This document shows positions 1-64,000 of a stretch of 64,000 nucleotides of DNA, piece by piece (the first letter of the stretch is position 1; each line of letters opens with the position of its first letter). Source of the stretch: Xanthomonas sacchari (lineage in GTDB: Bacteria > Pseudomonadota > Gammaproteobacteria > Xanthomonadales > Xanthomonadaceae); contig NZ_CP100647.1 in assembly GCF_024266585.1 (NCBI RefSeq), positions 3,577,001 through 3,641,000 of the forward strand, written 5' to 3'. The notes beneath the pieces are model-generated. The model ran no database searches and was not told where the DNA came from. It was given only the letters and a program-made list of their open reading frames with translations. The position numbers and the translations under genes were made by a program.

Positions 1-1
1 C

Positions 2-466
2 ATCGCCGACAAGGACGTGCAGACCAGCGGCGTCAGCCTCAACCCGCAGTACAAGTACGTCGAGAACCAGGCCCCGCAGATCGTCGGCTACCAGGCCAGC
101 AACTCGGTGAACCTCAAGGTGCGCGACATCGGCAAGCTCGGCAAGGTGCTCGACGCGCTGGCCGCGCAGGGCGCCAACCAGATCAACGGGCCCACCTTCG
201 AGATCGACGACCCGGAACCGCTGTACGACCAGGCCCGGGTCGACGCGCTGAAGAAGGCGCAGGCGCGCGCGCAGAGCTACGCCAAGGCGCTGAACCTGCG
301 CGTGCGGCGCATCGTCAGCATTTCCGAGGGCGGTGGCGGCGGGGTGCGTCCGCCGATGCCGATGATGCGCGCGATGGCGATGAAGGCCGAGGCCGACACG
401 CCGGTCGCACCGGGCGAAAGCAGTGTCTCGGTCAACCTGGACGTGGTGTTCGAACTGGGCAAGTAA
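2..466 (+). CDS. SIMPL domain (DUF541) protein, C-terminal part
   Basis: The gene enters from the left edge, so only the last 154 residues are visible and the start is missing. The visible part reads through ...VNLKVRDIGKLGKVLDALAA..., a conserved alpha/beta stretch, and the basic helix KKAQARAQSYAKALNLRV, both typical of the SIMPL/DUF541 family of periplasmic or outer-membrane-associated oligomeric proteins. A Met-rich, Gly-rich loop (GGGGGVRPPMPMMRAMAMKA) precedes the last beta strand. Family members have been linked to stress tolerance, but no defined reaction can be assigned. A strong hairpin follows the stop codon, so this is the last gene of its transcript. Confidence 0.85.
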   Translation: MADKDVQTSGVSLNPQYKYVENQAPQIVGYQASNSVNLKVRDIGKLGKVLDALAAQGANQINGPTFEIDDPEPLYDQARVDALKKAQARAQSYAKALNLRVRRIVSISEGGGGGVRPPMPMMRAMAMKAEADTPVAPGESSVSVNLDVVFELGK

Positions 467-487
467 GTCCTGGTCCCGCAACACCTC

Positions 488-520
488 ACGACGGCGCCTG
501 CGGGCGCCGTCGTCGTTTCC
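488..520 (+). terminator. Rho-independent terminator after the SIMPL gene
   Basis: An 11-bp stem (488-498 with 503-513, core GACGGCGCC/GGCGCCGTC) closes a TGCG loop and is followed by the short T-rich stretch TCGTTTCC. It starts 22 bp after the stop codon. The T tract is weak, so termination efficiency is uncertain. Confidence 0.7.
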
Positions 521-700
521 GGCTCAGGAAGCGGCGCCCGCTCGCCACTGTCGCATCCGGCGCCGTTCCCCGCCACCGCTTGCCAAAGCGCCCGCGCCCG
601 GCGCACTGTCCAAGCGCGACGGGCGCGACAACCCCATCCGCCGCGCCCGTGCGTTTCCCCGTACCGCAGTCCACGACACTCCTATCGCAGAGGTGGATCC

Positions 701-1366
701 ATGGTTCGCACGCAACTCCCCGCCCCGTCCTTCCGCATCGACCTGTCCCGGGTCCTGGCCTACAGCACCGCGATCGCCCTGCACCTGCTGGCCGCCCTGT
801 TGCTGCTGCTTCCGCTCTCGCACGTGACCGCGCCCCCGGAACCGGCGCAGCCGCGCTGGCAGCAACCCGTCGTGGTCCAGGTCACGCCGCCGCCGCCGAC
901 CCTGCCGACAACCGAGAAACAGACGCCGCCGCAGCCGCGCACGCCCGTGGCGGTGCCGGCACCGACCCCGGCGCCGGCGCCGCTGGCCGACAGCAGCCCG
1001 GTGGCGCTGGACGCGGCGCCCGTGGTCGATCCCACGCCCAGCATTGCGGCCCCGAGCCAGCCTCCAGCCAGCGTCAGCGCACCACTGGAAGGCATGCAGC
1101 TGCAGTACCTGCGCGCGCCGGCCCCGGCCTATCCGCGCGACGCCCTGCGCGAGCATCTGCAGGGCAGCGTGCTGCTGCGGGTGCTGGTCGGCACCGACGG
1201 GCAACCGCTGCAGGTCAGCATCGAGAAGAGCAGCGGCCACCGGGCACTCGACCTGGCCGCGCGCGACCAGGTGCTCAAGCGTTGGGCGTTCAAGCCGGCG
1301 CTGCAGAACGGCACGCCGGTGCAGGCGTACGGGCTGGTGCCGATCGATTTCTCGCTCGATCGCTAA
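701..1366 (+). CDS. tonB: TonB family energy-transducing protein
   Basis: A 221-residue protein with the classic TonB layout: a short cytoplasmic N-terminus, one membrane helix at about residues 18-40 (YSTAIALHLLAALLLLLPL), a periplasmic Pro/Ala-rich spacer at about 45-120 (PPPPTLPTTEKQTPPQPRTP), and a C-terminal TonB domain with YPRDALREHLQGSVLLRV, FKPALQNGTPV and VPIDF. TonB couples the proton motive force, through ExbBD, to outer-membrane receptors. No exbB or exbD is adjacent. AGAGGTGG lies 4 bp before the ATG. The two TonB-dependent receptors that follow are natural partners, but xanthomonads carry several TonB paralogues, so the pairing is inference. Confidence 0.93.
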   Translation: MVRTQLPAPSFRIDLSRVLAYSTAIALHLLAALLLLLPLSHVTAPPEPAQPRWQQPVVVQVTPPPPTLPTTEKQTPPQPRTPVAVPAPTPAPAPLADSSPVALDAAPVVDPTPSIAAPSQPPASVSAPLEGMQLQYLRAPAPAYPRDALREHLQGSVLLRVLVGTDGQPLQVSIEKSSGHRALDLAARDQVLKRWAFKPALQNGTPVQAYGLVPIDFSLDR

Positions 1367-1377
1367 GCATCGGCGCA

Positions 1378-1410
1378 CCGATGGCCGACGCCCGAGCGCG
1401 TCGGCCATTG
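1378..1410 (+). terminator. Perfect stem-loop downstream of tonB
   Basis: ATGGCCGACGC (1381-1391) and GCGTCGGCCAT (1398-1408) form a perfect 11-bp stem around a 6-base loop, 14 bp after the tonB stop. No T tract follows, so this is either a weak terminator or an mRNA 3'-end stabiliser. The rest of 1411-1720 holds no convincing gene. Confidence 0.5.
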
Positions 1411-1720
1411 CCCGGATAAGCGGCTCCGGCCGCGCCCATCGACCTGGCTGCGCGCCTGGGTCCCGGCCGCACCCCACCGGCATGGGACATGCGTGCACAG
1501 GATCGGCCATCGAAGACAGGGCGCGGCCACCACGCGCCATCGGCATCGGCTACGCGACAAGCCCCCCTCGCGTCCGGCCAACGCTGTGCGTCTGCGGTCT
1601 TTGCCGCCATCCCCGCCTCGCCGCCATCGCAAACAGTCCGCACCTTCGGCGCGCGCCGGCCCTGGCTTTGCGCGTTTCCGCCATTGCAGCCTCCAACTCC
1701 CAGGAAGGACCCTGCACACA

Positions 1721-1755
1721 AAGAAAAAGCCCGCCCCCGTTTCCGGAGGCGGGCC
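1721..1755 (-). terminator. Rho-independent terminator of the Oar-like receptor
   Basis: Read on the minus strand, GCCCGCC (1754-1748) and GGCGGGC (1735-1729) form a stem that is followed at once by TTTTTCTTT. It lies about 40 bp beyond the stop codon of the receptor gene. Confidence 0.85.
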
Positions 1756-1795
1756 TGGCAGTGAAACTCACGCCGCGCGCGGCGCCAGTCCCGGA

Positions 1796-4700
1796 TCAGT
1801 AGTCGTAGGACACCGACAACTGCAGGTAACGCGGGGTCTGGAAGTAGTTGCCCATGCCATAGGTGTTGAGCACCGTGTACGGGCTGGATTCCCAGGTCGC
1901 GTACTGCTGGACCGGCTTGCGCTCGTTCAGCAGGTTGAACACCTGCAACCCGAACGCCAGCTTCTGATCCGCGAACGCCGGGCGATAGATCGCGCCCAGG
2001 TCGATCTGCTTGGTCCACGGGGTCCGACCCGCATCGCCCGGCCGCGACGCGCTACCGGCACAGGTGTGATAGGCGGAGCGGTAACCGACCGGGTCGCCAG
2101 CCACAGAGCTTTCATCCACGCCGTTGGCGCTGAAGTAACCCAGGCAATCGCGCGGCGTCCCCGACTGGATGCGCAGGTTGGCCGAGACCATCCATTCCGG
2201 CGCGATCTGGTACGCACCGTAGATCTTCAGCTGGTGGCGGCGATCGTTGGCCAGGTAGCCGCCGGCCCAGGCCATCAGCGCCGCGGCGTCCCAATCCTGG
2301 GTCTTGGACACGTCGGTCTGGCCGATGTTGGACTTCAACTGGCCTTCGGTATTGCCGAAGTTGCGCGACCAGGTGTAGTCGACACGGGTGCTCCACTTGC
2401 CGTCGAACGGATGCTCCAGATACAGGTTGAGCGCGGCGTAGTCACGCTTGGCCGAGCTGTCGAAGCCCCAGTCCGCCTTGCTCATGGTGAAGTTGGTACG
2501 GCCACCGCTGCTGTTGGCCAGGCTGAAGCTGTTGGTCTCGCCGGGGTTGAGCAGGATGCATCCCGGGATGGTGACCGTGCTCGGGTCCACCCCCAGCGAC
2601 CTCAGCTTGGTGCGCATGCGGCCCGGATCGCACACGTCGTCGATGGCGGACTGCAGCTTGCGGTAGGTACCCTTCGCGCCGAAGGTCCACTTCTCGGCGA
2701 ACGCCTGGTCGAAGCCCACGATCAGTTCGTCCTGATACATCGACTTCAGGTCGCTCGGCGTGAAGGTACGCGGATCCGGGGCGATGCCGTACTCGCCGTT
2801 GGAGGACACCGGGCCCGGGCCGAGCGGACGCAGGCCGGTCGGGTTGCCCTTGGCGTCGATGCCGGTATAGGCGAAGTACTCGCTGGTGAAGGTCGAGGCC
2901 GAGGCGCCGCGGATCGCGACGCTGTTGGGAAGCGCCAGGAAGTAACGGCCCAGGTTGGCATAGACCTTCAGCGTCGAATCGCCGTGCACGTCCCAGGTCG
3001 CGCCCAGTCGCGGCGCCCACTGGTTGCCGCTGTCCACGTACGGCTGGGCGTTGCTGTTGCTGTTGATGAACTTGTCGTTGCGCAGACCCAGCGACAGCAG
3101 CACCTTGTCGCTGACCTGCCAGCGATCCTCGAGGAAGTAGGCCTTCTGCTTGACCGTCATCGAGGTCGCGGTGCTGAAGATCAGCTTGCGCACGTAATAC
3201 CCCTGGCCACCCGGCGCGCCGACGCCCAGCGCCGAGCTGATCGGCGCGTTCGGCCTGGACGACTTGGCGTAGTACCAGGCATAGCCCGGGCCGGTCATCG
3301 ACTGGCCTTCGTTCTCGGCCTGGTAGTAGATGTTGTCGATACCGAAGGCGAGATCGTGGTTGCCCAGGCGGTAGTCGAAGTCCAGGCGCAGGCCGCGGGT
3401 GTTGTCCTTGCCATCGAGCAGGTTGCGCGCGCCCTGGCCGTTGCGGATCGGCGTGCCGCCGTTGGCCGCCGGATTCTGGAAGACCACGCCGCTGAGGTAC
3501 GGATCCGGACTGACGATGCCCGGGTAGTTCTTGTTGTCGAAGGTGCTCTTACCGTAGGTGGCGCTGAACGTCAGGTCCTCGGTGAGATAGCTGGTGTACT
3601 TGCCGATGTAGTAGGTGCTGTTCTGCTTGACGATGTTCGGTTCGACGGCAGTGTTGCGCGCGCCCTCGGACAGCGTGGCGTAGTCGAACGCGTTGTAGTA
3701 GCCGCCGGTGCGGTCGTTGCTCTTGATGCCGGTCAGTTCGAGCAGGTTGCTGTCGTTGATGTTCCAGTCGACCTTGGCGTAGACCTTGGGCTTGTTCTGG
3801 TTCCAATGGTTGCGCGCCACGGTGCTGCTGTCGGACGCGGTGGTCGACACGCCGTCGATCTTTTCCTGCTCGGCCGAGACGAACACGAACAGGCGATCCT
3901 CGATCAACGGGCCGCCGGCATAGGCGCTGTACACGTTGCTCCAGGTCGGGTTGTCCTTGCGCGAGCGATACAGCTTGCCGGTCAGCGTCGGATCCTGATA
4001 GCCATAGCCACTCGGCAGGGACGCGTCGGGGTAGTACACGTCCTTGGGCGACTCGGAAGTGGCGCGCGGGCGCCACAGCACCTGGCCGCCGAAATGCCAC
4101 TCGTTGGTGCCGCGCTTGCCAATCTGGCTGATCACGCCGCCGTCGGAGCGGCCATAGCGCGCGCTGTAGCCGCCGGTATAGACCTCCTGCTGGTCGATCG
4201 CGCCATACGGCAGGCTCACGCCACCGATGTTGTTGATCGGGTTGCCGGTAGAGAAACCATTGACGTAGTACGCGTTCTCCGACACGCCGGCGCCGCCGAA
4301 GGACACCGCGTTGCCGAAGTAGCCGCTGCCGGCCACGGCGCCCGGCGCCAGCAGCGCGATCGCCTCGGCGGAGCGGGCCAGCGGCAGGCGCTGCAACTGC
4401 TCGGCGGTGATGACCGTGCGCGAGTCGACGGTGGTGACGTCCACCGGCGCCACGTTGCTGGCGCTGACGGTCACCGTATCGAGCGTGGCGGTGGAGTCGG
4501 ACTTGGCGAAGGAGACCTCGGTGCCCGAGCTGACGCGCAGGCCGATGCCCTTGCGGCTATCGACGGCCTGGCCGTCCTTGTTCAGGGTGACTGTGTAGGT
4601 GCCGACCGGCAGCGAGCCGATGTTGAAGCGTCCGGCGCTATCGACCGGCACAGTGCGCGTCAGACCGGTGTCGCTCTGCACGGTGATGGTCGCGCCTGCC

Positions 4701-4825
4701 GGCGCGACGCCATAGATGGAACCTGTGGTGCTCTGCGCATGGACCACGCCCTGCGTGAGGGCTGCTCCCAGGAGCACGGCCAATACGCTACGACGCATGA
4801 CACGGCTCGGATAGTGCTTCGACAT
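1796..4825 (-). CDS. TonB-dependent receptor, Oar-like with N-terminal carboxypeptidase-regulatory domain
   Basis: A 1009-residue outer-membrane receptor. The start at 4825 is chosen because GAGAGGACAG sits directly before it; an in-frame codon 24 bp upstream lacks this. Residues 1-30 are a signal peptide (cleavage at VHA-Q). Residues about 35-115 form a carboxypeptidase-regulatory-like Ig fold (GRFNIGSLPVGTYTVTL). The plug follows (GYFGNAVSFGGAGVSENAYYVNG, abbreviated to the core SENAYYVNG; YSARYGRSDGGVISQI), then a long barrel ending in an aromatic C-terminus (SVSYDY). Oar-type receptors are abundant in Xanthomonas. The substrate is unknown and no transport or enzyme genes are beside it. 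The gene is divergent from the next receptor and is followed by a good terminator. Confidence 0.93.
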   Translation of the reverse strand: MSKHYPSRVMRRSVLAVLLGAALTQGVVHAQSTTGSIYGVAPAGATITVQSDTGLTRTVPVDSAGRFNIGSLPVGTYTVTLNKDGQAVDSRKGIGLRVSSGTEVSFAKSDSTATLDTVTVSASNVAPVDVTTVDSRTVITAEQLQRLPLARSAEAIALLAPGAVAGSGYFGNAVSFGGAGVSENAYYVNGFSTGNPINNIGGVSLPYGAIDQQEVYTGGYSARYGRSDGGVISQIGKRGTNEWHFGGQVLWRPRATSESPKDVYYPDASLPSGYGYQDPTLTGKLYRSRKDNPTWSNVYSAYAGGPLIEDRLFVFVSAEQEKIDGVSTTASDSSTVARNHWNQNKPKVYAKVDWNINDSNLLELTGIKSNDRTGGYYNAFDYATLSEGARNTAVEPNIVKQNSTYYIGKYTSYLTEDLTFSATYGKSTFDNKNYPGIVSPDPYLSGVVFQNPAANGGTPIRNGQGARNLLDGKDNTRGLRLDFDYRLGNHDLAFGIDNIYYQAENEGQSMTGPGYAWYYAKSSRPNAPISSALGVGAPGGQGYYVRKLIFSTATSMTVKQKAYFLEDRWQVSDKVLLSLGLRNDKFINSNSNAQPYVDSGNQWAPRLGATWDVHGDSTLKVYANLGRYFLALPNSVAIRGASASTFTSEYFAYTGIDAKGNPTGLRPLGPGPVSSNGEYGIAPDPRTFTPSDLKSMYQDELIVGFDQAFAEKWTFGAKGTYRKLQSAIDDVCDPGRMRTKLRSLGVDPSTVTIPGCILLNPGETNSFSLANSSGGRTNFTMSKADWGFDSSAKRDYAALNLYLEHPFDGKWSTRVDYTWSRNFGNTEGQLKSNIGQTDVSKTQDWDAAALMAWAGGYLANDRRHQLKIYGAYQIAPEWMVSANLRIQSGTPRDCLGYFSANGVDESSVAGDPVGYRSAYHTCAGSASRPGDAGRTPWTKQIDLGAIYRPAFADQKLAFGLQVFNLLNERKPVQQYATWESSPYTVLNTYGMGNYFQTPRYLQLSVSYDY

Positions 4826-4885
4826 CTGTCCTCTCTCTCCTGACGACACGTGAAGGGCCTGGCTGCGCGATGCAGTGCGACCCAG

Positions 4886-4970
4886 GAATTAAGAAATTCG
4901 TAACGAAAAATTGCTTCGTCTAAAACAAATTTCTTAACGCGAGATTAACTTAAAACAAAATTTTCACGAG
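4886..4970 (-). promoter_or_regulatory. A+T-rich leader/promoter island of the Oar-like receptor
   Basis: An unusually A+T-rich stretch 60-145 bp upstream of the receptor start. TTAAGAAATT (4889-4898) and AATTTCTTAA (4928-4937) are inverted, with a smaller inverted pair ACGAA (4903-4907)/TTCGT (4915-4919) nested inside. TAAAACAAA occurs twice (4921-4929 and 4951-4959), exactly 30 bp or about three helical turns apart. This suggests a promoter with cooperative operator sites or a structured 5' leader. I cannot assign a definite -10/-35 pair. Confidence 0.45.
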
Positions 4971-5462
4971 AATGCAACTCTTGGCCCATGACTTTGTCGC
5001 CGGAAGCGTTTAGAGATCTCTCGCTGCCGCCGCCCCATTCTGGGATAAGTGTCTGTTTTTAGAAGGATGGAGCGCGCGTTGGGCGACTCTCCAGCGTGGC
5101 GCCGTGCGCCGCAGCGCGCTCATATCTGCCCTGGACCCCGGCATCGTCGGGACGCCGAACTGCGCGCCAGGCAGGGCACAGCACCGCCACAAGGACCACT
5201 GGATGAGCCGGCGGCCTCAGCGCCCCACTGCCGCGAACACATGCGCCATCTGGGGCGTCCCCTCCCCAGTCCCGCCAAGACAGCCCGTGCTGGCTGTCCA
5301 CCGCCGATCGGGCGTCGGCGTGGCCAGCTCGATGCACGCGTTCAGTGATTCCTGCCATGGACACGCACGCGGCGCCGCCGGATTCGAGCACCTGCAGAGC
5401 GCCCCACCCGCGCGAACTGGATCACGGAGCAAACTGGGATGAACGGCATAAAGCCTTCATCG

Positions 5463-5595
5463 ACCAAGGGTTTTTACTGAATCTTTGACATTTTCTTCAC
5501 GGCGCATCGACCCTGATGCGACCAGGCCGGCGCCGATGCCAGCCACTCCGTGGTTCAGAAATCCCAAACGTACGTTTCCAGTTAGGAGAGAAACT
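5463..5595 (+). promoter_or_regulatory. Probable promoter/operator region of the second receptor
   Basis: The stretch before the receptor GTG contains TTGACA (5485-5490) inside a locally A+T-rich patch (TTTTTACTGAATCTTTGACA), a good -35 match, though no clear -10 follows at 16-18 bp. A perfect 12-bp palindrome, AAACGTACGTTT (5566-5577), sits 18 bp before the start codon, and AGGAGAG (5584-5590) is the ribosome binding site. Between 4971 and 5462 I see no supported gene. Confidence 0.35.
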
Positions 5596-8358
5596 GTGAA
5601 CACCTCGATGCAACGGCGTGCAACCCGCCGTTCCCTGCTGTGCGCCTCCGTCACCGGCATTCTCGCTGCGCTCGCCGGCCCGGCCGCCTTCGCCCAGGAA
5701 GCGGCCACCAACCTCGACCGCATCACCGTCACCGGCTCCAACATCCCGCGCACCGACACCGAGACCCCGTCGCCGGTGCAGGTGGTGACCCGCCAGGAAA
5801 TCGACCGCACCGGCAAGACCTCGCTGGCCGAATACCTGCAGACGCTGACCGCCGACGGCGCCGGCTCGATTCCGAAGAGCTTCGGCAACGGCTTCGCCGG
5901 CGGCGGCGCCGGCATCTCGCTGCGCGGCCTGGGTGCCGGGTCCACTCTGGTGCTGTTGAACGGCCGGCGCATGGCCACCTACGGCCTGGCCGACGACGGC
6001 CAGAAGGTCTTCACCGACCTGAGCACCATCCCGCTGGACGCGGTCGAGCGGGTCGAAGTGCTGAAGGACGGCGCCTCGGCGATCTACGGCTCCGACGCCA
6101 TCGCCGGCGTGGTCAACATCATCCTGCGCAGCGACTTCCAGGGCGCGATCCTGCGCGGCTCCTACGGCATTTCCGGCGACGGCGACGGCGATGCGCGCAA
6201 GGCGACCCTGACCGCCGGCACCGGCGACCTCGCCAGCGACGGCTGGAACGCGTTCTTCAGCCTGGACGTGGGCAAGACCGACGCGATCAGGATCAGCGAC
6301 CGCAAGGACCGCAAGTGGATCGGCACCGGCGACATCCGGCGCTGGGGCTACGCGGCGCAGGACGCGCAGTTCCTCGGCGGCGCCTACCTCAGCGGCGGCA
6401 CCGCCGGCGGCACCGGCCCCAATGGTTCGGTGTTCGACACCAACGGACAACTGGTGGCGCTGCCCGGCTGCGCAGGCCTGACCACCATCCCCGGCCAGAG
6501 CGACGCCACCGCGCAGGCGCAGGGTTGCCTGTGGGATCCGGCGCAGCAGTTCCGCGATCTGGCGCCGGAAGAGAAGTACGTCAACGTGTTCGGGCGCGCC
6601 AGCTTCGCCTTCGGCGAGGGCGGCGAGATCTACACCGAGATCGGCTACTCGAAGAAGAACACCGTGTTCTCCAACACCCCGTCGGCCGTGTCCGGCGGCT
6701 GGGGCTACCCGGGCGGTCCGGTCAACGCCAACAGCGGCGCTGGCGCCACCGTGCTCTACGCCGGCCACCCCGACAACCCGCTGCCCTACGCCGCGCGCCT
6801 GCGCTACAGCGCCTGGGACGTGGGCCCGCGCGTCACCGACAACACCAACGAGTTCAACCGCTTCCTGGTCGGCGTGAAGGGCAACTGGGGCGAGTGGAGC
6901 TACGACACCGGCTACCTGCACTCGGGTACCAACCTGATCAACAAGCGCACCGGCTTCCTGCGCTACAGCGCGGTGCGCTGCGTGCTCGGCAACCCGGCCT
7001 GCCCCGCCGGCACCTGGCGCATCGGCGACAACGCCAGCCTGAACTCGCAGGCGCTGTACGACTACATCTCGCCGACCATCAGCGCGCGCGCCAAGTCCGA
7101 ACTGGACATGTTCGACTTCAACGTCTCGCGCAGCCTGGCCGACCTCAAGGGCGGTCCGCTGGGCCTGGCGTTCGGCGCCGAATGGCGCAAGACCAGCAAC
7201 AGCCTGACCCCGCAGACCTACACCGATGTGGGCGACATCATCGGCCTGGGCTATTCGGCCTACGACGGCACCCAGAACGTCTACGCCGCGCACGTCGAGC
7301 TGTCCGCGCCGGTGCTGGAGCAGCTGGAACTGTCGGCGGCGCTGCGCTACGACAAGTACGACGGCGGCGACGGCAAGGCCACGCCGAAGTTCGGCGTGAA
7401 GTGGACCCCGGCCGACTGGATCGCGCTGCGCGCCAGCTATGCCGAGGGCTTCCGCGCGCCGAACCCGGCCGAGAACGGCGACGGCGGCCTGGCCGCGTTC
7501 TCCAACGCGCGCGATCCGGTGCGCTGCGCGATCGACCCGGCCAACGAGTGCACCGCGCGCTCGGTCGCGATCATCACCCGCCCGAACCCGGCGCTGCGGC
7601 CCGAGGAGTCCAAGAGCTATTCGGTGGGCTTCGTGCTGCAACCGACGGCGACCACCTCGCTGACCGTGGACGGCTGGGAGATCAAGCGCACCAACGAGAT
7701 CGCCCAGGGCAGCACCGCCGATGCGATCGCCGCCGGCAACGTCCTGCGCGACAGCAACAACATCGGCGGCGTGCCGAACAGCGGCACCATCCTGGCGGTC
7801 AACACCGGCTACGTGAACGCGAACTCCTCGCGCGTGCGCGGCATCGACACCGACATCCGCCAGACCTTCGCGATCGGCCCCGGCCAACTGGAGCTGGACG
7901 CGCAGTGGAGCCACCTGCTCAAGTTCGAGCGCACCGAAGGCGACACCACCGTCGACTACGTCGGCACGCACGGCAACTGCGACGTGACCAACTGCATCGG
8001 CACGCCGCAGGACCGCATCAACTTCGGCACCACCTGGAAACAGGGCACATGGAGCGTGAGCGGCGTGGTCAACTACATCGACAGCATCGAGAACAAGGAT
8101 CGCCGCGGCGGCGACTACCAGGCGTTCTACGCCGACGGTACGCCGGTCAAGAAGATCGCCTCGTTCACCACCTTCGATCTGTCGGGCCGCTGGAACATCA
8201 CCGAGGCCTTCGAGCTCAACGCCTCGGTGCAGAACGTGTTCGACCGGATCGCCCCGCTGGATCCGACCACCTACGGCGCGGTCAACTACAACCCGCTGCA
8301 CTTCAGCGGCGCGGTCGGCCGCTACTTCACGGTGGGCGCCAAGTACACGTTCAACTGA
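5596..8358 (+). CDS. TonB-dependent outer-membrane receptor
   Basis: A 920-residue receptor. The GTG at 5596 is chosen as the start because AGGAGAG lies 5 bp upstream and it gives a normal signal peptide (cleavage at AFA-QE near residue 33); an ATG four codons later is the alternative. The TonB box region DRITVTGSNIPRT is followed by the plug (VVTRQEIDRTGKTSLAEYLQ, GISLRGLGAGSTLVLLNGRR, VERVEVLKDGASAIYGSDAI) and a 22-strand-type barrel ending YFTVGAKYTFN, with a C-terminal Phe-x-aromatic signature. The subfamily resembles the Xanthomonas/Caulobacter receptors for oligosaccharides or peptides. The ligand is unknown. A strong terminator follows. Confidence 0.93.
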   Translation: MNTSMQRRATRRSLLCASVTGILAALAGPAAFAQEAATNLDRITVTGSNIPRTDTETPSPVQVVTRQEIDRTGKTSLAEYLQTLTADGAGSIPKSFGNGFAGGGAGISLRGLGAGSTLVLLNGRRMATYGLADDGQKVFTDLSTIPLDAVERVEVLKDGASAIYGSDAIAGVVNIILRSDFQGAILRGSYGISGDGDGDARKATLTAGTGDLASDGWNAFFSLDVGKTDAIRISDRKDRKWIGTGDIRRWGYAAQDAQFLGGAYLSGGTAGGTGPNGSVFDTNGQLVALPGCAGLTTIPGQSDATAQAQGCLWDPAQQFRDLAPEEKYVNVFGRASFAFGEGGEIYTEIGYSKKNTVFSNTPSAVSGGWGYPGGPVNANSGAGATVLYAGHPDNPLPYAARLRYSAWDVGPRVTDNTNEFNRFLVGVKGNWGEWSYDTGYLHSGTNLINKRTGFLRYSAVRCVLGNPACPAGTWRIGDNASLNSQALYDYISPTISARAKSELDMFDFNVSRSLADLKGGPLGLAFGAEWRKTSNSLTPQTYTDVGDIIGLGYSAYDGTQNVYAAHVELSAPVLEQLELSAALRYDKYDGGDGKATPKFGVKWTPADWIALRASYAEGFRAPNPAENGDGGLAAFSNARDPVRCAIDPANECTARSVAIITRPNPALRPEESKSYSVGFVLQPTATTSLTVDGWEIKRTNEIAQGSTADAIAAGNVLRDSNNIGGVPNSGTILAVNTGYVNANSSRVRGIDTDIRQTFAIGPGQLELDAQWSHLLKFERTEGDTTVDYVGTHGNCDVTNCIGTPQDRINFGTTWKQGTWSVSGVVNYIDSIENKDRRGGDYQAFYADGTPVKKIASFTTFDLSGRWNITEAFELNASVQNVFDRIAPLDPTTYGAVNYNPLHFSGAVGRYFTVGAKYTFN

Positions 8359-8380
8359 TCGCGAACGTCGCAATGCGGTA

Positions 8381-8415
8381 AAGAAAAAGCCCGGGCGCAA
8401 GCCCGGGCTTTTTTC
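8381..8415 (+). terminator. Rho-independent terminator of the second receptor
   Basis: GCCCGGGC (8389-8396) and GCCCGGGC (8401-8408) pair around a GCAA tetraloop and are followed by TTTTTTC; the left flank is AAGAAAAA. The stem is extended by A-T pairs and could work in both directions. Confidence 0.92.
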
Positions 8416-8508
8416 TGCCGGCCTGGCATGCGAACACGCAGGCGTCCACGCGCGCATCGCCCCACGCGACCGCCACCAGGACACGATCAGGGCCAGGAAC
8501 TCAGGCGC

Positions 8509-8979
8509 TCAGGCGCGATGATAGGGATGATTGGCCAGCATCGCCGCGGCGCGGTACAGCTGCTCGGCCACCACCAGCCGCACCAGCATGTGCGGCAGGG
8601 TCAGCGGCCCCAGCGACCAGGATTCGTTGGCCACCGCCAGCACCTCCGGCGAATGGCCCTCTGGCCCGCCGATCAGGAACGCCAGGTCGCGCCCCTGTCC
8701 GCGCCAGTGCTCCATACGCTGCGCCAGTTGCTCGGAGCTGTGCTGCTTGCCGGGCACGTCCAGCGCCACCACCAGCGCGTTCTTCGGCAGTGCCGCCAGC
8801 ACCCGGCGGCCTTCGTCCTCGATCGCGCGCTGCGCGTCGCGGCCCTTGCCGCGCAGGCCGGGTTCGATCTCGACCAGGTCCAGCGGCAGCCAGTGCGAGA
8901 GCCGCTTGCGGTACTCGGCGAAGCCCTGCGCCACCCAGGCCGGGGCGCGCTCGCCGGTGGCGATGAGGCGTGCCTTCAT
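8509..8979 (-). CDS. rlmH: 23S rRNA (pseudouridine1915-N3)-methyltransferase RlmH
   Basis: A 156-residue SPOUT-class methyltransferase of exactly the usual length. RlmH uses SAM to methylate pseudouridine 1915 of helix 69 in assembled ribosomes. Signatures are the N-terminal MKARLIATGERAPAWV, the SAM-binding knot FLIGGPEGHSPEVL, and the C-terminal LPHMLVRLVVAEQLYRA...NHPYHRA. The start at 8979 is the standard N-terminus; further upstream the reading frame is Arg-rich and implausible. It closes the lptE-holA-nadD-rsfS cluster and lies 22 bp after the J-domain-like gene. Confidence 0.96.
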   Translation of the reverse strand: MKARLIATGERAPAWVAQGFAEYRKRLSHWLPLDLVEIEPGLRGKGRDAQRAIEDEGRRVLAALPKNALVVALDVPGKQHSSEQLAQRMEHWRGQGRDLAFLIGGPEGHSPEVLAVANESWSLGPLTLPHMLVRLVVAEQLYRAAAMLANHPYHRA

Positions 8980-9001
8980 GGCGTCGATCGCCGCACGCGC
9001 A

Positions 9002-10168
9002 TCACCCGCGCTCGGCCACGAACGCCGCCGACGCCGGCGCCTCGGCGGCGTCCTGCGTCTCCAGGGCCGCACGCTGCTGGCGCAGCCACTGCTTGAGGGT
9101 GGCGGGCTGCTGCAGTGCGCGCCGGTCCTCGTCGAAATAGGCGATCTCGTCCTGCAACTGGCGCTTGATCTGCGCCATCAAGGCATCCATACGCCGCGGC
9201 TGCGGGCGACGCTCCAGGGCCAGGCCGTAGTCGGCCACGAACGCATCGACCACCTGCGCCAGCTCCCGCTCGACCTGCTGCAGTTGCGTGGCGAACATCG
9301 CGGCGTAGTCGCCGATCCGCTCCTCGGCCATCGCCGCGATCCCGGCGTGATCCAACTGGCCGATCTCCAACTGCAACTCCAGCAGGCCCAGCAGATCGTC
9401 CTGGCGGTAGACGCGGTTGAGTTCCTGCATCAGCGCGGTCTTGCGTTCGCGTTGCCGCGCATCGGGTTCGCGGTCCGGGTGCAGCGCCGCGACCAGGGTG
9501 CGGTACAGCGTGCGCCGCGCCTGCTGCGGATCGAACCCGGTCGCGCTTGCGGGACCGGCGCCGGCGCGACGGCGCCGGGCATGCCGCTGCGCGCGTCCGT
9601 CCGCGTGCGCACGCTGCTGGCGCTGGCGCTGCTGCAACTGCGCGTACAGCGCTTCCGGGCACGGCAGGTGCTGCAGTTCCTCGACGGTGAGGCCGAACTC
9701 GGCGGCGAGCGCGGCCTGCATCGCCGCGTCCAGGACGAGCGCATCGCCCTCGCCCTGGGTACCGCAGTGGCGCGCATGGAGCGGCTTCAGCGCGTCGAAT
9801 CCCGGCTGTTCCAGCAGCGGCGCGGCCAGCGCGCAGAGCGTCTCGGACAGGTCGGCGCGCTCGCGCTTGCCCAGCTTGTGCGCGGCATGCGCCGCGTCCA
9901 GGTCCTGCACCAGTTGCGCCTGCGCCGCATCGCGCGCCTGCAGCAGCGGCTCGACCTGCTCATGGAAACGCTGTTCCCACCTCGGCAACGCCTCGCGCCA
10001 ATCGCGCAACTCGGCGCGAGTCCGCTCCAGGCGTTCGATCAGCGCATCGAAGCGCTTGCGTGCCGGCGTGGCCAGCGGCTGCGCGGCGGCGCTGGTACCG
10101 GCGCGAACCCGCGCGGACTGCGCAAGGCCGGACACGGCCTCCGGCAGCCCGGCCTGGCGCTTAGGCAT
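9002..10168 (-). CDS. J-domain-like protein of unknown function
   Basis: A 388-residue, strongly helical protein rich in Gln, Arg and Ala. At about residues 218-262 it has [19 protein letters not shown]...[20 protein letters not shown], which matches helix II, the HPD loop and helix III of a J domain. J domains stimulate the ATPase of DnaK-type chaperones. The N-terminal half (residues 35-130) looks like coiled coil ([19 protein letters not shown]). No Gly/Phe region or zinc finger is present, so it is not DnaJ. The start overlaps the rsfS stop by 8 bp (ATGCCTAA), so the two are translationally coupled. It occupies the place where rlmH usually follows rsfS directly. Confidence 0.72.
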
Positions 10169-10580
10169 CGCGTGCCGTGTCGTCGCCGTCGTCGTCGCTC
10201 GGCGGCTGGTCGCCGACCGTCCACAGCCGCTCCAGCGCGTAGAACTCGCGCACCCGCGGCAGCATCACGTGCACCACCACGTCGCCGAGGTCGACCAGCA
10301 CCCACTCGGCCTCGCGCTCGCCTTCCACGCCCAGCGGCATCACGTCCAGGCGCTTGGCGTACTTGATGACTTCGTCGGCGATCGACTTGACGTGACGGGT
10401 GGAGGTGCCGGAGACGATGACCAGGTAGTCGGTGACGCTGGACTTGCCGCGCACGTCGATTTCCGCAACGTCCTTGGCCTTGAGTTCCTCCACTGCCTCG
10501 CGGACGTGGGCGAGCAGGACCGGCAGCGGCGGCGGCGGATTGGGGACTTGGGTCTTGATGACGTGGGCTTGACTGGACAA
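10161..10580 (-). CDS. rsfS: Ribosomal silencing factor RsfS
   Basis: A 139-residue protein of the RsfS/Iojap (DUF143) family, which binds uL14 on the 50S subunit and blocks subunit joining in stationary phase. Conserved parts are [40 protein letters not shown] and [15 protein letters not shown]...FYALERLW. No ATG is available in the correct position; the TTG at 10580 ([11 protein letters not shown]) is the best start, although no strong ribosome binding site is visible. The acidic tail (SDDDGDD) is typical. It lies 56 bp after nadD. Confidence 0.92.
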
Positions 10581-10636
10581 AGCGGCGAACTCGATGGAAT
10601 GGGGCGAATTATAGGCGACCCCGGCACGGCGCGTAT

Positions 10637-11428
10637 TCAGCCGCCGGCGGCGGCGCCGGGTGCATACAGGCGGTGGTCGCGGATGTAGGCGGCCACCGCC
10701 GGCGGCAGCAGTGCCGCCCAGTCCTCGCCGGCGGCGATGCGCGCCCGCACCAGGCTGGCCGATTCGCTGCGCAGCGGTTGCCGCAGGCACCACAGCCGGC
10801 CGCCCGGCGCGGCGGTCAGCGCCTGCGGCGTGTCGGCCCAGCGCCCGGCCACCGCCTGCGCCAGTTCCGCCGGCACCGCCCGCTCCCAGCCGCTGCCGGC
10901 GCGGTCGGCGACGATCAGGTGCGCGGCCTCCAGCAACGCCCGCCAATCGCGCCAGCCGTTGAAGCCGACGAAGCTGTCGCTGCCGATCAGCAGCGCCAGC
11001 GGCGCGTCGGCGCCGAGTTCGCCGCGCAGCTCGCGCACCGTGTCGATGCTGTAGGACGCCACCCCGGGCCGGGCCTGCGCGCGGCGCAGCTCGTGCAGGT
11101 CCAGCACCAGCCCCGGCGTGTCGTCGATCGCCAGCGCCAGCATCGCGCAGCGCTGCGGCGCATCGGCGCCTGGCGCCGCGCGATGCGGCGGATCGGCCGC
11201 CGGCATCAGCCGCACCGGCACCCCGAAGGCATCGCGCGCCGCCCGCGCGATCGCCAGGTGGCCGTTGTGGATGGGGTCGAAGGTGCCGCCGTAGATGAGG
11301 TGCAGTGGTGGGGAATCGGGAATGGGGAATGGGGGAGAAGCAACAGCCGCGGGCTGCGGGGTCTCTGGCGGAACCGCAGCGCCGCTGTTCCCATTCCCGA
11401 TTCCCGATCCCCGACTCCCGGCGTTCAT
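10637..11428 (-). CDS. nadD: Nicotinate-nucleotide adenylyltransferase NadD with a repeat-encoded N-terminal extension
   Basis: NadD transfers AMP from ATP to nicotinate mononucleotide in NAD synthesis. The core starts at residue 42 with [20 protein letters not shown], which contains the HxGH nucleotidyltransferase motif, and ends with the ISTxxR-equivalent [12 protein letters not shown]. The core of about 222 residues is normal in length. Residues 1-41 are Gly/Pro/Ser-rich and are encoded by the arms of a GGGAAT inverted-repeat element. The only credible start is the ATG at 11428, which overlaps the holA stop (ATGA), and no start codon is available near residue 41, so the element seems to be translated. 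Confidence 0.93.
11311..11424. repeat. GGGAAT-type inverted-repeat element inside the nadD 5' end
   Basis: Left arm GGGGAATCGGGAATGGGG (11311-11328 and on to about 11338) and right arm with CATTCCCGATTCCCGATCCC (about 11392-11411, extending to GACTCCCGGCG at 11424) are inverted around about 50 bp of unrelated sequence. The outer end lies directly against the holA stop codon. The same arms recur at 28.3-28.8, 30.9, 42.0-42.2 and 46.1/46.5 kb. Confidence 0.8.
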
Positions 11429-12459
11429 ACCACCAACAACCGCACCGCCCGCGCCTCGGCGATCGCCAGCAGCAGGCGCTCCAGGGCGATCCAGGCGTCG
11501 CCGTCGGCGCGGCCCTTGGCGATGCGGTCGATGCGCCCGGCCTCGGCGGCGAAACGTTCCCAGCGGCGCGGCTCGGGATGCCGCTGCAGGGCGCGCTTGA
11601 ACGGCGCCTGCCGCGATTCCCAGATGCCCTGCCCCTTCATCTCCGCCGCCAGGTTGCCGCCGGCGGCCTGCACCTTGGCCAGCGCCGCGGTGCGCAGCAG
11701 TTCCTTGATCAGGATCGGCAGCAGCGCGGCCACCGCCTCGCCCTCGGCGCGCAGGCCGGCGAGCATGCGCCGCACCGCCGGCGCCTGCCCGGCGAGCGTG
11801 GCCTCGGCCAGGCGGAACACGTCGTAGCGCGCGGCATCGGCGACCAGCGACTCCATCGCCGCCACGTCCAGGCCCTGGCCGTCGGCCAGCAGGGCCAGCT
11901 TGTCGATCTCCTGCGCCGCCGCCAGCAGGTTGCCTTCGACCCGCTCGGCCAGGCGCTGCACCGCGCCGGCGTCGGCACGCAGGCCCTTGCTGCGCAGGCG
12001 CCGCTCGATCCAGTCGCCCAGTTCGTGCGGTTTGATCGCCCAGGCCACCGCGATGGTGCCGATGCGCCCGACCGCATCGGCCCACTTGCCGTGATGGGCC
12101 TTGCTCCATTCGTTGCAGGTGATCAGCAGCACCACGTCCGGCGGCGGGTCGGCGCAGAACGCGGCGATCACCTCGCCGCCTTCCTTGCCGGGCTTGCCGC
12201 TGGGCAGGCGCAGTTCGATCAGCCGCTGCGCGCTGAACAGGCTGGGCGCGTTGAAGCTGGAATACAGCTGGCCCCAATCGAAGTCGCGGCCGTCGGCATC
12301 GAACACTTCGCGCTCGCTGATGCCGGCGGCACGCGCGCGGGCGCGCACCGCGTCGGCGGCCTCGAGCACGCGCAGGGTTTCCGGACCGGCGATCAGGTAG
12401 ACCGGCTGCAGCGGCTGCGACGCCGGCTGGGTGGCGAGTTGTTCGGGACGCAGTTCCAT
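11425..12459 (-). CDS. holA: DNA polymerase III subunit delta
   Basis: A 344-residue clamp-loader subunit, the wrench that opens the beta clamp. Features typical of HolA are [20 protein letters not shown] near the N-terminus, [20 protein letters not shown], the AAA-like region [18 protein letters not shown], and the collar region [20 protein letters not shown]. The length agrees with the family (about 340). The stop overlaps the nadD start by 4 bp, and lptE lies about 100 bp upstream, preserving the widely conserved lptE-holA-nadD order. Confidence 0.96.
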
Positions 12460-12560
12460 GACGACAGCCTACGCTGCTGCAGGCGCATGCGGCGAACGCC
12501 GCGCGCCTGCTGAAAACGGCATGGCCGCCGCGCGCGGCGGCGAAGGCGGCAGGGCGAGGC

Positions 12561-13175
12561 TCAAGGCTGCGGCGTGGTCGCCGGCTTGCCTGCGGCCGGC
12601 GTGGCGTCGGCCGGCTTGCCTTCCACCGGCGTGCCGTCGGTCGACGGCGGCGCGGCGTTGACGTCCTTGCCGTCGCGCACCTGTGCGCGCACCACGCTGT
12701 CGATCCGGCGCAGCATCGAGGCCGACATCTCGCGGCGCAGTTCGTCGGCCAGGATCTCGCGCTCGGTGGAGGTACCGGTGGCGTCGGTCGGCGGCGACAC
12801 GTAGTCGCGCGACAGCTCGATCACCTGCTGCGGCACCAGCACGCTGCCGTCGGCGCGGCGGAACACGAAGATCGCCGCGTAGCGCAGGCTGTATTCCTGG
12901 GCGCGGCCTTCGGCGTCGAGCGCGATCGGCAGGTCGCCCCAGCGCTCGGACAGCACTTCCAGGCGGGCCACGCCGGTGTTGACGTCCTTCGGCGCGATCT
13001 GCGCGCCGGCCGCGCGCAGGCCGCGCTCGAGCAGCTTGGCCAGCTCGCTGTACGGCGCCGAGGACACCACCTTCACCGACGGCGTGTCGGCCGGCAGGGT
13101 CAGCTTGTTGCGCAGGTGGAAACCGCAGGCGGTCAGGGACGCCGCGAGGACGAAAGCGAGCAGGAGTCGGGTCAT
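12561..13175 (-). CDS. lptE: LPS-assembly lipoprotein LptE
   Basis: A 204-residue outer-membrane lipoprotein that plugs and matures the LptD barrel for lipopolysaccharide insertion. The signal peptide MTRLLLAFVLAASLTAC ends in a lipobox (LTAC, Cys17), followed by GFHLRNKLTLP, the hallmark start of mature LptE. The rest alternates short strands and helices (YSLRYAAIFVFRRADGSVLV). The tail after about residue 168 is low complexity (Pro/Ala/Thr/Lys). An in-frame GTG two codons upstream is possible, but the ATG at 13175 gives the standard signal peptide. It follows leuS in the same direction, as in most gammaproteobacteria. Confidence 0.95.
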   Translation of the reverse strand: MTRLLLAFVLAASLTACGFHLRNKLTLPADTPSVKVVSSAPYSELAKLLERGLRAAGAQIAPKDVNTGVARLEVLSERWGDLPIALDAEGRAQEYSLRYAAIFVFRRADGSVLVPQQVIELSRDYVSPPTDATGTSTEREILADELRREMSASMLRRIDSVVRAQVRDGKDVNAAPPSTDGTPVEGKPADATPAAGKPATTPQP

Positions 13176-13299
13176 GGACACAGTCTGGAGGAGCCGGCTG
13201 AGCGCGGCAACAGGCCGCTAGCCTGCCGCACGCTGCGTGAACGCGGGTTGAGACCTGCCGCGCCGCGCGGCCGCGCGGCGGCCGGAGCGGCGCGCCGGC

Positions 13300-16164
<2,865 letters not shown>

Positions 16165-16788
16165 TCAGCCGCGGCGCGGCCCCGCCTGCGGTCCCGGCCA
16201 GCAGGCCAGCAGCGCCAGCCAGCCCCACCACAGCAGGAACACCAGCCGCTGCGCCAGCGCCGGCGACAGCAGCCGGTCCAGCGCGAACGCGCCCAGCGCC
16301 GCCAGCAGCGCCATGCTCAGCGCCACCGCCGCCCAGCCGCGCGCGGCCGGATCGCGGCGCGCGCCCAGCCCCAGCAGGGCGGCGGCCGCCACCAGGGCCA
16401 CCACCCACAGCAACCAGGCGCTGGCATGCAACTGGGTCGCACGCGCCTGCAGGTCGCTCGGGTCCAGCGGCAGCAGGCCCATGCCGGCGAAGGCCAGTCC
16501 CGCCAACAGCAGCAGTTGCCCGCCGACCCGCAACGCCCAGGGCGCCTGGCGCCCGGCCCGGCGCAACAGCCGCAGCGCCAGCGCCAGCGCCAGGCACCCG
16601 GGCAGCACGAACGCCAGCAGGTTGAAGGCCCAGGCATGCGGGATGCCACGCGCGCCGAGCAGGGCCAGCGGATGCGACCACGGCAGATAGCCGGGCAGGA
16701 CCGCGCCGAACCCCAGCATCGCCGCCACGGCGGCCACCGCCAGCAGCGGCCCGATCCAACGCACCACCCGTTCGCTCACTTCGCCCAT
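16165..16788 (-). CDS. DUF998-like integral membrane protein
   Basis: A 207-residue protein with about six predicted membrane helices (WIGPLLAVAAVAAMLGFGAV, FNLLAFVLPGCLALALALRL, LLLLAGLAFAGMGLLPLD, AWLLWVVALVAAAALLGLG and others). The arrangement and the FAGMGLLPLDPSD segment suggest the DUF998 family; function is unknown. GGACGGCAGCGG precedes the ATG. It is divergent from the thioredoxin-like gene across 154 bp and separated from leuS by 222 bp with no other gene, so it may be monocistronic. A second DUF998-like protein lies at 42573-43277. Confidence 0.7.
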   Translation of the reverse strand: MGEVSERVVRWIGPLLAVAAVAAMLGFGAVLPGYLPWSHPLALLGARGIPHAWAFNLLAFVLPGCLALALALRLLRRAGRQAPWALRVGGQLLLLAGLAFAGMGLLPLDPSDLQARATQLHASAWLLWVVALVAAAALLGLGARRDPAARGWAAVALSMALLAALGAFALDRLLSPALAQRLVFLLWWGWLALLACWPGPQAGPRRG

Positions 16789-16942
16789 CCGCTGCCGTCC
16801 TTTCGCGCCGCCATGGCGCCTCCAGCCGGGCATTGTCGCCGCTGCGGCCGCGGCCGGCACGCGCGGCACGGCGGCGGCGCCCTTGCATCGGCGCGGCGTC
16901 GCCTCCATACAGAGCGTCCTCTCGCCTGCGATGAAGCCGCCC

Positions 16943-17803
16943 ATGTCCGACACGCCCCACGTTTTCGACGCCAAGACCGAGACCTTCGAAGCCGAGGTGC
17001 TGCAGCGCTCGCTGCAGACGCCGGTGCTGGTGGACTTCTGGGCGCCCTGGTGCGGCCCGTGCAAGACCCTGAGCCCGATCCTGGAAAAGCTGGCGGCCGA
17101 ATACAACGGCGGTTTCGTCCTGGCCAAGGTCGACGTGGACCAGGAGCAGCAGATCGCCGCGGCGTTCCAGATCCGCTCGGTGCCGACGGTGTTCCTGGTC
17201 AAGGGCGGGCAGCTGGTCGACGGCTTCCCCGGCGCGCTGCCCGAAGGCCAGTTGCGCGAATTCCTGACCCAGCACGGGATCGTGCCGCTGGCGGCGCAGG
17301 AACCGGCCGAAGACGTGCCGGCGGCGCCGCTGGATCCGCACGCCGAAGTGCAGCGCCTGCGCGAGGCGGTGGCGGCCGAGCCGGACAAGGACGAGCTGAA
17401 GCTGGACCTGGCCCTGGCCCTGGTCAAGATCGGCGCCGCCGCCGAGGCGGAGACGCTGATCGACGCGCTGCCGGCCAACCTGGCCACCGACGAGCGCGCG
17501 GTGCGGGCGCGGGCGCGCCTGGGCTTCGTCGGCGCGCTGCAGGCGGCACCGCCGCTGGAGACGCTGCAGGCCACGCTGGCGCAGGATCCGAGCGACCTCA
17601 AGGCGCGCTACCTGCTAGGCGTGCACCACCTGGTCGGCGGCGACGACGCGGCCGCGCTGGAGCAGTTCCTGGAGATGCTGCGCCAGGATCGCGGTTTCGA
17701 GGACGGCCTGCCGAAGAAGGCCTTGATCGATGCGTTCCGGGTGATCGAGGACGAGGACCTGGTGGGGCAGTACCGCCGCAAGATGTCCGCCCTGCTGTTC
17801 TGA
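16943..17803 (+). CDS. CnoX/YbbN-like thioredoxin with TPR-like C-terminal half
   Basis: A 286-residue protein, close to the 284 of E. coli CnoX. Residues 1-110 are a thioredoxin fold with the active site WCGPC (Cys37, Cys40) and the cis-Pro loop RSVPTVFLVKGGQ. Residues about 135-280 form tetratricopeptide-like helices (LDLALALVKIGAAAEAETLI; DLKARYLLGVHHLVGGDDAA). CnoX proteins hold oxidised client proteins and pass them to GroEL or DnaK. Unlike E. coli CnoX this one keeps both catalytic cysteines, so it may also reduce disulfides. The start at 16943 is preferred over an ATG four codons upstream on length. Confidence 0.85.
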   Translation: MSDTPHVFDAKTETFEAEVLQRSLQTPVLVDFWAPWCGPCKTLSPILEKLAAEYNGGFVLAKVDVDQEQQIAAAFQIRSVPTVFLVKGGQLVDGFPGALPEGQLREFLTQHGIVPLAAQEPAEDVPAAPLDPHAEVQRLREAVAAEPDKDELKLDLALALVKIGAAAEAETLIDALPANLATDERAVRARARLGFVGALQAAPPLETLQATLAQDPSDLKARYLLGVHHLVGGDDAAALEQFLEMLRQDRGFEDGLPKKALIDAFRVIEDEDLVGQYRRKMSALLF

Positions 17804-17957
17804 GACTACAATCGCATTTCCGGCAGCTGGCAACGGCGTCTCCAGCCGCCGCGAGAGTCGGACACCCCGGCCTGCCTCATGGATGCCGTGATCAGGGACG
17901 AACGCTGCCTGCCGACCCGCCGGCAGCGCCGCCCCGGTCTTTTGCCGGACAGATGAT

Positions 17958-19634
17958 GTGAATCAGTACGACCGCCGCATGCCCCTGCCCGTCCATCGTT
18001 CCCGGGCAAGCATGCGCCGGCGCGCCGGCCTGCTGTGCTGGATCGCCCTGCTGCTCGCTCCTGCCGCGATGGCGCAGGACTGGCACTACCGGGTGCGCCC
18101 CGGCGACACGCTGTGGGACCTGGGCCAGCGCTATCTGCGCCCGGGCATGGACTGGATGCGGCTGGGCCAGCACAACCAGGTGGCCGATCCGCACCGGCTG
18201 ACGCCGGGGGCGCGGCTGCGCTTTCCGATCGCCTGGCTGCGGGTGCAGCCGGTACCGGCACGGCTGGTCGCGCTGCGCGGCCAGATCAGCGTGCAGACCG
18301 CCGACAGCGCGACGCTGTCGGCGCAGGAGGGCATGCCGCTGCCGATCGGCAGCGCGCTGCAGACCGGCGCCGACGCCAGCGCCACCGTGCAGTTCGCCGA
18401 CGGCTCGCGCATGCAGGTGCGCGAGAACAGCCTGGTCCGCTTCGACCAGTTGCTCCGCTACGGCGCCACCGGCATGGTCGATACGCGGGTGCGGCTGGAG
18501 AAGGGCCGCACCAGCAACGACGTGATCCCCGCCAGCGGGCCTGCCTCGCGCTACATCATCCAGACCCCGAGCAGCACCAGCAGCGTGCGCGGCACCCGCT
18601 TCCGCGTCGGCGCCGGCGACGGTCACCAGCTCGCCGCCACCGAGGTGCTGCAGGGCGCGGTGCGGGTCGCCGGCGGCGGCGGCCAGCGCCTGCTGCAGCC
18701 GGGCGATGCGGCGCGGGTGGGCACCGGGACGGCGCCGCTGCCGGAACCGCTGCTGCCGGCACCGGTGCTGGACCTGGCGCGCAGCCGCTTGCAACACCCG
18801 CCCTACCTGCTGGCGTGGACGCCGCTGGCCGGCGCCAGCCGCTACCGCATCGAAGCGCTGGATGCGCAGCAGCGCGAGATCCTGCGCTACGCCCGCGAGA
18901 CCGAGGCAAGCGCACTGGTGCTGGACGACCTGCCGCCCGGGGACCTGCGGCTCCTGCTGCGCGGCATCGCCGCCACCGGCGTGGAAGGCGAAGACGCCGA
19001 GCAGGCGCTGCGGGTGTGGGCCACGCCGCTGCCGCCGCTGACCGTGCAACCGCTGCAGGATCAGCACCTGCGCATCGCGCGGCCGCGCTTCGAATGGACC
19101 CGCAATCCGCAGGCCAGCAGCAGCGTGCTGCAACTGGCGCGCGACGCGCAGTTCCAGGACCTGCTGCTCGACCAGGAGACCACGGCCACGCGCCTGCGCG
19201 CGCCGCAGCCGTTGCCGCCCGGCCGCTACTTCTGGCGCGTCGCCTCGCGCGACGCGCAGGGCCGCCAGGGTCCGTTCGGGCAGGCGTTGCGGCTGCAGCT
19301 CAGCGACGAGCCGGTCGATCCCGGCCTGGCGCCGGCGCAGGCCGAGCGCGGCACCCTCACCCTGCGCTGGCAGGCCGATCCCGCCGCGCAGCACTACCGG
19401 GTGCAGGTCGCGCGCGATCCCGACTTCACCCACCGCCTGCTCGAGCGCACGGTCGCCCAGCCGCAGGTCGCGCTGCCGCGGCCGCGGCGCGGCACCTGGT
19501 ACGTGCGCGTGCAGACGCTGGATGCCGACGGCGAGGCCGCGCCGTTCTCGGCGCCGCAGACCATCACCCTGCCCTGCCGCTACTGCAAGCTCGGTGCGGG
19601 CGGCGCGGCGGTCCTGCTGTGGCTGGCCCTGTGA
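17958..19634 (+). CDS. LysM-FecR domain periplasmic protein
   Basis: A 558-residue exported protein. After an N-terminal signal segment (RRRAGLLCWIALLLAPAAMA-Q) comes a LysM domain (WHYRVRPGDTLWDLGQRYL, about residues 42-90) that should bind peptidoglycan, then a FecR domain (about 120-235: GSALQTGADASATVQFADGS, TPSSTSSVRGTRFRVGAGDG), then repeated fibronectin-like beta modules (WTPLAGASRYRIEALD; FEWTRNPQASSSVLQLARD; WQADPAAQHYRVQVARDPDF). The GTG start at 17958 is uncertain; ATGs at 17979 and 18012 are alternatives. The stop overlaps the start of the CHASE2-GGDEF gene (GTGA), so the pair is probably one sensory unit. Confidence 0.85.
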   Translation: MNQYDRRMPLPVHRSRASMRRRAGLLCWIALLLAPAAMAQDWHYRVRPGDTLWDLGQRYLRPGMDWMRLGQHNQVADPHRLTPGARLRFPIAWLRVQPVPARLVALRGQISVQTADSATLSAQEGMPLPIGSALQTGADASATVQFADGSRMQVRENSLVRFDQLLRYGATGMVDTRVRLEKGRTSNDVIPASGPASRYIIQTPSSTSSVRGTRFRVGAGDGHQLAATEVLQGAVRVAGGGGQRLLQPGDAARVGTGTAPLPEPLLPAPVLDLARSRLQHPPYLLAWTPLAGASRYRIEALDAQQREILRYARETEASALVLDDLPPGDLRLLLRGIAATGVEGEDAEQALRVWATPLPPLTVQPLQDQHLRIARPRFEWTRNPQASSSVLQLARDAQFQDLLLDQETTATRLRAPQPLPPGRYFWRVASRDAQGRQGPFGQALRLQLSDEPVDPGLAPAQAERGTLTLRWQADPAAQHYRVQVARDPDFTHRLLERTVAQPQVALPRPRRGTWYVRVQTLDADGEAAPFSAPQTITLPCRYCKLGAGGAAVLLWLAL

Positions 19635-21310
19635 GCGCCGCGCGGCCGCGCCGCGCCGCCGCCGTGGCCGCGGCGGCGGCAGCGGGGCTGGCCGCGGCGC
19701 TGAGCCTGAGCAATGCCACCTGGCGGCTGGACCAGGCGCTGTACGACGCCCTGATCAAGCACTCGCCACGCCCGGCCGATCCGCGCCTGCTGCTGATCGC
19801 CATCGACGACCGCAGCCTGCAGGCGCTGGGCCAATGGCCGTGGCGGCGCGAGGTGCATGCGCGCCTGCTCGATCGGCTGACCGCGGCCGGAAGCGAGCGG
19901 GTGGCGCTGGACCTGCTGTTCAGCGAGCCCGAGCAGCTACACCCGGACGACGATGCGCGCCTGGCCGCGGCGCTGCGCCGCAACGGCCGTACCGTGCTGC
20001 CGGTGATCGGCAGCGCCAGCGACGCCGAGATGACCCAGGAACTGCTGCCGATCCCCGCCATCACCGCCGCCGCGGCGCAGCTGGCGCATACCGAGATCGC
20101 GGTCGATGCCGACGGCGTGTCGCGCGGCGTGTATCTGCGCGCCGGGCTCGGCAGCGCGCATTGGCCGGCGTTGGGCGCCGCGCTGGTCGGGCAGGCGCGG
20201 CCGCCGGCGCCGGCCAGCACCCGCACGCCCTATGCCTGGCACCGCGCCGACTACGCCGGTCTGCACTTCGCCGCGCCCTCGGCGCCGTTCGCCCAGGTGT
20301 CCTACGTCGACGTCCTGCAGGGCCGCATTCCGGCGCAGGCGCTGCGCCAGCGCCTGGTGATCGTCGGCGTGAGCGCCACCGGCCTGGGCCCGCGGGTGAC
20401 GACGCCGATGTCCGCCGACGGCGGCATGAGCGCGCCCGAGTACCAGGCCAACGTCGCCGCGACGCTGCTGCGCGCCGATCCGATCCTGCCGCTGTCGCGC
20501 AGCACGCAAGTGGCGGTGTCGGCGTTGCTGACCCTGCTGGTCTGCCTGGGCACGTCCTGCGCGCAGCGCGCGCGCCGCTGGCACTGGCTGGCGCCGCTGA
20601 CGGGCATGGCCGCGGTCGCCATCGGCAGCCTGCTGTGGGTGCTGGCCAGCGGCCGCTGGTTCGCCCCCGGCGCGGCCCTGCTGGCACTGGCCATCGTCGC
20701 CGGCTTCCGCCTGTGCCTGCATGCCGCCCGCTGGCGCCAGCAGGCGCAACGCGATGCCCTGACCGGGCTGCTCAACCGCCACGGCTTCGAGCAAGCCTTC
20801 GGCCACGAACTGGACGAGGCGCGCCGCAGCGGCAAGCCGCTGACCCTGATCATCGTCGATGTCGACCATTTCAAGCGCTACAACGACACCCTCGGCCACC
20901 GCGCCGGCGACCGCGCGCTGACCCTGGTCGCCAATGCGGTAGCGCGGCACGCGCGGCGCCCGCACGAGGTCGCGGCGCGCTTCGGCGGCGACGAATTCGT
21001 CATGATCCTGCCCGCCACCGACACGGCCGACGCCTGCCGGATCGCCGCGGCGCTGGTCGAGCACATCCGCGGGCTGTCGCTGCGCGCGGCCAACGGCAGC
21101 GTCGCCATCACCGCCAGCCTCGGCGTGCACAGCGCCAGCGTCGCCGCAGACACCCGCGAGCGCGACTTCTTCGAACTGGCCGACACCGCGCTGTACCGCG
21201 CCAAGCGCGCTGGACGCGATGGCTACGCGCTGAGCGACGACCTGCCGGACCACCATACGCATGCGTCTGGTACCCTGCCGACTCCTGATCCGCCCACCGC
21301 CGCGCAATGA
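19631..21310 (+). CDS. CHASE2 domain diguanylate cyclase
   Basis: A 559-residue membrane protein starting at a GTG that overlaps the upstream stop. A first membrane helix (VAAAAAAGLAAALSL) leads into a periplasmic CHASE2 sensor (DPRLLLIAIDDRSLQALGQW; VALDLLFSEP; RLVIVGVSATGLGPRVTTPM), then three membrane helices (about residues 295-370), then a GGDEF domain (RDALTGLLNRHGFEQAF; IIVDVDHFKRYNDTLGH; ARFGGDEFVMILPA). The active-site GGDEF is intact, so it should make cyclic di-GMP. The allosteric I-site position reads RPHE in place of RxxD and is probably weakened. The stop overlaps the next ATG. Confidence 0.93.
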   Translation: MSAARPRRAAAVAAAAAAGLAAALSLSNATWRLDQALYDALIKHSPRPADPRLLLIAIDDRSLQALGQWPWRREVHARLLDRLTAAGSERVALDLLFSEPEQLHPDDDARLAAALRRNGRTVLPVIGSASDAEMTQELLPIPAITAAAAQLAHTEIAVDADGVSRGVYLRAGLGSAHWPALGAALVGQARPPAPASTRTPYAWHRADYAGLHFAAPSAPFAQVSYVDVLQGRIPAQALRQRLVIVGVSATGLGPRVTTPMSADGGMSAPEYQANVAATLLRADPILPLSRSTQVAVSALLTLLVCLGTSCAQRARRWHWLAPLTGMAAVAIGSLLWVLASGRWFAPGAALLALAIVAGFRLCLHAARWRQQAQRDALTGLLNRHGFEQAFGHELDEARRSGKPLTLIIVDVDHFKRYNDTLGHRAGDRALTLVANAVARHARRPHEVAARFGGDEFVMILPATDTADACRIAAALVEHIRGLSLRAANGSVAITASLGVHSASVAADTRERDFFELADTALYRAKRAGRDGYALSDDLPDHHTHASGTLPTPDPPTAAQ

Positions 21311-21756
21311 AGCCAACGCTGTTCCGCCTGGGCCTGAACCTGTGGCCGCCGTTCCTGTTCGCCGGCATCCATGTGACCGAGTTGAGCGCCGACTACCGCC
21401 ACGCGCGGGTCGAACTGCGCATGCGCCCCTGGAACCGCAACTACGTCGGCACCCATTTCGGCGGCAGCCTGTTCGCCATGACCGACCCGTTCTGGATGCT
21501 GCTGACCCTGCAGAACCTGGGGCGCGACTACTACGTCTGGGACAAGGCCGGCAGCATCGAGTTCGTGCGCCCGGGCCGCGGCACGGTCAGCGCACGGTTC
21601 GACCTGGACCAGACGGTGCTGGACGACCTGCGCGCGGCCACCGCCGGCGGCGACAAGCATCTGCGCTGGTTCGAGACCGACATCGTCGACGCGCAGGGCG
21701 AGGTGGTGGCACGGGTGCGCAAGCAGCTGTACGTCAAGCGCAAGCCGCAACGCTAG
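21307..21756 (+). CDS. DUF4442 hotdog-fold protein (thioesterase-like)
   Basis: A 149-residue protein with the DUF4442 pattern: RLGLNLWPPFLFAGIHVTEL, RMRPWNRNYVGTHFGGSLFA, MTDPFWMLLTLQNLG and KAGSIEFVRPGRGTVSARF. The fold is related to PaaI-type acyl-CoA thioesterases; the substrate is unknown. Its ATG overlaps the stop of the diguanylate cyclase gene, so it is co-translated, but a functional link is not evident. Confidence 0.85.
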   Translation: MKPTLFRLGLNLWPPFLFAGIHVTELSADYRHARVELRMRPWNRNYVGTHFGGSLFAMTDPFWMLLTLQNLGRDYYVWDKAGSIEFVRPGRGTVSARFDLDQTVLDDLRAATAGGDKHLRWFETDIVDAQGEVVARVRKQLYVKRKPQR

Positions 21757-21976
21757 CGCGCCCACTGCAGCCCGCAGGCGCGCCAGGCCCGGACCTCCAG
21801 CGCAGGCCGGCGGCGCACACCGCGCGCCAATACGCGGCCTGGCCGCGAACGCGTCGTGCACCGCGCATCGGCTCGGGCAGCACGCGCACCTCCCAGCCCA
21901 ATCGCAGCTGCACGGTGTGGACGCAAGACTGTGCGGCGCCGCAGCAACGGTCATCGCGCTCCACTACACTACGCGG

Positions 21977-22654
21977 ATGTCGCCCGATCTCCCCGCCCCC
22001 GCTCCGCGCCCGTCCCTGCAACGGCTGTTCTTCACCGGCCTGCTGACTCTGTTGCCGATCTGGCTGACCTGGGTCGTGGTCAAGTTCGTGTTCGTGCTGC
22101 TCTCGGGCATCAGCAGCCCCTGGGTGGTGCCGCTGTCGGCACGCATCGCCGCCTCGTTCCCGCGCGAGCTGGGCTGGGCCACCGCGCAATGGGTGCAGAA
22201 CACCATCGCCCTGATCGCCACCCTGGCGGTGATCCTGCTGGTCGGCTTCCTCAGCCGGCGCGTGATCGGCCAGCGCCTGCTGCGCTGGTTCGAGGCGGTG
22301 ATGCGCCGCATCCCGCTGGCCAGCGTGGTCTACGACAGCGTGCGCAAGCTGGTGGACATCCTGCAGACCCAGCCCGGCAGCACCCAGCGCGTGGTGCTGA
22401 TCGACTTCCCGCACCGCGACATGAAGTCGGTGGGCCTGGTGACGCGGGTGATCAAGGAACATGGCACCGGCCGCGAACTGGCCGCGGTGTACGTGCCGAC
22501 CACCCCCAACCCGACCTCCGGCTACCTCGAGATCGTGCCGGTGGAGCTGCTCACGCCCACCGACTGGAGCGTGGACCAGGCGATGAGCTTCATCATCTCC
22601 GGCGGCGCGGTGGCGCCGGAAAGCGTGCCATTCACCCGGACCGTGGACCGCTGA
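21977..22654 (+). CDS. DUF502 family membrane protein
   Basis: A 225-residue protein with two membrane helices (FFTGLLTLLPIWLTWVVVKF; NTIALIATLAVILLVGFLS) and the conserved DUF502 segments IPLASVVYDSVRKLVDIL, VVLIDFPHRDMKSVGLVTRV, VYVPTTPNPTSGYLEIVP and MSFIISGGA. Function is unknown; some relatives affect cell envelope traits. The start MSPDLPAP at 21977 is the conserved N-terminus. The preceding 220 bp hold no gene. The queuosine transporter gene starts 6 bp after the stop. Confidence 0.9.
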   Translation: MSPDLPAPAPRPSLQRLFFTGLLTLLPIWLTWVVVKFVFVLLSGISSPWVVPLSARIAASFPRELGWATAQWVQNTIALIATLAVILLVGFLSRRVIGQRLLRWFEAVMRRIPLASVVYDSVRKLVDILQTQPGSTQRVVLIDFPHRDMKSVGLVTRVIKEHGTGRELAAVYVPTTPNPTSGYLEIVPVELLTPTDWSVDQAMSFIISGGAVAPESVPFTRTVDR

Positions 22655-22659
22655 CGCCG

Positions 22660-23433
22660 ATGCGCCGCGGCACGCTCGACGATCGCGCGGTCCGTCTGTT
22701 CATCGCCCTGGCGGCGTTCTTCTGCGTCAACGCCGCGCTGGCCGAGTTCATCGGGGTCAAGATCTTCGCCCTGGAAGACACCCTGGGCATCGCGCCGCTG
22801 AACTGGAACCTGTTCGGGCAGACCGGCTCGATGAATTTCACGGCGGGCACCCTGCTATGGCCGCTGGTGTTCATCCTCACCGACACCATCAACGAATTCT
22901 TCGGACGCCGCGGCGTGCGCTTCATCTCCTGGCTGGCGGTGGCGCTGATCGGCTACGGCTTCCTGTTCGCGTTCGCCGCGATCGGGCTGGCCCCGGCCGG
23001 CTTCTGGGTCACCGCCGCGCAACACCAGGGCGTGCCCGACTACCAGGCCGCGTTCGCCGCGGTGTTCGGCCAGGGCATGTGGACCATCGCCGGCTCGCTG
23101 GTCGCGTTCATGGCCGGCCAGCTGATCGACGTGGCGGTGTTCCACCGCATCCGCAGCGTGACCGGCGAGAAACACGTGTGGCTGCGCGCCACCGGCTCCA
23201 CCGCGGTCTCGCAACTGATAGACAGCTTCGTGGTGATCTACATCGCCTTCGTGCTCGGCCCGCAGCACTGGTCGCTGCAGCTGTTCCTGGCGGTAAGCAC
23301 GCTGAACTACATCTGCAAGATGCTGCTGGCGGTGCTGCTGATCCCGCTGCTGTACCTGATGCGGCGGCTGATCACCGACTACCTGACCCCCGAGCGCGCC
23401 GAGCAACTGCGCGAGGAAGCCGCCGCCGACTGA
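22660..23433 (+). CDS. Queuosine precursor transporter (YhhQ/VUT family)
   Basis: A 257-residue inner-membrane protein with about six helices. YhhQ-family proteins import queuosine precursors (preQ0/preQ1). Family signatures are LAEFIGVKIFAL, FILTDTINEFFGRRGVRF, QLIDVAVFHRIRSVTGEKHV and RATGSTAVSQLIDSFVVIYI; the conserved Asp and Glu in TDTINEFFG are present. It follows the DUF502 gene by 6 bp, suggesting co-transcription. Confidence 0.93.
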   Translation: MRRGTLDDRAVRLFIALAAFFCVNAALAEFIGVKIFALEDTLGIAPLNWNLFGQTGSMNFTAGTLLWPLVFILTDTINEFFGRRGVRFISWLAVALIGYGFLFAFAAIGLAPAGFWVTAAQHQGVPDYQAAFAAVFGQGMWTIAGSLVAFMAGQLIDVAVFHRIRSVTGEKHVWLRATGSTAVSQLIDSFVVIYIAFVLGPQHWSLQLFLAVSTLNYICKMLLAVLLIPLLYLMRRLITDYLTPERAEQLREEAAAD

Positions 23434-23634
23434 ACGCCGGCATACGCGCGCGCGCGCCGCACGCGCTTGCGCGCGGCCGTCGTGCAGCGCCGCAGAGGCC
23501 GGCGCCGCCTGGCCCGCCACGGCCCTGGCGGCGGCCCACGCCGGGGGTCGCAGGCGCCCGCGGGGACCGGCCACGGGTGGCCTCCGCGGTGCGGATCGGG
23601 CAAGCTCCCCGCTCGCTTGTCGTTGGAGCCCGCA

Positions 23635-25509
23635 ATGCCGCCCCGCTTTTCCCGCCTGCTGTCCCTCGCCATCGCCACCGCCCTGAGCCTGTCGCTGGCG
23701 GCCCCGGCGGACGCGGCCAAGAAGAAGACCACCAAGCAGACCACCGCGCAGACCCGCGCCAAGGCCAGCAAGGCGCGCAAGGCGCGGCCGGCGCCGGCCC
23801 CGGTGGTGTTGACCAAGGCGCAGCAGCTGAACCGGCTGTACGACGACTACTGGGAGGCCTCGCTGAAGCTCAATCCGCTGCAGGCCACCTTCCAGGGCGA
23901 CAGCCGCTACAACGACCAGTTGCCGAACTTCCTCTCGGCCGCGTTCCGCCAGCAGTCGCACGACTTCACCGTGGAGTGGCTGACCAAGGCCGAGGCGATC
24001 GGCAAGGACGGCCTGACCGGGCAGGATCTGCTGAGCTACGAGATCTTCGTCGGCGATGCGCGCAACGCGCTGGAGGCGGAGAAGTACCCGAGCTGGATGC
24101 AGCCGGTGAACCAGTTCTACAACGTCGGCAGCATCATGGTGATGCTCGGTTCGGGCACCGGCGCGCAGCCGTTCCGCACGGTCAAGGACTACGACAACTG
24201 GTCGCGGCGCGCGCTCGGCATTCCGGCGCTGTTCGACCAGGCCATCGCCAACATGCGCGAGGGCATGAAGGCCGGCGTGGTGCAGCCGCGCGCGCTGATG
24301 GAGAAGGTGCTGCCGCAGCTGGATGCGATCATCAAGCCCACCGCCGAGGAGAGCCTGTTCTGGGGCCCGGTGCGCAATCTGCCGGCGGACATCCCCGAGG
24401 CCGAGAAGCAGCGCATCACCGCCGAATACAAGCGCATGATCGAATACCGCATCATGCCCGCCTACCGCGCCCTGCGCGGCTTCATCGCCACCGAGTACCT
24501 GCCGGCCACGCGCAACACCGCCGGCATCGGCGCCCTGCCCGGCGGCGACGCCTGGTACGCCTGGAACGTGCGCCAGAGCACCACCACCGACCTGACCCCG
24601 GCCCAGATCCACCAGATCGGCCTGGACGAGGTGGCGCGCATCCAGAGCCAGATCCAGGCGGTGATGAAGCAGGTGCGCTTCCGCGGCTCGATGCAGAAGT
24701 TCTTCAAGTTCATGCAGACCGACAAGCGTTTCACCTTCAAGAGCGAGGACGAGCTGCTGACCTACTACCGCGGTCTGGAAGGCCGGGTCGACGCGGCGGT
24801 GCCGCGCATGTTCTCGCTCAAGCCCAAGGCCGCGTTCGAGATCCGCCCGGTCGAGCCGTACCGCGCGCAGTCGGCCGCCAGCGGCTCGTACATGCGCCCC
24901 AGCGAGGACGGCCGCCCCGGCATCTTCTACGTCAACACCTACGACCTGCCCAGCCGCAAGACCTGGGATGCGGAAGACCTGTACCTGCACGAGGCCATTC
25001 CCGGCCACCACTTCCAGCTCGGCCTGCAGCAGGAGCTGACCAACCTGCCCAAGTTCCGCCGCTTCGGCGGCGAGACCGCCTTCATCGAAGGCTGGGGCCT
25101 GTACGCCGAATCGCTGGGCAAGGAGCTGGGCCTGTACCAGGACCCGTACAACTATTTCGGCTACCTGCAGAACGAGCTGTGGCGTGCGATCCGGCTGGTG
25201 GTGGACACCGGCCTGCACAGCAAGGGCTGGACCCGCGAGCAGGTGATCGACTACATGCTGCAGAACTCGGCCACCAGCCGCACCGATGCCGAGGCCGAAG
25301 CCGAGCGCTACATGGCCATCCCCGGGCAGGCACTGTCCTACAAGATCGGCGAGATGAAGATCATGCAACTGCGCGATTACGCCCGCGCGCAACTGGGCGA
25401 CAAGTTCGACATCCGCGAATTCCATGCCGAAGTGCTGAAGGACGGCTCGGTGCCGCTGAACGTGCTGCAGGAAAAGATCGAGCGCTGGGTGGCGAGCAAG
25501 AAGGGCTGA
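23635..25509 (+). CDS. DUF885 family protein, probable exported metallopeptidase
   Basis: A 624-residue protein with a signal peptide (LLSLAIATALSLSLAAPADA) and a Lys/Thr-rich linker before the DUF885 domain. The likely metal-binding motif is YLHEAIPGHHFQLGLQQEL, in which HEAIPGHH resembles the HExxH-like site of DUF885 and carboxypeptidase-like enzymes, with a downstream FIEGWGLYAESLGKELG supplying a further Glu. The protein is probably periplasmic. The start at 23635 begins the signal peptide; the 201 bp before it hold no gene. Exact substrate unknown. Confidence 0.9.
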   Translation: MPPRFSRLLSLAIATALSLSLAAPADAAKKKTTKQTTAQTRAKASKARKARPAPAPVVLTKAQQLNRLYDDYWEASLKLNPLQATFQGDSRYNDQLPNFLSAAFRQQSHDFTVEWLTKAEAIGKDGLTGQDLLSYEIFVGDARNALEAEKYPSWMQPVNQFYNVGSIMVMLGSGTGAQPFRTVKDYDNWSRRALGIPALFDQAIANMREGMKAGVVQPRALMEKVLPQLDAIIKPTAEESLFWGPVRNLPADIPEAEKQRITAEYKRMIEYRIMPAYRALRGFIATEYLPATRNTAGIGALPGGDAWYAWNVRQSTTTDLTPAQIHQIGLDEVARIQSQIQAVMKQVRFRGSMQKFFKFMQTDKRFTFKSEDELLTYYRGLEGRVDAAVPRMFSLKPKAAFEIRPVEPYRAQSAASGSYMRPSEDGRPGIFYVNTYDLPSRKTWDAEDLYLHEAIPGHHFQLGLQQELTNLPKFRRFGGETAFIEGWGLYAESLGKELGLYQDPYNYFGYLQNELWRAIRLVVDTGLHSKGWTREQVIDYMLQNSATSRTDAEAEAERYMAIPGQALSYKIGEMKIMQLRDYARAQLGDKFDIREFHAEVLKDGSVPLNVLQEKIERWVASKKG

Positions 25510-25548
25510 GCAAGCGATGCCGTGGCCCGCGGCATCGCCGGAGGTCGC

Positions 25549-25615
25549 GTAGGAGCGGCTTCAGCCACGACGGGGCGTTCCTGGTGAAGCCCGGTCGCGG
25601 CTGAAGCCGCTCCTA
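25549..25615. repeat. REP-type inverted repeat (GTAGGAGCGGCTTCAGCC)
   Basis: GTAGGAGCGGCTTCAGCC (starting at 25549) faces its inverse GGCTGAAGCCGCTCCTAC (ending at 25615) across about 20 bp. Each arm also carries a small internal palindrome, GGCTTCAGCC. The same pair recurs at 46298-46427. I recognise the sequence as a common Xanthomonas/Stenotrophomonas intergenic repeat. Confidence 0.85.
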
Positions 25616-25686
25616 CGGAAAAAACCGCAGTGGCGGCACGGAGACAGATCGCGGCTGTGGCCCCATTGTGGAAGCTGTGTCCCCTC

Positions 25687-25751
25687 TGTGGGAGGGGCTT
25701 CAGCCCCGACGTCGTCGACCCGGACGCGTCGGGACTGAAGTCCCTCCCACA
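25687..25751. repeat. Second REP-type inverted repeat (TGTGGGAGGGGCTTCAGCC)
   Basis: TGTGGGAGGGGCTTCAGCC (from 25687) faces GACTGAAGTCCCTCCCACA (ending 25751). The sequence is related to the element at 25549 (shared GGAG-GGCTTCAGCC-CGACG pattern) but belongs to a different subfamily. The remainder of 25510-25842 contains no supported gene. Confidence 0.8.
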
Positions 25752-25842
25752 ACAGCCCGAAGCGGCTCACCAGCCCGGGCACCCGTTGGACAACCGCCGG
25801 CGAGGACATCGTGCGGCCGAGTGCAAACGATCGACCTCGTCG

Positions 25843-26781
25843 CTACGACGATGCCAACCGCCGCGCCAGCTGCGCGATGTCCTGCGGCGTAGTGCGGCAG
25901 CAGCCGCCGATCAGGCGCGCGCCGGCCGCACGCCAGGCGGCGAGGTGATCGGCCAGGGTGCCGGCGTCGGCGCCGTCGGCCTGCCAGCATTTGCGGTCGG
26001 CGTCGTAGCGCTCACCAGCGTTCGGATACACCACCAAAGGCAACCGGGTCAGCGTCGCGAGGTGGCGCAACGCCGCGGTGACGAGCGACGGGGCGACGCA
26101 GTTGACGCCCAGCGCCACCACCTGCGGGTGGCCGTCGAGCAAGGCCACCACGTCGCGCAACGGCGTGCCGTCGCTGAGGTGCATCGGATCGCGCAGCGTG
26201 CAGGCGAACCAGGCGACGGTCTGCGGGAACGCCTCTATCACTTCCAGCAACGCCGCCATTTCCGCCAGCGACGGCTGCGTTTCGCAGGCCAGCAGGTCCA
26301 CGCCCGCCGCCACCAACGCGGCGATGCGCGGATGGTGGAACGCGCGCATCCGTGCCGGCGCCAGCACGTAGTCGCCGCGATACTCCGCGCCATTGGCCAG
26401 GAAGGCGCCGTACGGACCGACCGAGCCGGCCACCAGCAAGGTCCCCGCCTGCGGATGCAGCGCGAGATGGTCCTGCCGCGCCTGCTGCGCCAGTTCGACG
26501 CTGCGCGCGATCAAACGCTGCGCTTGCGCAAGGTCGATGCCGCGCGCGGCAAAGCCCTGCGGCGTGGCCTGGTAGCTGGCGGTGATCGCGCACTGCGCAC
26601 CGGCGGCGAAATAGTCCTGGTGCACCTGGCGGATCAGCTGCGGCTGTTCCAGCAGAATCTTCGCCGACCAGAGCGGATCGGCGAGATCGCAGCCGCGCCG
26701 TTCCAGTTCGGTGGCCAGCGCGCCGTCGAGCACCAGGCAGCGGTCCTCGGCCAGCAGGGCGGCGAGCGGGTTGTGCGGCAT
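25843..26781 (-). CDS. mmuM: Homocysteine S-methyltransferase
   Basis: A 312-residue enzyme, the size of E. coli MmuM (310), that methylates homocysteine to methionine using S-methylmethionine or SAM. It has the family N-terminus LVLDGALATELERRGCDL, the AGAQCAITASYQATPQGF segment, and the zinc-binding cysteines in VNCVAPS and LIGGCCRTTPQDI. It is cobalamin-independent. No mmuP permease is adjacent. It is divergent from a VOC protein across 111 bp, which contains a short hexanucleotide repeat. Confidence 0.93.
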   Translation of the reverse strand: MPHNPLAALLAEDRCLVLDGALATELERRGCDLADPLWSAKILLEQPQLIRQVHQDYFAAGAQCAITASYQATPQGFAARGIDLAQAQRLIARSVELAQQARQDHLALHPQAGTLLVAGSVGPYGAFLANGAEYRGDYVLAPARMRAFHHPRIAALVAAGVDLLACETQPSLAEMAALLEVIEAFPQTVAWFACTLRDPMHLSDGTPLRDVVALLDGHPQVVALGVNCVAPSLVTAALRHLATLTRLPLVVYPNAGERYDADRKCWQADGADAGTLADHLAAWRAAGARLIGGCCRTTPQDIAQLARRLASS

Positions 26782-26838
26782 GGCGCGGCCTCGCAGCGGT
26801 GGAACGCGCAGTGTCGCAGATGGCACCGGCACCACGGC

Positions 26839-26860
26839 ACCAGCACCAGCACCAGCACCG
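26839..26860. repeat. Short tandem repeat (CACCAG units)
   Basis: About three and a half copies of CACCAG lie in the 111-bp divergent region between mmuM and the VOC gene. Nothing else is evident there. Confidence 0.6.
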
Positions 26861-26892
26861 GCACGGGCGCGCCGCTGCGCTATGCTGCACGC

Positions 26893-27294
26893 ATGGATCG
26901 CCCGATGTCGCTCGCGCCGGATCAGCCCATGACCTTCACTGCACTGACCCCGATGTTGCGCAGTGCCGACCTGGCCACGGCGCTGGCGTTCTACACCGAA
27001 ACGCTGGGGTTTCGCCGCGACGGCGGCACGCTGGCGACGGGCTGGGTATCGCTGCGGCACGGCCCGCTGGCCCTGATGCTGGCCGTGCAACAGACAGCGG
27101 CCGACGCGCCCGCTGCCAACCTCGCCTGCACGCTGTACTTCCGCACCGACGAGGTCGATGCCTGGTGGCAGCGGCTGCAGCCGCACGGACGCATCGTCTA
27201 TCCATTGGAAGACTTCGCCTACGGCATGCGCGAGTTCGCGATCCGCGATCCGGACGGCCATGTCCTGCAGTTCGGCCAGGCGCTGTGCCGATGA
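26893..27294 (+). CDS. VOC family protein (glyoxalase/bleomycin-resistance fold)
   Basis: A 133-residue protein with two beta-alpha-beta-beta-beta modules of the vicinal oxygen chelate fold: TPMLRSADLATALAFYTETLG followed by FRRDGGTLATGWVSLRHG, and LYFRTDEVDAWWQRLQPHG leading to the end motif FAIRDPDGHVLQFGQ, where the terminal Glu metal ligand is replaced by Gln. ATGs at 26905 and 26929 are alternative starts. The stop overlaps the start of a second VOC gene (ATGA). Substrate unknown. Confidence 0.85.
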   Translation: MDRPMSLAPDQPMTFTALTPMLRSADLATALAFYTETLGFRRDGGTLATGWVSLRHGPLALMLAVQQTAADAPAANLACTLYFRTDEVDAWWQRLQPHGRIVYPLEDFAYGMREFAIRDPDGHVLQFGQALCR

Positions 27295-27686
27295 GCCTGA
27301 CCCTGGACGGCCTGCACCACGTGGCGATCATCGCATCCGACTACGCGCGCTCCAAGGATTTCTATTGCCGCATCCTGGGCCTGCCGGTGATCGCCGAGGT
27401 CTACCGCGACACCCGCGACTCCTGGAAGCTGGACCTGGCCCTGCCCGACGGCAGCCAGCTCGAACTGTTCTCGTTCCCCGCACCGCCGCCGCGGCCGAGC
27501 CGCCCGGAAGCCTGCGGGCTGCGCCACCTGGCGCTGCGCGTGCGCGACCTGGACGCGGCCGTCGCGCACCTGCAGGCGCACGGCGTGGAGGTCGAACCGA
27601 TCCGCGTGGACGAATACACCGGCCGCCGCTTCACCTTCTTCGCCGACCCCGACGCACTGCCGCTGGAACTGTACGAGAACGGCTGA
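27291..27686 (+). CDS. VOC family protein, GloA2/YaeR-like
   Basis: A 131-residue protein of the YaeR/GloA2 subfamily: LDGLHHVAIIASDYARSKDF, FYCRILGLPVIAEVYRDTRD, SWKLDLALPDGSQLELFSFP, CGLRHLALRVRDLDAAV and FFADPDALPLELYE. Metal-ligand candidates His (LHHVAI), Glu (LELFSF), His (LRHLAL) and Glu (LELYE) are all present, so a lyase or isomerase activity of glyoxalase I type is plausible. It overlaps the preceding VOC gene by 4 bp. Confidence 0.9.
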   Translation: MSLTLDGLHHVAIIASDYARSKDFYCRILGLPVIAEVYRDTRDSWKLDLALPDGSQLELFSFPAPPPRPSRPEACGLRHLALRVRDLDAAVAHLQAHGVEVEPIRVDEYTGRRFTFFADPDALPLELYENG

Positions 27687-27812
27687 ACGCCGGCCGCCGG
27701 CCACGCTGAACCGCATGCCGCAGTGCAGATTCCCAGCACCATACGCTTGGGTATACAGTCGAATCAGGCCGGCATCGCGCCGGCCGCACCGGACATCCCT
27801 CGGGAGGGGAAC

Positions 27813-28265
27813 ATGCGCACGACCTTCAAGACCCTGATGCTGGCCCTGCCGCTGAGCGCGGCGGCATTCATGGCGCACGCCGCCGACACCTCGCCGGTCG
27901 GCCGCTGGCAGACCATCGACGACGAAACCGGCAAGCCCAAGTCGATCGTGCAGATCGAACAGGCCGCCAACGGCACGCTGACCGGCAAGGTGGTCGAGAT
28001 CCTGCAGTCCAACCACGGCCCCAACCCGATGTGCGACAAGTGCGACGGCGAGCGCAAGGGCAAGCCGATCAAGGGCATGACCATCCTGTGGGGCCTCAAG
28101 CCCGACGGCACGGCGGTATGGGACGGCGGCTCGGTGCTGGACCCGGCCAAGGGCAAGACCTACAAGGCCAAGGTCACCCTGACCGACGGCGGCAAGAAGC
28201 TGCAGATGCGCGGCTACATCGGGATCGAGGCCCTTGGCCGGACGCAGACCTGGATCAGGGAGTAG
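27813..28265 (+). CDS. DUF2147 family exported protein
   Basis: A 150-residue protein with a signal peptide (LMLALPLSAAAFMAHA-A) and a DUF2147 lipocalin-like domain: VGRWQTIDDETGKPKSIVQI, GTLTGKVVEI, a CDKCDG pair of cysteines, GMTILWGLKPDGTAVWDGG, ILDPAKGKTYKAKVTL-type strands and LQMRGYIGIEALGRTQTWIR. Function unknown. GGGAGGGG before the ATG supports this start. A terminator lies about 75 bp after the stop, inside the first copy of a tandem repeat. Confidence 0.92.
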   Translation: MRTTFKTLMLALPLSAAAFMAHAADTSPVGRWQTIDDETGKPKSIVQIEQAANGTLTGKVVEILQSNHGPNPMCDKCDGERKGKPIKGMTILWGLKPDGTAVWDGGSVLDPAKGKTYKAKVTLTDGGKKLQMRGYIGIEALGRTQTWIRE

Positions 28266-28794
28266 GAGCTGGGAATCGGGAGTGGAGAATCGGGAATCGT
28301 AAAAGCGGCATCTGCCGGCCTGATGGCCCCACTGTGACAAGGCGCCTGCAAAGGCGCCTTTTTCTTGGACCATCAGGTCGCCGGCCGCCGCTCTTGCGAT
28401 TCCCCATTCCCAATTCCCCAATCCGGCTCCATGCATTAGAAGCCGGGAATGGGGAGTGGAGAATTGGGAATCGTCCACAGCGGCACATGCCGGGCCTGAT
28501 GTACCCCATTTCCGGCGAGCACCTGTAAAGGCGCCTTTTTCCTGGCCCATCAGATCGCAGACCACCGCTCTTGCGATTCCCCATTCCCAACTCCCCAATC
28601 CGGCTCCATGCATTAGAAGCCGGGAATGGGGAGTGGAGAATTGGGAATCGTCCACAGCGGCACATGCCGGGCCTGATGTACCCCATTTCCGGCGAGGCAC
28701 CCGTAAAGGCGCCCTTTTCCTGGCCCATCAGATCGCAGACCACCGCTCTTGCGATTCCCCATTCCCAATTCCCCAATCCCAGCTCCATGCAATA
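28266..28794. repeat. Three tandem copies (~175 bp) of a GGGAAT inverted-repeat element
   Basis: Unit 1 (about 28266-28440), unit 2 (28441-28617) and unit 3 (28618-28794) follow head to tail. Each begins with a CCGGGAATGGGGAGTGGAGA-like arm, has a middle part running through a hairpin region and CCCATCAG, and ends with GCGATTCCCCATTCCCAA-type arm and GCTCCATGCA. Units 2 and 3 are nearly identical; unit 1 is diverged in its first half. The first unit starts directly at the stop codon of the DUF2147 gene and the last ends about 30 bp before metG. No gene lies in 28266-28823. Confidence 0.88.
28339..28363 (+). terminator. Rho-independent terminator of the DUF2147 gene
   Basis: AAGGCGCC (28339-28346) and GGCGCCTT (28353-28360) form an 8-bp stem around TGCAAA, followed by more T residues. 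It lies in unit 1 of the tandem array. In units 2 and 3 the right arm and T tract persist, but the left arm has decayed (GAGCACC, GAGGCACC). Confidence 0.85.
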
Positions 28795-28823
28795 ATCCCC
28801 GGCCCCCAGCATCGCCGGCCGCC

Positions 28824-30887
28824 ATGACCACCGCTCTCGTCACCACCGCCCTGCCCTATGCCAACGGACCGCTGCACCTGGGGCATCTGGTCGGCTACAT
28901 CCAGGCCGACATCTGGGTGCGCGCGCGGCGGCTGCGCGGCGACCGCACCTGGTTCGTATGCGCCGACGACACCCACGGCACGCCGATCATGCTCGCCGCG
29001 GAGAAGGCCGGGGTCACCCCGGAAAACTTCATCGCCGCCGTCCAGGCCAGCCACGAGCGCGATTTCGCCGCGTTCGGCGTGGCCTTCGACCACTACGACT
29101 CGACCAACTCGGCCGCCAACCGCGCCCTGACCGAGGCGTTCTACGCCAAGCTCGACGCCGGCGGCCACATCGCGCGGCGTTCGGTGGCGCAGTTCTACGA
29201 CCCGGCCAAGGGCATGTTCCTGCCCGACCGCTACATCAAGGGCATCTGCCCGAACTGCGGCAGCGCCGACCAGTACGGCGACAACTGCGAGGTCTGCGGC
29301 GCCACCTATTCCCCGACCGAACTGAAGGAGCCCAAGTCGGTGATCTCCGGCGCCACGCCGGAGCTGCGCGATTCGGAGCACTTCTTCTTCGAGGTCGGCC
29401 GCTTCGACGGCTTCCTGCGCGAGTGGCTGGCCGGCGACGTCGCCCTGCCCGGGGTCAAGGCCAAGCTGATGGAATGGCTGGACAGCGAGGGCGGGCTGCG
29501 CGCCTGGGACATCTCCCGCGACGCGCCCTACTTCGGCTTCCAGATCCCCGGCCAGCCGGGCAAGTACTTCTACGTGTGGCTGGACGCGCCGATCGGCTAC
29601 CTGAGCAGCTTCCAGACCCTGTGCGCGAGCCTGGGCGAAGCATTCGAGCCGCACCTGGCGGCCGGCACCGCCACCGAGCTGCACCACTTCATCGGCAAGG
29701 ACATCGTCAATTTCCACGGCCTGTTCTGGCCGGCGGTGCTGCACGGCACCGGCCACCGCGCGCCGACCCGGCTGCACGTCAACGGCTACCTGACCGTGGA
29801 CGGCGCCAAGATGTCCAAGTCGCGCGGCACCTTCGTCATGGCCCGCACCTACCTGGACGTGGGCCTGGAGCCGGAGGCGCTGCGCTACTACTTCGCGGCC
29901 AAGTCCTCCGGCGGCGTCGACGATCTGGACCTGAACCTGGGCGACTTCGTGGCGCGGGTCAATGCCGACCTGGTCGGCAAGTTCGTCAACCTGGCCAGCC
30001 GCTGCGCCGGCTTCATCGACAAGCGCTTCGGCGGCACGCTCGCCGACGCGCTGCCGGACCCGGCGCAGTACGCGCGCTTCGTTGCCGCCCTGGCGCCGAT
30101 CCGCGAGGCCTACGAGCGTAACGACCCGGCCAGCGCGATCCGCCAGACCATGGCCCTGGCCGACGAGGCCAACAAGTACATCGACGAACACAAGCCCTGG
30201 GTGCTGGCCAAGCAGGACGGCGCCGAGGCGCAACTGCAGGCGGTGTGCACGCAGGGCCTGAACCTGTTCCGGGTGCTGGCCGCCGCGCTCAAGCCGGTGC
30301 TGCCGCGCACCTGCGCCGAAGCCGAGGCGTTCCTGTCGGCCCCGCTGGGCGCCTGGGACGACCTGCAGGCGCCGCTGCTGGCGCACGTGATCCAGCCCTA
30401 CGCCCCCTTGTTCACCCGTATCGACCCAAAGCTGCTCGACGCCATGACCGACGCCTCCAAGGACACCCTCGCCCCCGCTCCCGCCGCCGCGGCCCCCGCT
30501 GCCAAGCAGGAGGCGAAGGCAGTGACGAATCCCCACTCCCCACTCCCCACTCCCAGCGTCATCGGCATCGACGACTTCGCCAAGCTCGACCTGCGCATCG
30601 GCAAGGTGCTGGCCTGCGAGTTCGTCGAAGGATCGGACAAGCTGCTGCGCTTCGAACTGGACGCCGGCGGGCTGGGCAAGCGGCAGATCTTCTCCGGCAT
30701 CCGCGGCAGCTACGGCGAACCGGACAAGCTGGTCGGCCGCAACGTGGTGTTCATCGCCAACCTGGCCCCGCGCAAGATGCGCTTCGGCCTCAGCGAGGGC
30801 ATGATCCTGTCGGCCGGTTTCGACGGCGGCAGTCTGGCCCTGCTCGACGCGGACAGCGGCGCGCAGCCGGGCATGCCGGTGCGGTGA
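28824..30887 (+). CDS. metG: Methionine-tRNA ligase
   Basis: A 687-residue class I synthetase that charges initiator and elongator tRNA-Met. HIGH-type motif in LPYANGPLHLGHLVGYIQAD; zinc knuckle CPNCGSADQYGDNCEVCG; KMSKS in DGAKMSKSRGTFVMA; and a C-terminal EMAP/tRNA-binding domain (IDDFAKLDLRIGKVLACEFV, PRKMRFGLSEGMILSA) that mediates dimerisation. The linker between the halves (about residues 545-580) is Ala/Pro-rich and contains PHSPLPTPS, encoded by an arm-like stretch of the GGGAAT repeat. The start MTTALVTTALPYANG at 28824 is standard; no clear ribosome binding site is visible. Confidence 0.97.
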   Translation: MTTALVTTALPYANGPLHLGHLVGYIQADIWVRARRLRGDRTWFVCADDTHGTPIMLAAEKAGVTPENFIAAVQASHERDFAAFGVAFDHYDSTNSAANRALTEAFYAKLDAGGHIARRSVAQFYDPAKGMFLPDRYIKGICPNCGSADQYGDNCEVCGATYSPTELKEPKSVISGATPELRDSEHFFFEVGRFDGFLREWLAGDVALPGVKAKLMEWLDSEGGLRAWDISRDAPYFGFQIPGQPGKYFYVWLDAPIGYLSSFQTLCASLGEAFEPHLAAGTATELHHFIGKDIVNFHGLFWPAVLHGTGHRAPTRLHVNGYLTVDGAKMSKSRGTFVMARTYLDVGLEPEALRYYFAAKSSGGVDDLDLNLGDFVARVNADLVGKFVNLASRCAGFIDKRFGGTLADALPDPAQYARFVAALAPIREAYERNDPASAIRQTMALADEANKYIDEHKPWVLAKQDGAEAQLQAVCTQGLNLFRVLAAALKPVLPRTCAEAEAFLSAPLGAWDDLQAPLLAHVIQPYAPLFTRIDPKLLDAMTDASKDTLAPAPAAAAPAAKQEAKAVTNPHSPLPTPSVIGIDDFAKLDLRIGKVLACEFVEGSDKLLRFELDAGGLGKRQIFSGIRGSYGEPDKLVGRNVVFIANLAPRKMRFGLSEGMILSAGFDGGSLALLDADSGAQPGMPVR

Positions 30888-30983
30888 GGCCGGGAAAGGA
30901 GAATCGGGAATCGGGAATCGCAAAGCTGCCAGCGCGCCGCCAGACCCGCTTTCACGATTCCCGTTTCTCCATTCCCCATTCCC
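30888..30983. repeat. GGGAAT-type inverted-repeat element between metG and the HAD gene
   Basis: The left arm GGCCGGGAAAGGAGAATCGG starts at the base after the metG stop and continues with two more CGGGAAT units; the right arm CGATTCCCGTTTCTCCATTC continues to CCCCATTCCC, which touches the next start codon. The core of about 30 bp is unrelated to the other copies. The whole intergenic space is the element. Confidence 0.85.
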
Positions 30984-31574
30984 ATGGACTTGGCCCTCTT
31001 CGACTTCGACCACACCCTCACCACCGCCGATACCTATTCGGGGTTCCTGCGCCGTGTGGCCACGCCGGCACAGCAGGCACGGGCGCGCTGGACGGTCGGC
31101 CCCTGGCTGGCCGGCTATCGGCTGGGCCTGGTGTCGGCGGCAGCGTTGCGCACGCGGGTCACCCGGCTGGTGTTCGCCGGACGCGACGCAGACGAGATCG
31201 CCCGCCACGCCGAGCACTATGCGCAGGAGGCGCTGCCGTTGGCGCTGCGACCGGACATGCTGCAGCGGATCGCCTGGCATCAGGAACAGGGGCACACCGT
31301 GGCGGTGGTCTCCGGCTCGCTGGACCTGTATCTGCGGCCCTGGTGCACGCAGCATGGGCTGCACATGATCTGCAACCGCCTGGAAGTGCAGGACGGACGT
31401 CTGACCGGCCGCTATCGCCACGGCGACTGCGGGCCGCGCAAGGCCGCGCTGATCCGCGTGCAGTACGACCTGAGCGCCTATCGGCGCATCTACGCCTACG
31501 GCGACAGCCGCGAGGATCGGCCGATGCTGGCGCTGGCGCACGAGCGCTGGTACCGCGGGCGCCGGATCGCCTGA
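30984..31574 (+). CDS. HAD-IB family phosphatase
   Basis: A 196-residue HAD-superfamily hydrolase of the SerB-like IB class. Motif I is FDFDHTLTT (Asp7 nucleophile, Asp9), motif II VVSGSLDLYL, motif III Lys in GPRKAALIRV, motif IV GDSREDRPMLALA. The cap is helical and short. The substrate may be a phosphorylated amino acid, lipid precursor or nucleotide; the sequence does not decide. No ribosome binding site is visible because the repeat element abuts the ATG, so translation may be weak or coupled to metG. Confidence 0.88.
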   Translation: MDLALFDFDHTLTTADTYSGFLRRVATPAQQARARWTVGPWLAGYRLGLVSAAALRTRVTRLVFAGRDADEIARHAEHYAQEALPLALRPDMLQRIAWHQEQGHTVAVVSGSLDLYLRPWCTQHGLHMICNRLEVQDGRLTGRYRHGDCGPRKAALIRVQYDLSAYRRIYAYGDSREDRPMLALAHERWYRGRRIA

Positions 31575-31703
31575 GCCGATGACGCTGCGCGCCGCGGCGC
31601 CGTCAGGCCGACGCGGACGCCGCGTTACACTGTGCAGGCCGGCCCCGCCGGCGCTCTGCTTCGCTCTGTAGTCCCCAAGGCGCCACCGCGCGCCGCCTCC
31701 GCC

Positions 31704-32114
31704 ATGACGCCCGCCCACGACGCCCTGCTCGAACGCCTCGATCGCCTGCTGCCGCAGACCCAATGCGGCCAGTGCGGGTTCGACGGCTGTCGTCCCTATG
31801 CCGAGGCGATGGCCGCCGGCACGGTGCAGGTGGACCGCTGCCCGCCCGGCGGCGACGCCGGTGCGCGCGCCCTGGCGCGGGTGCTCGGGGTCCCCGCCCT
31901 GCCCTACGACCGCCGCCGCGGCACGCACGCGCCGCCGCAGGTGGCATGGGTGGTCGAGGCCGACTGCATCGGCTGCACCAAGTGCATCCAGGCCTGCCCG
32001 GTGGACGCCATCGTCGGTGGCGCCAAGCACATGCACACGGTGCTGGCGCCCTTGTGCACCGGCTGTGCGCTGTGCCTGCCGGCCTGCCCGGTGGACTGCA
32101 TCGTCCTGCGCTGA
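31704..32114 (+). CDS. rnfB: RnfB-like [4Fe-4S] ferredoxin, stand-alone
   Basis: A 136-residue iron-sulfur protein. The N-terminal CGQCGFDGCRPYAE...RCPPGG (Cys21, 24, 29, 46) is the 4Fe-4S domain of RnfB, and two ferredoxin-type clusters follow: CIGCTKCIQACP (Cys88, 91, 94, 98) and CTGCALCLPACP (Cys118, 121, 124, 128). RnfB is part of the Rnf ion-pumping complex, but here it lacks the N-terminal membrane helix and no rnfA/C/D/G/E genes are nearby, so it is more likely a soluble electron carrier. It is preceded by about 130 bp without a gene. Confidence 0.88.
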   Translation: MTPAHDALLERLDRLLPQTQCGQCGFDGCRPYAEAMAAGTVQVDRCPPGGDAGARALARVLGVPALPYDRRRGTHAPPQVAWVVEADCIGCTKCIQACPVDAIVGGAKHMHTVLAPLCTGCALCLPACPVDCIVLR

Positions 32115-32205
32115 GACAGCCGCTGCGAGGCGGCCGCCACGGCGGGCGCATCCGGATCGGCGCCGGCCGCGTATGTGCTGGTGTCATCCCACCGGAGCGC
32201 CGTGC

Positions 32206-32994
32206 ATGCCGACGTCGACCGCCGCCTTCCCGTTCATCCGCGCGTCCTTGCCGCTGACGCTGGCCCTGGGCACCGCCGCCCTGGTCGCCGCCGCGCCGGC
32301 GCGGGCGATGCTGCACTACGAGGGCATCGCCTACGCCGCCGACGGCAAGCAGGTGCTGTACCGCGAAAGCCACTGGGTACGCGAGGATGGCGCGCGTCTG
32401 GTGCTGTACCAGTGCGCCGACGGCGCCGCGTTCGCGCGCAAGCGCGTGGACGACGGCAGCGCCGCGCCGGACTTCGAACTGGTCGATGCGCGCAGCGGCT
32501 ACCGCGAGGGCGTGCGCCGCAGCGGCAGCGGACGCGAGATGTTCAGCCAGGCCAAGGGCCAGGCCGAACGCCGCGCGCCGCTGCCGAAGAGCGACCAGGC
32601 GCAGGTGATCGACGCCGGTTTCGACGCCTACCTGCGCCAGCGCTGGGACAGCCTGGGCAGCGGCGGGCCGCAGCGCATCGCCTTCGTGCTGCCCAGCGAA
32701 CTGCGCACGCTCGACTTCCGCATCAGCCCCGGCCCGGCCGATGCCGAAGTGCAGCGCTACACGCTGAGCCTGGCCGCCTGGTACGGCACGCTGCTGCCCG
32801 ACCTCAGCGTCGCCTATGCGCGCAAGGACCGGCGTCTGCTCGAATTTCGCGGTGTCGGCAATATCCGCGACGCGCGTGGCCGCTACCCGAACGTGCGCAT
32901 CGACTTTCCCGAACGCCTGCGCGGCCAGGCCGACGCCGGCGCCTGGGAGCAGGCGCTGCAGCACCCCCTGGTCGCGCAATGCAGCGCGCGCTGA
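32206..32994 (+). CDS. Exported protein of unknown function
   Basis: A 262-residue protein with a signal peptide (ASLPLTLALGTAALVAAAPARA). The mature part starts MLHYEGIAYAADGKQVLYRE and continues with alternating beta strands (RLVLYQCADGAAFARKRV, RIAFVLPSELRTLDFRISPG, PNVRIDFPERLRG). I recognise no family. It may be periplasmic or outer-membrane associated. GGAGC precedes the ATG at a suitable distance, and codon use is like that of its neighbours. Confidence 0.8.
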   Translation: MPTSTAAFPFIRASLPLTLALGTAALVAAAPARAMLHYEGIAYAADGKQVLYRESHWVREDGARLVLYQCADGAAFARKRVDDGSAAPDFELVDARSGYREGVRRSGSGREMFSQAKGQAERRAPLPKSDQAQVIDAGFDAYLRQRWDSLGSGGPQRIAFVLPSELRTLDFRISPGPADAEVQRYTLSLAAWYGTLLPDLSVAYARKDRRLLEFRGVGNIRDARGRYPNVRIDFPERLRGQADAGAWEQALQHPLVAQCSAR

Positions 32995-33082
32995 GCCGCG
33001 CCGCCAGCGCATTCACGCCGGCCCCCGCCGCACCCGCTACAACCATGCCTGCGCATCGCCCGCGCCTCGACGAGGACACCCC

Positions 33083-33454
33083 ATGGCCAAGGCCTACCTG
33101 TGGTTCAACGCTGCGCTGTACGCGCTGCTCGCAGTCTGGTGCACGCTGCTGCCGGCGCAGACCGCGGCGGCGGTGGGCTATATCGGCCTGGACCGCTCCG
33201 GCCAGTCCGAATACCTGGTCATCTACGGCGGCCTGCAGTTGGGCATGGCCTTCCTGTTCGGCTACTTCGCCCGCACCGGGCAACTGCGCACCGGCCTGCT
33301 CCTGGCGCTGGCGTTCTACGTGCCCATCGTGCTCTACCGCAGCGCCAGCCTGCTGCGGCTGTGGCCGGTGGGCCCGACCACGACCGGTCTTGCCGCATTC
33401 GAGATCGTCCTGCTGCTCGCCGCACTCGTGCTGTGGCGACGCCAGCGCGCATGA
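33083..33454 (+). CDS. DUF4345-like small membrane protein
   Basis: A 123-residue protein with four predicted membrane helices (LWFNAALYALLAVWCTLLPA; YLVIYGGLQLGMAFLFGYFA; LRTGLLLALAFYVPIVLYRS; AAFEIVLLLAALVLW). The GYIGLDRSGQSEYLVIYGG segment and overall layout fit the DUF4345 family. Function unknown. It stands 88 bp after the exported protein and 58 bp before the sigma factor, in the same direction. Confidence 0.75.
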   Translation: MAKAYLWFNAALYALLAVWCTLLPAQTAAAVGYIGLDRSGQSEYLVIYGGLQLGMAFLFGYFARTGQLRTGLLLALAFYVPIVLYRSASLLRLWPVGPTTTGLAAFEIVLLLAALVLWRRQRA

Positions 33455-33512
33455 GCGACGGCCACGGCGAAAGCCTGTAGCATCGCGCCGACCTTCGCCA
33501 CCGTCTCCCGGC

Positions 33513-34070
33513 ATGACCGAGTCGCCCGATCACGACGAAGCAGGACAATTGCTGGTCGCCACCGCCACCGGCGACAGCGCCGCGTTCGAACGCCTGTACC
33601 GCACCACCTCCTCGCGCCTGTTCGGCGTGTGCCTGCGCATCGTGCCGCAGCGCGGCGAAGCCGAGGACGTGCTGCAGGAAGTGTTCTCCTCGGTCTGGCG
33701 CAAGGCCGCGCAGTTCGACCCGCAGCGCGCGCGCGGCCTCACCTGGCTGACCATGATCGCCCGCAACAAGGCCATCGACTACCTCCGCGCACGCGCGCCG
33801 GCACGGCAGTCGGTGGCGCTGGACGACGCCGGCGAGCTGCAGGACGAAGGTAGCGATCCGCTCGCCGACACCGAGTGGCGGGTGGCCGGACGGCGCCTGG
33901 ACGTGTGCATGGGCGAACTGGAGCCGCCGCGCGGCGAGCTGATCCGCACCGCGTTCTTCGAAGGCATCACCTACGAGGAACTGGCCCAGCGCAGCGGCAC
34001 GCCGCTGGGCACGGTCAAGAGCTGGATCCGCCGCGGCCTGGCCAAACTCAAAGCGTGCCTGGAACGATGA
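33513..34070 (+). CDS. ECF-type RNA polymerase sigma factor
   Basis: A 185-residue sigma-70 family member with only regions 2 and 4. Region 2 (about residues 12-90): LYRTTSSRLFGVCLRIVPQR, GEAEDVLQEVFSSVWRKA, FDPQRARGLTWLTMIARNKA. Region 4 (about 130-183): ELIRTAFFEGITYEELAQRS, GTPLGTVKSWIRRGLAKLK. ECF factors direct transcription of small stress regulons. The stop overlaps the anti-sigma start (ATGA), the usual arrangement for a sigma/anti-sigma switch. The lipid genes downstream are the probable targets. Confidence 0.95.
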   Translation: MTESPDHDEAGQLLVATATGDSAAFERLYRTTSSRLFGVCLRIVPQRGEAEDVLQEVFSSVWRKAAQFDPQRARGLTWLTMIARNKAIDYLRARAPARQSVALDDAGELQDEGSDPLADTEWRVAGRRLDVCMGELEPPRGELIRTAFFEGITYEELAQRSGTPLGTVKSWIRRGLAKLKACLER

Positions 34071-34855
34071 ACGCCTCCGTGCCCGATCCGCAGGAAACCC
34101 CGCCGCCGCGCGACGTGCTGGCCGGCGAATACGTGCTGGGCGTGCTCGACGCGCAGGAGCGCCGCGCCGCCGAAGCGCGCATCGACAGCGACCGCGAATT
34201 CGCCGCGGCGGTGCTGCAATGGCAGCAGCACCTGATGCCGCTGGCCGACGAGATCGCCCCGGTGGCGGTGCCCGAACGCGTGTGGGTGCGCATCCGCGCC
34301 TCGCTGGGCCTGGATGCGCCGGCGCCGCGTGCGCGGCCGGCCGCACCCGGATTCTGGGACAGCGTGCGGACCTGGCGCTGGCTCAGCGCCGGCGGCTTCG
34401 CCACCGCCACCGCCTGCCTGCTGGCGCTGCTGCTGGCGCGCGCGCCGGTGCCGCCGCCGGCCACGCAGCCGCCGCCGGTCGCCACCACCACGCCCAAGCC
34501 CAGCGGCATCGCGATGACCTCCACGCTGATGCAGGACGACGGCAAGCCCGGCTACGTGGCGCTGATGGACGCCGACAAGCGCAGCATCACCCTCACCCCG
34601 CTGGGCGGCAGCCACGACGACGCACGTGTGCCCGAACTGTGGCTGATCCCGGCCGACGGCAAGGCGCGCTCGATGGGCGTGTTCGACGAGGCCAAGGCGC
34701 GCGTGGCGCGCATTCCCGATGCGCTGATGCCCTTGCTCCACGACGGCGCGGTGCTGGCGGTGACCATGGAGCCGCCCGGCGGCGCGCCCGGCGGCGTCGC
34801 CACCGGCCCGGTCGTGGCCAAGGGCGGCATCAGCACGCTGCAGCTGGCGCCGTAG
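34067..34855 (+). CDS. Anti-sigma factor, RskA/anti-sigma-K family
   Basis: A 262-residue membrane protein. The N-terminal 75 residues form the anti-sigma domain (AGEYVLGVLDAQERRAAEAR, LQWQQHLMPLADEIAPVAVP). A single membrane helix (LSAGGFATATACLLALLLAR, about 104-123) leads to a periplasmic RskA-type domain with KPGYVALMDADKRSITLTP, PELWLIPADGKARSMGVF, LAVTMEPPGGAPGG and a conserved final KGGISTLQLAP. It should hold the sigma factor at the membrane and release it on an envelope or oxidative signal. No cupin (ChrR-type) zinc domain is present. Confidence 0.92.
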   Translation: MNASVPDPQETPPPRDVLAGEYVLGVLDAQERRAAEARIDSDREFAAAVLQWQQHLMPLADEIAPVAVPERVWVRIRASLGLDAPAPRARPAAPGFWDSVRTWRWLSAGGFATATACLLALLLARAPVPPPATQPPPVATTTPKPSGIAMTSTLMQDDGKPGYVALMDADKRSITLTPLGGSHDDARVPELWLIPADGKARSMGVFDEAKARVARIPDALMPLLHDGAVLAVTMEPPGGAPGGVATGPVVAKGGISTLQLAP

Positions 34856-35172
34856 ACAAATCGCGATCGCGGCGGCCCTGCGCCGCCGCAGCGCTGGCGC
34901 GCGGCCGCGTCTCGTCGCCGTCGCCGGCCAACGCGTATTCACTTGCCCGCCACCGCGCCGCGGGCAGGATACGCGCGCTGTCATGCATGCGCGGTTTCGT
35001 GCGGTGTCGCGACACGATCGTTCCTGCGCCGCGCCGCCTCGGCGTGCGTGCAGGACGCGTGCGCCACGCGCGAAGGGCATGCACCACGCGCAGGGGACGG
35101 CGCGCGACGCGGGTGCATCCGTCTTCCGGTTTCGTCCGTATCGCTCCCCAAGTCCCCCAATGAGACGCGCTT
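34856..35172. other. Intergenic region before the lipid-modification operon
   Basis: These 317 bp hold no convincing gene. They contain a G+C-rich imperfect hairpin just after the anti-sigma stop (GCGGCGG...CCGCCGC around 34870-34890) and a perfect 12-bp palindrome GTGTCGCGACAC (35004-35015). A promoter for the desaturase operon should be here, but I cannot point to a clear ECF-type -35/-10 pair. Confidence 0.4.
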
Positions 35173-36150
35173 GTGTCGAGTCCCGTTCCGGAACGCCCCC
35201 ATTCCACGACGCCGCCCGCACAGCGCGGCCGCATCCTGCGCACCCTGCGTCGCTGGTTCGACACCAGCGCCGACGTGGAGCTCGACCCAGCGCGCGCCGA
35301 CCGCATCGACTGGCTGCGCGCCGCGCCCTACATCGGCCTGCACCTGGCCTGCCTGGGCGTGTTCTGGGTCGGCGTGTCGTGGTTCGCCGTCGGCATGGCG
35401 GTGGCGATGTACGCGGTGCGCATGTTCGCGCTCACCGGCTTCTATCACCGCTATTTCGCCCACCGCGCGTTCAAGACCTCGCGCCCGGTGCAGTTCCTGT
35501 TCGCCGCCGTCGGCGCCACCTGCGTGCAGCGCGGGCCGCTGTGGTGGGCCGCGCACCACCGCAACCACCATCGCCACACCGACACGCCGGCCGATCCGCA
35601 TTCGCCGCGCCAGCACGGCTTCTGGTGGAGCCATAGCGGCTGGTTCCTGACCCCGCGCGGCTTCCGCACCGACTGGGAGGCGATCCCGGACCTGCGCCGC
35701 TTCCCCGAACTGCGCTTCCTCGACCGCTTCGACCTGCTGCTGCCGGTGCTGCTGGCGCTGGCGCTGTTCCTGCTCGGCGGCTGGCTGCACCGCCACGTGC
35801 CGCAACTCGGCACCGACGGCCCGCAGTTGCTGGTGTGGGGCTTCTTCGTCTCCACCGTGGCGCTGTTCCATGCCACCTTCACCATCAACTCGCTGGCGCA
35901 TCGCTTCGGCAGCCGCCGCTTCGACACCCGCGACGACAGCCGCAACAACCTGTGGCTGGCGCTGCTGACCTTCGGCGAAGGCTGGCACAACAACCACCAT
36001 TTCTTTCCCGGCGCCGCGCGCCAGGGCTTCCGCTGGTGGGAACTGGACCTGACCTGGTACGGACTGACGGTGCTGTCGTGGACCGGCGTGATCCGCGAGC
36101 TCAAGCCGGTACCGGCCGGGCTGGTGCGCGCGCAGGCGCGTGCCCGATGA
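35173..36150 (+). CDS. Acyl-CoA/fatty-acid desaturase (delta-9 type)
   Basis: A 325-residue membrane di-iron enzyme that inserts a cis double bond in an acyl chain using O2. All three histidine boxes are present: HRYFAH, HRNHHRH and HNNHHFF, with the flanking FALTGFYHRYFAHRAFKT and FGEGWHNNHHFFPGAARQG and four hydrophobic segments. The start is a GTG at 35173 (SSPVPERPHST); no ATG is available upstream in frame. The stop overlaps the ATG of the FAD oxidoreductase gene, making this the first member of a tightly coupled lipid operon. Confidence 0.93.
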   Translation: MSSPVPERPHSTTPPAQRGRILRTLRRWFDTSADVELDPARADRIDWLRAAPYIGLHLACLGVFWVGVSWFAVGMAVAMYAVRMFALTGFYHRYFAHRAFKTSRPVQFLFAAVGATCVQRGPLWWAAHHRNHHRHTDTPADPHSPRQHGFWWSHSGWFLTPRGFRTDWEAIPDLRRFPELRFLDRFDLLLPVLLALALFLLGGWLHRHVPQLGTDGPQLLVWGFFVSTVALFHATFTINSLAHRFGSRRFDTRDDSRNNLWLALLTFGEGWHNNHHFFPGAARQGFRWWELDLTWYGLTVLSWTGVIRELKPVPAGLVRAQARAR

Positions 36151-37400
36151 GCCGGATCGCGGTGGTGGGCTCGGGGATCGCCGGCCTCGGCGCGGCGTGG
36201 CTGCTGTCGCAGCGCCACGAGGTGACGCTGTACGAAGCGGCCGACTATCTCGGCGGCCATACCCACACCCACGCGATCGAGCTGGACGGCGTGGAGTACG
36301 CGGTGGACAGCGGCTTCATCGTGTTCAATCCGCAGCACTACCCGCTGCTGAGCGCGCTGTTCGCGCGACTCGGGGTGGAGTCGCAGCCGACCACGATGAG
36401 CTTCTCGGTGCACGAGCAGCGCACCGGGCTGGAATACAACGCGGGCACCCTCGGCGGGCTGTTCTGCCAGCGCCGCAACCTGCTGTCGCCGCGCTTCTGG
36501 CGCATGCTGCGCGACCTGCGGAGGTTCTACCGGGAGGCGCCGCAGGTGCTGCACGACGCCACGCTGGCGTCGCTCACGCTCGGCGAATTCCTGCAGCGCC
36601 ACGGCTATTCCGAGGTGTTCCGCGACGCGCACCTGGTGCCGATGGCCTCGGCGTTGTGGTCCTCGCCCTCGCGGCAGATCCTCGACTTCCCGATGCGCCA
36701 GCTGATCGGCTTCATGGCCAACCACCACATGCTGCAGGTCAGCGGCCGCCCGCAGTGGCGGGTGGTGCACGGCGGCTCCAACAGCTACGTGCGCGCGCTG
36801 CGCGGCCGCTGGCGGGTGCGCGAACGGCTGGGCACGCCGGTGCGCGCGGTGCAGCGGACCGCACACGGCAGCGTCGCCGTCGCCTGCGACGCCGACACCC
36901 AGCAATACGACCATGCGGTGCTGGCCTGCCATGCCGACGACGCGCTGCGCCTGCTGGCCGATCCCAGCGACGCGGAAACCGCGATCCTCGGCGCGATCGG
37001 CTACCAGGACAACGAGACCGTGCTGCACACCGACGCGCGCGTGTTGCCGCGCGACCGCCGCGCCTGGGCCGCCTGGAACGCGCACGTGCCGGCCGATCCG
37101 GACGCGCCATGCACGGTCAGCTACTGGATGAACGCGCTGCAGTCGCTGCAGGCGCCGCAGCCGTTCATCGTCAGCCTCAACCGCAGCGATGCGATCGACC
37201 CGGCCAAGGTGCTGCGGCGCATGCGCTACCGGCACCCGCTGCAGACCCAGGCGTCGGTGGCGGCGCAGGCGCGCAGGGGCGAGATCCAGGGCCAGCGCAA
37301 CACCTGGTTCGCCGGCGCCGGCTGGGGCTTCGGCTTCCACGAGGACGGCCTGCGCAGCGCGGTCGACGTGGCCGCGGCGCTGGGGGTACCCTGGCCATGA
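36147..37400 (+). CDS. FAD/NAD-dependent oxidoreductase (amine-oxidase-like, COG2907 type)
   Basis: A 417-residue flavoprotein. The N-terminus is a dinucleotide-binding Rossmann motif (IAVVGSGIAGLGAAWLLSQ...VTLYEAADYLGGHTHT), followed by VDSGFIVFNPQHYPLLSAL and FHGGSN-like RVVHGGSNSYVRAL, and a C-terminal FAD motif WFAGAGWGFGFHEDGLRSA. Relatives are commonly encoded next to CFA synthase and DUF1365 and are thought to act on acyl chains; some CFA-like methylation systems use a flavoenzyme to reduce a methylene intermediate. The actual reaction here is unknown. It overlaps both neighbours by 4 bp. Confidence 0.9.
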   Translation: MSRIAVVGSGIAGLGAAWLLSQRHEVTLYEAADYLGGHTHTHAIELDGVEYAVDSGFIVFNPQHYPLLSALFARLGVESQPTTMSFSVHEQRTGLEYNAGTLGGLFCQRRNLLSPRFWRMLRDLRRFYREAPQVLHDATLASLTLGEFLQRHGYSEVFRDAHLVPMASALWSSPSRQILDFPMRQLIGFMANHHMLQVSGRPQWRVVHGGSNSYVRALRGRWRVRERLGTPVRAVQRTAHGSVAVACDADTQQYDHAVLACHADDALRLLADPSDAETAILGAIGYQDNETVLHTDARVLPRDRRAWAAWNAHVPADPDAPCTVSYWMNALQSLQAPQPFIVSLNRSDAIDPAKVLRRMRYRHPLQTQASVAAQARRGEIQGQRNTWFAGAGWGFGFHEDGLRSAVDVAAALGVPWP

Positions 37401-38266
37401 ACCTGATGCGCCGCACTGCCGTGTCCGCCCCGCCGGCTGGCGCCGTCTCGACAACGCCGGCGGCGGCGGGTACGACCCGGCAGGCCCTGCACAGCGCGGT
37501 CTACACCGGCTGGGTGCGCCATCGCCGCTACGCGCCCAAGGCGCTGGCGTTCCGCTATCCGCTGTTCCTGCTGTACCTGGACCTGGACGAACTGCAGCAG
37601 GTGTTCGCGCGGCGCTGGCTGTGGTCGGTGAACCGGCGCAACCTGGCCGAGTTCCGCCGCAGCGACTACCTGGGCGACCCCGCGCAGCCGCTGGACGAGG
37701 CGGTGCGCGACCGCGTGCAGCAGCACACCGGCGAACGCCCGCTCGGCCCGGTGCGCATGCTCACCCACCTGCGCTACTTCGGCCACTGCTTCAATCCGGT
37801 CACGTTCTACTACTGCCACGATGCGCAGCAGCGCCTGCACAGCATCGTCGCCGAGATCACCAACACGCCGTGGCGGCAGCGCCATGCCTACGTGCTGCCA
37901 CTGGCCGAGGCGCGCAGCCACGGCGCCACGCACGCCTGGCGCTTCGCCAAGCGCTTCCACGTCTCGCCGTTCATGGCGATGGCGCATACCTACGCCTGGC
38001 GCTTCAGCGAACCCGGCGCGCAGCTGCGCGTGCACATGGACGTGCTCGATCCCGCGCCGGCCACGCCCCGGCGGCGCTTCGACGCCACCCTGGTGCTGCA
38101 GCGCCGCGCCCTCGGCGGCGCCAGCCTGGCGCAGGCGCTGCTGCGCTATCCGGCGATGACCCTGCAAGTGATGGCCAAGATCCACTGGCAGGCGTTGCGG
38201 CTGTGGCTGCGCGGCAACCCGGTCCACGACCACCCCGACCCTCCCCTTCCGCGAGAACGCCGATGA
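37397..38266 (+). CDS. DUF1365 family protein
   Basis: A 289-residue protein of the DUF1365 (COG3496) family: SAVYTGWVRHRRYAPKALAF, PLFLLYLDLDEL, MLTHLRYFGHCFNPVTFYYC, IVAEITNTPWRQRHAYVLP, KRFHVSPFMAMAHTYAWRF. The conserved His/Cys-rich GHCFNPVTFYYC hints at metal or cofactor binding. Members almost always accompany CFA synthase and the FAD oxidoreductase; the biochemical role is not established. It starts in the stop codon of the previous gene and its own stop overlaps the CFA-synthase-like gene. Confidence 0.92.
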   Translation: MNLMRRTAVSAPPAGAVSTTPAAAGTTRQALHSAVYTGWVRHRRYAPKALAFRYPLFLLYLDLDELQQVFARRWLWSVNRRNLAEFRRSDYLGDPAQPLDEAVRDRVQQHTGERPLGPVRMLTHLRYFGHCFNPVTFYYCHDAQQRLHSIVAEITNTPWRQRHAYVLPLAEARSHGATHAWRFAKRFHVSPFMAMAHTYAWRFSEPGAQLRVHMDVLDPAPATPRRRFDATLVLQRRALGGASLAQALLRYPAMTLQVMAKIHWQALRLWLRGNPVHDHPDPPLPRERR

Positions 38267-39576
38267 ACGCTCCGCATGCGCCCTCTTCCGCCGCCGCGCT
38301 GGCCCCGGCCGCACCGCCGTTGCGCGGGCTCGACCGCCTGCTGCGGCAGCGCCTGCTCGCCACGCTGGACGGCCTGCGCGAAGGCCAGTTGCGCCTTGAG
38401 GAGGCCGGCACGCTGACCACGCTGGGCGAAGCCGCGGCCGGCGCCGACGCGCTGCAGGCGCATCTGCGCATCCATGATCCGCGCTTCTACCGCCAGGCCG
38501 CGCTCAACGGCAGCGTCGGCGTCGGCGAGGCCTACATGGACGGGCTGTGGGACTGCGACGACCTGGTCGCGTTGGTGCGCCTGCTGGTGCGCAACCGCGA
38601 CCGCCTGGACGCGATGGAGACCGGCCTGGCCCGGCTCGGCGGCCTGGCGATGCGCGGCCTGCACGCGTTCGCGCGCAACACCCGCGCCGGCAGCCGCCGC
38701 AACATCGCCGCGCACTACGACCTGGGCAACCCGCTGTTCGAATTGTTCCTGGACCGCAACCTGATGTACTCCTCGGCGATCTTCCGCGATGCCGACAGCG
38801 CATTGGGCGAGGCCGCACTGGAGCGCGCCGCCGAACGCAAGCTGCAGCGCATCTGCGCCAAGCTCGACCTGCAGCCGCACCACCACCTGGTCGAGATCGG
38901 CACCGGCTGGGGCGGTTTCGCCCTGCACGCGGCCAGGCACCACGGCTGCCGCGTCACCACCACCACGATCTCGCGCGAGCAGTACGAGCTGGCGCGGCAG
39001 CGCATCGCCGCCGCCGGCCTGTCCGACCGGGTCGAAGTGCTGCTGCGCGACTACCGCGACCTCGACGGCCGCTACGACCGCCTGGTCTCGATCGAGATGA
39101 TCGAGGCGATCGGCCACCAGTACCTGGACACCTACTTCGGCAAGGTCGGCAGCCTGCTCAAGGACGACGGCCAGGCGCTGATCCAGGCCATCACCATCGA
39201 GGACCACCGCTACGCGCAGGCGCTGAAGTCGGTGGACTTCATCAAGCGCCACATCTTCCCGGGCAGCTTCATTCCCTCGGTGGCGGCGATGACCGGCGCG
39301 ATCGCCCGCGCCAGCGACCTGCGCCTGTTCAACCTCGAAGACATCGGCCCCAGCTACGCGCTGACCCTGCGCGCCTGGCGCGAGCGCTTCATGGCCAGGC
39401 TGCCGCAGGTGCGCGCGCTCGGCTACGACGAACGCTTCATCCGCATGTGGGAGTTCTACCTGGCCTACTGCGAAGGCGGCTTCCTGGAGCGCTCGATCGG
39501 CGACGTGCACCTGTGGCTGAGCAAGCCGCGCGCGCGGCCGGCGCAGTTCGCCCCGGCGCTGGCGGGCGACGCATGA
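38263..39576 (+). CDS. Cyclopropane-fatty-acid-synthase-like SAM methyltransferase with altered active site
   Basis: A 437-residue protein of the Cfa family (E. coli Cfa has 382). It has the N-terminal lipid-binding part (GSVGVGEAYMDGLWDCDDLV), NIAAHYDLGNPLFELFLDRN, SAM motif I VEIGTGWGGFALHAARHHG, and SIEMIEAIGHQYLDTYFGKV. By eye alignment to E. coli Cfa (recalled sequence), Glu239 and Tyr317 are kept (MIEAIG, GPSYALTL), but Cys139 becomes Ser (MYSSAIF) and His266 becomes Gln (ALIQAITI). Those residues hold the bicarbonate base, so ring closure may be lost and a methylated or methylene product may result. Confidence 0.92.
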   Translation: MNAPHAPSSAAALAPAAPPLRGLDRLLRQRLLATLDGLREGQLRLEEAGTLTTLGEAAAGADALQAHLRIHDPRFYRQAALNGSVGVGEAYMDGLWDCDDLVALVRLLVRNRDRLDAMETGLARLGGLAMRGLHAFARNTRAGSRRNIAAHYDLGNPLFELFLDRNLMYSSAIFRDADSALGEAALERAAERKLQRICAKLDLQPHHHLVEIGTGWGGFALHAARHHGCRVTTTTISREQYELARQRIAAAGLSDRVEVLLRDYRDLDGRYDRLVSIEMIEAIGHQYLDTYFGKVGSLLKDDGQALIQAITIEDHRYAQALKSVDFIKRHIFPGSFIPSVAAMTGAIARASDLRLFNLEDIGPSYALTLRAWRERFMARLPQVRALGYDERFIRMWEFYLAYCEGGFLERSIGDVHLWLSKPRARPAQFAPALAGDA

Positions 39577-40118
39577 GCAACCTGCTCAACTATCTCGCCC
39601 TGCAGGGGCTGTGGCTGGCCGCGGTGGTCGGTGCCGCGCACGGGCTGGCCTGGGCCGGCCCGGCGGCGCTGGCGCTGTTCGCGCTGTACCAGTTGCGGCC
39701 GCGCCGCCGCGCCCGCGGCGATGCCACGTTGATGGCGCTGGCGCTGCCGTTGGGCGCCGGCGTGGATGCCGCGCTGCGCGCCGGCGACTGGGTGCGCTAC
39801 GCCGCCGCGCCGCCGGCGCCGTGGCCGCCGCTGTGGATCCTGGCGCTGTGGGCCGGCTTCGCGCTGACCTTCCAGCATTCGCTGGCCTGGGTGATGCGCC
39901 ATCCCTGGCGCGCGGCGCTGTTCGGCGCCAGCGCCGGCCCGCTGGGCTATGTGCTGGCCGCGCGCGGCTGGCAGGCGGTGACACTGACCGAACCGTTGCC
40001 GCAGGCGCTGATGGCGTTGGCGCTGGGCTGGGCCGCGGCGCTGACCCTGCTGAGCCTGGCGACGCGGCGCCTGATCGTCGCCACGCCGGCGCTGCCGGCA
40101 AGCGGAGCGGCGCGATGA
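39573..40118 (+). CDS. DUF2878 family membrane protein
   Basis: A 181-residue protein with about five membrane helices (LALQGLWLAAVVGAAHGLAW; DATLMALALPLGAGVDAAL; LWILALWAGFALTFQHSLAW; AALFGASAGPLGYVLAARG; ALMALALGWAAALTLLSLA). The order FQHSLAWV...GPLGYVLAARGW fits DUF2878, a family found in CFA-linked operons. No catalytic motif is visible; it may be an anchor or carrier for the modified lipid. It overlaps both neighbours by 4 bp (ATGA). Confidence 0.85.
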   Translation: MSNLLNYLALQGLWLAAVVGAAHGLAWAGPAALALFALYQLRPRRRARGDATLMALALPLGAGVDAALRAGDWVRYAAAPPAPWPPLWILALWAGFALTFQHSLAWVMRHPWRAALFGASAGPLGYVLAARGWQAVTLTEPLPQALMALALGWAAALTLLSLATRRLIVATPALPASGAAR

Positions 40119-40897
40119 ACGCCTGGCCGCTGCTGCATGTGGGGGTGTTCACCGTGCTGGTCATGCTCGCCGGCTGGGCCTGGCAGCGGCACACCCGCAA
40201 CGCCGGCGTGGTCGACGTGCTGTGGTCGGCGTGCATGGCGCTGACCGCGGTGTACTGCGCCTGGCGCGCCGACGGCGCGCTGTTGCCGCGCGTGCTGACC
40301 GCGGTGCTGGGCGGGCTGTGGGGCGCGCGCCTGGCCTGGCACCTGGGCGTGCGCGTGTTCGGCGATGCGCACGAGGACGGCCGCTATCGCGCCCTGCGCG
40401 AGCACTGGCACGGCGACCAGCGCAAGTTCCTGGCGTTCTTCCTCGGCCAGGCGCTGGTGGTGCTGGCGTTCGCGGTGCCGCTGTCGGTGGCCGCGCACAA
40501 CCCGCAGCCGCAGTGGAGCGTGTGGACCACCCTGGCGGTGGCGACCTGGCTGGTCGCGGTCGGCGGGGAAAGCCTGGCCGACCAGCAACTGGCCGCGTTC
40601 CGCGCCGACCCGGCGAACAAGGGCACCACCTGCCGCCGCGGCCTGTGGCGCTATTCGCGGCACCCGAACTACTTCTTCGAATTCGTGCATTGGTTCGCCT
40701 ACGTGTTCCTGGCGGTGGGCAGCGGCGCGCTGTGGGTCGGCGTGGCCGCGCTGGGACCGCTGCTGATGTTCGCCTTCCTGTACCGGGTCACCGGCATTCC
40801 CTACACCGAACAGCAGGCCCTGCGCTCGCGCGGCCGCGACTATGCCGACTACCAGCGCAGCACCAGCGCCTTCTTCCCCATGCCGCCGCGGCACTGA
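40115..40897 (+). CDS. DUF1295 / steroid 5-alpha-reductase-like membrane protein
   Basis: A 260-residue protein with about six membrane helices and the DUF1295 signatures RNAGVVDVLWSACMALTAVY, RLAWHLGVRVFGDAHEDGRY, GGESLADQQLAAFRADPANK, RRGLWRYSRHPNYFFEFVHW and TGIPYTEQQALRSRGRDYAD. The RHPNYFFE motif is shared with NADPH-dependent double-bond reductases and isoprenyl-Cys methyltransferases. In this operon a reductive step on the acyl chain is a reasonable guess. It overlaps the DUF2878 gene by 4 bp; the last gene starts 21 bp after its stop. Confidence 0.9.
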   Translation: MNAWPLLHVGVFTVLVMLAGWAWQRHTRNAGVVDVLWSACMALTAVYCAWRADGALLPRVLTAVLGGLWGARLAWHLGVRVFGDAHEDGRYRALREHWHGDQRKFLAFFLGQALVVLAFAVPLSVAAHNPQPQWSVWTTLAVATWLVAVGGESLADQQLAAFRADPANKGTTCRRGLWRYSRHPNYFFEFVHWFAYVFLAVGSGALWVGVAALGPLLMFAFLYRVTGIPYTEQQALRSRGRDYADYQRSTSAFFPMPPRH

Positions 40898-40918
40898 ACC
40901 CGCGCCAGGAGATCCGCC

Positions 40919-41995
40919 ATGTCCAGCACCTTCGCCACCTCTTCCCCGCCCGCCGTTCTGGCCGAGCCGCTGGCCACGCGCCTGGCCGAATCCGGCCTGC
41001 TGCCCGACGCCGTGCTGCGCGCGGCGATGCGCCGGCTGTGCGCGCAGCGCCTGCGCGACGCGCGCGCCGGCGGCGCCGACGCGGCCTGGGAGCGCCAGCG
41101 CCTGCTGATCGAATCGCTGCGCGAAAGCGCCATCGCCATCGAGACCGATGCGGCCAACCGCCAGCACTACGAAGTGCCGCCGCGCTTCTTCGAGCTGTGC
41201 CTGGGCAAGCGCCTGAAGTACAGCAGCTGCTACTGGGACGCGACCACGCCCGACCTGGACGCGGCCGAAGAGCGCATGCTGCAGCTGTACGCCGAACGCG
41301 CGCAGCTGCGCGACCGCCAGCGCATCCTAGAACTGGGCTGCGGCTGGGGCTCGCTGACCCTGTGGATGGCCGAACGGTTCCCCGGCGCGCGCATCACCGC
41401 GGTGTCCAACTCGCGGCCGCAGCGCGAGCACATCGAAGCGCAGTGCCGCGCGCGCGGGCTGAGCAACGTCAAGGTGATCACCCACGACGCCAACACCCTG
41501 ACCCTGCCGACCGAAAGCTACGACCGCGTGGTCTCGATCGAGATGTTCGAGCACATGCGCAACTACCGCGAACTGCTCAAGCGGGTCAGCCATTGGCTGG
41601 TGCCGGGCGGGCGGCTGTTCGTGCACATCTTCTGCCACCGCGACCTGGCCTATCCGTTCGAGGTGCAGGGCGAGGACAACTGGATGGGCCGGCACTTCTT
41701 CACCGGCGGGCTGATGCCGGCGGCCGACACCTTGCTCCAGTTCCAGGACGACCTGGCGATCGAACGCCGCTGGCTGCTGTCCGGCCAGCATTACGAGAAG
41801 ACCGCCAACGCCTGGCTGCACAACCAGGACCGCCACCGCGACACGCTGATGCCGGTGCTGCAGGCCACTTACGGCGCCGACGCCAAGATCTGGTGGCAAC
41901 GCTGGCGCATGTTCTGGATGGCCTGCGCGGAACTGTTCGGCTACGAACAGGGCCAGCAGTGGGGCGTGGCGCATTACCGGTTCGTCAGGCGCTGA
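40919..41995 (+). CDS. Second CFA-like class I SAM-dependent methyltransferase
   Basis: A 358-residue methyltransferase that resembles Cfa only in its C-terminal two thirds and lacks the usual N-terminal lipid-binding part. SAM motif I is ILELGCGWGSLTLWMAERFP; then VVSIEMFEHMRNYRELLKRV, LFVHIFCHRDLAYPFEVQGE, HYEKTANAWLHN and WRMFWMACAELFGYEQGQQW. Against E. coli Cfa it keeps Glu239 (MFEHM), His266 (LFVHIF) and Tyr317 (HYEKT) and has YSSCYW at the Cys139 region, with the Cys shifted by one. The AGGAG before the ATG is strong. It closes the operon. Confidence 0.9.
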   Translation: MSSTFATSSPPAVLAEPLATRLAESGLLPDAVLRAAMRRLCAQRLRDARAGGADAAWERQRLLIESLRESAIAIETDAANRQHYEVPPRFFELCLGKRLKYSSCYWDATTPDLDAAEERMLQLYAERAQLRDRQRILELGCGWGSLTLWMAERFPGARITAVSNSRPQREHIEAQCRARGLSNVKVITHDANTLTLPTESYDRVVSIEMFEHMRNYRELLKRVSHWLVPGGRLFVHIFCHRDLAYPFEVQGEDNWMGRHFFTGGLMPAADTLLQFQDDLAIERRWLLSGQHYEKTANAWLHNQDRHRDTLMPVLQATYGADAKIWWQRWRMFWMACAELFGYEQGQQWGVAHYRFVRR

Positions 41996-42008
41996 GGCGC
42001 TGGGGCGC

Positions 42009-42231
42009 CGAGAATGGGGAATGGGGAATGGGGAATGGGGAATGGGGAAACGGGAATGGGCGTCCCGCGAGTCCCGGCATTGCCTGCGCATCCTGAGGAT
42101 GCTTGCAGTCAGCCACGACAAGCTTTACCGGAGACGCCCGTCGCGGCGAAAGAAACTGCTCTACGCGGTCGCTCAGGCGACGGCACTGCCGCCTTTCCCA
42201 TTCCCCATTCCCGACTCCCCAATCCCGGCCT
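42009..42231. repeat. GGGAAT-type element between convergent genes
   Basis: The left arm has at least four tandem GGGGAAT heptamers (about 42010-42060, ending AAACGGGAATGGG); the right arm TTCCCATTCCCCATTCCCGA runs on through CTCCCCAATCCCGGCC to 42229, two bases before the ridA stop codon. The core of about 135 bp shows nothing recognisable. It fills the space between the last lipid-operon gene and ridA. Confidence 0.82.
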
Positions 42232-42576
42232 TTACGCGGCCGCGGTAATGACGATCTCGATCTTCCAGGCCGGATCGGCCAGCTTGGCCTGCACGGTGGC
42301 GCGGGCCGGGGTGTTGCCCGGGCTGACCCATTCTTCCCAGACCTTGTTCATCTCGGCGAACTCGGCCAGGTCGGTCATGTAGATCTCCGCGCGCAGGATC
42401 CGGCTCTTGTCGGTGGCGGCCAGCGCCAGCAGCCGGTCGATCGCCGCCAGCACCTCGCGGGTCTGGCCGGCGATGTCGGCGCTGGTGTCGTCGGCGATCT
42501 GGCCGGCCAGGTAGGCCACGCCGTTGTACACGGTCATTTCCGACATCCGCGGGCCGGTATCGAAACGCTGGATCAT
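42232..42576 (-). CDS. RidA family protein
   Basis: A 114-residue protein of the RidA/YER057c/UK114 superfamily, whose founding members hydrolyse reactive enamines and imines from PLP enzymes. Present are MTVYNGVAYLAGQIADDTSA, IAGQTREVLAAIDRLLALAA, SRILRAEIYMTDLAEFAEMN and WVSPGNTPARATVQAKLADP. The catalytic Arg of RidA matches PARATVQAKL, and the C-terminus keeps the acidic KIEIVI strand. Its start overlaps the stop of the DUF998-like gene (ATGA). Confidence 0.92.
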   Translation of the reverse strand: MIQRFDTGPRMSEMTVYNGVAYLAGQIADDTSADIAGQTREVLAAIDRLLALAATDKSRILRAEIYMTDLAEFAEMNKVWEEWVSPGNTPARATVQAKLADPAWKIEIVITAAA

Positions 42577-43277
42577 GATGCGCTGTCCTGTAGTGGGAAA
42601 CCGGTGCCATTGTCGCGCGATTGCGCAGCGGCTGCAGGCGCCGGCCGCCACAGCCGATACGCCACCGGCAACAGCCAGGCCAGGATCAGCGCGATCGCCA
42701 GTTTCTGGGTCAGCCCGCGCGGCGGCGCGCGCCACAGTACATGCACCCACAGCGCCGCGAACGCCAGCACCGCCAGCATCAGCGGTGCTCCAGCGCGGCG
42801 CTGCCACGCCTGCTGCCGGCGCAACCAGGCGCTCTGCAGCAGCATCGCCGTGGTCGCGCACAGGAACGCGGTCTGCGCGGACACCCCGTGCACCAGCGGC
42901 GCCAGCAGCGGCGCGCGCTGCGGCAGATAGCTGTCGCCGATCGCCACCCCGCACAGGCCGAGCGCGGCGCCCATGAACAACAGCGTCGGCGCGCCGCTGC
43001 GCGCGGACGGCGGCGCCTGCGCGTACAGGCCCGCCCCCAGCGCGGCCACGCCGGCGGCCAGCAGGACATACACGGTGCGCAGCAACAGGCCACCGCGGCC
43101 GTGCAGGTACTGGCTCAACGTGGCCTGCTGCCAGTGCAGGTCGGCACGCGCAAACTGCAGCGCCACGGCCACGCCGAGGAACAGCAGGGCCAGCGCCAGC
43201 GCCACGGCGCCGGCCGCGCGAGGCCAGCGCGACACGGACGGGGCGGGCATGCACACGGGCATTGCAGACGCGGGCAT
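42573..43277 (-). CDS. DUF998-like integral membrane protein
   Basis: A 234-residue protein with about six membrane helices (GAVALALALLFLGVAVALQF; TVYVLLAAGVAALGAGLYAQ; LLFMGAALGLCGVAIGDSYL; AQTAFLCATTAMLLQSAWL; MLAVLAFAALWVHVLW; KLAIALILAWLLPVAYRLW). YLPQRAPLLAPLVHGVSAQT and the helix arrangement fit DUF998-type proteins. The start at 43277 is supported by AGGAG seven bases upstream. Its stop overlaps ridA. It is divergent from mprF across 224 bp. Function unknown. Confidence 0.78.
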   Translation of the reverse strand: MPASAMPVCMPAPSVSRWPRAAGAVALALALLFLGVAVALQFARADLHWQQATLSQYLHGRGGLLLRTVYVLLAAGVAALGAGLYAQAPPSARSGAPTLLFMGAALGLCGVAIGDSYLPQRAPLLAPLVHGVSAQTAFLCATTAMLLQSAWLRRQQAWQRRAGAPLMLAVLAFAALWVHVLWRAPPRGLTQKLAIALILAWLLPVAYRLWRPAPAAAAQSRDNGTGFPLQDSAS

Positions 43278-43501
43278 CGCAGGCTCCTGAGCGATCGGGG
43301 ACCGCCGTCGCGGCCGTGGACGACGGCCTGCGCCGCGGTCCCGACGCCGTGCCGACGTACGATTCCACTATCATGCGCGTCGCCGGCGCTGCCGGCACAC
43401 CACCCAACCGGTATCGCGATGGACCGTCTTCGTTCCGCCTGCAGCTTCGCCCTGACCCCGTCGCGCGCCGCGTGGCGCCTTTCCGCGCGCGCCCGTCCGC
43501 A

Positions 43502-46066
43502 ATGACCGACGCCGCGCCCTCCACTCCCGCGTCCGTCCCCGGCTGGCGCCGTGCGCTGCCGGTGCTGGCCAGCCTGGCGATCCTGGCCCTGGCGCTGCAT
43601 GCGCTGGCCACGGAGTTCAGCACCCACGGCTACAGCGCGATCCGTCACGCCTTCAACCAGCTGAGCCTCAGCCAGATCGTGCTGACCCTGTTGCTGGGGC
43701 TGAGCAGCTACGCCTGCCTGATCGGCTTCGACGCCATCGGCCTGCGCCGCAGCGGGCGCAAGCTGCACCCGATGCGGATCAGCATCACCGCGTTCCTGGC
43801 GCATGCGGTCGGACAGACCCTGGGCTTCGCCGCGCTGACCGGCGGCGCGGTGCGCCTGCGCGGCTACGGCCGGGTCGGCCTGAGCCTGGCCGAGATCGGC
43901 CAGGTGGTGTTGATGAGCACGCTCGGCTTCGTGTTCGGCGCCTGGCTGCTGCTGGCGCTGGCCCTGACCCTGGAGCCGGCGGCGGCGGCGCTGGCGCTGC
44001 CGGTCGGCGCCAGCGCGGTGCGCGCCATCGGCATCGCGCTGCTGGTGGGCTTCGCCACGATGCTGCTGCTCGCCGGCCGCGACGGCCGCACCCTGCGCTG
44101 GCGCAGCCATGAGCTGTGGCTGCCGGACCGGCGCACCACCCTCGGCGTGACCGCGCTGAGCGTGGTCGAGCTGGGCCTGGCCAGCGCCGCGTTCTACGTG
44201 TTGCTGCCCAACGAATCGGGAATCGAGTACATCGGCTTCGTCGGCCTGTATCTGGTCGCGGTGGTGGCCGGCCTGGTCTCGACCGTGCCGGCCGGCCTGG
44301 GCGTGTTCGAATGGAGCCTGCTCAAGCTGCTGCCCGGGGTGGCGCCGGCGGCGGTGCTGGCGGCGGCGCTGATCTACCGCATCACCTACTACGTGGTGCC
44401 GCTGCTGCTGTCGGTGCTGATGGCGTCGCTGTCCGGCCTGCGCCGGCCATTGGTCGCCAGTGCCGGCGGCGTGCGCGTGGCCTGGCGCACGCTGCGCCCG
44501 TGGCTGCCGCAGATCATCGCCCTGGCGGTGTTCGCGGTCGGCGCGGCGCTGGTCATCGACGGCACCCTGCCCACGCCCAAGCGCCGCCAGGACATGGCGC
44601 CGCTGTCGATCATGGAGACCTCGCACCTGCTGGCCAGCCTGGGCGGCGTGGTGCTGCTGCTGATCGGCCAGGGCCTGCAGCGGCGCAGCCATGCAGCCTG
44701 GGTGATGGCGATCGGCATCTGCGTGCTGCTGCCGCTGCCGGCCTGGCTGCGCGGCGGCCACGTCTCGGTGGCGCTGTCCTCGCTGGTGGTGGCGGTGGGC
44801 CTGTGGGGCGCGCGCCGCGAGTTCTACCGCGAGGGCGCGCTGCTCGACGAGGCCTGGTCGTGGCCGTGGCTGCGCAACCTCGGCCTGGTGCTGATCGCCA
44901 CGATCTGGCTGCTGTTCTTCGTCTACAGCCACGTGGAATACCAGAACGAGCTGTGGTGGGAGTTCGCCACCTCGGCCAATGCGCCGCGCGCGCTGCGCGC
45001 GGTGCTGCTGGTCAGCGTGGCGGTGGTGGTGTTCGGGCTGGCGCGGCTGCTGCACAGCACCCGCTCGCCGCTGGCGCCGGCCGATGGCGTGCAACTGGAC
45101 GCGCTGGCGCCGGTGCTGGCCGAGGCCACCGACACCCAGGCCTGCCTGGTGCTGACCGGCGACAAGGCCCTGCTGCAGGCCGAGGAGGGCCCCGGCTTCG
45201 TGATGATGCAGCGCTACGGCGGCTCGCTGGTGGCGATGGGCGACCCGGTCGGCGCGCCGGAGGTGGCCCGCGCGCTGATCTGGCGCTTCCGCGAGGAAGC
45301 CGACCGCATGGGCCTGCGCCCGGTGTTCTACCAGGTCGGCGAGCAGCACTGGCAGACCTACCTGGACCTGGGCCTGACCCTGGTCAAGCTCGGCGAGGAA
45401 GCGATGGTGTCGCTGGAGGGCTTCCATCTGGAGGGCCGCGACCGCGCCGACCTGCGCCAGGCCTGGAACCGCGGCAAGCGCAGCGGGCTGAGTTTCCGCA
45501 TCGTCGAAGCCGACGCGGTGGACGCGCTGATGCCGGTGCTGGCCGAGGTCTCGCAGCAATGGCTGGAGGACAAGGCCGGCGCCGAAAAGGGCTTCTCGCT
45601 GGGCAGCTTCGACCCGGCCTACCTGCGCCGCTTCCCGATCGCGCTGGTGGAGTTCGAGGGCAAGGTCGTGGCTTTCGCCAACCTGTGGCAGGCCCCGGCC
45701 GGCCACGAGCTGTCGGTGGACCTGATGCGGCACATCGCCGACGCCCCGAAGGGCACCATGGATTTCCTGTTCATCGAGCTGTTCCTGTGGGGCCGCGACC
45801 AGGGCTACAAGCGCTTCTCGCTGGGCATGGCGCCGCTGTCGGGCCTGGCCCAGCACCGCCTGGCCGGGCGCTGGAACCGTTTCGGCAACCTGATCGTGCG
45901 CCACGGCGAACGCTTCTACGGCTTCACCGGCCTGCGCCGCTTCAAGTCCAAGTTCGCCCCCACCTGGCGCACCCGCTACCTCGCCGCCCCCGGCGGCATG
46001 CACCTGCCGGCGGCCCTGCTGGATGTGACCCGGCTGATCTCGCTGGATCCGCGCAAGCCGGAGTGA
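43502..46066 (+). CDS. mprF: Bifunctional lysylphosphatidylglycerol flippase/synthetase MprF
   Basis: An 854-residue membrane protein, normal for MprF. About 14 helices in the first 530 residues form the flippase (LAHAVGQTLGFAALTGGAVR, VAGLVSTVPAGLGVFEWSLL), and the cytosolic C-terminal DUF2156 synthetase has LVLTGDKALLQAEEGPGFVM, GGSLVAMGDPVGAPEVARAL, WNRGKRSGLSFRIVEAD, and FLFIELFLWGRDQGYKRFSL. MprF moves lysine from Lys-tRNA to phosphatidylglycerol and flips the product outward, lowering envelope charge and raising resistance to cationic peptides. A virJ/acvB homologue is convergent downstream. Confidence 0.95.
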   Translation: MTDAAPSTPASVPGWRRALPVLASLAILALALHALATEFSTHGYSAIRHAFNQLSLSQIVLTLLLGLSSYACLIGFDAIGLRRSGRKLHPMRISITAFLAHAVGQTLGFAALTGGAVRLRGYGRVGLSLAEIGQVVLMSTLGFVFGAWLLLALALTLEPAAAALALPVGASAVRAIGIALLVGFATMLLLAGRDGRTLRWRSHELWLPDRRTTLGVTALSVVELGLASAAFYVLLPNESGIEYIGFVGLYLVAVVAGLVSTVPAGLGVFEWSLLKLLPGVAPAAVLAAALIYRITYYVVPLLLSVLMASLSGLRRPLVASAGGVRVAWRTLRPWLPQIIALAVFAVGAALVIDGTLPTPKRRQDMAPLSIMETSHLLASLGGVVLLLIGQGLQRRSHAAWVMAIGICVLLPLPAWLRGGHVSVALSSLVVAVGLWGARREFYREGALLDEAWSWPWLRNLGLVLIATIWLLFFVYSHVEYQNELWWEFATSANAPRALRAVLLVSVAVVVFGLARLLHSTRSPLAPADGVQLDALAPVLAEATDTQACLVLTGDKALLQAEEGPGFVMMQRYGGSLVAMGDPVGAPEVARALIWRFREEADRMGLRPVFYQVGEQHWQTYLDLGLTLVKLGEEAMVSLEGFHLEGRDRADLRQAWNRGKRSGLSFRIVEADAVDALMPVLAEVSQQWLEDKAGAEKGFSLGSFDPAYLRRFPIALVEFEGKVVAFANLWQAPAGHELSVDLMRHIADAPKGTMDFLFIELFLWGRDQGYKRFSLGMAPLSGLAQHRLAGRWNRFGNLIVRHGERFYGFTGLRRFKSKFAPTWRTRYLAAPGGMHLPAALLDVTRLISLDPRKPE

Positions 46067-46132
46067 GGCCGGGATGGGGGAGTCGCTGGGGCGCGCTCCA
46101 GCGTTTGCGGGCATTTCGAGGCGTCGCTCCGC

Positions 46133-46224
46133 ACCCTCATCCGCCCCTTCGGGGCACCTTCTCCCACAGGGAGAAGGAAAAGCGCTAGCCCCTCTCCCAT
46201 CGGGAGAGGGGTTGGGGTGAGGGT
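46133..46224. repeat. Triple-hairpin intergenic element
   Basis: Ends ACCCTCA (46133-46139) and TGAGGGT (46218-46224) are inverted. Inside are three consecutive perfect hairpins: GCCCC-TTC-GGGGC (46143-46155), CCTTCTCCC-ACA-GGGAGAAGG (46157-46177) and CCCCTCTCCC-ATC-GGGAGAGGGG (46189-46211). I have seen this kind of element repeatedly in xanthomonad intergenic DNA; it may act on both flanking transcripts. Confidence 0.82.
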
Positions 46225-46297
46225 ACGGCCGCCATGCAGCGCCCGGTGAGAGCGCACGACGCTTGTCGCCGTGCGGGATCGAGATTTCAGCAGTCCG

Positions 46298-46427
46298 CGT
46301 CGCGGCTGAAGCCGCTCCTACGGCGGCAACCGCAGCCCCGTCCTGGTCCGTTGGTCTGACACGCTCCCCAGCGGAAGCAACGGCACCGCTGCTTGGGGTT
46401 TTTGTAGGAGCGGCTTCAGCCGCGGCG
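46298..46427. repeat. REP pair (GTAGGAGCGGCTTCAGCC)
   Basis: GGCTGAAGCCGCTCCTAC (ending 46321, with CGTCGC to its left from 46298) faces GTAGGAGCGGCTTCAGCCGC (46404-46423, extended to 46427) across about 80 bp. It is the same arm sequence as at 25549-25615, but here the arms point the opposite way. Confidence 0.85.
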
Positions 46428-46457
46428 CGTTCCCGACAAGGCCTCGTCGCTGAGCCG

Positions 46458-46471
46458 CCCCCCCCCCCCCC
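46458..46471. repeat. Homopolymer of 14 C
   Basis: Fourteen consecutive C bases inside the composite repeat block. It lies in non-coding DNA at the 3' ends of mprF and virJ. The length may vary between cells or may be a sequencing artefact. Confidence 0.85.
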
Positions 46472-46548
46472 TGCGCCGGCGCGAGCGGACAAGCCGGCAC
46501 ACACGACCAGCCCGCCAATCCCCAATCCCGACTCCCCAATCCCGGCGT

Positions 46549-47970
46549 CTACTGAATCCGCTGCAGGATCTGCTTGGCCAGCGTCGCGTAATCGCCCTGG
46601 AAATGATGGTCGCCGGGCAGCTTGACCAACTGCACCGCGCCCTTGGGCAGGTCCGGGCACAGTGCGTCGTCGTCGTCCTCGCCGTAGATGCACAGGGTCT
46701 GCGCCGGCGGCATCTTCGCCACTTCCGGGGCGATCGGCAGGCCGTCGTCGCCGGAGCTGATCCAGTTGGACACGTGGAACTCGTAGTCGGCGGTCTTGCC
46801 CACCGACAGCAACGCGGTGAGCTGCACCTGGTCGCGCATCGCGTCCGGCAACTGGTTGTAGGCCGCCGGCAGCACGTCGGCGCCCTGCGAGAAGCCGATC
46901 AGCACCACCCGCCCGCGCTGCCACAGGTGGCTGTAGTGGCGGTAGATCCGGTCCAGGTCGGTGGCGAAGCCCTGCGGCGTGCGCTCGCTCCAGAAGTAGC
47001 GCAGCGAATCCACGCCCACCACCGGGATGCCGGCCTTGGCCAGGGCACCGGCGACCTGCTGGTCGAGCCCGGCCCAGCCGCCGTCGCCGGAGACGAAGAT
47101 GGCGAACACGTTGCCGTTGTCGGCGTCGGCCGTACCGGCGGCTGCCGGTACTTCGACCACCGGCAGCCCGGCCAGGTCGGCCGGGGTCGGCGGCAGGCTG
47201 ATCCCGGGGCGGTCGCCCAGCGAACGCACCGCCGCGCGCAGCCCGGGGAGCGCATCGCCGCTGGCGCTGCGGCGGAACTGCCGCGCCTGCGCCACCTTCT
47301 GCACGAAGGCATCGCTCTGCTTGGTGCAGCGGTCGCGCCGGGACTTGGCGTCCAGCGCCGCCAACCACGGCACCGGCAGCGCGGTCGGCTGCAGCGCGCG
47401 CGCCGGCGCGGTGATGCCGGGGCCGCAGATCTGGTCGTCGAGCACCTGCACCGGGCAGAAATCCTCGGTCAGCAGGCCCGCCAGCAGGTGCTTGGGCGCC
47501 TGAGCGGCGACCGCATAGGCCAGCGCGGCGCCGTCGCCGTCGCCGACCAGCAGCGGCAGGTGATAGGTCGGCACGTGGAAATAGGCCTGCACGTAGCGCG
47601 AGAAATTCTCCACGTCGCCGGCGGAGAAACCGCAGGTGCCGTCGATCTTGGCCAGCACCGCCTGCAGGTGCGCGCTGTCGATCACTGCGACCATCGCACC
47701 GTCGGCGCGCAGCGCCTCGACCTGGCGCATGCGCTCGGCGTCGGCGTGCTTGCCGCCGGCGAACCACAGCACCACGCGCTGCGCGTTGCCCTTGGGCAAC
47801 AGCACCGGCACCTGCTCGAAGCGGCCGTGGCTGAGTTTTTCCGGCGCCGCCGGTGCGCCGGCCCGCGGTGCGGCGGGCGCGGCGGCGCCCGGTGCCGCGC
47901 CGGCGGTTGCGGTGGCCAGCAGGCCGCCAAGTGCACATCCCCACATCCAACCGCCACGCTTCTGCATCAT
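46549..47970 (-). CDS. virJ: VirJ/AcvB family periplasmic hydrolase
   Basis: A 473-residue exported protein (signal segment WMWGCALGGLLATATAGAAP). Two alpha/beta-hydrolase-like halves follow; the second contains VFAIFVSGDGGWAGLDQQVA, VVGVDSLRYFWSERTPQGFA, the nucleophile motif LIGFSQGADVLPAAYNQLP (GxSxG) and the His end GDHHFQGDYATLAKQIL. The protein belongs to the VirJ/AcvB family. Agrobacterium AcvB is a periplasmic lysyl-phosphatidylglycerol hydrolase encoded with lpiA, an mprF homologue; here it is convergent with mprF, so the same role is likely. AGGATGG precedes the ATG at 47970. Confidence 0.9.
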   Translation of the reverse strand: MMQKRGGWMWGCALGGLLATATAGAAPGAAAPAAPRAGAPAAPEKLSHGRFEQVPVLLPKGNAQRVVLWFAGGKHADAERMRQVEALRADGAMVAVIDSAHLQAVLAKIDGTCGFSAGDVENFSRYVQAYFHVPTYHLPLLVGDGDGAALAYAVAAQAPKHLLAGLLTEDFCPVQVLDDQICGPGITAPARALQPTALPVPWLAALDAKSRRDRCTKQSDAFVQKVAQARQFRRSASGDALPGLRAAVRSLGDRPGISLPPTPADLAGLPVVEVPAAAGTADADNGNVFAIFVSGDGGWAGLDQQVAGALAKAGIPVVGVDSLRYFWSERTPQGFATDLDRIYRHYSHLWQRGRVVLIGFSQGADVLPAAYNQLPDAMRDQVQLTALLSVGKTADYEFHVSNWISSGDDGLPIAPEVAKMPPAQTLCIYGEDDDDALCPDLPKGAVQLVKLPGDHHFQGDYATLAKQILQRIQ

Positions 47971-48091
47971 CCGGCCATCCTGAAAAGGCGTGTAAAGATA
48001 ATCCCGAACGGCGGCGGCGCGAAGCGCAGCGGGCACGGCGGTTCATGCCGGGTACGCCGGACACCGCCGATCGCGTGCGCCGCCAGGCCCG

Positions 48092-48277
48092 TCAGCCGTC
48101 CGCGTCGGCGCCGGGATGGCGCAGCCGCCAGGCCGCCAGCGCCTGCCGGTAGCGCTCCAGTTCCTCGTGGTAGAGGTCATAGACGCACAACGGGCAGCCG
48201 CTGTCGCAGCAGTCGCTGGGGGCCGGCGGCAGCGGTGCCTGCGGGCGGGGATCGGCGTCGGCGGCAGGGTCGGACAT
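48092..48277 (-). CDS. Small oxidoreductase-like domain protein
   Basis: A 61-residue protein. After a Pro/Ala-rich N-terminus it has PSDCCDSGCPLCVYDLYHEE and LERYRQALAAWR, the signature of the short Oxidoreductase-like (PF09791-type) domain, with four clustered cysteines (CC..GC..C) that could bind a metal or iron-sulfur centre. Function unknown. It lies between virJ and the HD-domain gene on the same strand. Confidence 0.8.
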   Translation of the reverse strand: MSDPAADADPRPQAPLPPAPSDCCDSGCPLCVYDLYHEELERYRQALAAWRLRHPGADADG

Positions 48278-48355
48278 GGGGCTCGGTGGTGGCGGCCGGG
48301 GCGGACCGGCGCGGCAGTGTAGAAGAAGGCGGTGCCAGCCGCGGTCGCCGCCCGG

Positions 48356-48955
48356 TCAGCAGATGGCCTGGCGCAGGTTGGCGCGCGCGGCCGCGTCGTA
48401 GCGCGCATGGAACCGCTCACTGAGGAAGATCCGCGGCTGCGCCAGCACGGTGCGCAGGAAGGCGCGGCGCTTGCGCCGGTACAGCCAGCCCGGCACCACC
48501 GCGCGGTACTCCTCGGCGATGGCGCGGTCGTAGGCGGCGAAGGCCTCCGGCGCGGCGCCGAGGATCGCCATGTCGCAATCCAGGAACAGCGCCGCCTCCG
48601 CATCCACCGACGCGGCAGTCAATTGCCCGTGGCGTGCGGTGAGTTCGATCAGCGCGGCCACCCGCGCCGCATCGACGCCAGCCTCCGGCAGCCACTGCGC
48701 GATCGCCGCCTCGGCCAGGCGCGCCGACTGCGCTTCGTTGTCGCCGCGGCCGGCGCGGTACACCGCATCGTGATAGAGCACGGCCAGGTAGACCTCGCGC
48801 GGTTGCCGCCAGCCGGTGTCGGCGGCGACCTCGGCGTAGTGCGCCAGCACCGCCTCGACGTGGCCGAAATGGTGATAGGCGCGCGGCGGCTCGGCGTAGG
48901 CCGCGCGCAGTTGCGCCCATTGCGCATCGGGCAAAAGCAGCGGCGCCGCGTTCAT
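48356..48955 (-). CDS. HD-domain-like protein
   Basis: A 199-residue helical protein with the pattern of predicted metal-dependent HD phosphohydrolases: AYHHFGHVEAVLAHYAEVAA, EVYLAVLYHDAVYRAGRGDN, LIELTARHGQL, and LFLDCDMAILGAAPEAFAAY. His of YHH, the HD of LYHDAVY and Asp of LDCDMAIL are metal-ligand candidates. Substrate unknown; a nucleotide is possible. Its start overlaps the thpR stop (ATGA), so the two are co-translated. Confidence 0.85.
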   Translation of the reverse strand: MNAAPLLLPDAQWAQLRAAYAEPPRAYHHFGHVEAVLAHYAEVAADTGWRQPREVYLAVLYHDAVYRAGRGDNEAQSARLAEAAIAQWLPEAGVDAARVAALIELTARHGQLTAASVDAEAALFLDCDMAILGAAPEAFAAYDRAIAEEYRAVVPGWLYRRKRRAFLRTVLAQPRIFLSERFHARYDAAARANLRQAIC

Positions 48956-49572
48956 GCGTCGCTCCGCGCAGCATCGGCATGCAACGGCCAGCGCGCCTCA
49001 TGCAGGTAACGGCCCTGCCCCTGCACGCTGCGGATCAGGCTCAGCGACGCTGCCTGCCAGCGCAGCGCAGGCACGCGCTGCGGCGCCAGCGCCCGATCGA
49101 CGTAGGCCAGGGTCATGTGCGGCAGGTAGGCGCCGTCGGCGCGTGCGGCCACGCCGTGCCGGGCCAGTTGCTGCTGCAGCGCCTGGCGCAAGGCCTGCAA
49201 CGGCGCCGGTTCGGCATCGCCGCGCAAGATCAGCGGGCGACTGCGCGCGCGGCTGTCGAAGGTCGCCGCCTGGTCGAACGCCAATGTGAACGGGGCGGCC
49301 GCCAGCGTCTGTCCGGCCGCGCAGGCCTGTCGCAGCAGTCGCGGCGGGATCCCGGCGTACTCGCCGAGATAGTGCAGGGTCACATGCAGCCGCTCCGGCG
49401 GCAGCGCGCGGCCGTGCAGGCCATGCGCCTCGCACAGCTGCCGACCGAGGCGATGCACCGCCTGCGCGGTCTGCGCATCGGGCAACAGGGCGAAGAACAG
49501 GCTTTCGCGCGCGGCGGGCGCGTCGAAGCCGAGCGAGAACTGGGCGCCGTCTGGCGCGGCATCGGGACACAT
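48952..49572 (-). CDS. thpR: RNA 2',3'-cyclic phosphodiesterase
   Basis: A 206-residue protein of the 2H phosphoesterase superfamily. It has FFALLPDAQTAQAVHRLGRQ at the N-terminus and two HxTx motifs: RLHVTLHYLGEY and LPHMTLAYVDRA, the paired catalytic histidines. It opens 2',3'-cyclic phosphates or ligates RNA ends in vitro. Start uncertain: MCPDAAPDG at 49572 gives a more usual length, while an ATG at 49623 would add 17 residues; neither has a clear ribosome binding site. It overlaps the HD-domain gene. Confidence 0.9.
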   Translation of the reverse strand: MCPDAAPDGAQFSLGFDAPAARESLFFALLPDAQTAQAVHRLGRQLCEAHGLHGRALPPERLHVTLHYLGEYAGIPPRLLRQACAAGQTLAAAPFTLAFDQAATFDSRARSRPLILRGDAEPAPLQALRQALQQQLARHGVAARADGAYLPHMTLAYVDRALAPQRVPALRWQAASLSLIRSVQGQGRYLHEARWPLHADAARSDA

Positions 49573-49714
49573 GGCGGGAGCGGCAAGCGCCGCGATCGGG
49601 TCGGGCAGCGGTCGAGGGCGCATGGTAGCAAGCGCGCCGCACCGTGGCAGACACCGGCACGTCGGCCCGGCGCGCGCCGCGAAGGCGGCGTGCCGGGCCG
49701 GCGGCGGACGGCGA

Positions 49715-50170
49715 TCAGGCCGCGTTCTTCATCGCGTGCTTGCGGGTGCGCATCACGTCGTGGCAGGAGCGCACTTCCGGCAACAGGCGGGTGGCGGCGT
49801 CGCGCGCGGCCACCGGGGTGTCGGCGTCGGCGATGGTCTCGTTGAAGGCCTTCAGCAGGCGGTCTTCGGACTCTTCCAGCTCGGCGACGTAGCCGTACTT
49901 GGTGTCGCCCAGCGTCGCACGGACCTTGCCGTACATCTGCTGCATGCTGCCGACCAGGGTGCCGTGCTCTTCCGGCTTGCCGCCGACCGACTGCACCACC
50001 GCGCTCAGGCTGCTGACGATGTCCGACTTGACGCCGGCGATGCGCAGGAACAGCGCCGACAGTTCGGCGTCGCCCACCTTCTTCGCGGCTTCTTCGTAGA
50101 AGTCCTTGCCGTCGCGGGAAATGGCGATGAGGTCGTTGAGGCTGTGGGTGGTCTTGCTCTGGATGCTCAT
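49715..50170 (-). CDS. PA2169 family four-helix-bundle protein (DUF2383)
   Basis: A 151-residue soluble helical protein: HSLNDLIAISRDGKDFYEEA, LSALFLRIAGVKSDIVSSL, EEHGTLVGSMQQMYGKVRAT, YVAELEESEDRLLKAFNETI. The Glu/His pattern (DFYEEA, EEHGTL, ELEESEDRLL) is that of the ferritin-like DUF2383/PA2169 family and might bind metal. Relatives are often stress- or stationary-phase-induced. AGGAG eight bases before the ATG at 50170 confirms the start. Confidence 0.9.
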   Translation of the reverse strand: MSIQSKTTHSLNDLIAISRDGKDFYEEAAKKVGDAELSALFLRIAGVKSDIVSSLSAVVQSVGGKPEEHGTLVGSMQQMYGKVRATLGDTKYGYVAELEESEDRLLKAFNETIADADTPVAARDAATRLLPEVRSCHDVMRTRKHAMKNAA

Positions 50171-50369
50171 AGGGAACTCCTGTGGCGAGGCCGGCGATAT
50201 CGCGCAACGGGCACACGGGGGTGAACCTGGATATCGCACGGCGCGGTCGAAAGGATTGCCGCGTTGCGTGGTGATGGCGATGCTGGACAGACCGGCATAA
50301 AGCGCACGTGAGCCATCTGCGCTCGCTCGTCACACCGCATTGCCCCGGGTGAACACGCGTTCATCGGCG

Positions 50370-50425
50370 GCAATGCGCAGACAGGCATGTGGTGAAGTTT
50401 TCACCATCCTGTCTGCGCGCATTGC
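50370..50425. repeat. Long inverted repeat upstream of the DUF2383 gene
   Basis: GCAATGCGCAGACAGG (50370-50385) pairs with CCTGTCTGCGCGCATTGC (50408-50425), with a 2-base bulge. Inside, TGGTGAA (50390-50396) pairs with TTCACCA (50400-50406) around a GTT loop. The whole can form a stem of more than 20 bp. No T tract follows, so it is not a standard terminator. It lies in the 447-bp gene-free region 50171-50617. Confidence 0.8.
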
Positions 50426-50445
50426 AACACCTGCTTGGCAGCGAC

Positions 50446-50491
50446 TTATCCACATCGTTGCCCCATGCTCGTCCACAGCGCCTGTGGATGA
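50446..50491. promoter_or_regulatory. Cluster of DnaA-box-like sites
   Basis: TTATCCACA (50446-50454) is a perfect consensus DnaA box. TCGTCCACA (50469-50477) has two mismatches on the same strand, and TGTGGATGA (50483-50491) is a one-mismatch box on the opposite strand. The last two also form the palindrome TCCACAGCGCCTGTGGA. No dnaA or dnaN gene is in the window, so this is not the usual oriC context. Confidence 0.45.
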
Positions 50492-50617
50492 AGACCACCG
50501 CCGATCGCGGGCGCCGGATGCCGCTTGTCGGCACCGCCGCTGCCGCCTCCCCGCGCCGGCGGCAGGGGCCTATAGTGCGAGCGAGCCCTAGCCCTGCAGG
50601 GCACCGCGAGGTGCGTG

Positions 50618-51766
50618 ATGTTCGCCTGGACCGCGTTCGCCCTGCTCGCCGCCGCCGCGGTCGCCGCGCCGCCGATGCCGCCATCGCGCCCTGCGCAGGC
50701 GCTGCAGGCGACGCCACCAACCGCCGTGCCGACCACCGCGTCGACGCCGATTCCGACGCCGGAACAGATCATGCAGCTGCCGCCGGCGCTGCACGCGCTG
50801 CTGCGGCAGCGCATCGACCCGCGCGCCGACGCCGAGCAGCGCCTGCAGCAACTGGTGGCGCTGGCCTTCGACACCAACGGCCTGAACCTGCGGTACGACC
50901 CCAAGGCGACCCACAGCGTCGCCGAGAGCTACGCCAGCGGCCGCGTCAACTGCCTGTCCTTCACCCTGCTGTTCGTGGCGATGGCGCGCGACGTCGGGCT
51001 GCCGGCGCAGGTCCAGGAAGTACGCCGCGTGCTGAGCTGGTACGAGGACGGCAACGCGCTGTACAACGTCGGCCACGTCAACGTCGGCGTGCGCGTGGAC
51101 AGCGGCCGCGGCAGCATCGACCTGGACCGTAGCGTGCTGATGGACCGGCGTGGGCCGCACCCCATTTCCGACCGCCGCGCCCTCGCCCACTACTACAACA
51201 ACCGCGGCGCCGAACTGATGGTCGACGGCGACCTGGACGGCGCGCGCGCGCATCTGGCGATGGCCATGCAGATGGATCCGCGCTTCGCCGGTGCATGGAA
51301 CAACCAGGGCGTGCTGGCGGTACGCGATGGCGACAGCGCCGCGGCCGCACGCCACTACGCCAAGGCGCTGGAGATCGATCCGGAGCACCTGCCGGCGCTA
51401 TCCAATGCCCTCGCCCTGGCCCGGCGCCTGGGCGACGGCGCGCGCGAGGCCGCGCTGCAGACGCAGATGGGACGCGTGCGCCAGCGCGATCCGTTCCAGC
51501 AATACCTGCTCGGCACCGAAGCGGAGCAACGCCAGGACTACGCCGCGGCGATCGCCTACTACCGGCATGCGCTGCACCTGTACGACGGCGCCCACCTGCT
51601 GTACTTCGCCCTGGCCCGCGCCTACCTGCACAGCGGCGATACCCGCCGCGCCACCGCGGCATTGCGCGAGGCCATGGCGCACGCCGACCCGGCCACGCAA
51701 CCGCGCTACCAGGGCAAGCTGGACGCGCTGCGGCGGCTGTCCTCGACCGCGCGGCCGCCGCGTTAG
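50618..51766 (+). CDS. Transglutaminase-like protein with TPR repeats
   Basis: A 382-residue exported protein with a short signal (WTAFALLAAAAVAA) and a Pro/Thr-rich linker. A transglutaminase-like fold follows: SYASGRVNCLSFTLLFVAMA (Cys), NVGHVNVGVRVDSGRGS (His) and IDLDRS (Asp) supply the catalytic triad. From about residue 195 there are TPR motifs (YYNNRGAELMVDGDLDGARA, WNNQGVLAVRDGDSAAAARH, YFALARAYLHSGDTRRATA). It is probably periplasmic; the substrate is unknown. GAGG upstream supports the ATG at 50618. Confidence 0.87.
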   Translation: MFAWTAFALLAAAAVAAPPMPPSRPAQALQATPPTAVPTTASTPIPTPEQIMQLPPALHALLRQRIDPRADAEQRLQQLVALAFDTNGLNLRYDPKATHSVAESYASGRVNCLSFTLLFVAMARDVGLPAQVQEVRRVLSWYEDGNALYNVGHVNVGVRVDSGRGSIDLDRSVLMDRRGPHPISDRRALAHYYNNRGAELMVDGDLDGARAHLAMAMQMDPRFAGAWNNQGVLAVRDGDSAAAARHYAKALEIDPEHLPALSNALALARRLGDGAREAALQTQMGRVRQRDPFQQYLLGTEAEQRQDYAAAIAYYRHALHLYDGAHLLYFALARAYLHSGDTRRATAALREAMAHADPATQPRYQGKLDALRRLSSTARPPR

Positions 51767-51772
51767 CGCACG

Positions 51773-52975
51773 CTAGCCGGCGGCGGGCGCGCAGGCGCCG
51801 CGCCGTGCCGCCTGGCGCGCCCACAGGTAGATCAGCAGGCCGCCCACCGCCATCGCCGCGCCGACGTAGCCGGTGGACGTCCAGCCCAGGCCGGCGCCGA
51901 TCGCGATCCCGCCCAGCCACGGCCCCAGCGCGTTGGCCAGGTTGAACGCGGCATGGTTGGAGGCCGCGGCCAGGGTCTGCGCGTCGCTGGCCACGTCCAT
52001 CAAGCGGGTCTGCAGCACCGGCGCCAGCGCGCCCATGCTGCCGACCGCGATCACCGCCGGCAGCACCGCCCACTGCGAGGTCGCCGCCAGCGGGAACGCC
52101 AGCAGCACCGCCAGCGACCACAGCAGCACCAGCGGCACCGCGCGGAACTGCAGGCGGTCGAACAGCCAGCCGCCGGCCAGATTGCCGAGCAAGCCACCCA
52201 GCCCGAACGCGCCCATCGCCACCGGGATCCAATGCTCGGAAACGCCAGTGACGTCGATCAAGGTCGGCGCCAGATAGCTGAAGACGCAGAACATGCCGGC
52301 GAAGCCGATCGCGCCGATGCCCAGCGCCAGCCACACCTGGGTGCGGTTGAACGCGCGCAGTTCGCGCAACGGCGAGGGCCGCGCTTCCTGCGGATCGGTC
52401 GGCAGCAGGCGCGCCACCAGCACCACCGTCAGCACCGCGATCACCGCCACCAGGGCGTAGGCATAGCGCCACTGCGCCACCTGGCCGAGCCAGGTCGCCA
52501 GCGGGTTGCCGACCAGCACCGCCAGGTTCAGGCCCAGCAGCACCCGGCTGACCGCCGCACCACGCTGGTCGGACGGCCCGATCGACGCCGCCACCAGGGT
52601 CGCCACGCCGAAGTAGGCGCCATGCGGCAGGCCGGCGACGAACCGCGCCAGCAGCATGCTCGGATAGTCCGGAGCCAGCGCGCTGGCGAGATTGCCGAGC
52701 GCATAGAAGCCCATCAGCGCCAGCAGCAGGCGCCGGCGCGGCCAGCGCGCGCCGAGGATCGCCAGCAGCGGCGCGCCGACCACCACGCCCAGCGCGTAGG
52801 CGCTGATCAGGTGCCCGACGTGCGGCGCATCGATGCCCAGGCCACGGCCGATGTACGGCATCAGGCCCATGGTGGAGAACTCGCTGGTACCGATCGCGAA
52901 ACCGCCCATCGCCAGCGCGAACAGGATCAGCACGTAGCCGCGCCGCGACAGCGGCGCCGTGGCGGATGAGGTCAT
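51773..52975 (-). CDS. MFS transporter, DHA1/AraJ-like
   Basis: A 400-residue 12-helix permease. N-terminal MFS signatures: FALAMGGFAIGTSEFSTMGL, ISAYALGVVVGAPLLAILGA, RWPRRRLLLALMGFYALGNL, and RFVAGLPHGAYFGVATLVAA. This resembles the AraJ/YdhP group of sugar or drug effluxers. The start MTSSATAPLSRRG at 52975 fits the family. It converges with the transglutaminase gene (6 bp apart) and is divergent from the ene-reductase gene across 246 bp, in which I see no regulator gene. Confidence 0.92.
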   Translation of the reverse strand: MTSSATAPLSRRGYVLILFALAMGGFAIGTSEFSTMGLMPYIGRGLGIDAPHVGHLISAYALGVVVGAPLLAILGARWPRRRLLLALMGFYALGNLASALAPDYPSMLLARFVAGLPHGAYFGVATLVAASIGPSDQRGAAVSRVLLGLNLAVLVGNPLATWLGQVAQWRYAYALVAVIAVLTVVLVARLLPTDPQEARPSPLRELRAFNRTQVWLALGIGAIGFAGMFCVFSYLAPTLIDVTGVSEHWIPVAMGAFGLGGLLGNLAGGWLFDRLQFRAVPLVLLWSLAVLLAFPLAATSQWAVLPAVIAVGSMGALAPVLQTRLMDVASDAQTLAAASNHAAFNLANALGPWLGGIAIGAGLGWTSTGYVGAAMAVGGLLIYLWARQAARRGACAPAAG

Positions 52976-53221
52976 GCGCACGTCCCGAGAGAAGGGCTGC
53001 GCATTATTGTGCATTGCAGCAAGCCCTGCATCCCCTCGTACGCAACGCCGCGTTGCATTGCGCCTGACACGGCGGCACGCCGACCAGCGTGCAGCCGCAG
53101 CAACGCACTGTCCCATCGCGCCGCCGCGAAAGCGCCGGATGCGTCCCCATCTCCTGTACGCACAGCGCCTTGCAGCGTCCCGCTGTAGGGTCCGCGCTAC
53201 CCCCACCACCGAGAGACACCA

Positions 53222-54310
53222 ATGACCGATACCGCTTCCCCGCTGTTCACGCCACTGCGCCTGGGCGCGATCGCACTGGCCAACCGCATCGTGATGGCGC
53301 CGCTGACCCGCAATCGCGCCGAAGGCGAAGGCCGCATCCCCTCGCCGCTGGCCGCCGAGTACTACGGCCAGCGCGCGAGTGCCGGCCTGATCGTCGCCGA
53401 GGCGACCCAGATCAGCCCGATGGGCCAGGGCTACAAGGACACCCCGGGGATCTACAGCGACGCGCAGGTCGCGGCCTGGAAGACGATCACCGACGAAGTG
53501 CATCGCCGCGGCGGCAAGATCGTGCTGCAGCTGTGGCACGTGGGCCGCATTTCCCACGTCAGCCTGTTGCCGGACGGCGCCGCGCCGGTGGCGCCCAGCG
53601 CGCTGCGCGCCGACGCCAAGACCTTCACCGCCGAGGGCTTCACCGCAGTGTCGGCGCCGCGCGCGCTGCGCCTGGATGAGATTCCCGGCGTGATCGAGGA
53701 CTACCGCCGCGCCGCCCGCAACGCCATCGCCGCCGGTTTCGACGGCGTGGAAGTGCATGCCGCCAACGGCTACCTGATCGACCAGTTCCTGCGCGACGGC
53801 AGCAACCACCGCGACGACGCCTACGGCGGCAGCATCGAGAACCGCACCCGCCTGCTGTTCGAGGTGGTGCAGGCGGTGGCGCAGGAGATCGGCGCCGACC
53901 GCACCGGCGTGCGCCTGTCGCCGGTGACCCCGGCCAACGATGCGCGCGACAGCGACCCGCAGCCGCTGTTCGAGCGCGCGGTGGAACGCCTGGATCCGCT
54001 GGGCCTGGCCTTCCTGCACGTGATCGAGGGCGCCACCGGCGGCCCGCGCGACAACATCGCCTTCGACTATGCCGCGCTGCGCGCCAAGTTCCATGGCCCG
54101 TGGCTGGTCAACAACGGCTACGACAAGGCGCTGGCCGAAGACGCCGTGGCCTCCGGCCGCGCCGACGCGGTGGCGTTCGGCCGCCCGTTCATCGCCAACC
54201 CGGACCTGGTGGAACGGCTGCGTCGCGACGCCCCCTTGAATCCGCTCGACACCGACACGCTGTACGGTGGCGGCGCCAAGGGCTACATCGACTACCCGAC
54301 GCTGGATTGA
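53222..54310 (+). CDS. Alkene reductase, old yellow enzyme family (NemA-like)
   Basis: A 362-residue FMN-dependent TIM-barrel enzyme that reduces activated C=C bonds with NADPH. It shows LFTPLRLGAIALANRIVMAP, PLTRNRAEGEGRIPSPLAAE, QLWHVGRISH, GFDGVEVHAANGYLIDQFLR, YGGSIENRTR and AFGRPFIANPDLVERLR; the active-site pair is probably His/Asn of VEVHAANGY. This is closest in pattern to NemA (N-ethylmaleimide reductase). GAGAGA precedes the ATG. Divergent from an MFS exporter. Confidence 0.94.
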   Translation: MTDTASPLFTPLRLGAIALANRIVMAPLTRNRAEGEGRIPSPLAAEYYGQRASAGLIVAEATQISPMGQGYKDTPGIYSDAQVAAWKTITDEVHRRGGKIVLQLWHVGRISHVSLLPDGAAPVAPSALRADAKTFTAEGFTAVSAPRALRLDEIPGVIEDYRRAARNAIAAGFDGVEVHAANGYLIDQFLRDGSNHRDDAYGGSIENRTRLLFEVVQAVAQEIGADRTGVRLSPVTPANDARDSDPQPLFERAVERLDPLGLAFLHVIEGATGGPRDNIAFDYAALRAKFHGPWLVNNGYDKALAEDAVASGRADAVAFGRPFIANPDLVERLRRDAPLNPLDTDTLYGGGAKGYIDYPTLD

Positions 54311-54431
54311 TGTCCGCTGCGTGGCTGCGGCAAGTATGCCGCAGCCCGCGGTAGCAAGGCCGCGGGCATCGGCTATGCGTGCCGCAACCGGCCATGCCGC
54401 TGCCCAACGCCATTGTCCGCTTCCGGCACAC

Positions 54432-55310
54432 CTAGAACATCAACCGCTCGCCGAGGAAATCGACGAACACGCGCAGCTTCGGCAGCATGTGCCGGCTCGA
54501 CGGCCACAACAGATGGAAGGTGCCGGTGGAATCGACATAGTCGTCGAGCAGCGTGCGCAGCGTGCCGGCTTCCAGTTCGGCGCGCACCGAATGCTCCGGC
54601 AGGAAGGCGATACCGCAGCCGCGCAGGGCGAAGTTCAGCCGCGTCTCGATGTTGTTGCAGACCATCGACACGGGTAACGGCAGGCCAGCCGCCGCCGCAC
54701 CCAGCGGCCAGGCTTCCAGGCGCCCGCTGCTGCGGAAGCGGTAGTGCAGGCACTGATGCGTCAGCAGATCGGCCGGCTGCAATGGCGTGCCGCAGCGCTG
54801 CAGGTAATCCGGTGCGGCCACCAGGCAGCGGCGGAAACTGCCCAGGCGGCGCGAGGCCAGCCGCGAATCGTCCGGCTCGGCCACGCGCAGCACGGCATCG
54901 AACCCCTCTTCGATCACGTCCACCAGGCGGTCGTCGAAATCCAGGTCCAGCTGGACCTGCGGATAGGCGCGCATGAAGTCGCCCAGCACCGGCAGCAGCA
55001 CGTTGTTGTTCATCGGCAGACTGATCCGCAGCCGCCCCTTCGGCGTCGCCGCCAGGCTGCCCAGCTCGCCGCGTGCCGCTTCGACCTCGGCCAGGATGCG
55101 CCGGCAGCGCGGCAGGAACAGCTGGCCTTCGGCGGTCAGGGTCAGGCTGCGGGTGCTGCGATGGAACAGGCGCACACCCAGCGACTGTTCCAGCCGCGCC
55201 ACGCTCTTGGCCATCGCCGAGGCAGACAGGCCCAGCACCCGCCCGGCCTCGGCGAAGCCGCCGTTCTCCACCACCTGCACGAAGCCACGCAGGCTCCCCA
55301 GACTGTCCAT
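54432..55310 (-). CDS. LysR family transcriptional regulator
   Basis: A 292-residue regulator. The winged helix-turn-helix covers residues 1-62 (FVQVVENGGFAEAGRVLGLS, ASAMAKSVARLEQSLGVRLF, HRSTRSLTLTAEGQLFLPRC), then the effector-binding domain (GRLRISLPMNNNVLLPVLGD, DLDFDDRLVDVIEEGFDAVL, LNFALRGCGIAFLP). The length and the RLASRRLGSFRRCLVAAPDY stretch fit the CrgA-like subfamily. The start at 55310 is chosen for the standard N-terminus MDSLGSL. It is divergent from the serine hydrolase-MFS pair and probably controls it. Confidence 0.95.
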   Translation of the reverse strand: MDSLGSLRGFVQVVENGGFAEAGRVLGLSASAMAKSVARLEQSLGVRLFHRSTRSLTLTAEGQLFLPRCRRILAEVEAARGELGSLAATPKGRLRISLPMNNNVLLPVLGDFMRAYPQVQLDLDFDDRLVDVIEEGFDAVLRVAEPDDSRLASRRLGSFRRCLVAAPDYLQRCGTPLQPADLLTHQCLHYRFRSSGRLEAWPLGAAAAGLPLPVSMVCNNIETRLNFALRGCGIAFLPEHSVRAELEAGTLRTLLDDYVDSTGTFHLLWPSSRHMLPKLRVFVDFLGERLMF

Positions 55311-55422
55311 CGCAGCGCCCCCATTGCGGACATTCGTGTCCTTGCAGCCAGGAACTCTACCCGTCTTTTTCCGCAATCGGCAGGCGTCCACGCTGCAGCT
55401 CCCTTCACCGAGCGCTGCGCCC

Positions 55423-56634
55423 ATGCCCGCCTCTTCTACCACTGCCTCCGCGTTTCCCTCCCCTGCGCAGCCACCGCTGTCGCCCCACCAGGCCGCGCCG
55501 CTGGATGCCGCGATCGACGCCGCCCTGCAGCAACAGCGGCTGGTCGGTGCGGTGGTGCTGGTCGCCCATCGCGGCGCCTGCGTCTACCGCCGCGCAGCCG
55601 GCTGGGCCGACCGCGAGGCGCAGCGGCCGATGCATGAGGAGACCCGCTTCCGCCTGGCCTCGGTCAGCAAACTGATCGTCGCCACTGCGGCGTTGGCGCT
55701 GGTGGCGCAGGGCCGCCTGAGCCTGGACGCGCCGATCGCACGCTGGCTGCCGTGGTTCCGCCCCGCCCTAGCCGACGGCCAGGTGCCGGACATCAGCCTG
55801 CGCCAACTGCTCAGCCACAGCGCCGGATTCGGCTACCGCTTCCTCGAACCCGAAGGCGGCCCGCTTGCGCGCGCCGGCGTCTCGGACGGGATGGACAACA
55901 GCGGCCTGAGCCTGGAAGAGAACCTGCGGCGGCTGGCGCAGGTCCCGCTGCAGTACGCGCCGGGCAGCGGCTGGGGCTATTCGCTGTCGATCGACGTCGC
56001 CGGTGCGTTGCTGCAGGCGGCCAGCGGCCAGCCGCTGGCGCAGCTGGTCCATGCGTTGGTCACCGCCCCGCTGGAGATGCGGGCCACTGCCTTCCATGCC
56101 GAGGACGCCGCCACCCTGGCGGTGCCTTACGTCAACGGCCGGCCTGCGCCGCATCGGCTGGGCGAAGGCGAAGTGGTCGCGCCGTTTGCCGACGGCGCCG
56201 GCATCGTCTTCCATCCCTCGCGCGCGCTGGACCGCAACGCGTTCGCGTCGGCTGGCGCCGGCATGGTCGGCACTGCCGGCGACGTGCTGCGACTGCTGGA
56301 GACGCTGCGGGGCGGCGGCGCGCCGCTGCTGCCGGCTGCGCTGGTCGCAGAGATGGGCCGCGCCCAGGTCGGCGAACTCGGTCCGCCGGACGCACCGGGC
56401 TGGGGCTACGGCCTGGGCTTTTCGGTGCTGCGCGACCCACGGCCGACCGCGACCCCGGAAGCGCCCGGTAGCTGGCGCTGGGGCGGCGCCTACGGGCATA
56501 GCTGGTTCGTCGACCCGGCCCGGGAGTTGAGCGTGGTGGCGCTGACCAACACGCTCTACGAGGGCATGTCCGGCGCGTTCGTCGGGCAGCTGCGCGATGC
56601 GGCGTATGCCGCGCTGCGCGGCGCGGGCGCATGA
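55423..56634 (+). CDS. Serine hydrolase, class C beta-lactamase/esterase fold
   Basis: A 403-residue protein with the active-site SxxK motif in RLASVSKLIVATAALALV, a Tyr in GSGWGYSLSIDVAG (YxN-type position reads YSL) and a third motif GGAYGHSWFVDP (HxW-like in place of KTG). This combination is typical of esterases and D-amino-peptidase-like members and not of a true AmpC; no clear signal peptide is present, so it is probably cytoplasmic. Its stop overlaps the ATG of the MFS gene. LysR is divergent across 112 bp. Confidence 0.9.
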   Translation: MPASSTTASAFPSPAQPPLSPHQAAPLDAAIDAALQQQRLVGAVVLVAHRGACVYRRAAGWADREAQRPMHEETRFRLASVSKLIVATAALALVAQGRLSLDAPIARWLPWFRPALADGQVPDISLRQLLSHSAGFGYRFLEPEGGPLARAGVSDGMDNSGLSLEENLRRLAQVPLQYAPGSGWGYSLSIDVAGALLQAASGQPLAQLVHALVTAPLEMRATAFHAEDAATLAVPYVNGRPAPHRLGEGEVVAPFADGAGIVFHPSRALDRNAFASAGAGMVGTAGDVLRLLETLRGGGAPLLPAALVAEMGRAQVGELGPPDAPGWGYGLGFSVLRDPRPTATPEAPGSWRWGGAYGHSWFVDPARELSVVALTNTLYEGMSGAFVGQLRDAAYAALRGAGA

Positions 56635-57830
56635 ACGGCGTGGCGCCGGCACCGCGTCGGGACGCCGCGCTGCCGCAGGCCGCGCCGCGCCTGCCCTGGA
56701 GCGGCCTGCTCGCGCTGGCCTGCGCCGGGTTCGTGACCATCCTCACCGAGACGCTGCCGGCCGGCCTGCTGCCGGCGATGGCGGTGGGGCTGCAGGTCGA
56801 GGCGGCATGGATCGGGCAACTGGTCAGCGTCTACGCGTTGGGCTCGCTGCTGGCCGCGATCCCGCTGACCAGCGCGACCCGGCGCTGGCGCCGGCGGCCG
56901 TTGCTGCTGCTGGCCATCGCCGGCTTCGCCGTCGCCAACACGGTCACCGCGCTATCCGGCGACTACGCGTTGATCCTGGCCGCACGCCTGCTCGCCGGCG
57001 TCAGCGCCGGCCTGCTGTGGGCCTTGCTTGCCGGCCACGCCAGCCGCATGGCGGCGCCGGCACAGCAGGGCCGCGCGATCGCGGTGGCGATGATCGGCAC
57101 GCCGCTGGCACTGGCCTTGGGCATTCCGGCCGGGACCCTGCTCGGGCAGCATCTGGGCTGGCGCTGGGCGTTCGGCGCGATGTCGCTGCTGAGCCTGACG
57201 CTGCTCGCCTGGGTGCGCGCCGCGGTACCGGACTTCGCCGGCCAGGCGCCGCAGGCGCAACTGCCGCTGCGCCGGGTCATGGCGCTGCCCGGGGTCGGCC
57301 AGGTGCTGGCGACGCTGCTGCCGTTCGTATTGGCGCACAACCTGCTCTACACCTACGTGGCGCCGCTGCTGGCGCGGATCGAGCCCGAGCCCGCGCTGGA
57401 CCGTTACCTGCTGCTGTTCGGGCTGAGCGCGCTGCTCGGCATCGTCGGAGTCGGGGTGTGGATCGACCGCTGGCTGCGGCCGCTGCTGCTGGCGAGCATC
57501 ACGCTGTTCGCGCTGGCGGCACTCGCGCTGGCGCTGTGGCCACGGGCGCCGACGCTGGTGGCGACGGCGCTGGCGCTGTGGGGATTGGCCTTCGGCGGCT
57601 GCGCCACGCTGTTCCAGACCGCGATGGCGCGCCGCGCCGGCGCTGCCGCCGATCTGGCGCAATCGCTGATCGTCACCACCTGGAACCTGGCGATCGCCGT
57701 CGGCGGCGGACTCGGCGGCGCGCTGTTGCAGCGCTACGGGGTCGCTGCGCTGCCATGGAGCGCCTTGGCGCTGTTGTGCGCGGCCTGGATCCTCGCGCTG
57801 CCGGCGCGCGCCTGGGCGCGCAGCGGCTGA
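56631..57830 (+). CDS. MFS transporter, DHA1 family
   Basis: A 399-residue 12-helix permease. Signature parts: LLALACAGFVTILTETLPAG, SVYALGSLLAAIPLTSATRR, WRRRPLLLLAIAGFAVANTV, ARLLAGVSAGLLWALLAGHA and GTPLALALGIPAGTLLGQHL. This group exports drugs, sugars or amino-acid-like compounds. It is translationally coupled to the serine hydrolase, so the hydrolase product or an antimicrobial substrate may be exported. No direct evidence for the ligand. Confidence 0.92.
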   Translation: MNGVAPAPRRDAALPQAAPRLPWSGLLALACAGFVTILTETLPAGLLPAMAVGLQVEAAWIGQLVSVYALGSLLAAIPLTSATRRWRRRPLLLLAIAGFAVANTVTALSGDYALILAARLLAGVSAGLLWALLAGHASRMAAPAQQGRAIAVAMIGTPLALALGIPAGTLLGQHLGWRWAFGAMSLLSLTLLAWVRAAVPDFAGQAPQAQLPLRRVMALPGVGQVLATLLPFVLAHNLLYTYVAPLLARIEPEPALDRYLLLFGLSALLGIVGVGVWIDRWLRPLLLASITLFALAALALALWPRAPTLVATALALWGLAFGGCATLFQTAMARRAGAAADLAQSLIVTTWNLAIAVGGGLGGALLQRYGVAALPWSALALLCAAWILALPARAWARSG

Positions 57831-57894
57831 GCCGGCGCGCCGCCGCCGCGCGTCTTGCATGGCGCGCGGCGCGGCGCCCCGCCGCGTCGGCGAC

Positions 57895-58236
57895 TCACGC
57901 CTTGCGCAGGAAGCAGGTCTTCAGCACCAGGCCCTTGATCTTGTCCGAATTGCCTTCGATGTGCTCGGCATCGTCCTCGACCAGGCGGATACCGCGGATC
58001 ACCGTGCCCTGCTTGAGCGGGATCGACGCGCCCTTGACCTTCAGGTCCTTGATCACCACCACCGTGTCGCCGGCCTGCAGCACGTTGCCGTTGCTGTCGC
58101 GCACCACCGTCGCCGCGTCGTTGGCGGCCTCGGCCGCGACCGACCACTCGTGGCCGCAGTCCGCGCAGACCCAGTTGGCGCCGTCGACATAGGTGTTTTC
58201 CAGGGTGCATTGCGGGCAGGCGGGTGCGGCGGGCAT
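57895..58236 (-). CDS. yjdM: Zinc ribbon protein YjdM (PhnA-like)
   Basis: A 113-residue protein. The N-terminus is a zinc ribbon, CPQCTLENTYVDGANWVCAD-CGHEW, and the rest is the compact KOW-like PhnA domain: RDSNGNVLQAGDTVVVIKDL, VKGASIPLKQGTVIRGIRLV, DDAEHIEGNSDKIKGLVLKT, FLRKA. AAGGA precedes the ATG at 58236. Function is not defined; despite the old name it is not phosphonoacetate hydrolase. It is divergent from the CDF transporter. Confidence 0.94.
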   Translation of the reverse strand: MPAAPACPQCTLENTYVDGANWVCADCGHEWSVAAEAANDAATVVRDSNGNVLQAGDTVVVIKDLKVKGASIPLKQGTVIRGIRLVEDDAEHIEGNSDKIKGLVLKTCFLRKA

Positions 58237-58327
58237 GGGGAGTCCTTGATACGGTGACAACGGGAAGCCGCCTATTGTAGTCGCCCGCCCCGTGCCGCCG
58301 TGCGGCCGCGCCAGCCGCAGGAACGCC

Positions 58328-59284
58328 ATGTCCGCCTCATCCGGGTCCCGTCTCGCCATCTACGCCGCGCTCGCCGGCAATCTGGCCATCGCCATCGCCA
58401 AGTTCGTCGCCGCGGCGATCTCGGGCAGTTCGGCGATGCTCAGCGAAGGCGTGCATTCGCTGGTGGACACGGTCAACGAGCTGTTGCTGCTGTACGGCCT
58501 GCGCCGCGCCGCGCGCCCGGCCGACGCCACCCACCCGTTCGGCCACGGGCGCGAACTGTACTTCTGGAGTTTCATCGTCGCCCTGCTGGTGTTCGCGCTG
58601 GGCGCCGGCGTGTCGCTGTACGAGGGCATCGCCCACATCCGCGATCCGCAGCCGGCCAGCGACCACACCCTCAACTACATCGTGCTGGGGCTGTCGCTGC
58701 TGTTCGAAGGCGGCTCGTGGTGGGTGTCGCTGCGCGAGTTCCGGGCGCGCAAAGGCCGCCTGAGCTATGTGCAGGCATTCCGCGAGAGCAAGGACCCGAG
58801 CCTGTTCACCGTGCTGGTGGAGGACAGCGCGGCGCTGATCGGCCTGCTGATCGCGCTGGCCGGCCTGCTCGCCGCGCAGTGGCTGGACATGCCGGCACTG
58901 GATGGCGTGGCCTCGATCGGCATCGCCGCGGTGCTGGCCTGCTCGGCGTTCGTGCTGGCGCGCGAGACCAAGGGCCTGTTGATCGGCGAGCCGGCGGCGC
59001 GCCCGCTCGGCGACGCGTTGCGCCGGATCGCCGCGGCCGATCCGGACGTGTGCGCGGTCAACGGCGTGCTCAGCGTGCAGATGGGGCCGGACCAGGTGGT
59101 GGCCGCGCTCAGCGCCGAGTTCGAGGACCAGCGCAGCACCGCGCAGATCGAAGCCTGCATCGAGCGCATCGAGGCCGCCGCGCGCGCCGAGCATCCGGAA
59201 CTGCAGGCCCTGTTCGTCAAGCCGCAGACCCCGGAGACCTGGCTGGCGCGGCGCACCGCGCTGCGCCGGCCGCCGCCGGGCTGA
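58328..59284 (+). CDS. Cation diffusion facilitator family transporter
   Basis: A 318-residue metal/proton antiporter with six helices and a cytosolic C-terminal domain. Present are GNLAIAIAKFVAAAISGSSA, MLSEGVHSLVDTVNELLLLY (His/Asp of TM2), HPFGHGRELYFWSFIVALLV and VLVEDSAALIGLLIALAGLL (TM5 site with Glu/Asp). The substrate (Zn, Fe, Mn or Cd) cannot be read off with confidence. Start at 58328, conserved N-terminus. Confidence 0.94.
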   Translation: MSASSGSRLAIYAALAGNLAIAIAKFVAAAISGSSAMLSEGVHSLVDTVNELLLLYGLRRAARPADATHPFGHGRELYFWSFIVALLVFALGAGVSLYEGIAHIRDPQPASDHTLNYIVLGLSLLFEGGSWWVSLREFRARKGRLSYVQAFRESKDPSLFTVLVEDSAALIGLLIALAGLLAAQWLDMPALDGVASIGIAAVLACSAFVLARETKGLLIGEPAARPLGDALRRIAAADPDVCAVNGVLSVQMGPDQVVAALSAEFEDQRSTAQIEACIERIEAAARAEHPELQALFVKPQTPETWLARRTALRRPPPG

Positions 59285-59409
59285 ATGCGCCGCACCAGCG
59301 GCGACTTGCGGCGCCACGGCGCTTTTCGTTAGGGTAGCCGGGTAGCACCCTCTCATCGCGCTGTGACTGTGCCGGCGTATCCCCCCTTACTCACTGAACG
59401 AGGTTTCCC

Positions 59410-59880
59410 ATGGAGATCGCCAACGGGCTTGTCGCCACCATCCACTACACCCTGACCGACGATGCGGGCGAGGTGATCGACCAGTCCTCGCCGGACAATC
59501 CGCTGAGCTACCTGCACGGCGCCGGCAACATAGTGCCGGGCCTGGAGAAGGCGCTGACCGGCAAGCGCACCGGCGAATCGGTCACCGCCGACGTGATCCC
59601 GGCCGAAGGCTACGGCCCGCGCCACGAACAACTGGTGCAGCAGGTGCCGCGCGGTTCGTTCCCGGATGCCGAGTCGCTGGCGCCGGGCATGCAGTTCCAG
59701 GCGCAGACCGACCAGGGCCCGCTGCTGGTTACCGTCACCGAGGTCGGCGACGAACTGGTGACCATCGACGGCAACCACCCGCTGGCCGGGCAGGTGCTGC
59801 ATTTCGCGGTGGAAGTGGCCGGCGTGCGCGAGGCCACCGAGCAGGAAAAGAACCAGGGCCACGCCGGCGCCGCGCTGTAA
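59410..59880 (+). CDS. slyD: FKBP-type peptidyl-prolyl isomerase, SlyD-like
   Basis: A 156-residue protein with the FKBP fold interrupted by an insert-in-flap chaperone domain: VATIHYTLTDDAGEVIDQSS, YLHGAGNIVPGLEKALTGKR, IPAEGYGPRHEQLVQQVPRG (IF domain), VTIDGNHPLAGQVLHFAVEV. Prolyl isomerase and folding helper. The His/Cys-rich metal-binding tail of E. coli SlyD is absent; the protein ends after EQEKNQGHAGAAL. ACGAGG upstream of the ATG. A strong terminator follows. Confidence 0.94.
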   Translation: MEIANGLVATIHYTLTDDAGEVIDQSSPDNPLSYLHGAGNIVPGLEKALTGKRTGESVTADVIPAEGYGPRHEQLVQQVPRGSFPDAESLAPGMQFQAQTDQGPLLVTVTEVGDELVTIDGNHPLAGQVLHFAVEVAGVREATEQEKNQGHAGAAL

Positions 59881-59902
59881 GCGACCCGGTTCCGCCTTTC
59901 CC

Positions 59903-59937
59903 CACGAGGCCCGCCGATGCGGGCCTCGTGCGTTTTT
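59903..59937 (+). terminator. Rho-independent terminator of slyD
   Basis: CACGAGGCCCGC (59903-59914) and GCGGGCCTCGTG (59919-59930) form a perfect 12-bp stem around CGAT, followed by CGTTTTT. It lies 22 bp beyond the stop codon. Confidence 0.95.
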
Positions 59938-60004
59938 CGGCCGCGCTTGCGTCGCGCCGCGGCTTGCCCCACAGTGCGCGGCCCCTCCCGCCCCCGGCAC
60001 CGTC

Positions 60005-61363
60005 ATGCGCCTCGGTATCGACTTCGGCACCAGCAATTCCGCCGCCGCCGCGGTGATCGACGGCCGCGTGGTGCCGATCGACTTCGGCGCGCAACAGCAG
60101 TTCCGCACCACGGTGTACTTCCCCGAGGTGATGCGCGACCCGGCCGAGTTCGACCTGACCCCGGCGCTAGAACGGCAGGTGGACGAGCTGATCGAGGCCG
60201 GCCGCCGCGATGCGCTCGCGGCCGGGCGCGAACGCAGCCCCGAGGCGCTGCGCCGCGACGCGATCCGGGTGGTGCGCCGGCAGTGGATGGAAGCGCAGAT
60301 GCGCGAGCCGCGCAGTTCCGCGGCGCTGCTGCAGAACGCGGTCTACGGCGATGCCGCGCTGGACGCGTACTTCGTCGAGGGCGAAGGCAACCTGGTGCAG
60401 AGCCCCAAGTCGATGCTGGGCTACAACCTGCATCCGCGCGCGCGCCAGACCATCGCCGGCATCGCCGCGCACATTCTCGAACACATCCGCCTGACCGCCT
60501 CGCAGCAACTGGGCGTGCAGGTGCGCCGCGCCCTGCTCGGGCGCCCGGTGCAGTTCCGCAGCTCGATCGGCGAGGCCGGCAACGCGCAGGCGCTGGAGAT
60601 CCTGCACGGCGCGGCGATCACCGCGGGATTCGACGAGGTCGCCTTCCTGGAGGAGCCGGCCGCCGCGGCGATGCACTACCACGCGGTCAGCCGCGAACGC
60701 CACGCCGCGGTGGTGGTGGACATCGGCGGCGGCACCACCGACATCGCCTACGCCAGCGTCGGCGGCGACGCTCCGCCGCAGGTGCACCGTGCCTGGGGCA
60801 TCCCGCGCGGCGGTACCGACATCGACCTGGCGCTGAGCCTGGCCGGGTTCATGCCACAGTTCGGCCGCGGCCTCACCCGCGTGCCCTCGCACCACTACGT
60901 CGAAGCGGCGATGGTGCAGGACACCACCCGCCAGCGCGATTTCCGCCAGCACCGCTACGACGCCGTGCCGGCGCCGTACGACACGCGCCTGCGGGCGTTG
61001 CAGGAACCGGGCAACACCGCCCGCCTGTACCGCGCGGTGGAGCGCAGCAAGATCCGCCTCAGCGACGCCGAGCGGCACGAGGAAACGCTGGACTACATCG
61101 AAACGGGGCTGCAGGTGCAGGTGCAGGCCGAGGAACTGGTGCAGGCCGCACGCAGCTACCTGGAGGCGCTGCAGGAACTGCTGGCGCAGGTGCGCCAGGA
61201 CATCGGCGGCGAGCCGGCCGCGGTGTTCCTGACCGGCGGCATGTCGCGCGCCGGGTATCTGCAGCGCCTGGTCGCCGCCGCCTTCCCGCAGGCGCGCCTG
61301 GTCCACGGCGACCCCTCGTTCGGCGTGGTGCAGGGCCTGGCGCTGGCCGCGGCGCAGGCCTAG
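60005..61363 (+). CDS. yegD: Hsp70 family protein, YegD-like
   Basis: A 452-residue actin/Hsp70-type ATPase, the length of E. coli YegD (450). Phosphate loops GIDFGTSNSAAAAVIDG and VVVDIGGGTTDIAYASVGGD, adenosine motif VFLTGGMSRAGYLQRLVAAA, and the inserted segments VVPIDFGAQQQFRTTVYFPE, SPKSMLGYNLHPRARQTIAG and RALLGRPVQF. It lacks a DnaK-type substrate-binding domain. The physiological role is unknown. The start matches MRLGIDFG at 60005. Confidence 0.94.
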   Translation: MRLGIDFGTSNSAAAAVIDGRVVPIDFGAQQQFRTTVYFPEVMRDPAEFDLTPALERQVDELIEAGRRDALAAGRERSPEALRRDAIRVVRRQWMEAQMREPRSSAALLQNAVYGDAALDAYFVEGEGNLVQSPKSMLGYNLHPRARQTIAGIAAHILEHIRLTASQQLGVQVRRALLGRPVQFRSSIGEAGNAQALEILHGAAITAGFDEVAFLEEPAAAAMHYHAVSRERHAAVVVDIGGGTTDIAYASVGGDAPPQVHRAWGIPRGGTDIDLALSLAGFMPQFGRGLTRVPSHHYVEAAMVQDTTRQRDFRQHRYDAVPAPYDTRLRALQEPGNTARLYRAVERSKIRLSDAERHEETLDYIETGLQVQVQAEELVQAARSYLEALQELLAQVRQDIGGEPAAVFLTGGMSRAGYLQRLVAAAFPQARLVHGDPSFGVVQGLALAAAQA

Positions 61364-61689
61364 CGCCGCGCAGGCGGGCCACGCGCCCCGGCGCCTGCGA
61401 CCGGCCTGCCGCACCGCCGGCGCCGCCGCGCGGCTGGCACCGTTCACACTGCGCCGCAGCAACTGGCGTAGCATGGCCCCACGCTTCAGCGTCCTATCGC
61501 CACGCGCGTCTCGTCCGGCCGTTTCTGTCGCCCGACTCGCCTCCTCCTCGCGCCAACCTCCGTCCCGCTGCGGGCCGGATCCATCCGGAGCGCCATGTCC
61601 TTCGCCCCTGCCACGCTCCACGCCGAGCGTCTGGCCCTGCCGCCCCCGCCTCCATGCCGCCCCATGGCACCCGATCGCGGTGGTCACGC
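61364..61689. other. Intergenic region without a supported gene
   Basis: 326 bp between yegD and the YkgJ-family gene. It contains G+C-rich imperfect inverted sequences near 61370-61400 (GCGCCG...CGGCGC) that could form a weak terminator. I see no convincing open frame. Confidence 0.4.
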
Positions 61690-62016
61690 ATGAGCGCGGC
61701 CGCGCGGGACGCGACCGACACCGGCATCGCCTGCGACCGCTGCGACGCGATCTGCTGCCGCCTGACCGTGCTGGTGATGCCGGACGACCGCGTCCCCGAG
61801 CATCTCACCGAGCATACCCGCGAAGGCCTGCATGTGATGGCGCGCGACGAGGACGGCTGGTGCGTGGCGGTGGACGGCGCACGCATGTGCTGTTCGATCT
61901 ACGAACTGCGCCCGGCGATCTGCCGCAAGTTCGCGATGGCCGGCCCGTACTGCCGCGACATCCGCCGCACCCACCACGAGCAGTTGACCCGCGGCATTCC
62001 CCTGACGATGTACTGA
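61690..62016 (+). CDS. YkgJ family cysteine-cluster protein
   Basis: A 108-residue protein with the UPF0153/YkgJ cysteine pattern: IACDRCDAICCRLTVLVMPD, WCVAVDGARMCCSIYELRPA and ICRKFAMAGPYCRDIRRTHH. The eight or so cysteines probably bind zinc or an iron-sulfur cluster. Function unknown. A small protein gene starts 17 bp after its stop with a good ribosome binding site, so the two look co-transcribed. Confidence 0.9.
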   Translation: MSAAARDATDTGIACDRCDAICCRLTVLVMPDDRVPEHLTEHTREGLHVMARDEDGWCVAVDGARMCCSIYELRPAICRKFAMAGPYCRDIRRTHHEQLTRGIPLTMY

Positions 62017-62032
62017 CTGCAGGAGTTCCAGC

Positions 62033-62233
62033 ATGGCACGCCCCACCAGCAACACCGCTTCGCCCAGCGCCAGAAACGCACGCGGCGCCAGCACCGCCGA
62101 CAAGGCGCAGAAGGGCCTCAGCCGCGAGCGCATCGAGGCCGACCTGGCCGCGTTCCACCGCGCCGGCGGCCGGGTCGAGGTACTCGGCACCACCCGCGTG
62201 CTGAAGAAGGTCGACGTCGCCGACGCCGGCTAG
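62033..62233 (+). CDS. Small basic protein with a SutA-like motif
   Basis: A 66-residue protein with a disordered Ser/Ala/Arg-rich first half and a single predicted helix-turn: RERIEADLAAFHRAGGRVEV-LGTT. This resembles the conserved helix and GGKVQEI turn of the SutA RNA-polymerase-binding regulator of Pseudomonas, by eye and from memory. The end is basic then acidic (RVLKKVDVADAG). AGGAG eight bases upstream of the ATG supports it as a real gene. Function not established. Confidence 0.7.
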   Translation: MARPTSNTASPSARNARGASTADKAQKGLSRERIEADLAAFHRAGGRVEVLGTTRVLKKVDVADAG

Positions 62234-62464
62234 GCGCGCCCTCGTCCCCCGGGCACGCCACGCTGCATTGCGCGTGCCAAGGAGACCAGGAACAACGCGG
62301 CAACGGACGCTTGCGCATGCCCGAGGGATCCACACCGCCACGGGCGCGCACCGCGACGGCGCGTCGGGGCGGGCCTGGCAGGCGCCAGGCCAGGCCAGGA
62401 AAGCACGGCGCCGTCTTCACGAGGCAGGCGCATACTGCGATCTCTCCCCTCGTCTCGGTTCGGC

Positions 62465-63259
62465 ATGCTCCTGCGCTCCCTGTCCGCGGAACTCGGCCAG
62501 CCCGCCTGCGGCAACTGCCGCGATGGCGAGCCGCTGGATTTCGCCGTGCGCATGGCGTTCCAGCCGATCGTCGATGCCGCCACCCGCTCGCTCTACGCCT
62601 ACGAGGCGCTGGTGCGCGGCGAGGACGGCAGCGGCGCGGCGGAGGTGCTGGCGCGGGTGCGCCCCGAGCAGCTGTACCGCTTCGACCAGACCTGCCGGGT
62701 GCAGGCGATCGCCACCGCCGCACGCCTGGGCCTGCGCACGCGCCTGTCGATCAACTTCATTCCCAATGCGGTGTACGAGCCGGCGACCTGCATCCGCCTG
62801 ACCCTGAAGGCGGCCGAGCACTTCGGCGTGCCGACCGGCGACCTGATCTTCGAGTTGAGCGAGTCCGAACGCATCGCCGACCTGCCCAAGGTCGTGCGCA
62901 TCCTGCGTGACTACGCGCAGCGCGGCTTTCTCACCGCGATCGACGATTTCGGCGCCGGCCACTCCGGCCTGACCCTGCTCGCCGATTTCCAGCCGCACCT
63001 GATCAAGCTGGACATGGCGCTGATCCGCGGCATCGACGCCAGTGCCGCGCGCCGCCACATCGTCGGCGGCATCGTCGCGATGGCCGCGCCGCTGGGTTGC
63101 CGCGTGCTCGCCGAGGGCGTGGAGACGCCCGCCGAGTACCACGCGCTGCGCGCGCTGGGCATCGATCTCTACCAGGGCTATCTGTTCGCCAAACCTGCGC
63201 TGGAGGCGTTGCCGGACGTCACCGACGCCCAGTGGGACGCACTGGAGCGTGCCACCTGA
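62465..63259 (+). CDS. EAL domain cyclic di-GMP phosphodiesterase
   Basis: A 264-residue protein that is almost entirely an EAL domain. Catalytic positions are present: EAL in YAYEALVRGEDG, INFIPNAVYEP (Asn), LIFELSESERI (Glu), TAIDDFGAGHSGL (Asp-Asp), HLIKLDMALIRGI (Lys), VLAEGVETPAEY (Glu) and LYQGYLFAKP (Gln). It should hydrolyse cyclic di-GMP to pGpG. A short N-terminal CGNCRDGE pair of cysteines could sense redox or bind metal. No membrane segment. No strong ribosome binding site is visible before the ATG. Confidence 0.93.
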   Translation: MLLRSLSAELGQPACGNCRDGEPLDFAVRMAFQPIVDAATRSLYAYEALVRGEDGSGAAEVLARVRPEQLYRFDQTCRVQAIATAARLGLRTRLSINFIPNAVYEPATCIRLTLKAAEHFGVPTGDLIFELSESERIADLPKVVRILRDYAQRGFLTAIDDFGAGHSGLTLLADFQPHLIKLDMALIRGIDASAARRHIVGGIVAMAAPLGCRVLAEGVETPAEYHALRALGIDLYQGYLFAKPALEALPDVTDAQWDALERAT

Positions 63260-63356
63260 CTGCCGCATCGCGGTGCCGCGCGCGGCCCGCTCCCGCACTT
63301 GCCCGCAACGGCCACGCTTGCGACCATCGCGGCTCCCCTGCGTTCTCCGATGTGCG

Positions 63357-63935
63357 ATGCCCTCGCTGCATACCCTGCTGCCGCCCTGGACCCACCGCTG
63401 GCTCGACGTGATCGTGCCCGGCGCGCAGATCGTGCTGATCGTGCTTGGCGCCTGGCTGCTGCGCACCGTGCTGCGGCGGCTGATCCGACGCCTGGGCGAA
63501 CACTACGCGCTGCCGCCGGAGCTGGTGATGATGGCCCGCCGCGGCAGCGGCTTCGTCATCTACGCCGCGGCGCTGCTGCTGATCCTGGACCGCTTCGGCG
63601 TCTCCGGCACCGTGCTGTGGACCGCCTTCACCGGGTTCGCCGCGGTCGCGGCCGTGGCGTTCTTCGCCGCCTGGAGCGTGCTGTCCAACATCTTCTGCGC
63701 GCTGCTGATCTTCACCACGCGGCCGTTCCGCCTGCACGACCACATCGAGTTGCTGGAGAACGGCGAGAAGCCGGGCCTGAAGGGCCAGGTGATCGACATC
63801 AACCTGATCTACACCACGCTGCGCGAGGAACGCGACGGCGACGGCGAGAGCGTGCTGCAGATCCCCAACAGCCTGTTCTTCCAGCGCAGCACGCGCCGCT
63901 GGCGCGGCCATCCGGTTCCGTCCGGACTGGGCTGA
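63357..63935 (+). CDS. Small mechanosensitive channel, MscS family
   Basis: A 192-residue protein with three membrane helices (IVPGAQIVLIVLGAWLLRTV; SGFVIYAAALLLILDRF; and the pore-lining VAAVAFFAAWSVLSNIFCAL) followed by the beta domain (TTRPFRLHDHIELLENGEKP, LKGQVIDINLIYTTLREERD, VLQIPNSLFFQRSTRRW). The pore helix with its Ala/Gly packing and IPNSLFF are MscS hallmarks. It is shorter than E. coli MscS (286) because the large C-terminal vestibule is truncated. The last 65 bp of the window hold no recognisable gene. Confidence 0.9.
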   Translation: MPSLHTLLPPWTHRWLDVIVPGAQIVLIVLGAWLLRTVLRRLIRRLGEHYALPPELVMMARRGSGFVIYAAALLLILDRFGVSGTVLWTAFTGFAAVAAVAFFAAWSVLSNIFCALLIFTTRPFRLHDHIELLENGEKPGLKGQVIDINLIYTTLREERDGDGESVLQIPNSLFFQRSTRRWRGHPVPSGLG

Positions 63936-64000
63936 GCGCCGCGACGGCCCCACGCTGACGCCACGCACATGGCGCAGCGGGTATGGTCCACGCCAGTCGC

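What the first reader, a model, noticed from the sequence alone, without database searches (positions are those of the whole stretch)
33513..41995. ECF sigma/anti-sigma-linked nine-gene lipid-modification operon
Seen: sigma (33513), anti-sigma (34067), then desaturase, FAD oxidoreductase, DUF1365, Cfa-like methyltransferase, DUF2878 and DUF1295 genes joined by 4-bp ATGA-type overlaps, and a second Cfa-like methyltransferase 21 bp later. Known: FAD oxidoreductase, DUF1365 and Cfa genes are commonly grouped and, in several proteobacteria, controlled by an ECF factor with a ChrR-type (cupin) anti-sigma; related methylase/flavoenzyme/desaturase sets make furan or methyl-branched fatty acids. Inferred: here an RskA-type anti-sigma controls a pathway that desaturates, methylates and reduces or oxidises acyl chains. 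The DUF1365, DUF2878 and DUF1295 roles are open, and two methylases in one run suggest two different modifications.
Basis: partly seen in the sequence, partly recalled or inferred. Interest (0 to 1): 0.78.

Follow-up and report, generated by a model that had tools for sequence, protein, structure and literature searches.

The report
Operon for making furan membrane lipids
A stress-controlled set of bacterial genes very probably builds antioxidant furan rings into membrane lipids, and it points to three gene families as unrecognised parts of that pathway.

Summary
The best reading is a furan fatty acid (FuFA) operon. It holds homologues of all four proven enzymes: UfaD (FAD gene, 44-46% identical to Rhodopseudomonas homologues), UfaO (DUF1365, 33-36%), UfaM (first Cfa-like, 40-43%) and FufM (second Cfa-like, 48-49%). 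By sequence the first Cfa-like protein is no cyclopropane synthase: it groups with UfaM and has Gln for bicarbonate ligand His266, as in 30 of 30 methylases from DUF1365 loci and 0 of 16 others. In 4 of 4 Rhodopseudomonas loci the fufM homologue also sits directly behind a DUF1295 gene. In 200 genomes of the phylum, DUF1295, DUF2878 and close desaturase relatives occur with DUF1365 in 18 of 20, 26 of 27 and 7 of 7. The pathway is known. New are the one-operon layout, an RskA-type sigma pair in place of ECF11-ChrR, and DUF1295, DUF2878 and the desaturase as candidate parts. No product was measured.

The parts
32148..32173 (+). promoter-like site GCATCC-N16-CGTA before the secreted-protein gene
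   Evidence: 3 matches in the window, 0.13 expected; such a site in 17 of 17 same-genus loci where the gene lies in the cut (window included), and in L048 and L061, but not in L049 and L070
32206..32994 (+). probably secreted protein of 262 aa with an N-terminal hydrophobic stretch; no Pfam match (E up to 1) or NCBIfam match; probable regulon member
   Evidence: near the sigma gene in 16 same-genus loci and in L048, L049, L061; behind DUF1295 in L070
33083..33454 (+). small protein, weak DUF4345 match (20.4 bits, under the 26.5 cut-off); role unclear
33480..33505 (+). weaker promoter-like site GCATCG-N16-CGTC before the sigma gene
   Evidence: pattern GCATCS-N16-CGTM met in 7 of 17 same-genus loci, window included
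33513..34070 (+). ECF sigma factor (NF009186/PRK12534, 350 bits, cut-off 267)
34067..34855 (+). RskA-type anti-sigma factor, one hydrophobic stretch at residues 106-124
35115..35140 (+). promoter-like site GCATCC-N16-CGTA of the seven-gene operon
35173..36150 (+). acyl desaturase with three histidine boxes (HRYFAH, HRNHH, HNNHH); proposed supplier of the cis double bond
36147..37400 (+). UfaD-like flavin desaturase
   Evidence: 44-46% identity to five Rhodopseudomonas UfaD homologues
37397..38266 (+). UfaO-like DUF1365 protein, furan-ring oxygenase
   Evidence: 33-36% identity to five Rhodopseudomonas UfaO homologues
38263..39576 (+). UfaM-like acyl methylase (Glu236/Ala240/Gln266, E. coli Cfa numbering)
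39573..40118 (+). DUF2878 protein, FuFA-linked, role unknown
40115..40897 (+). DUF1295 membrane protein of the steroid 5-alpha-reductase/ICMT kind, FuFA-linked
40919..41995 (+). FufM-like methylase of the coclaurine N-methyltransferase branch

Best explanation
The seven genes from 35173 to 41995 make furan fatty acids on membrane phospholipids, probably the dimethyl form. Proposed order: (1) the desaturase makes a cis double bond in a phospholipid acyl chain (inferred); (2) the first Cfa-like protein, a UfaM, methylates it and shifts the double bond without closing a cyclopropane ring (inferred from homology and active site); (3) the FAD protein, a UfaD, makes the conjugated methyl-diene (homology); (4) DUF1365, a UfaO, uses O2 to close the furan ring (homology); (5) the second Cfa-like protein, a FufM, adds the second ring methyl (homology). 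DUF2878 and DUF1295 belong to the pathway by linkage, but their steps are unknown; DUF1295 may be a reductase acting on the furan or its oxidised product. The RskA-type membrane anti-sigma factor holds the ECF factor. On an envelope stress, perhaps singlet oxygen, the sigma is freed and transcribes the operon and the secreted-protein gene from GCATCC-N16-CGTA sites, and perhaps its own gene (inferred).
For: Homology to proven enzymes: PMC7380195 shows UfaM, UfaD, UfaO and FufM by deletion, expression and in vitro work; R. palustris has ufaD-ufaO-ufaM as neighbours (RPA2571-2569), the order seen here. A gammaproteobacterial (Halomonas) UfaM made the 11-methyl-12-ene chain in E. coli (PMC12089945, passages). 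Against Rhodopseudomonas loci: FAD 44-46%, DUF1365 33-36%, Cfa-like 1 40-43%, Cfa-like 2 48-49%, DUF1295 39-41%. Tree: 38 Cfa-like 1 rows (window and 37 loci) plus 5 UfaM form one group (support 99), apart from E. coli Cfa and 6 canonical Cfa; the 37 Cfa-like 2 rows (window and 36 loci) hold the 4 FufM among them. Active site: Glu236/Ala240/Gln266 in 38 of 38 Cfa-like 1 and 5 of 5 UfaM, Gly/His/His in 6 of 6 canonical Cfa; wider sample 30 of 30 from DUF1365 loci against 0 of 16 others (2 of the 30 assigned by genome position). Linkage: fufM-DUF1295 adjacency in 4 of 4 Rhodopseudomonas loci; in 200 genomes, window's own included, FufM with DUF1365 12 of 13, FufM with DUF1295 12 of 13 (8 within 200 bp), DUF1295 with DUF1365 18 of 20, DUF2878 with DUF1365 26 of 27, close desaturase with DUF1365 7 of 7, all within 3 kb. 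Regulation: the strict site lies before the desaturase in 19 of 20 loci with the sigma gene in the cut and 2 of 15 without; one of those two genomes does carry the sigma gene, outside the cut. Both same-genus genomes without a DUF2878 match (G009, G013) also lack the two operon methylases (E 1e-6) and the sigma gene (E 1e-25). Outside bacteria: Chlamydomonas CFA1, CFA2, a DUF1365 and a DUF1295 gene are all listed as needing SAK1 for singlet-oxygen induction (PMC4067076, passages).
Against: No lipid was measured, and no report of FuFA in this group was found ('furan fatty acid' with 'Xanthomonas', 2 papers, neither on such lipids by title and abstract start). UfaO identity is only about one third. 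The tree is the quick one: the careful search had not finished, and the program warns of long branches meeting. In R. sphaeroides ufaM, ufaD and ufaO put back together sufficed for the furan, and fufM added alone sufficed for the dimethyl form (PMC7380195), so DUF1295, DUF2878 and the desaturase may be accessory or may change the product; whether R. sphaeroides has such genes of its own was not checked. E. coli carrying Halomonas ufaM also showed cyclic fatty acids (PMC12089945, passages; the host has its own Cfa), so some ring closure by a UfaM is not excluded. DUF2878 overlaps little with DUF1295 (6 of 20) and FufM (5 of 13) in the 200 genomes. G055 has the site but no sigma homologue at E 1e-25, and L048 has the sigma gene with a degenerate site. 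The site before the sigma gene is not uniform. Test values ignore relatedness.
Confidence: 0.8

Rival explanations
1. The pathway stops at, or turns away from, the known furan: it makes methyl-branched or conjugated methyl-diene chains, or a furan on another chain (for example iso-branched), with DUF1295 reducing one of the double bonds.
For: DUF1295 matches Steroid_dh (30.5 bits, cut-off 22.6) and has a near-invariant GLW-x3-RHPNYF-x5-W stretch over 58 rows; that this recalls NADPH-dependent ene reductases is from memory. The operon has its own desaturase, so the chain may differ from cis-vaccenate.
Against: A DUF1365 gene is part of the seven-gene form, and UfaO closes the ring (PMC7380195). 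FufM acted on the furan with no significant methylation of 18:1 (PMC7380195), so its presence argues for a furan product.
Confidence: 0.1
2. The second Cfa-like protein is an N-methyltransferase for a lipid amine and has nothing to do with furan rings.
For: Its nearest solved structures are coclaurine and related plant N-methyltransferases (259 bits) and not Cfa (88 bits).
Against: Rhodopseudomonas FufM homologues fall among the same group at 48-49% identity, and Arabidopsis AT4G33110, 37.87% identical to FufM, was named a FufM in PMC10940516 (passages). 12 of 13 genomes with this protein also have DUF1365. It keeps His266 and Tyr317 in 37 of 37 rows, where the one coclaurine enzyme aligned has Glu and Phe.
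Confidence: 0.07
3. The sigma pair is a neighbour only; the operon is driven by something else.
For: The operon exists without the sigma gene in many loci of the order. No transcript data are at hand.
Against: Strict site before the desaturase in 19 of 20 loci with the sigma gene in the cut and 2 of 15 without; a site of the same pattern before the secreted-protein gene; joint absence of sigma gene and operon methylases in G009 and G013.
Confidence: 0.12
4. A cyclopropane or 10-methyl (tuberculostearate-like) operon.
For: CMAS domains in both methylases; flavoenzyme next to a methylase.
Against: Gln266 and Ala240 in place of the Cfa residues. The flavoenzyme is of the amine-oxidase kind; the FAD_binding_4 kind that I recall for BfaA is not among its matches. 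DUF1365 is unexplained by this reading.
Confidence: 0.03

Closest known systems
Furan fatty acid pathway of Rhodobacter sphaeroides and Rhodopseudomonas palustris (UfaM, UfaD, UfaO, FufM; PMC7380195)
   Same: Homologues of all four enzymes, the ufaD-ufaO-ufaM order, and a DUF1295 gene directly before fufM in Rhodopseudomonas.
   Different: All in one operon with an added desaturase and DUF2878. In Rhodopseudomonas fufM-DUF1295 lies far from the ufa genes or on another contig. Different sigma system.
ECF11 sigma-ChrR singlet-oxygen regulon (PMC6852236, PMC5507510, passages)
   Same: An ECF sigma factor with a partner anti-sigma controls furan fatty acid genes.
   Different: The anti-sigma here has RskA_C and one hydrophobic stretch, and no ChrR-type family is among its matches; the site is GCATCC-N16-CGTA.
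SigK-RskA type pairs (ECF19, name recalled)
   Same: RskA_C anti-sigma; the SigK subfamily model scores 138.5 bits; the site resembles the SigK promoter CCATCC/CCGAAT, which I recall.
   Different: Best model is PRK12534, and the SigK model is under its 226-bit cut-off.
Aeromonas operon NTF2-like, SDR, FAD, DUF1365, cfa, DUF2878 (PMC10012899, passages)
   Same: FAD-DUF1365-cfa-DUF2878 core.
   Different: No DUF1295 or second methylase is named in the passages seen; the authors suggest only fatty acid metabolism.
Halomonas sp. YLGW01 ufa genes (PMC12089945, passages)
   Same: Three consecutive ufa genes in a gammaproteobacterium; the UfaM product was seen in E. coli.
   Different: No FufM, DUF1295 or sigma pair is described in the passages seen.
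Chlamydomonas singlet-oxygen genes CFA1, CFA2, DUF1365, DUF1295 (PMC4067076, passages)
   Same: The same four protein kinds, induced by singlet oxygen and dependent on SAK1.
   Different: Eukaryote; furan lipids not shown in the passages seen; the sequences were not compared here.

Membership tests
Furan fatty acid biosynthesis cluster | UfaD-UfaO-UfaM homologues together | tested here: met
Furan fatty acid biosynthesis cluster | Methylase of the UfaM kind and not Cfa, by tree and active site | tested here: met
   (quick tree only)
Furan fatty acid biosynthesis cluster | FufM homologue for the dimethyl form | tested here: met
Furan fatty acid biosynthesis cluster | Furan acyl chains in the membrane that need these genes | not testable with these tools
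   needs GC-MS
Canonical cyclopropane fatty acid synthase | Bicarbonate ligands Glu239, His266, Tyr317 (PMC11387697, passages) | tested here: not met
   Cfa-like 1 has Glu, Gln, Tyr
ECF11-ChrR regulon | ChrR-type (cupin) anti-sigma factor | tested here: not met
   RskA_C is the one Pfam match; two NCBIfam anti-sigma models, neither ChrR nor over its cut-off
SigK-RskA type | RskA_C anti-sigma gene overlapping the end of the sigma gene | tested here: met
SigK-RskA type | Sigma factor reaches the SigK model's cut-off | tested here: not met
   138.5 of 226 bits
Steroid 5-alpha-reductase-like reductase (DUF1295) | NADPH-dependent reduction of an enone or similar | not testable with these tools

The most novel reading that the evidence does not exclude
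The operon would then build the antioxidant lipid and also clear its used form. The same role would hold in the other bacteria, and perhaps in Chlamydomonas, where DUF1295 goes with DUF1365 or FufM.
Probability: 0.2. Interest if true: 0.78.

Novelty: new variant of a known kind. Interest (0 to 1): 0.56.

Why it matters
Furan fatty acids are membrane antioxidants and proposed second messengers. Their pathway was worked out in two alphaproteobacteria, with one gammaproteobacterial UfaM tested in E. coli. This locus places a full dimethyl-furan gene set in one operon under a probable stress sigma factor with an anti-sigma factor of another kind. It turns three gene families (DUF1295, DUF2878 and a desaturase branch) into testable pathway parts, and a three-residue signature (Glu236/Ala240/Gln266) into a way to tell furan-pathway methylases from cyclopropane synthases, as which they may be annotated. 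The similar set in Chlamydomonas makes the question of algal furan lipids testable too.

Tried and rejected
Cyclopropane operon: rejected on the active-site residues and tree. 10-methyl (BfaA/BfaB-like, recalled) pathway: rejected on the kind of flavoenzyme and the presence of DUF1365. ECF11-ChrR: rejected on the anti-sigma domain. Wider regulon from the bare pattern: 13 matches in the own genome against 1 for the reversed pattern, and 10 to 18 in five others against 1 to 4 reversed. Several of these sites recur in sister genomes at places away from this locus; I did not look at what lies behind them, so I claim no wider regulon. Structure predictions of DUF1295 and DUF2878 were not possible. 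Thresholds chosen after seeing the tables: FufM-like at 294.6 bits and up, the next being 101.9; close desaturase at 390 bits and up. Left out by the second: matches of 266-288 bits in three genomes of one family (G222, G175, G099), which do not lie within 10 kb of a DUF1365 gene, and matches of about 150 bits or less in 10 further genomes. Rows dropped: of 26 DUF2878 hits outside the genus, three (G056, the C7 hit of G057, G058) were not fetched as long regions; pieces under 230 residues were dropped, only the 30 best of 51 DUF1365 loci were at hand, and two of those (L303, L305) gave no methylase in the cut.


Full report
Check of the observation. The nine genes lie as stated, with six 4-bp ATGA overlaps, a 317-bp gap before the desaturase and a 21-bp gap before the last gene. 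Pfam gives each name over its curated cut-off. The window is G000:C1:3577001-3641000 of an unnamed 4.9-Mb genome.

Conservation. A DUF2878 search hit 42 of 60 genomes: the window's own, 17 of 19 relatives of the same genus, and 24 of 40 others. I fetched 40 long regions: the 17 same-genus loci and 23 others. All 17 have the order desaturase, FAD, DUF1365, Cfa-like 1, DUF2878, DUF1295, Cfa-like 2. Of the 23 others, 11 in five families have all seven in that order; the other 12 are cut by contig ends, lack one or more genes in the cut, or are rearranged. These loci were picked through DUF2878, so they show order, not how common the operon is.

What the enzymes are. PMC7380195 (parts 1, 2 and 4 of 7 and passages read) shows that UfaM methylates cis-vaccenate in phospholipid, UfaD (a flavin-binding desaturase) makes the conjugated methyl-diene, UfaO (a DUF1365 protein) closes the furan ring with O2, and FufM adds a second methyl; in R. 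palustris the three ufa genes are RPA2571-2569 and fufM is RPA0924. I reached named Rhodopseudomonas genomes, searched five of them and one Rhodoblastus, and read the loci. A FAD-DUF1365-CMAS triple is in all five Rhodopseudomonas genomes; the Rhodoblastus one has no DUF1365. A FufM-like protein was found in four of the five, each time directly behind a DUF1295 gene. The window's proteins match: FAD 44-46%, DUF1365 33-36%, Cfa-like 1 40-43%, Cfa-like 2 48-49%, DUF1295 39-41%; desaturase, DUF2878, the secreted protein, sigma and anti-sigma have no match in those stretches. These strains are not CGA009, so identity with the RPA genes is inferred from kinship and layout.

Not a cyclopropane synthase. 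On a quick tree of 92 rows, 38 Cfa-like 1 (window included) and 5 UfaM form one group with support 99, apart from E. coli Cfa, 4 Cfa of the window's family and 2 of Rhodopseudomonas; the 37 Cfa-like 2 rows (window included) have the 4 FufM among them (the careful search did not finish). E. coli Cfa binds bicarbonate through Glu239, His266 and Tyr317 (PMC11387697, passages). All 38 Cfa-like 1 and 5 UfaM keep Glu239 and Tyr317 but have Gln266, Ala240 and Glu236; 6 of 6 canonical Cfa have His, His, Gly. In the phylum sample, 28 of 28 such methylases from fetched loci holding DUF1365 (the window's own is one) have Glu236/Ala240/Gln266, and 16 of 18 others have Gly/His/His. The two exceptions come from G211 and G202, next to DUF1365 genes that lay outside the fetched cut, so the split is 30 of 30 against 0 of 16. 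Loss of the bicarbonate histidine fits a methylase that does not close the ring; that mechanism is my inference. Against it, E. coli carrying a Halomonas ufaM showed the 11-methyl-12-ene chain but cyclic fatty acids too (PMC12089945, passages; the host has its own Cfa). Among six genomes searched for CMAS, the window's own has the two operon methylases and otherwise only a 41-bit match; G009 and G013 have a canonical Cfa and no operon methylase; G010 has both kinds.

Linkage in the phylum. 200 genomes (window's own included) were searched five times. FufM-like proteins are in 13, DUF1365 in 51, DUF1295 in 20, DUF2878 in 27, close desaturase relatives in 7. Co-occurrence: FufM with DUF1365 12 of 13, 8 within 10 kb; FufM with DUF1295 12 of 13, 8 within 200 bp; DUF1295 with DUF1365 18 of 20, 9 within 10 kb; DUF2878 with DUF1365 26 of 27, 21 within 10 kb; desaturase with DUF1365 7 of 7, all within 3 kb. 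From those distances DUF1295 is within 10 kb of DUF1365 or FufM in 12 of 20. Against: 2 DUF1295 genomes, 1 FufM genome and 1 DUF2878 genome have no DUF1365; DUF2878 goes with DUF1295 in only 6 of 20 and with FufM in 5 of 13; and the test values ignore kinship. In PMC4067076 (passages) CFA1, CFA2, a DUF1365 and a DUF1295 gene of Chlamydomonas are on the list of genes that need SAK1 for singlet-oxygen induction. In PMC10940516 (passages) the Arabidopsis FufM homologue is AT4G33110. PMC8491031 (passages) says that furan modification in Chlamydomonas was under study. No paper in the library holds both 'DUF1295' and 'furan', and two hold 'DUF2878' (passages of both seen, without a molecular function).

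Control. Aligned upstream stretches show a block GCATCC-N16-CGTA before the desaturase. Of 35 loci with a desaturase gene (window included), 19 of 20 with the sigma gene in the cut have the strict site within 250 bp upstream and 2 of 15 without it do; random 280-bp stretches of the same loci hold the pattern (spacer 15-17) in 1.8% (149 of 8200). One of the two is G010, whose sigma gene lies about 5.6 kb upstream, outside my cut; the other, G055, has no sigma homologue at E 1e-25. Of 16 genomes searched, the sigma is in 5, all with the operon; it is in neither G009 nor G013, nor in nine genomes that carry operon genes without it in the cut. A site of the same pattern stands before the secreted-protein gene in 17 of 17 same-genus loci where that gene lies in the cut (window included) and in L048 and L061, but not in L049 and L070. 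A weaker GCATCG-N16-CGTC stands before the sigma gene; the pattern is met in 7 of 17 same-genus loci, window included. In the window the strict pattern occurs 3 times, 0.13 expected; the third, at 19500, was not examined. The anti-sigma is RskA-like with one hydrophobic stretch, not ChrR-like.

Open parts. DUF1295 matches Steroid_dh (30.5 bits, cut-off 22.6) and ICMT below cut-off, and its most conserved stretch over 58 rows is GLW-x3-RHPNYF-x5-W. R. sphaeroides made dimethyl furan with fufM alone added (PMC7380195), so no added DUF1295 is needed for that step there. A role on the oxidised product is my most novel reading and is untested. DUF2878 lies near DUF1365 so often that it is probably part of the system, step unknown. 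The desaturase has three histidine boxes and probably supplies the double bond.

Verdict. A known pathway in a new arrangement, with several new candidate parts and a different sigma system: a new variant of a known kind.

Noticed in passing
window 43460-46066: A lysylphosphatidylglycerol synthase-like gene (LPG_synthase_C 325 bits) follows the operon region, so a second membrane-lipid modification gene lies nearby; no link was tested.
   Followed up: partly
window 32206-32994: Probably secreted protein without a Pfam match that shares the promoter-like site and travels with the sigma gene; possibly a periplasmic partner of the system.
   Followed up: partly
window 19500-19525, minus strand: A third exact match to the promoter pattern, far from the operon; its downstream gene was not examined.
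   Followed up: no
L057 and L066: In one family of the order the set is rearranged, with Cfa-like 2 and DUF1295 before FAD and DUF2878 set apart.
   Followed up: no
window 31704-32114: Small ferredoxin-like protein (FeS and Fer4 domains) upstream of the region; no link to the operon tested.
   Followed up: no
L213-L225 (own genome): Thirteen exact promoter-pattern matches in the genome; several recur in sister genomes at sites away from this locus and could be coding coincidences or further targets.
   Followed up: no
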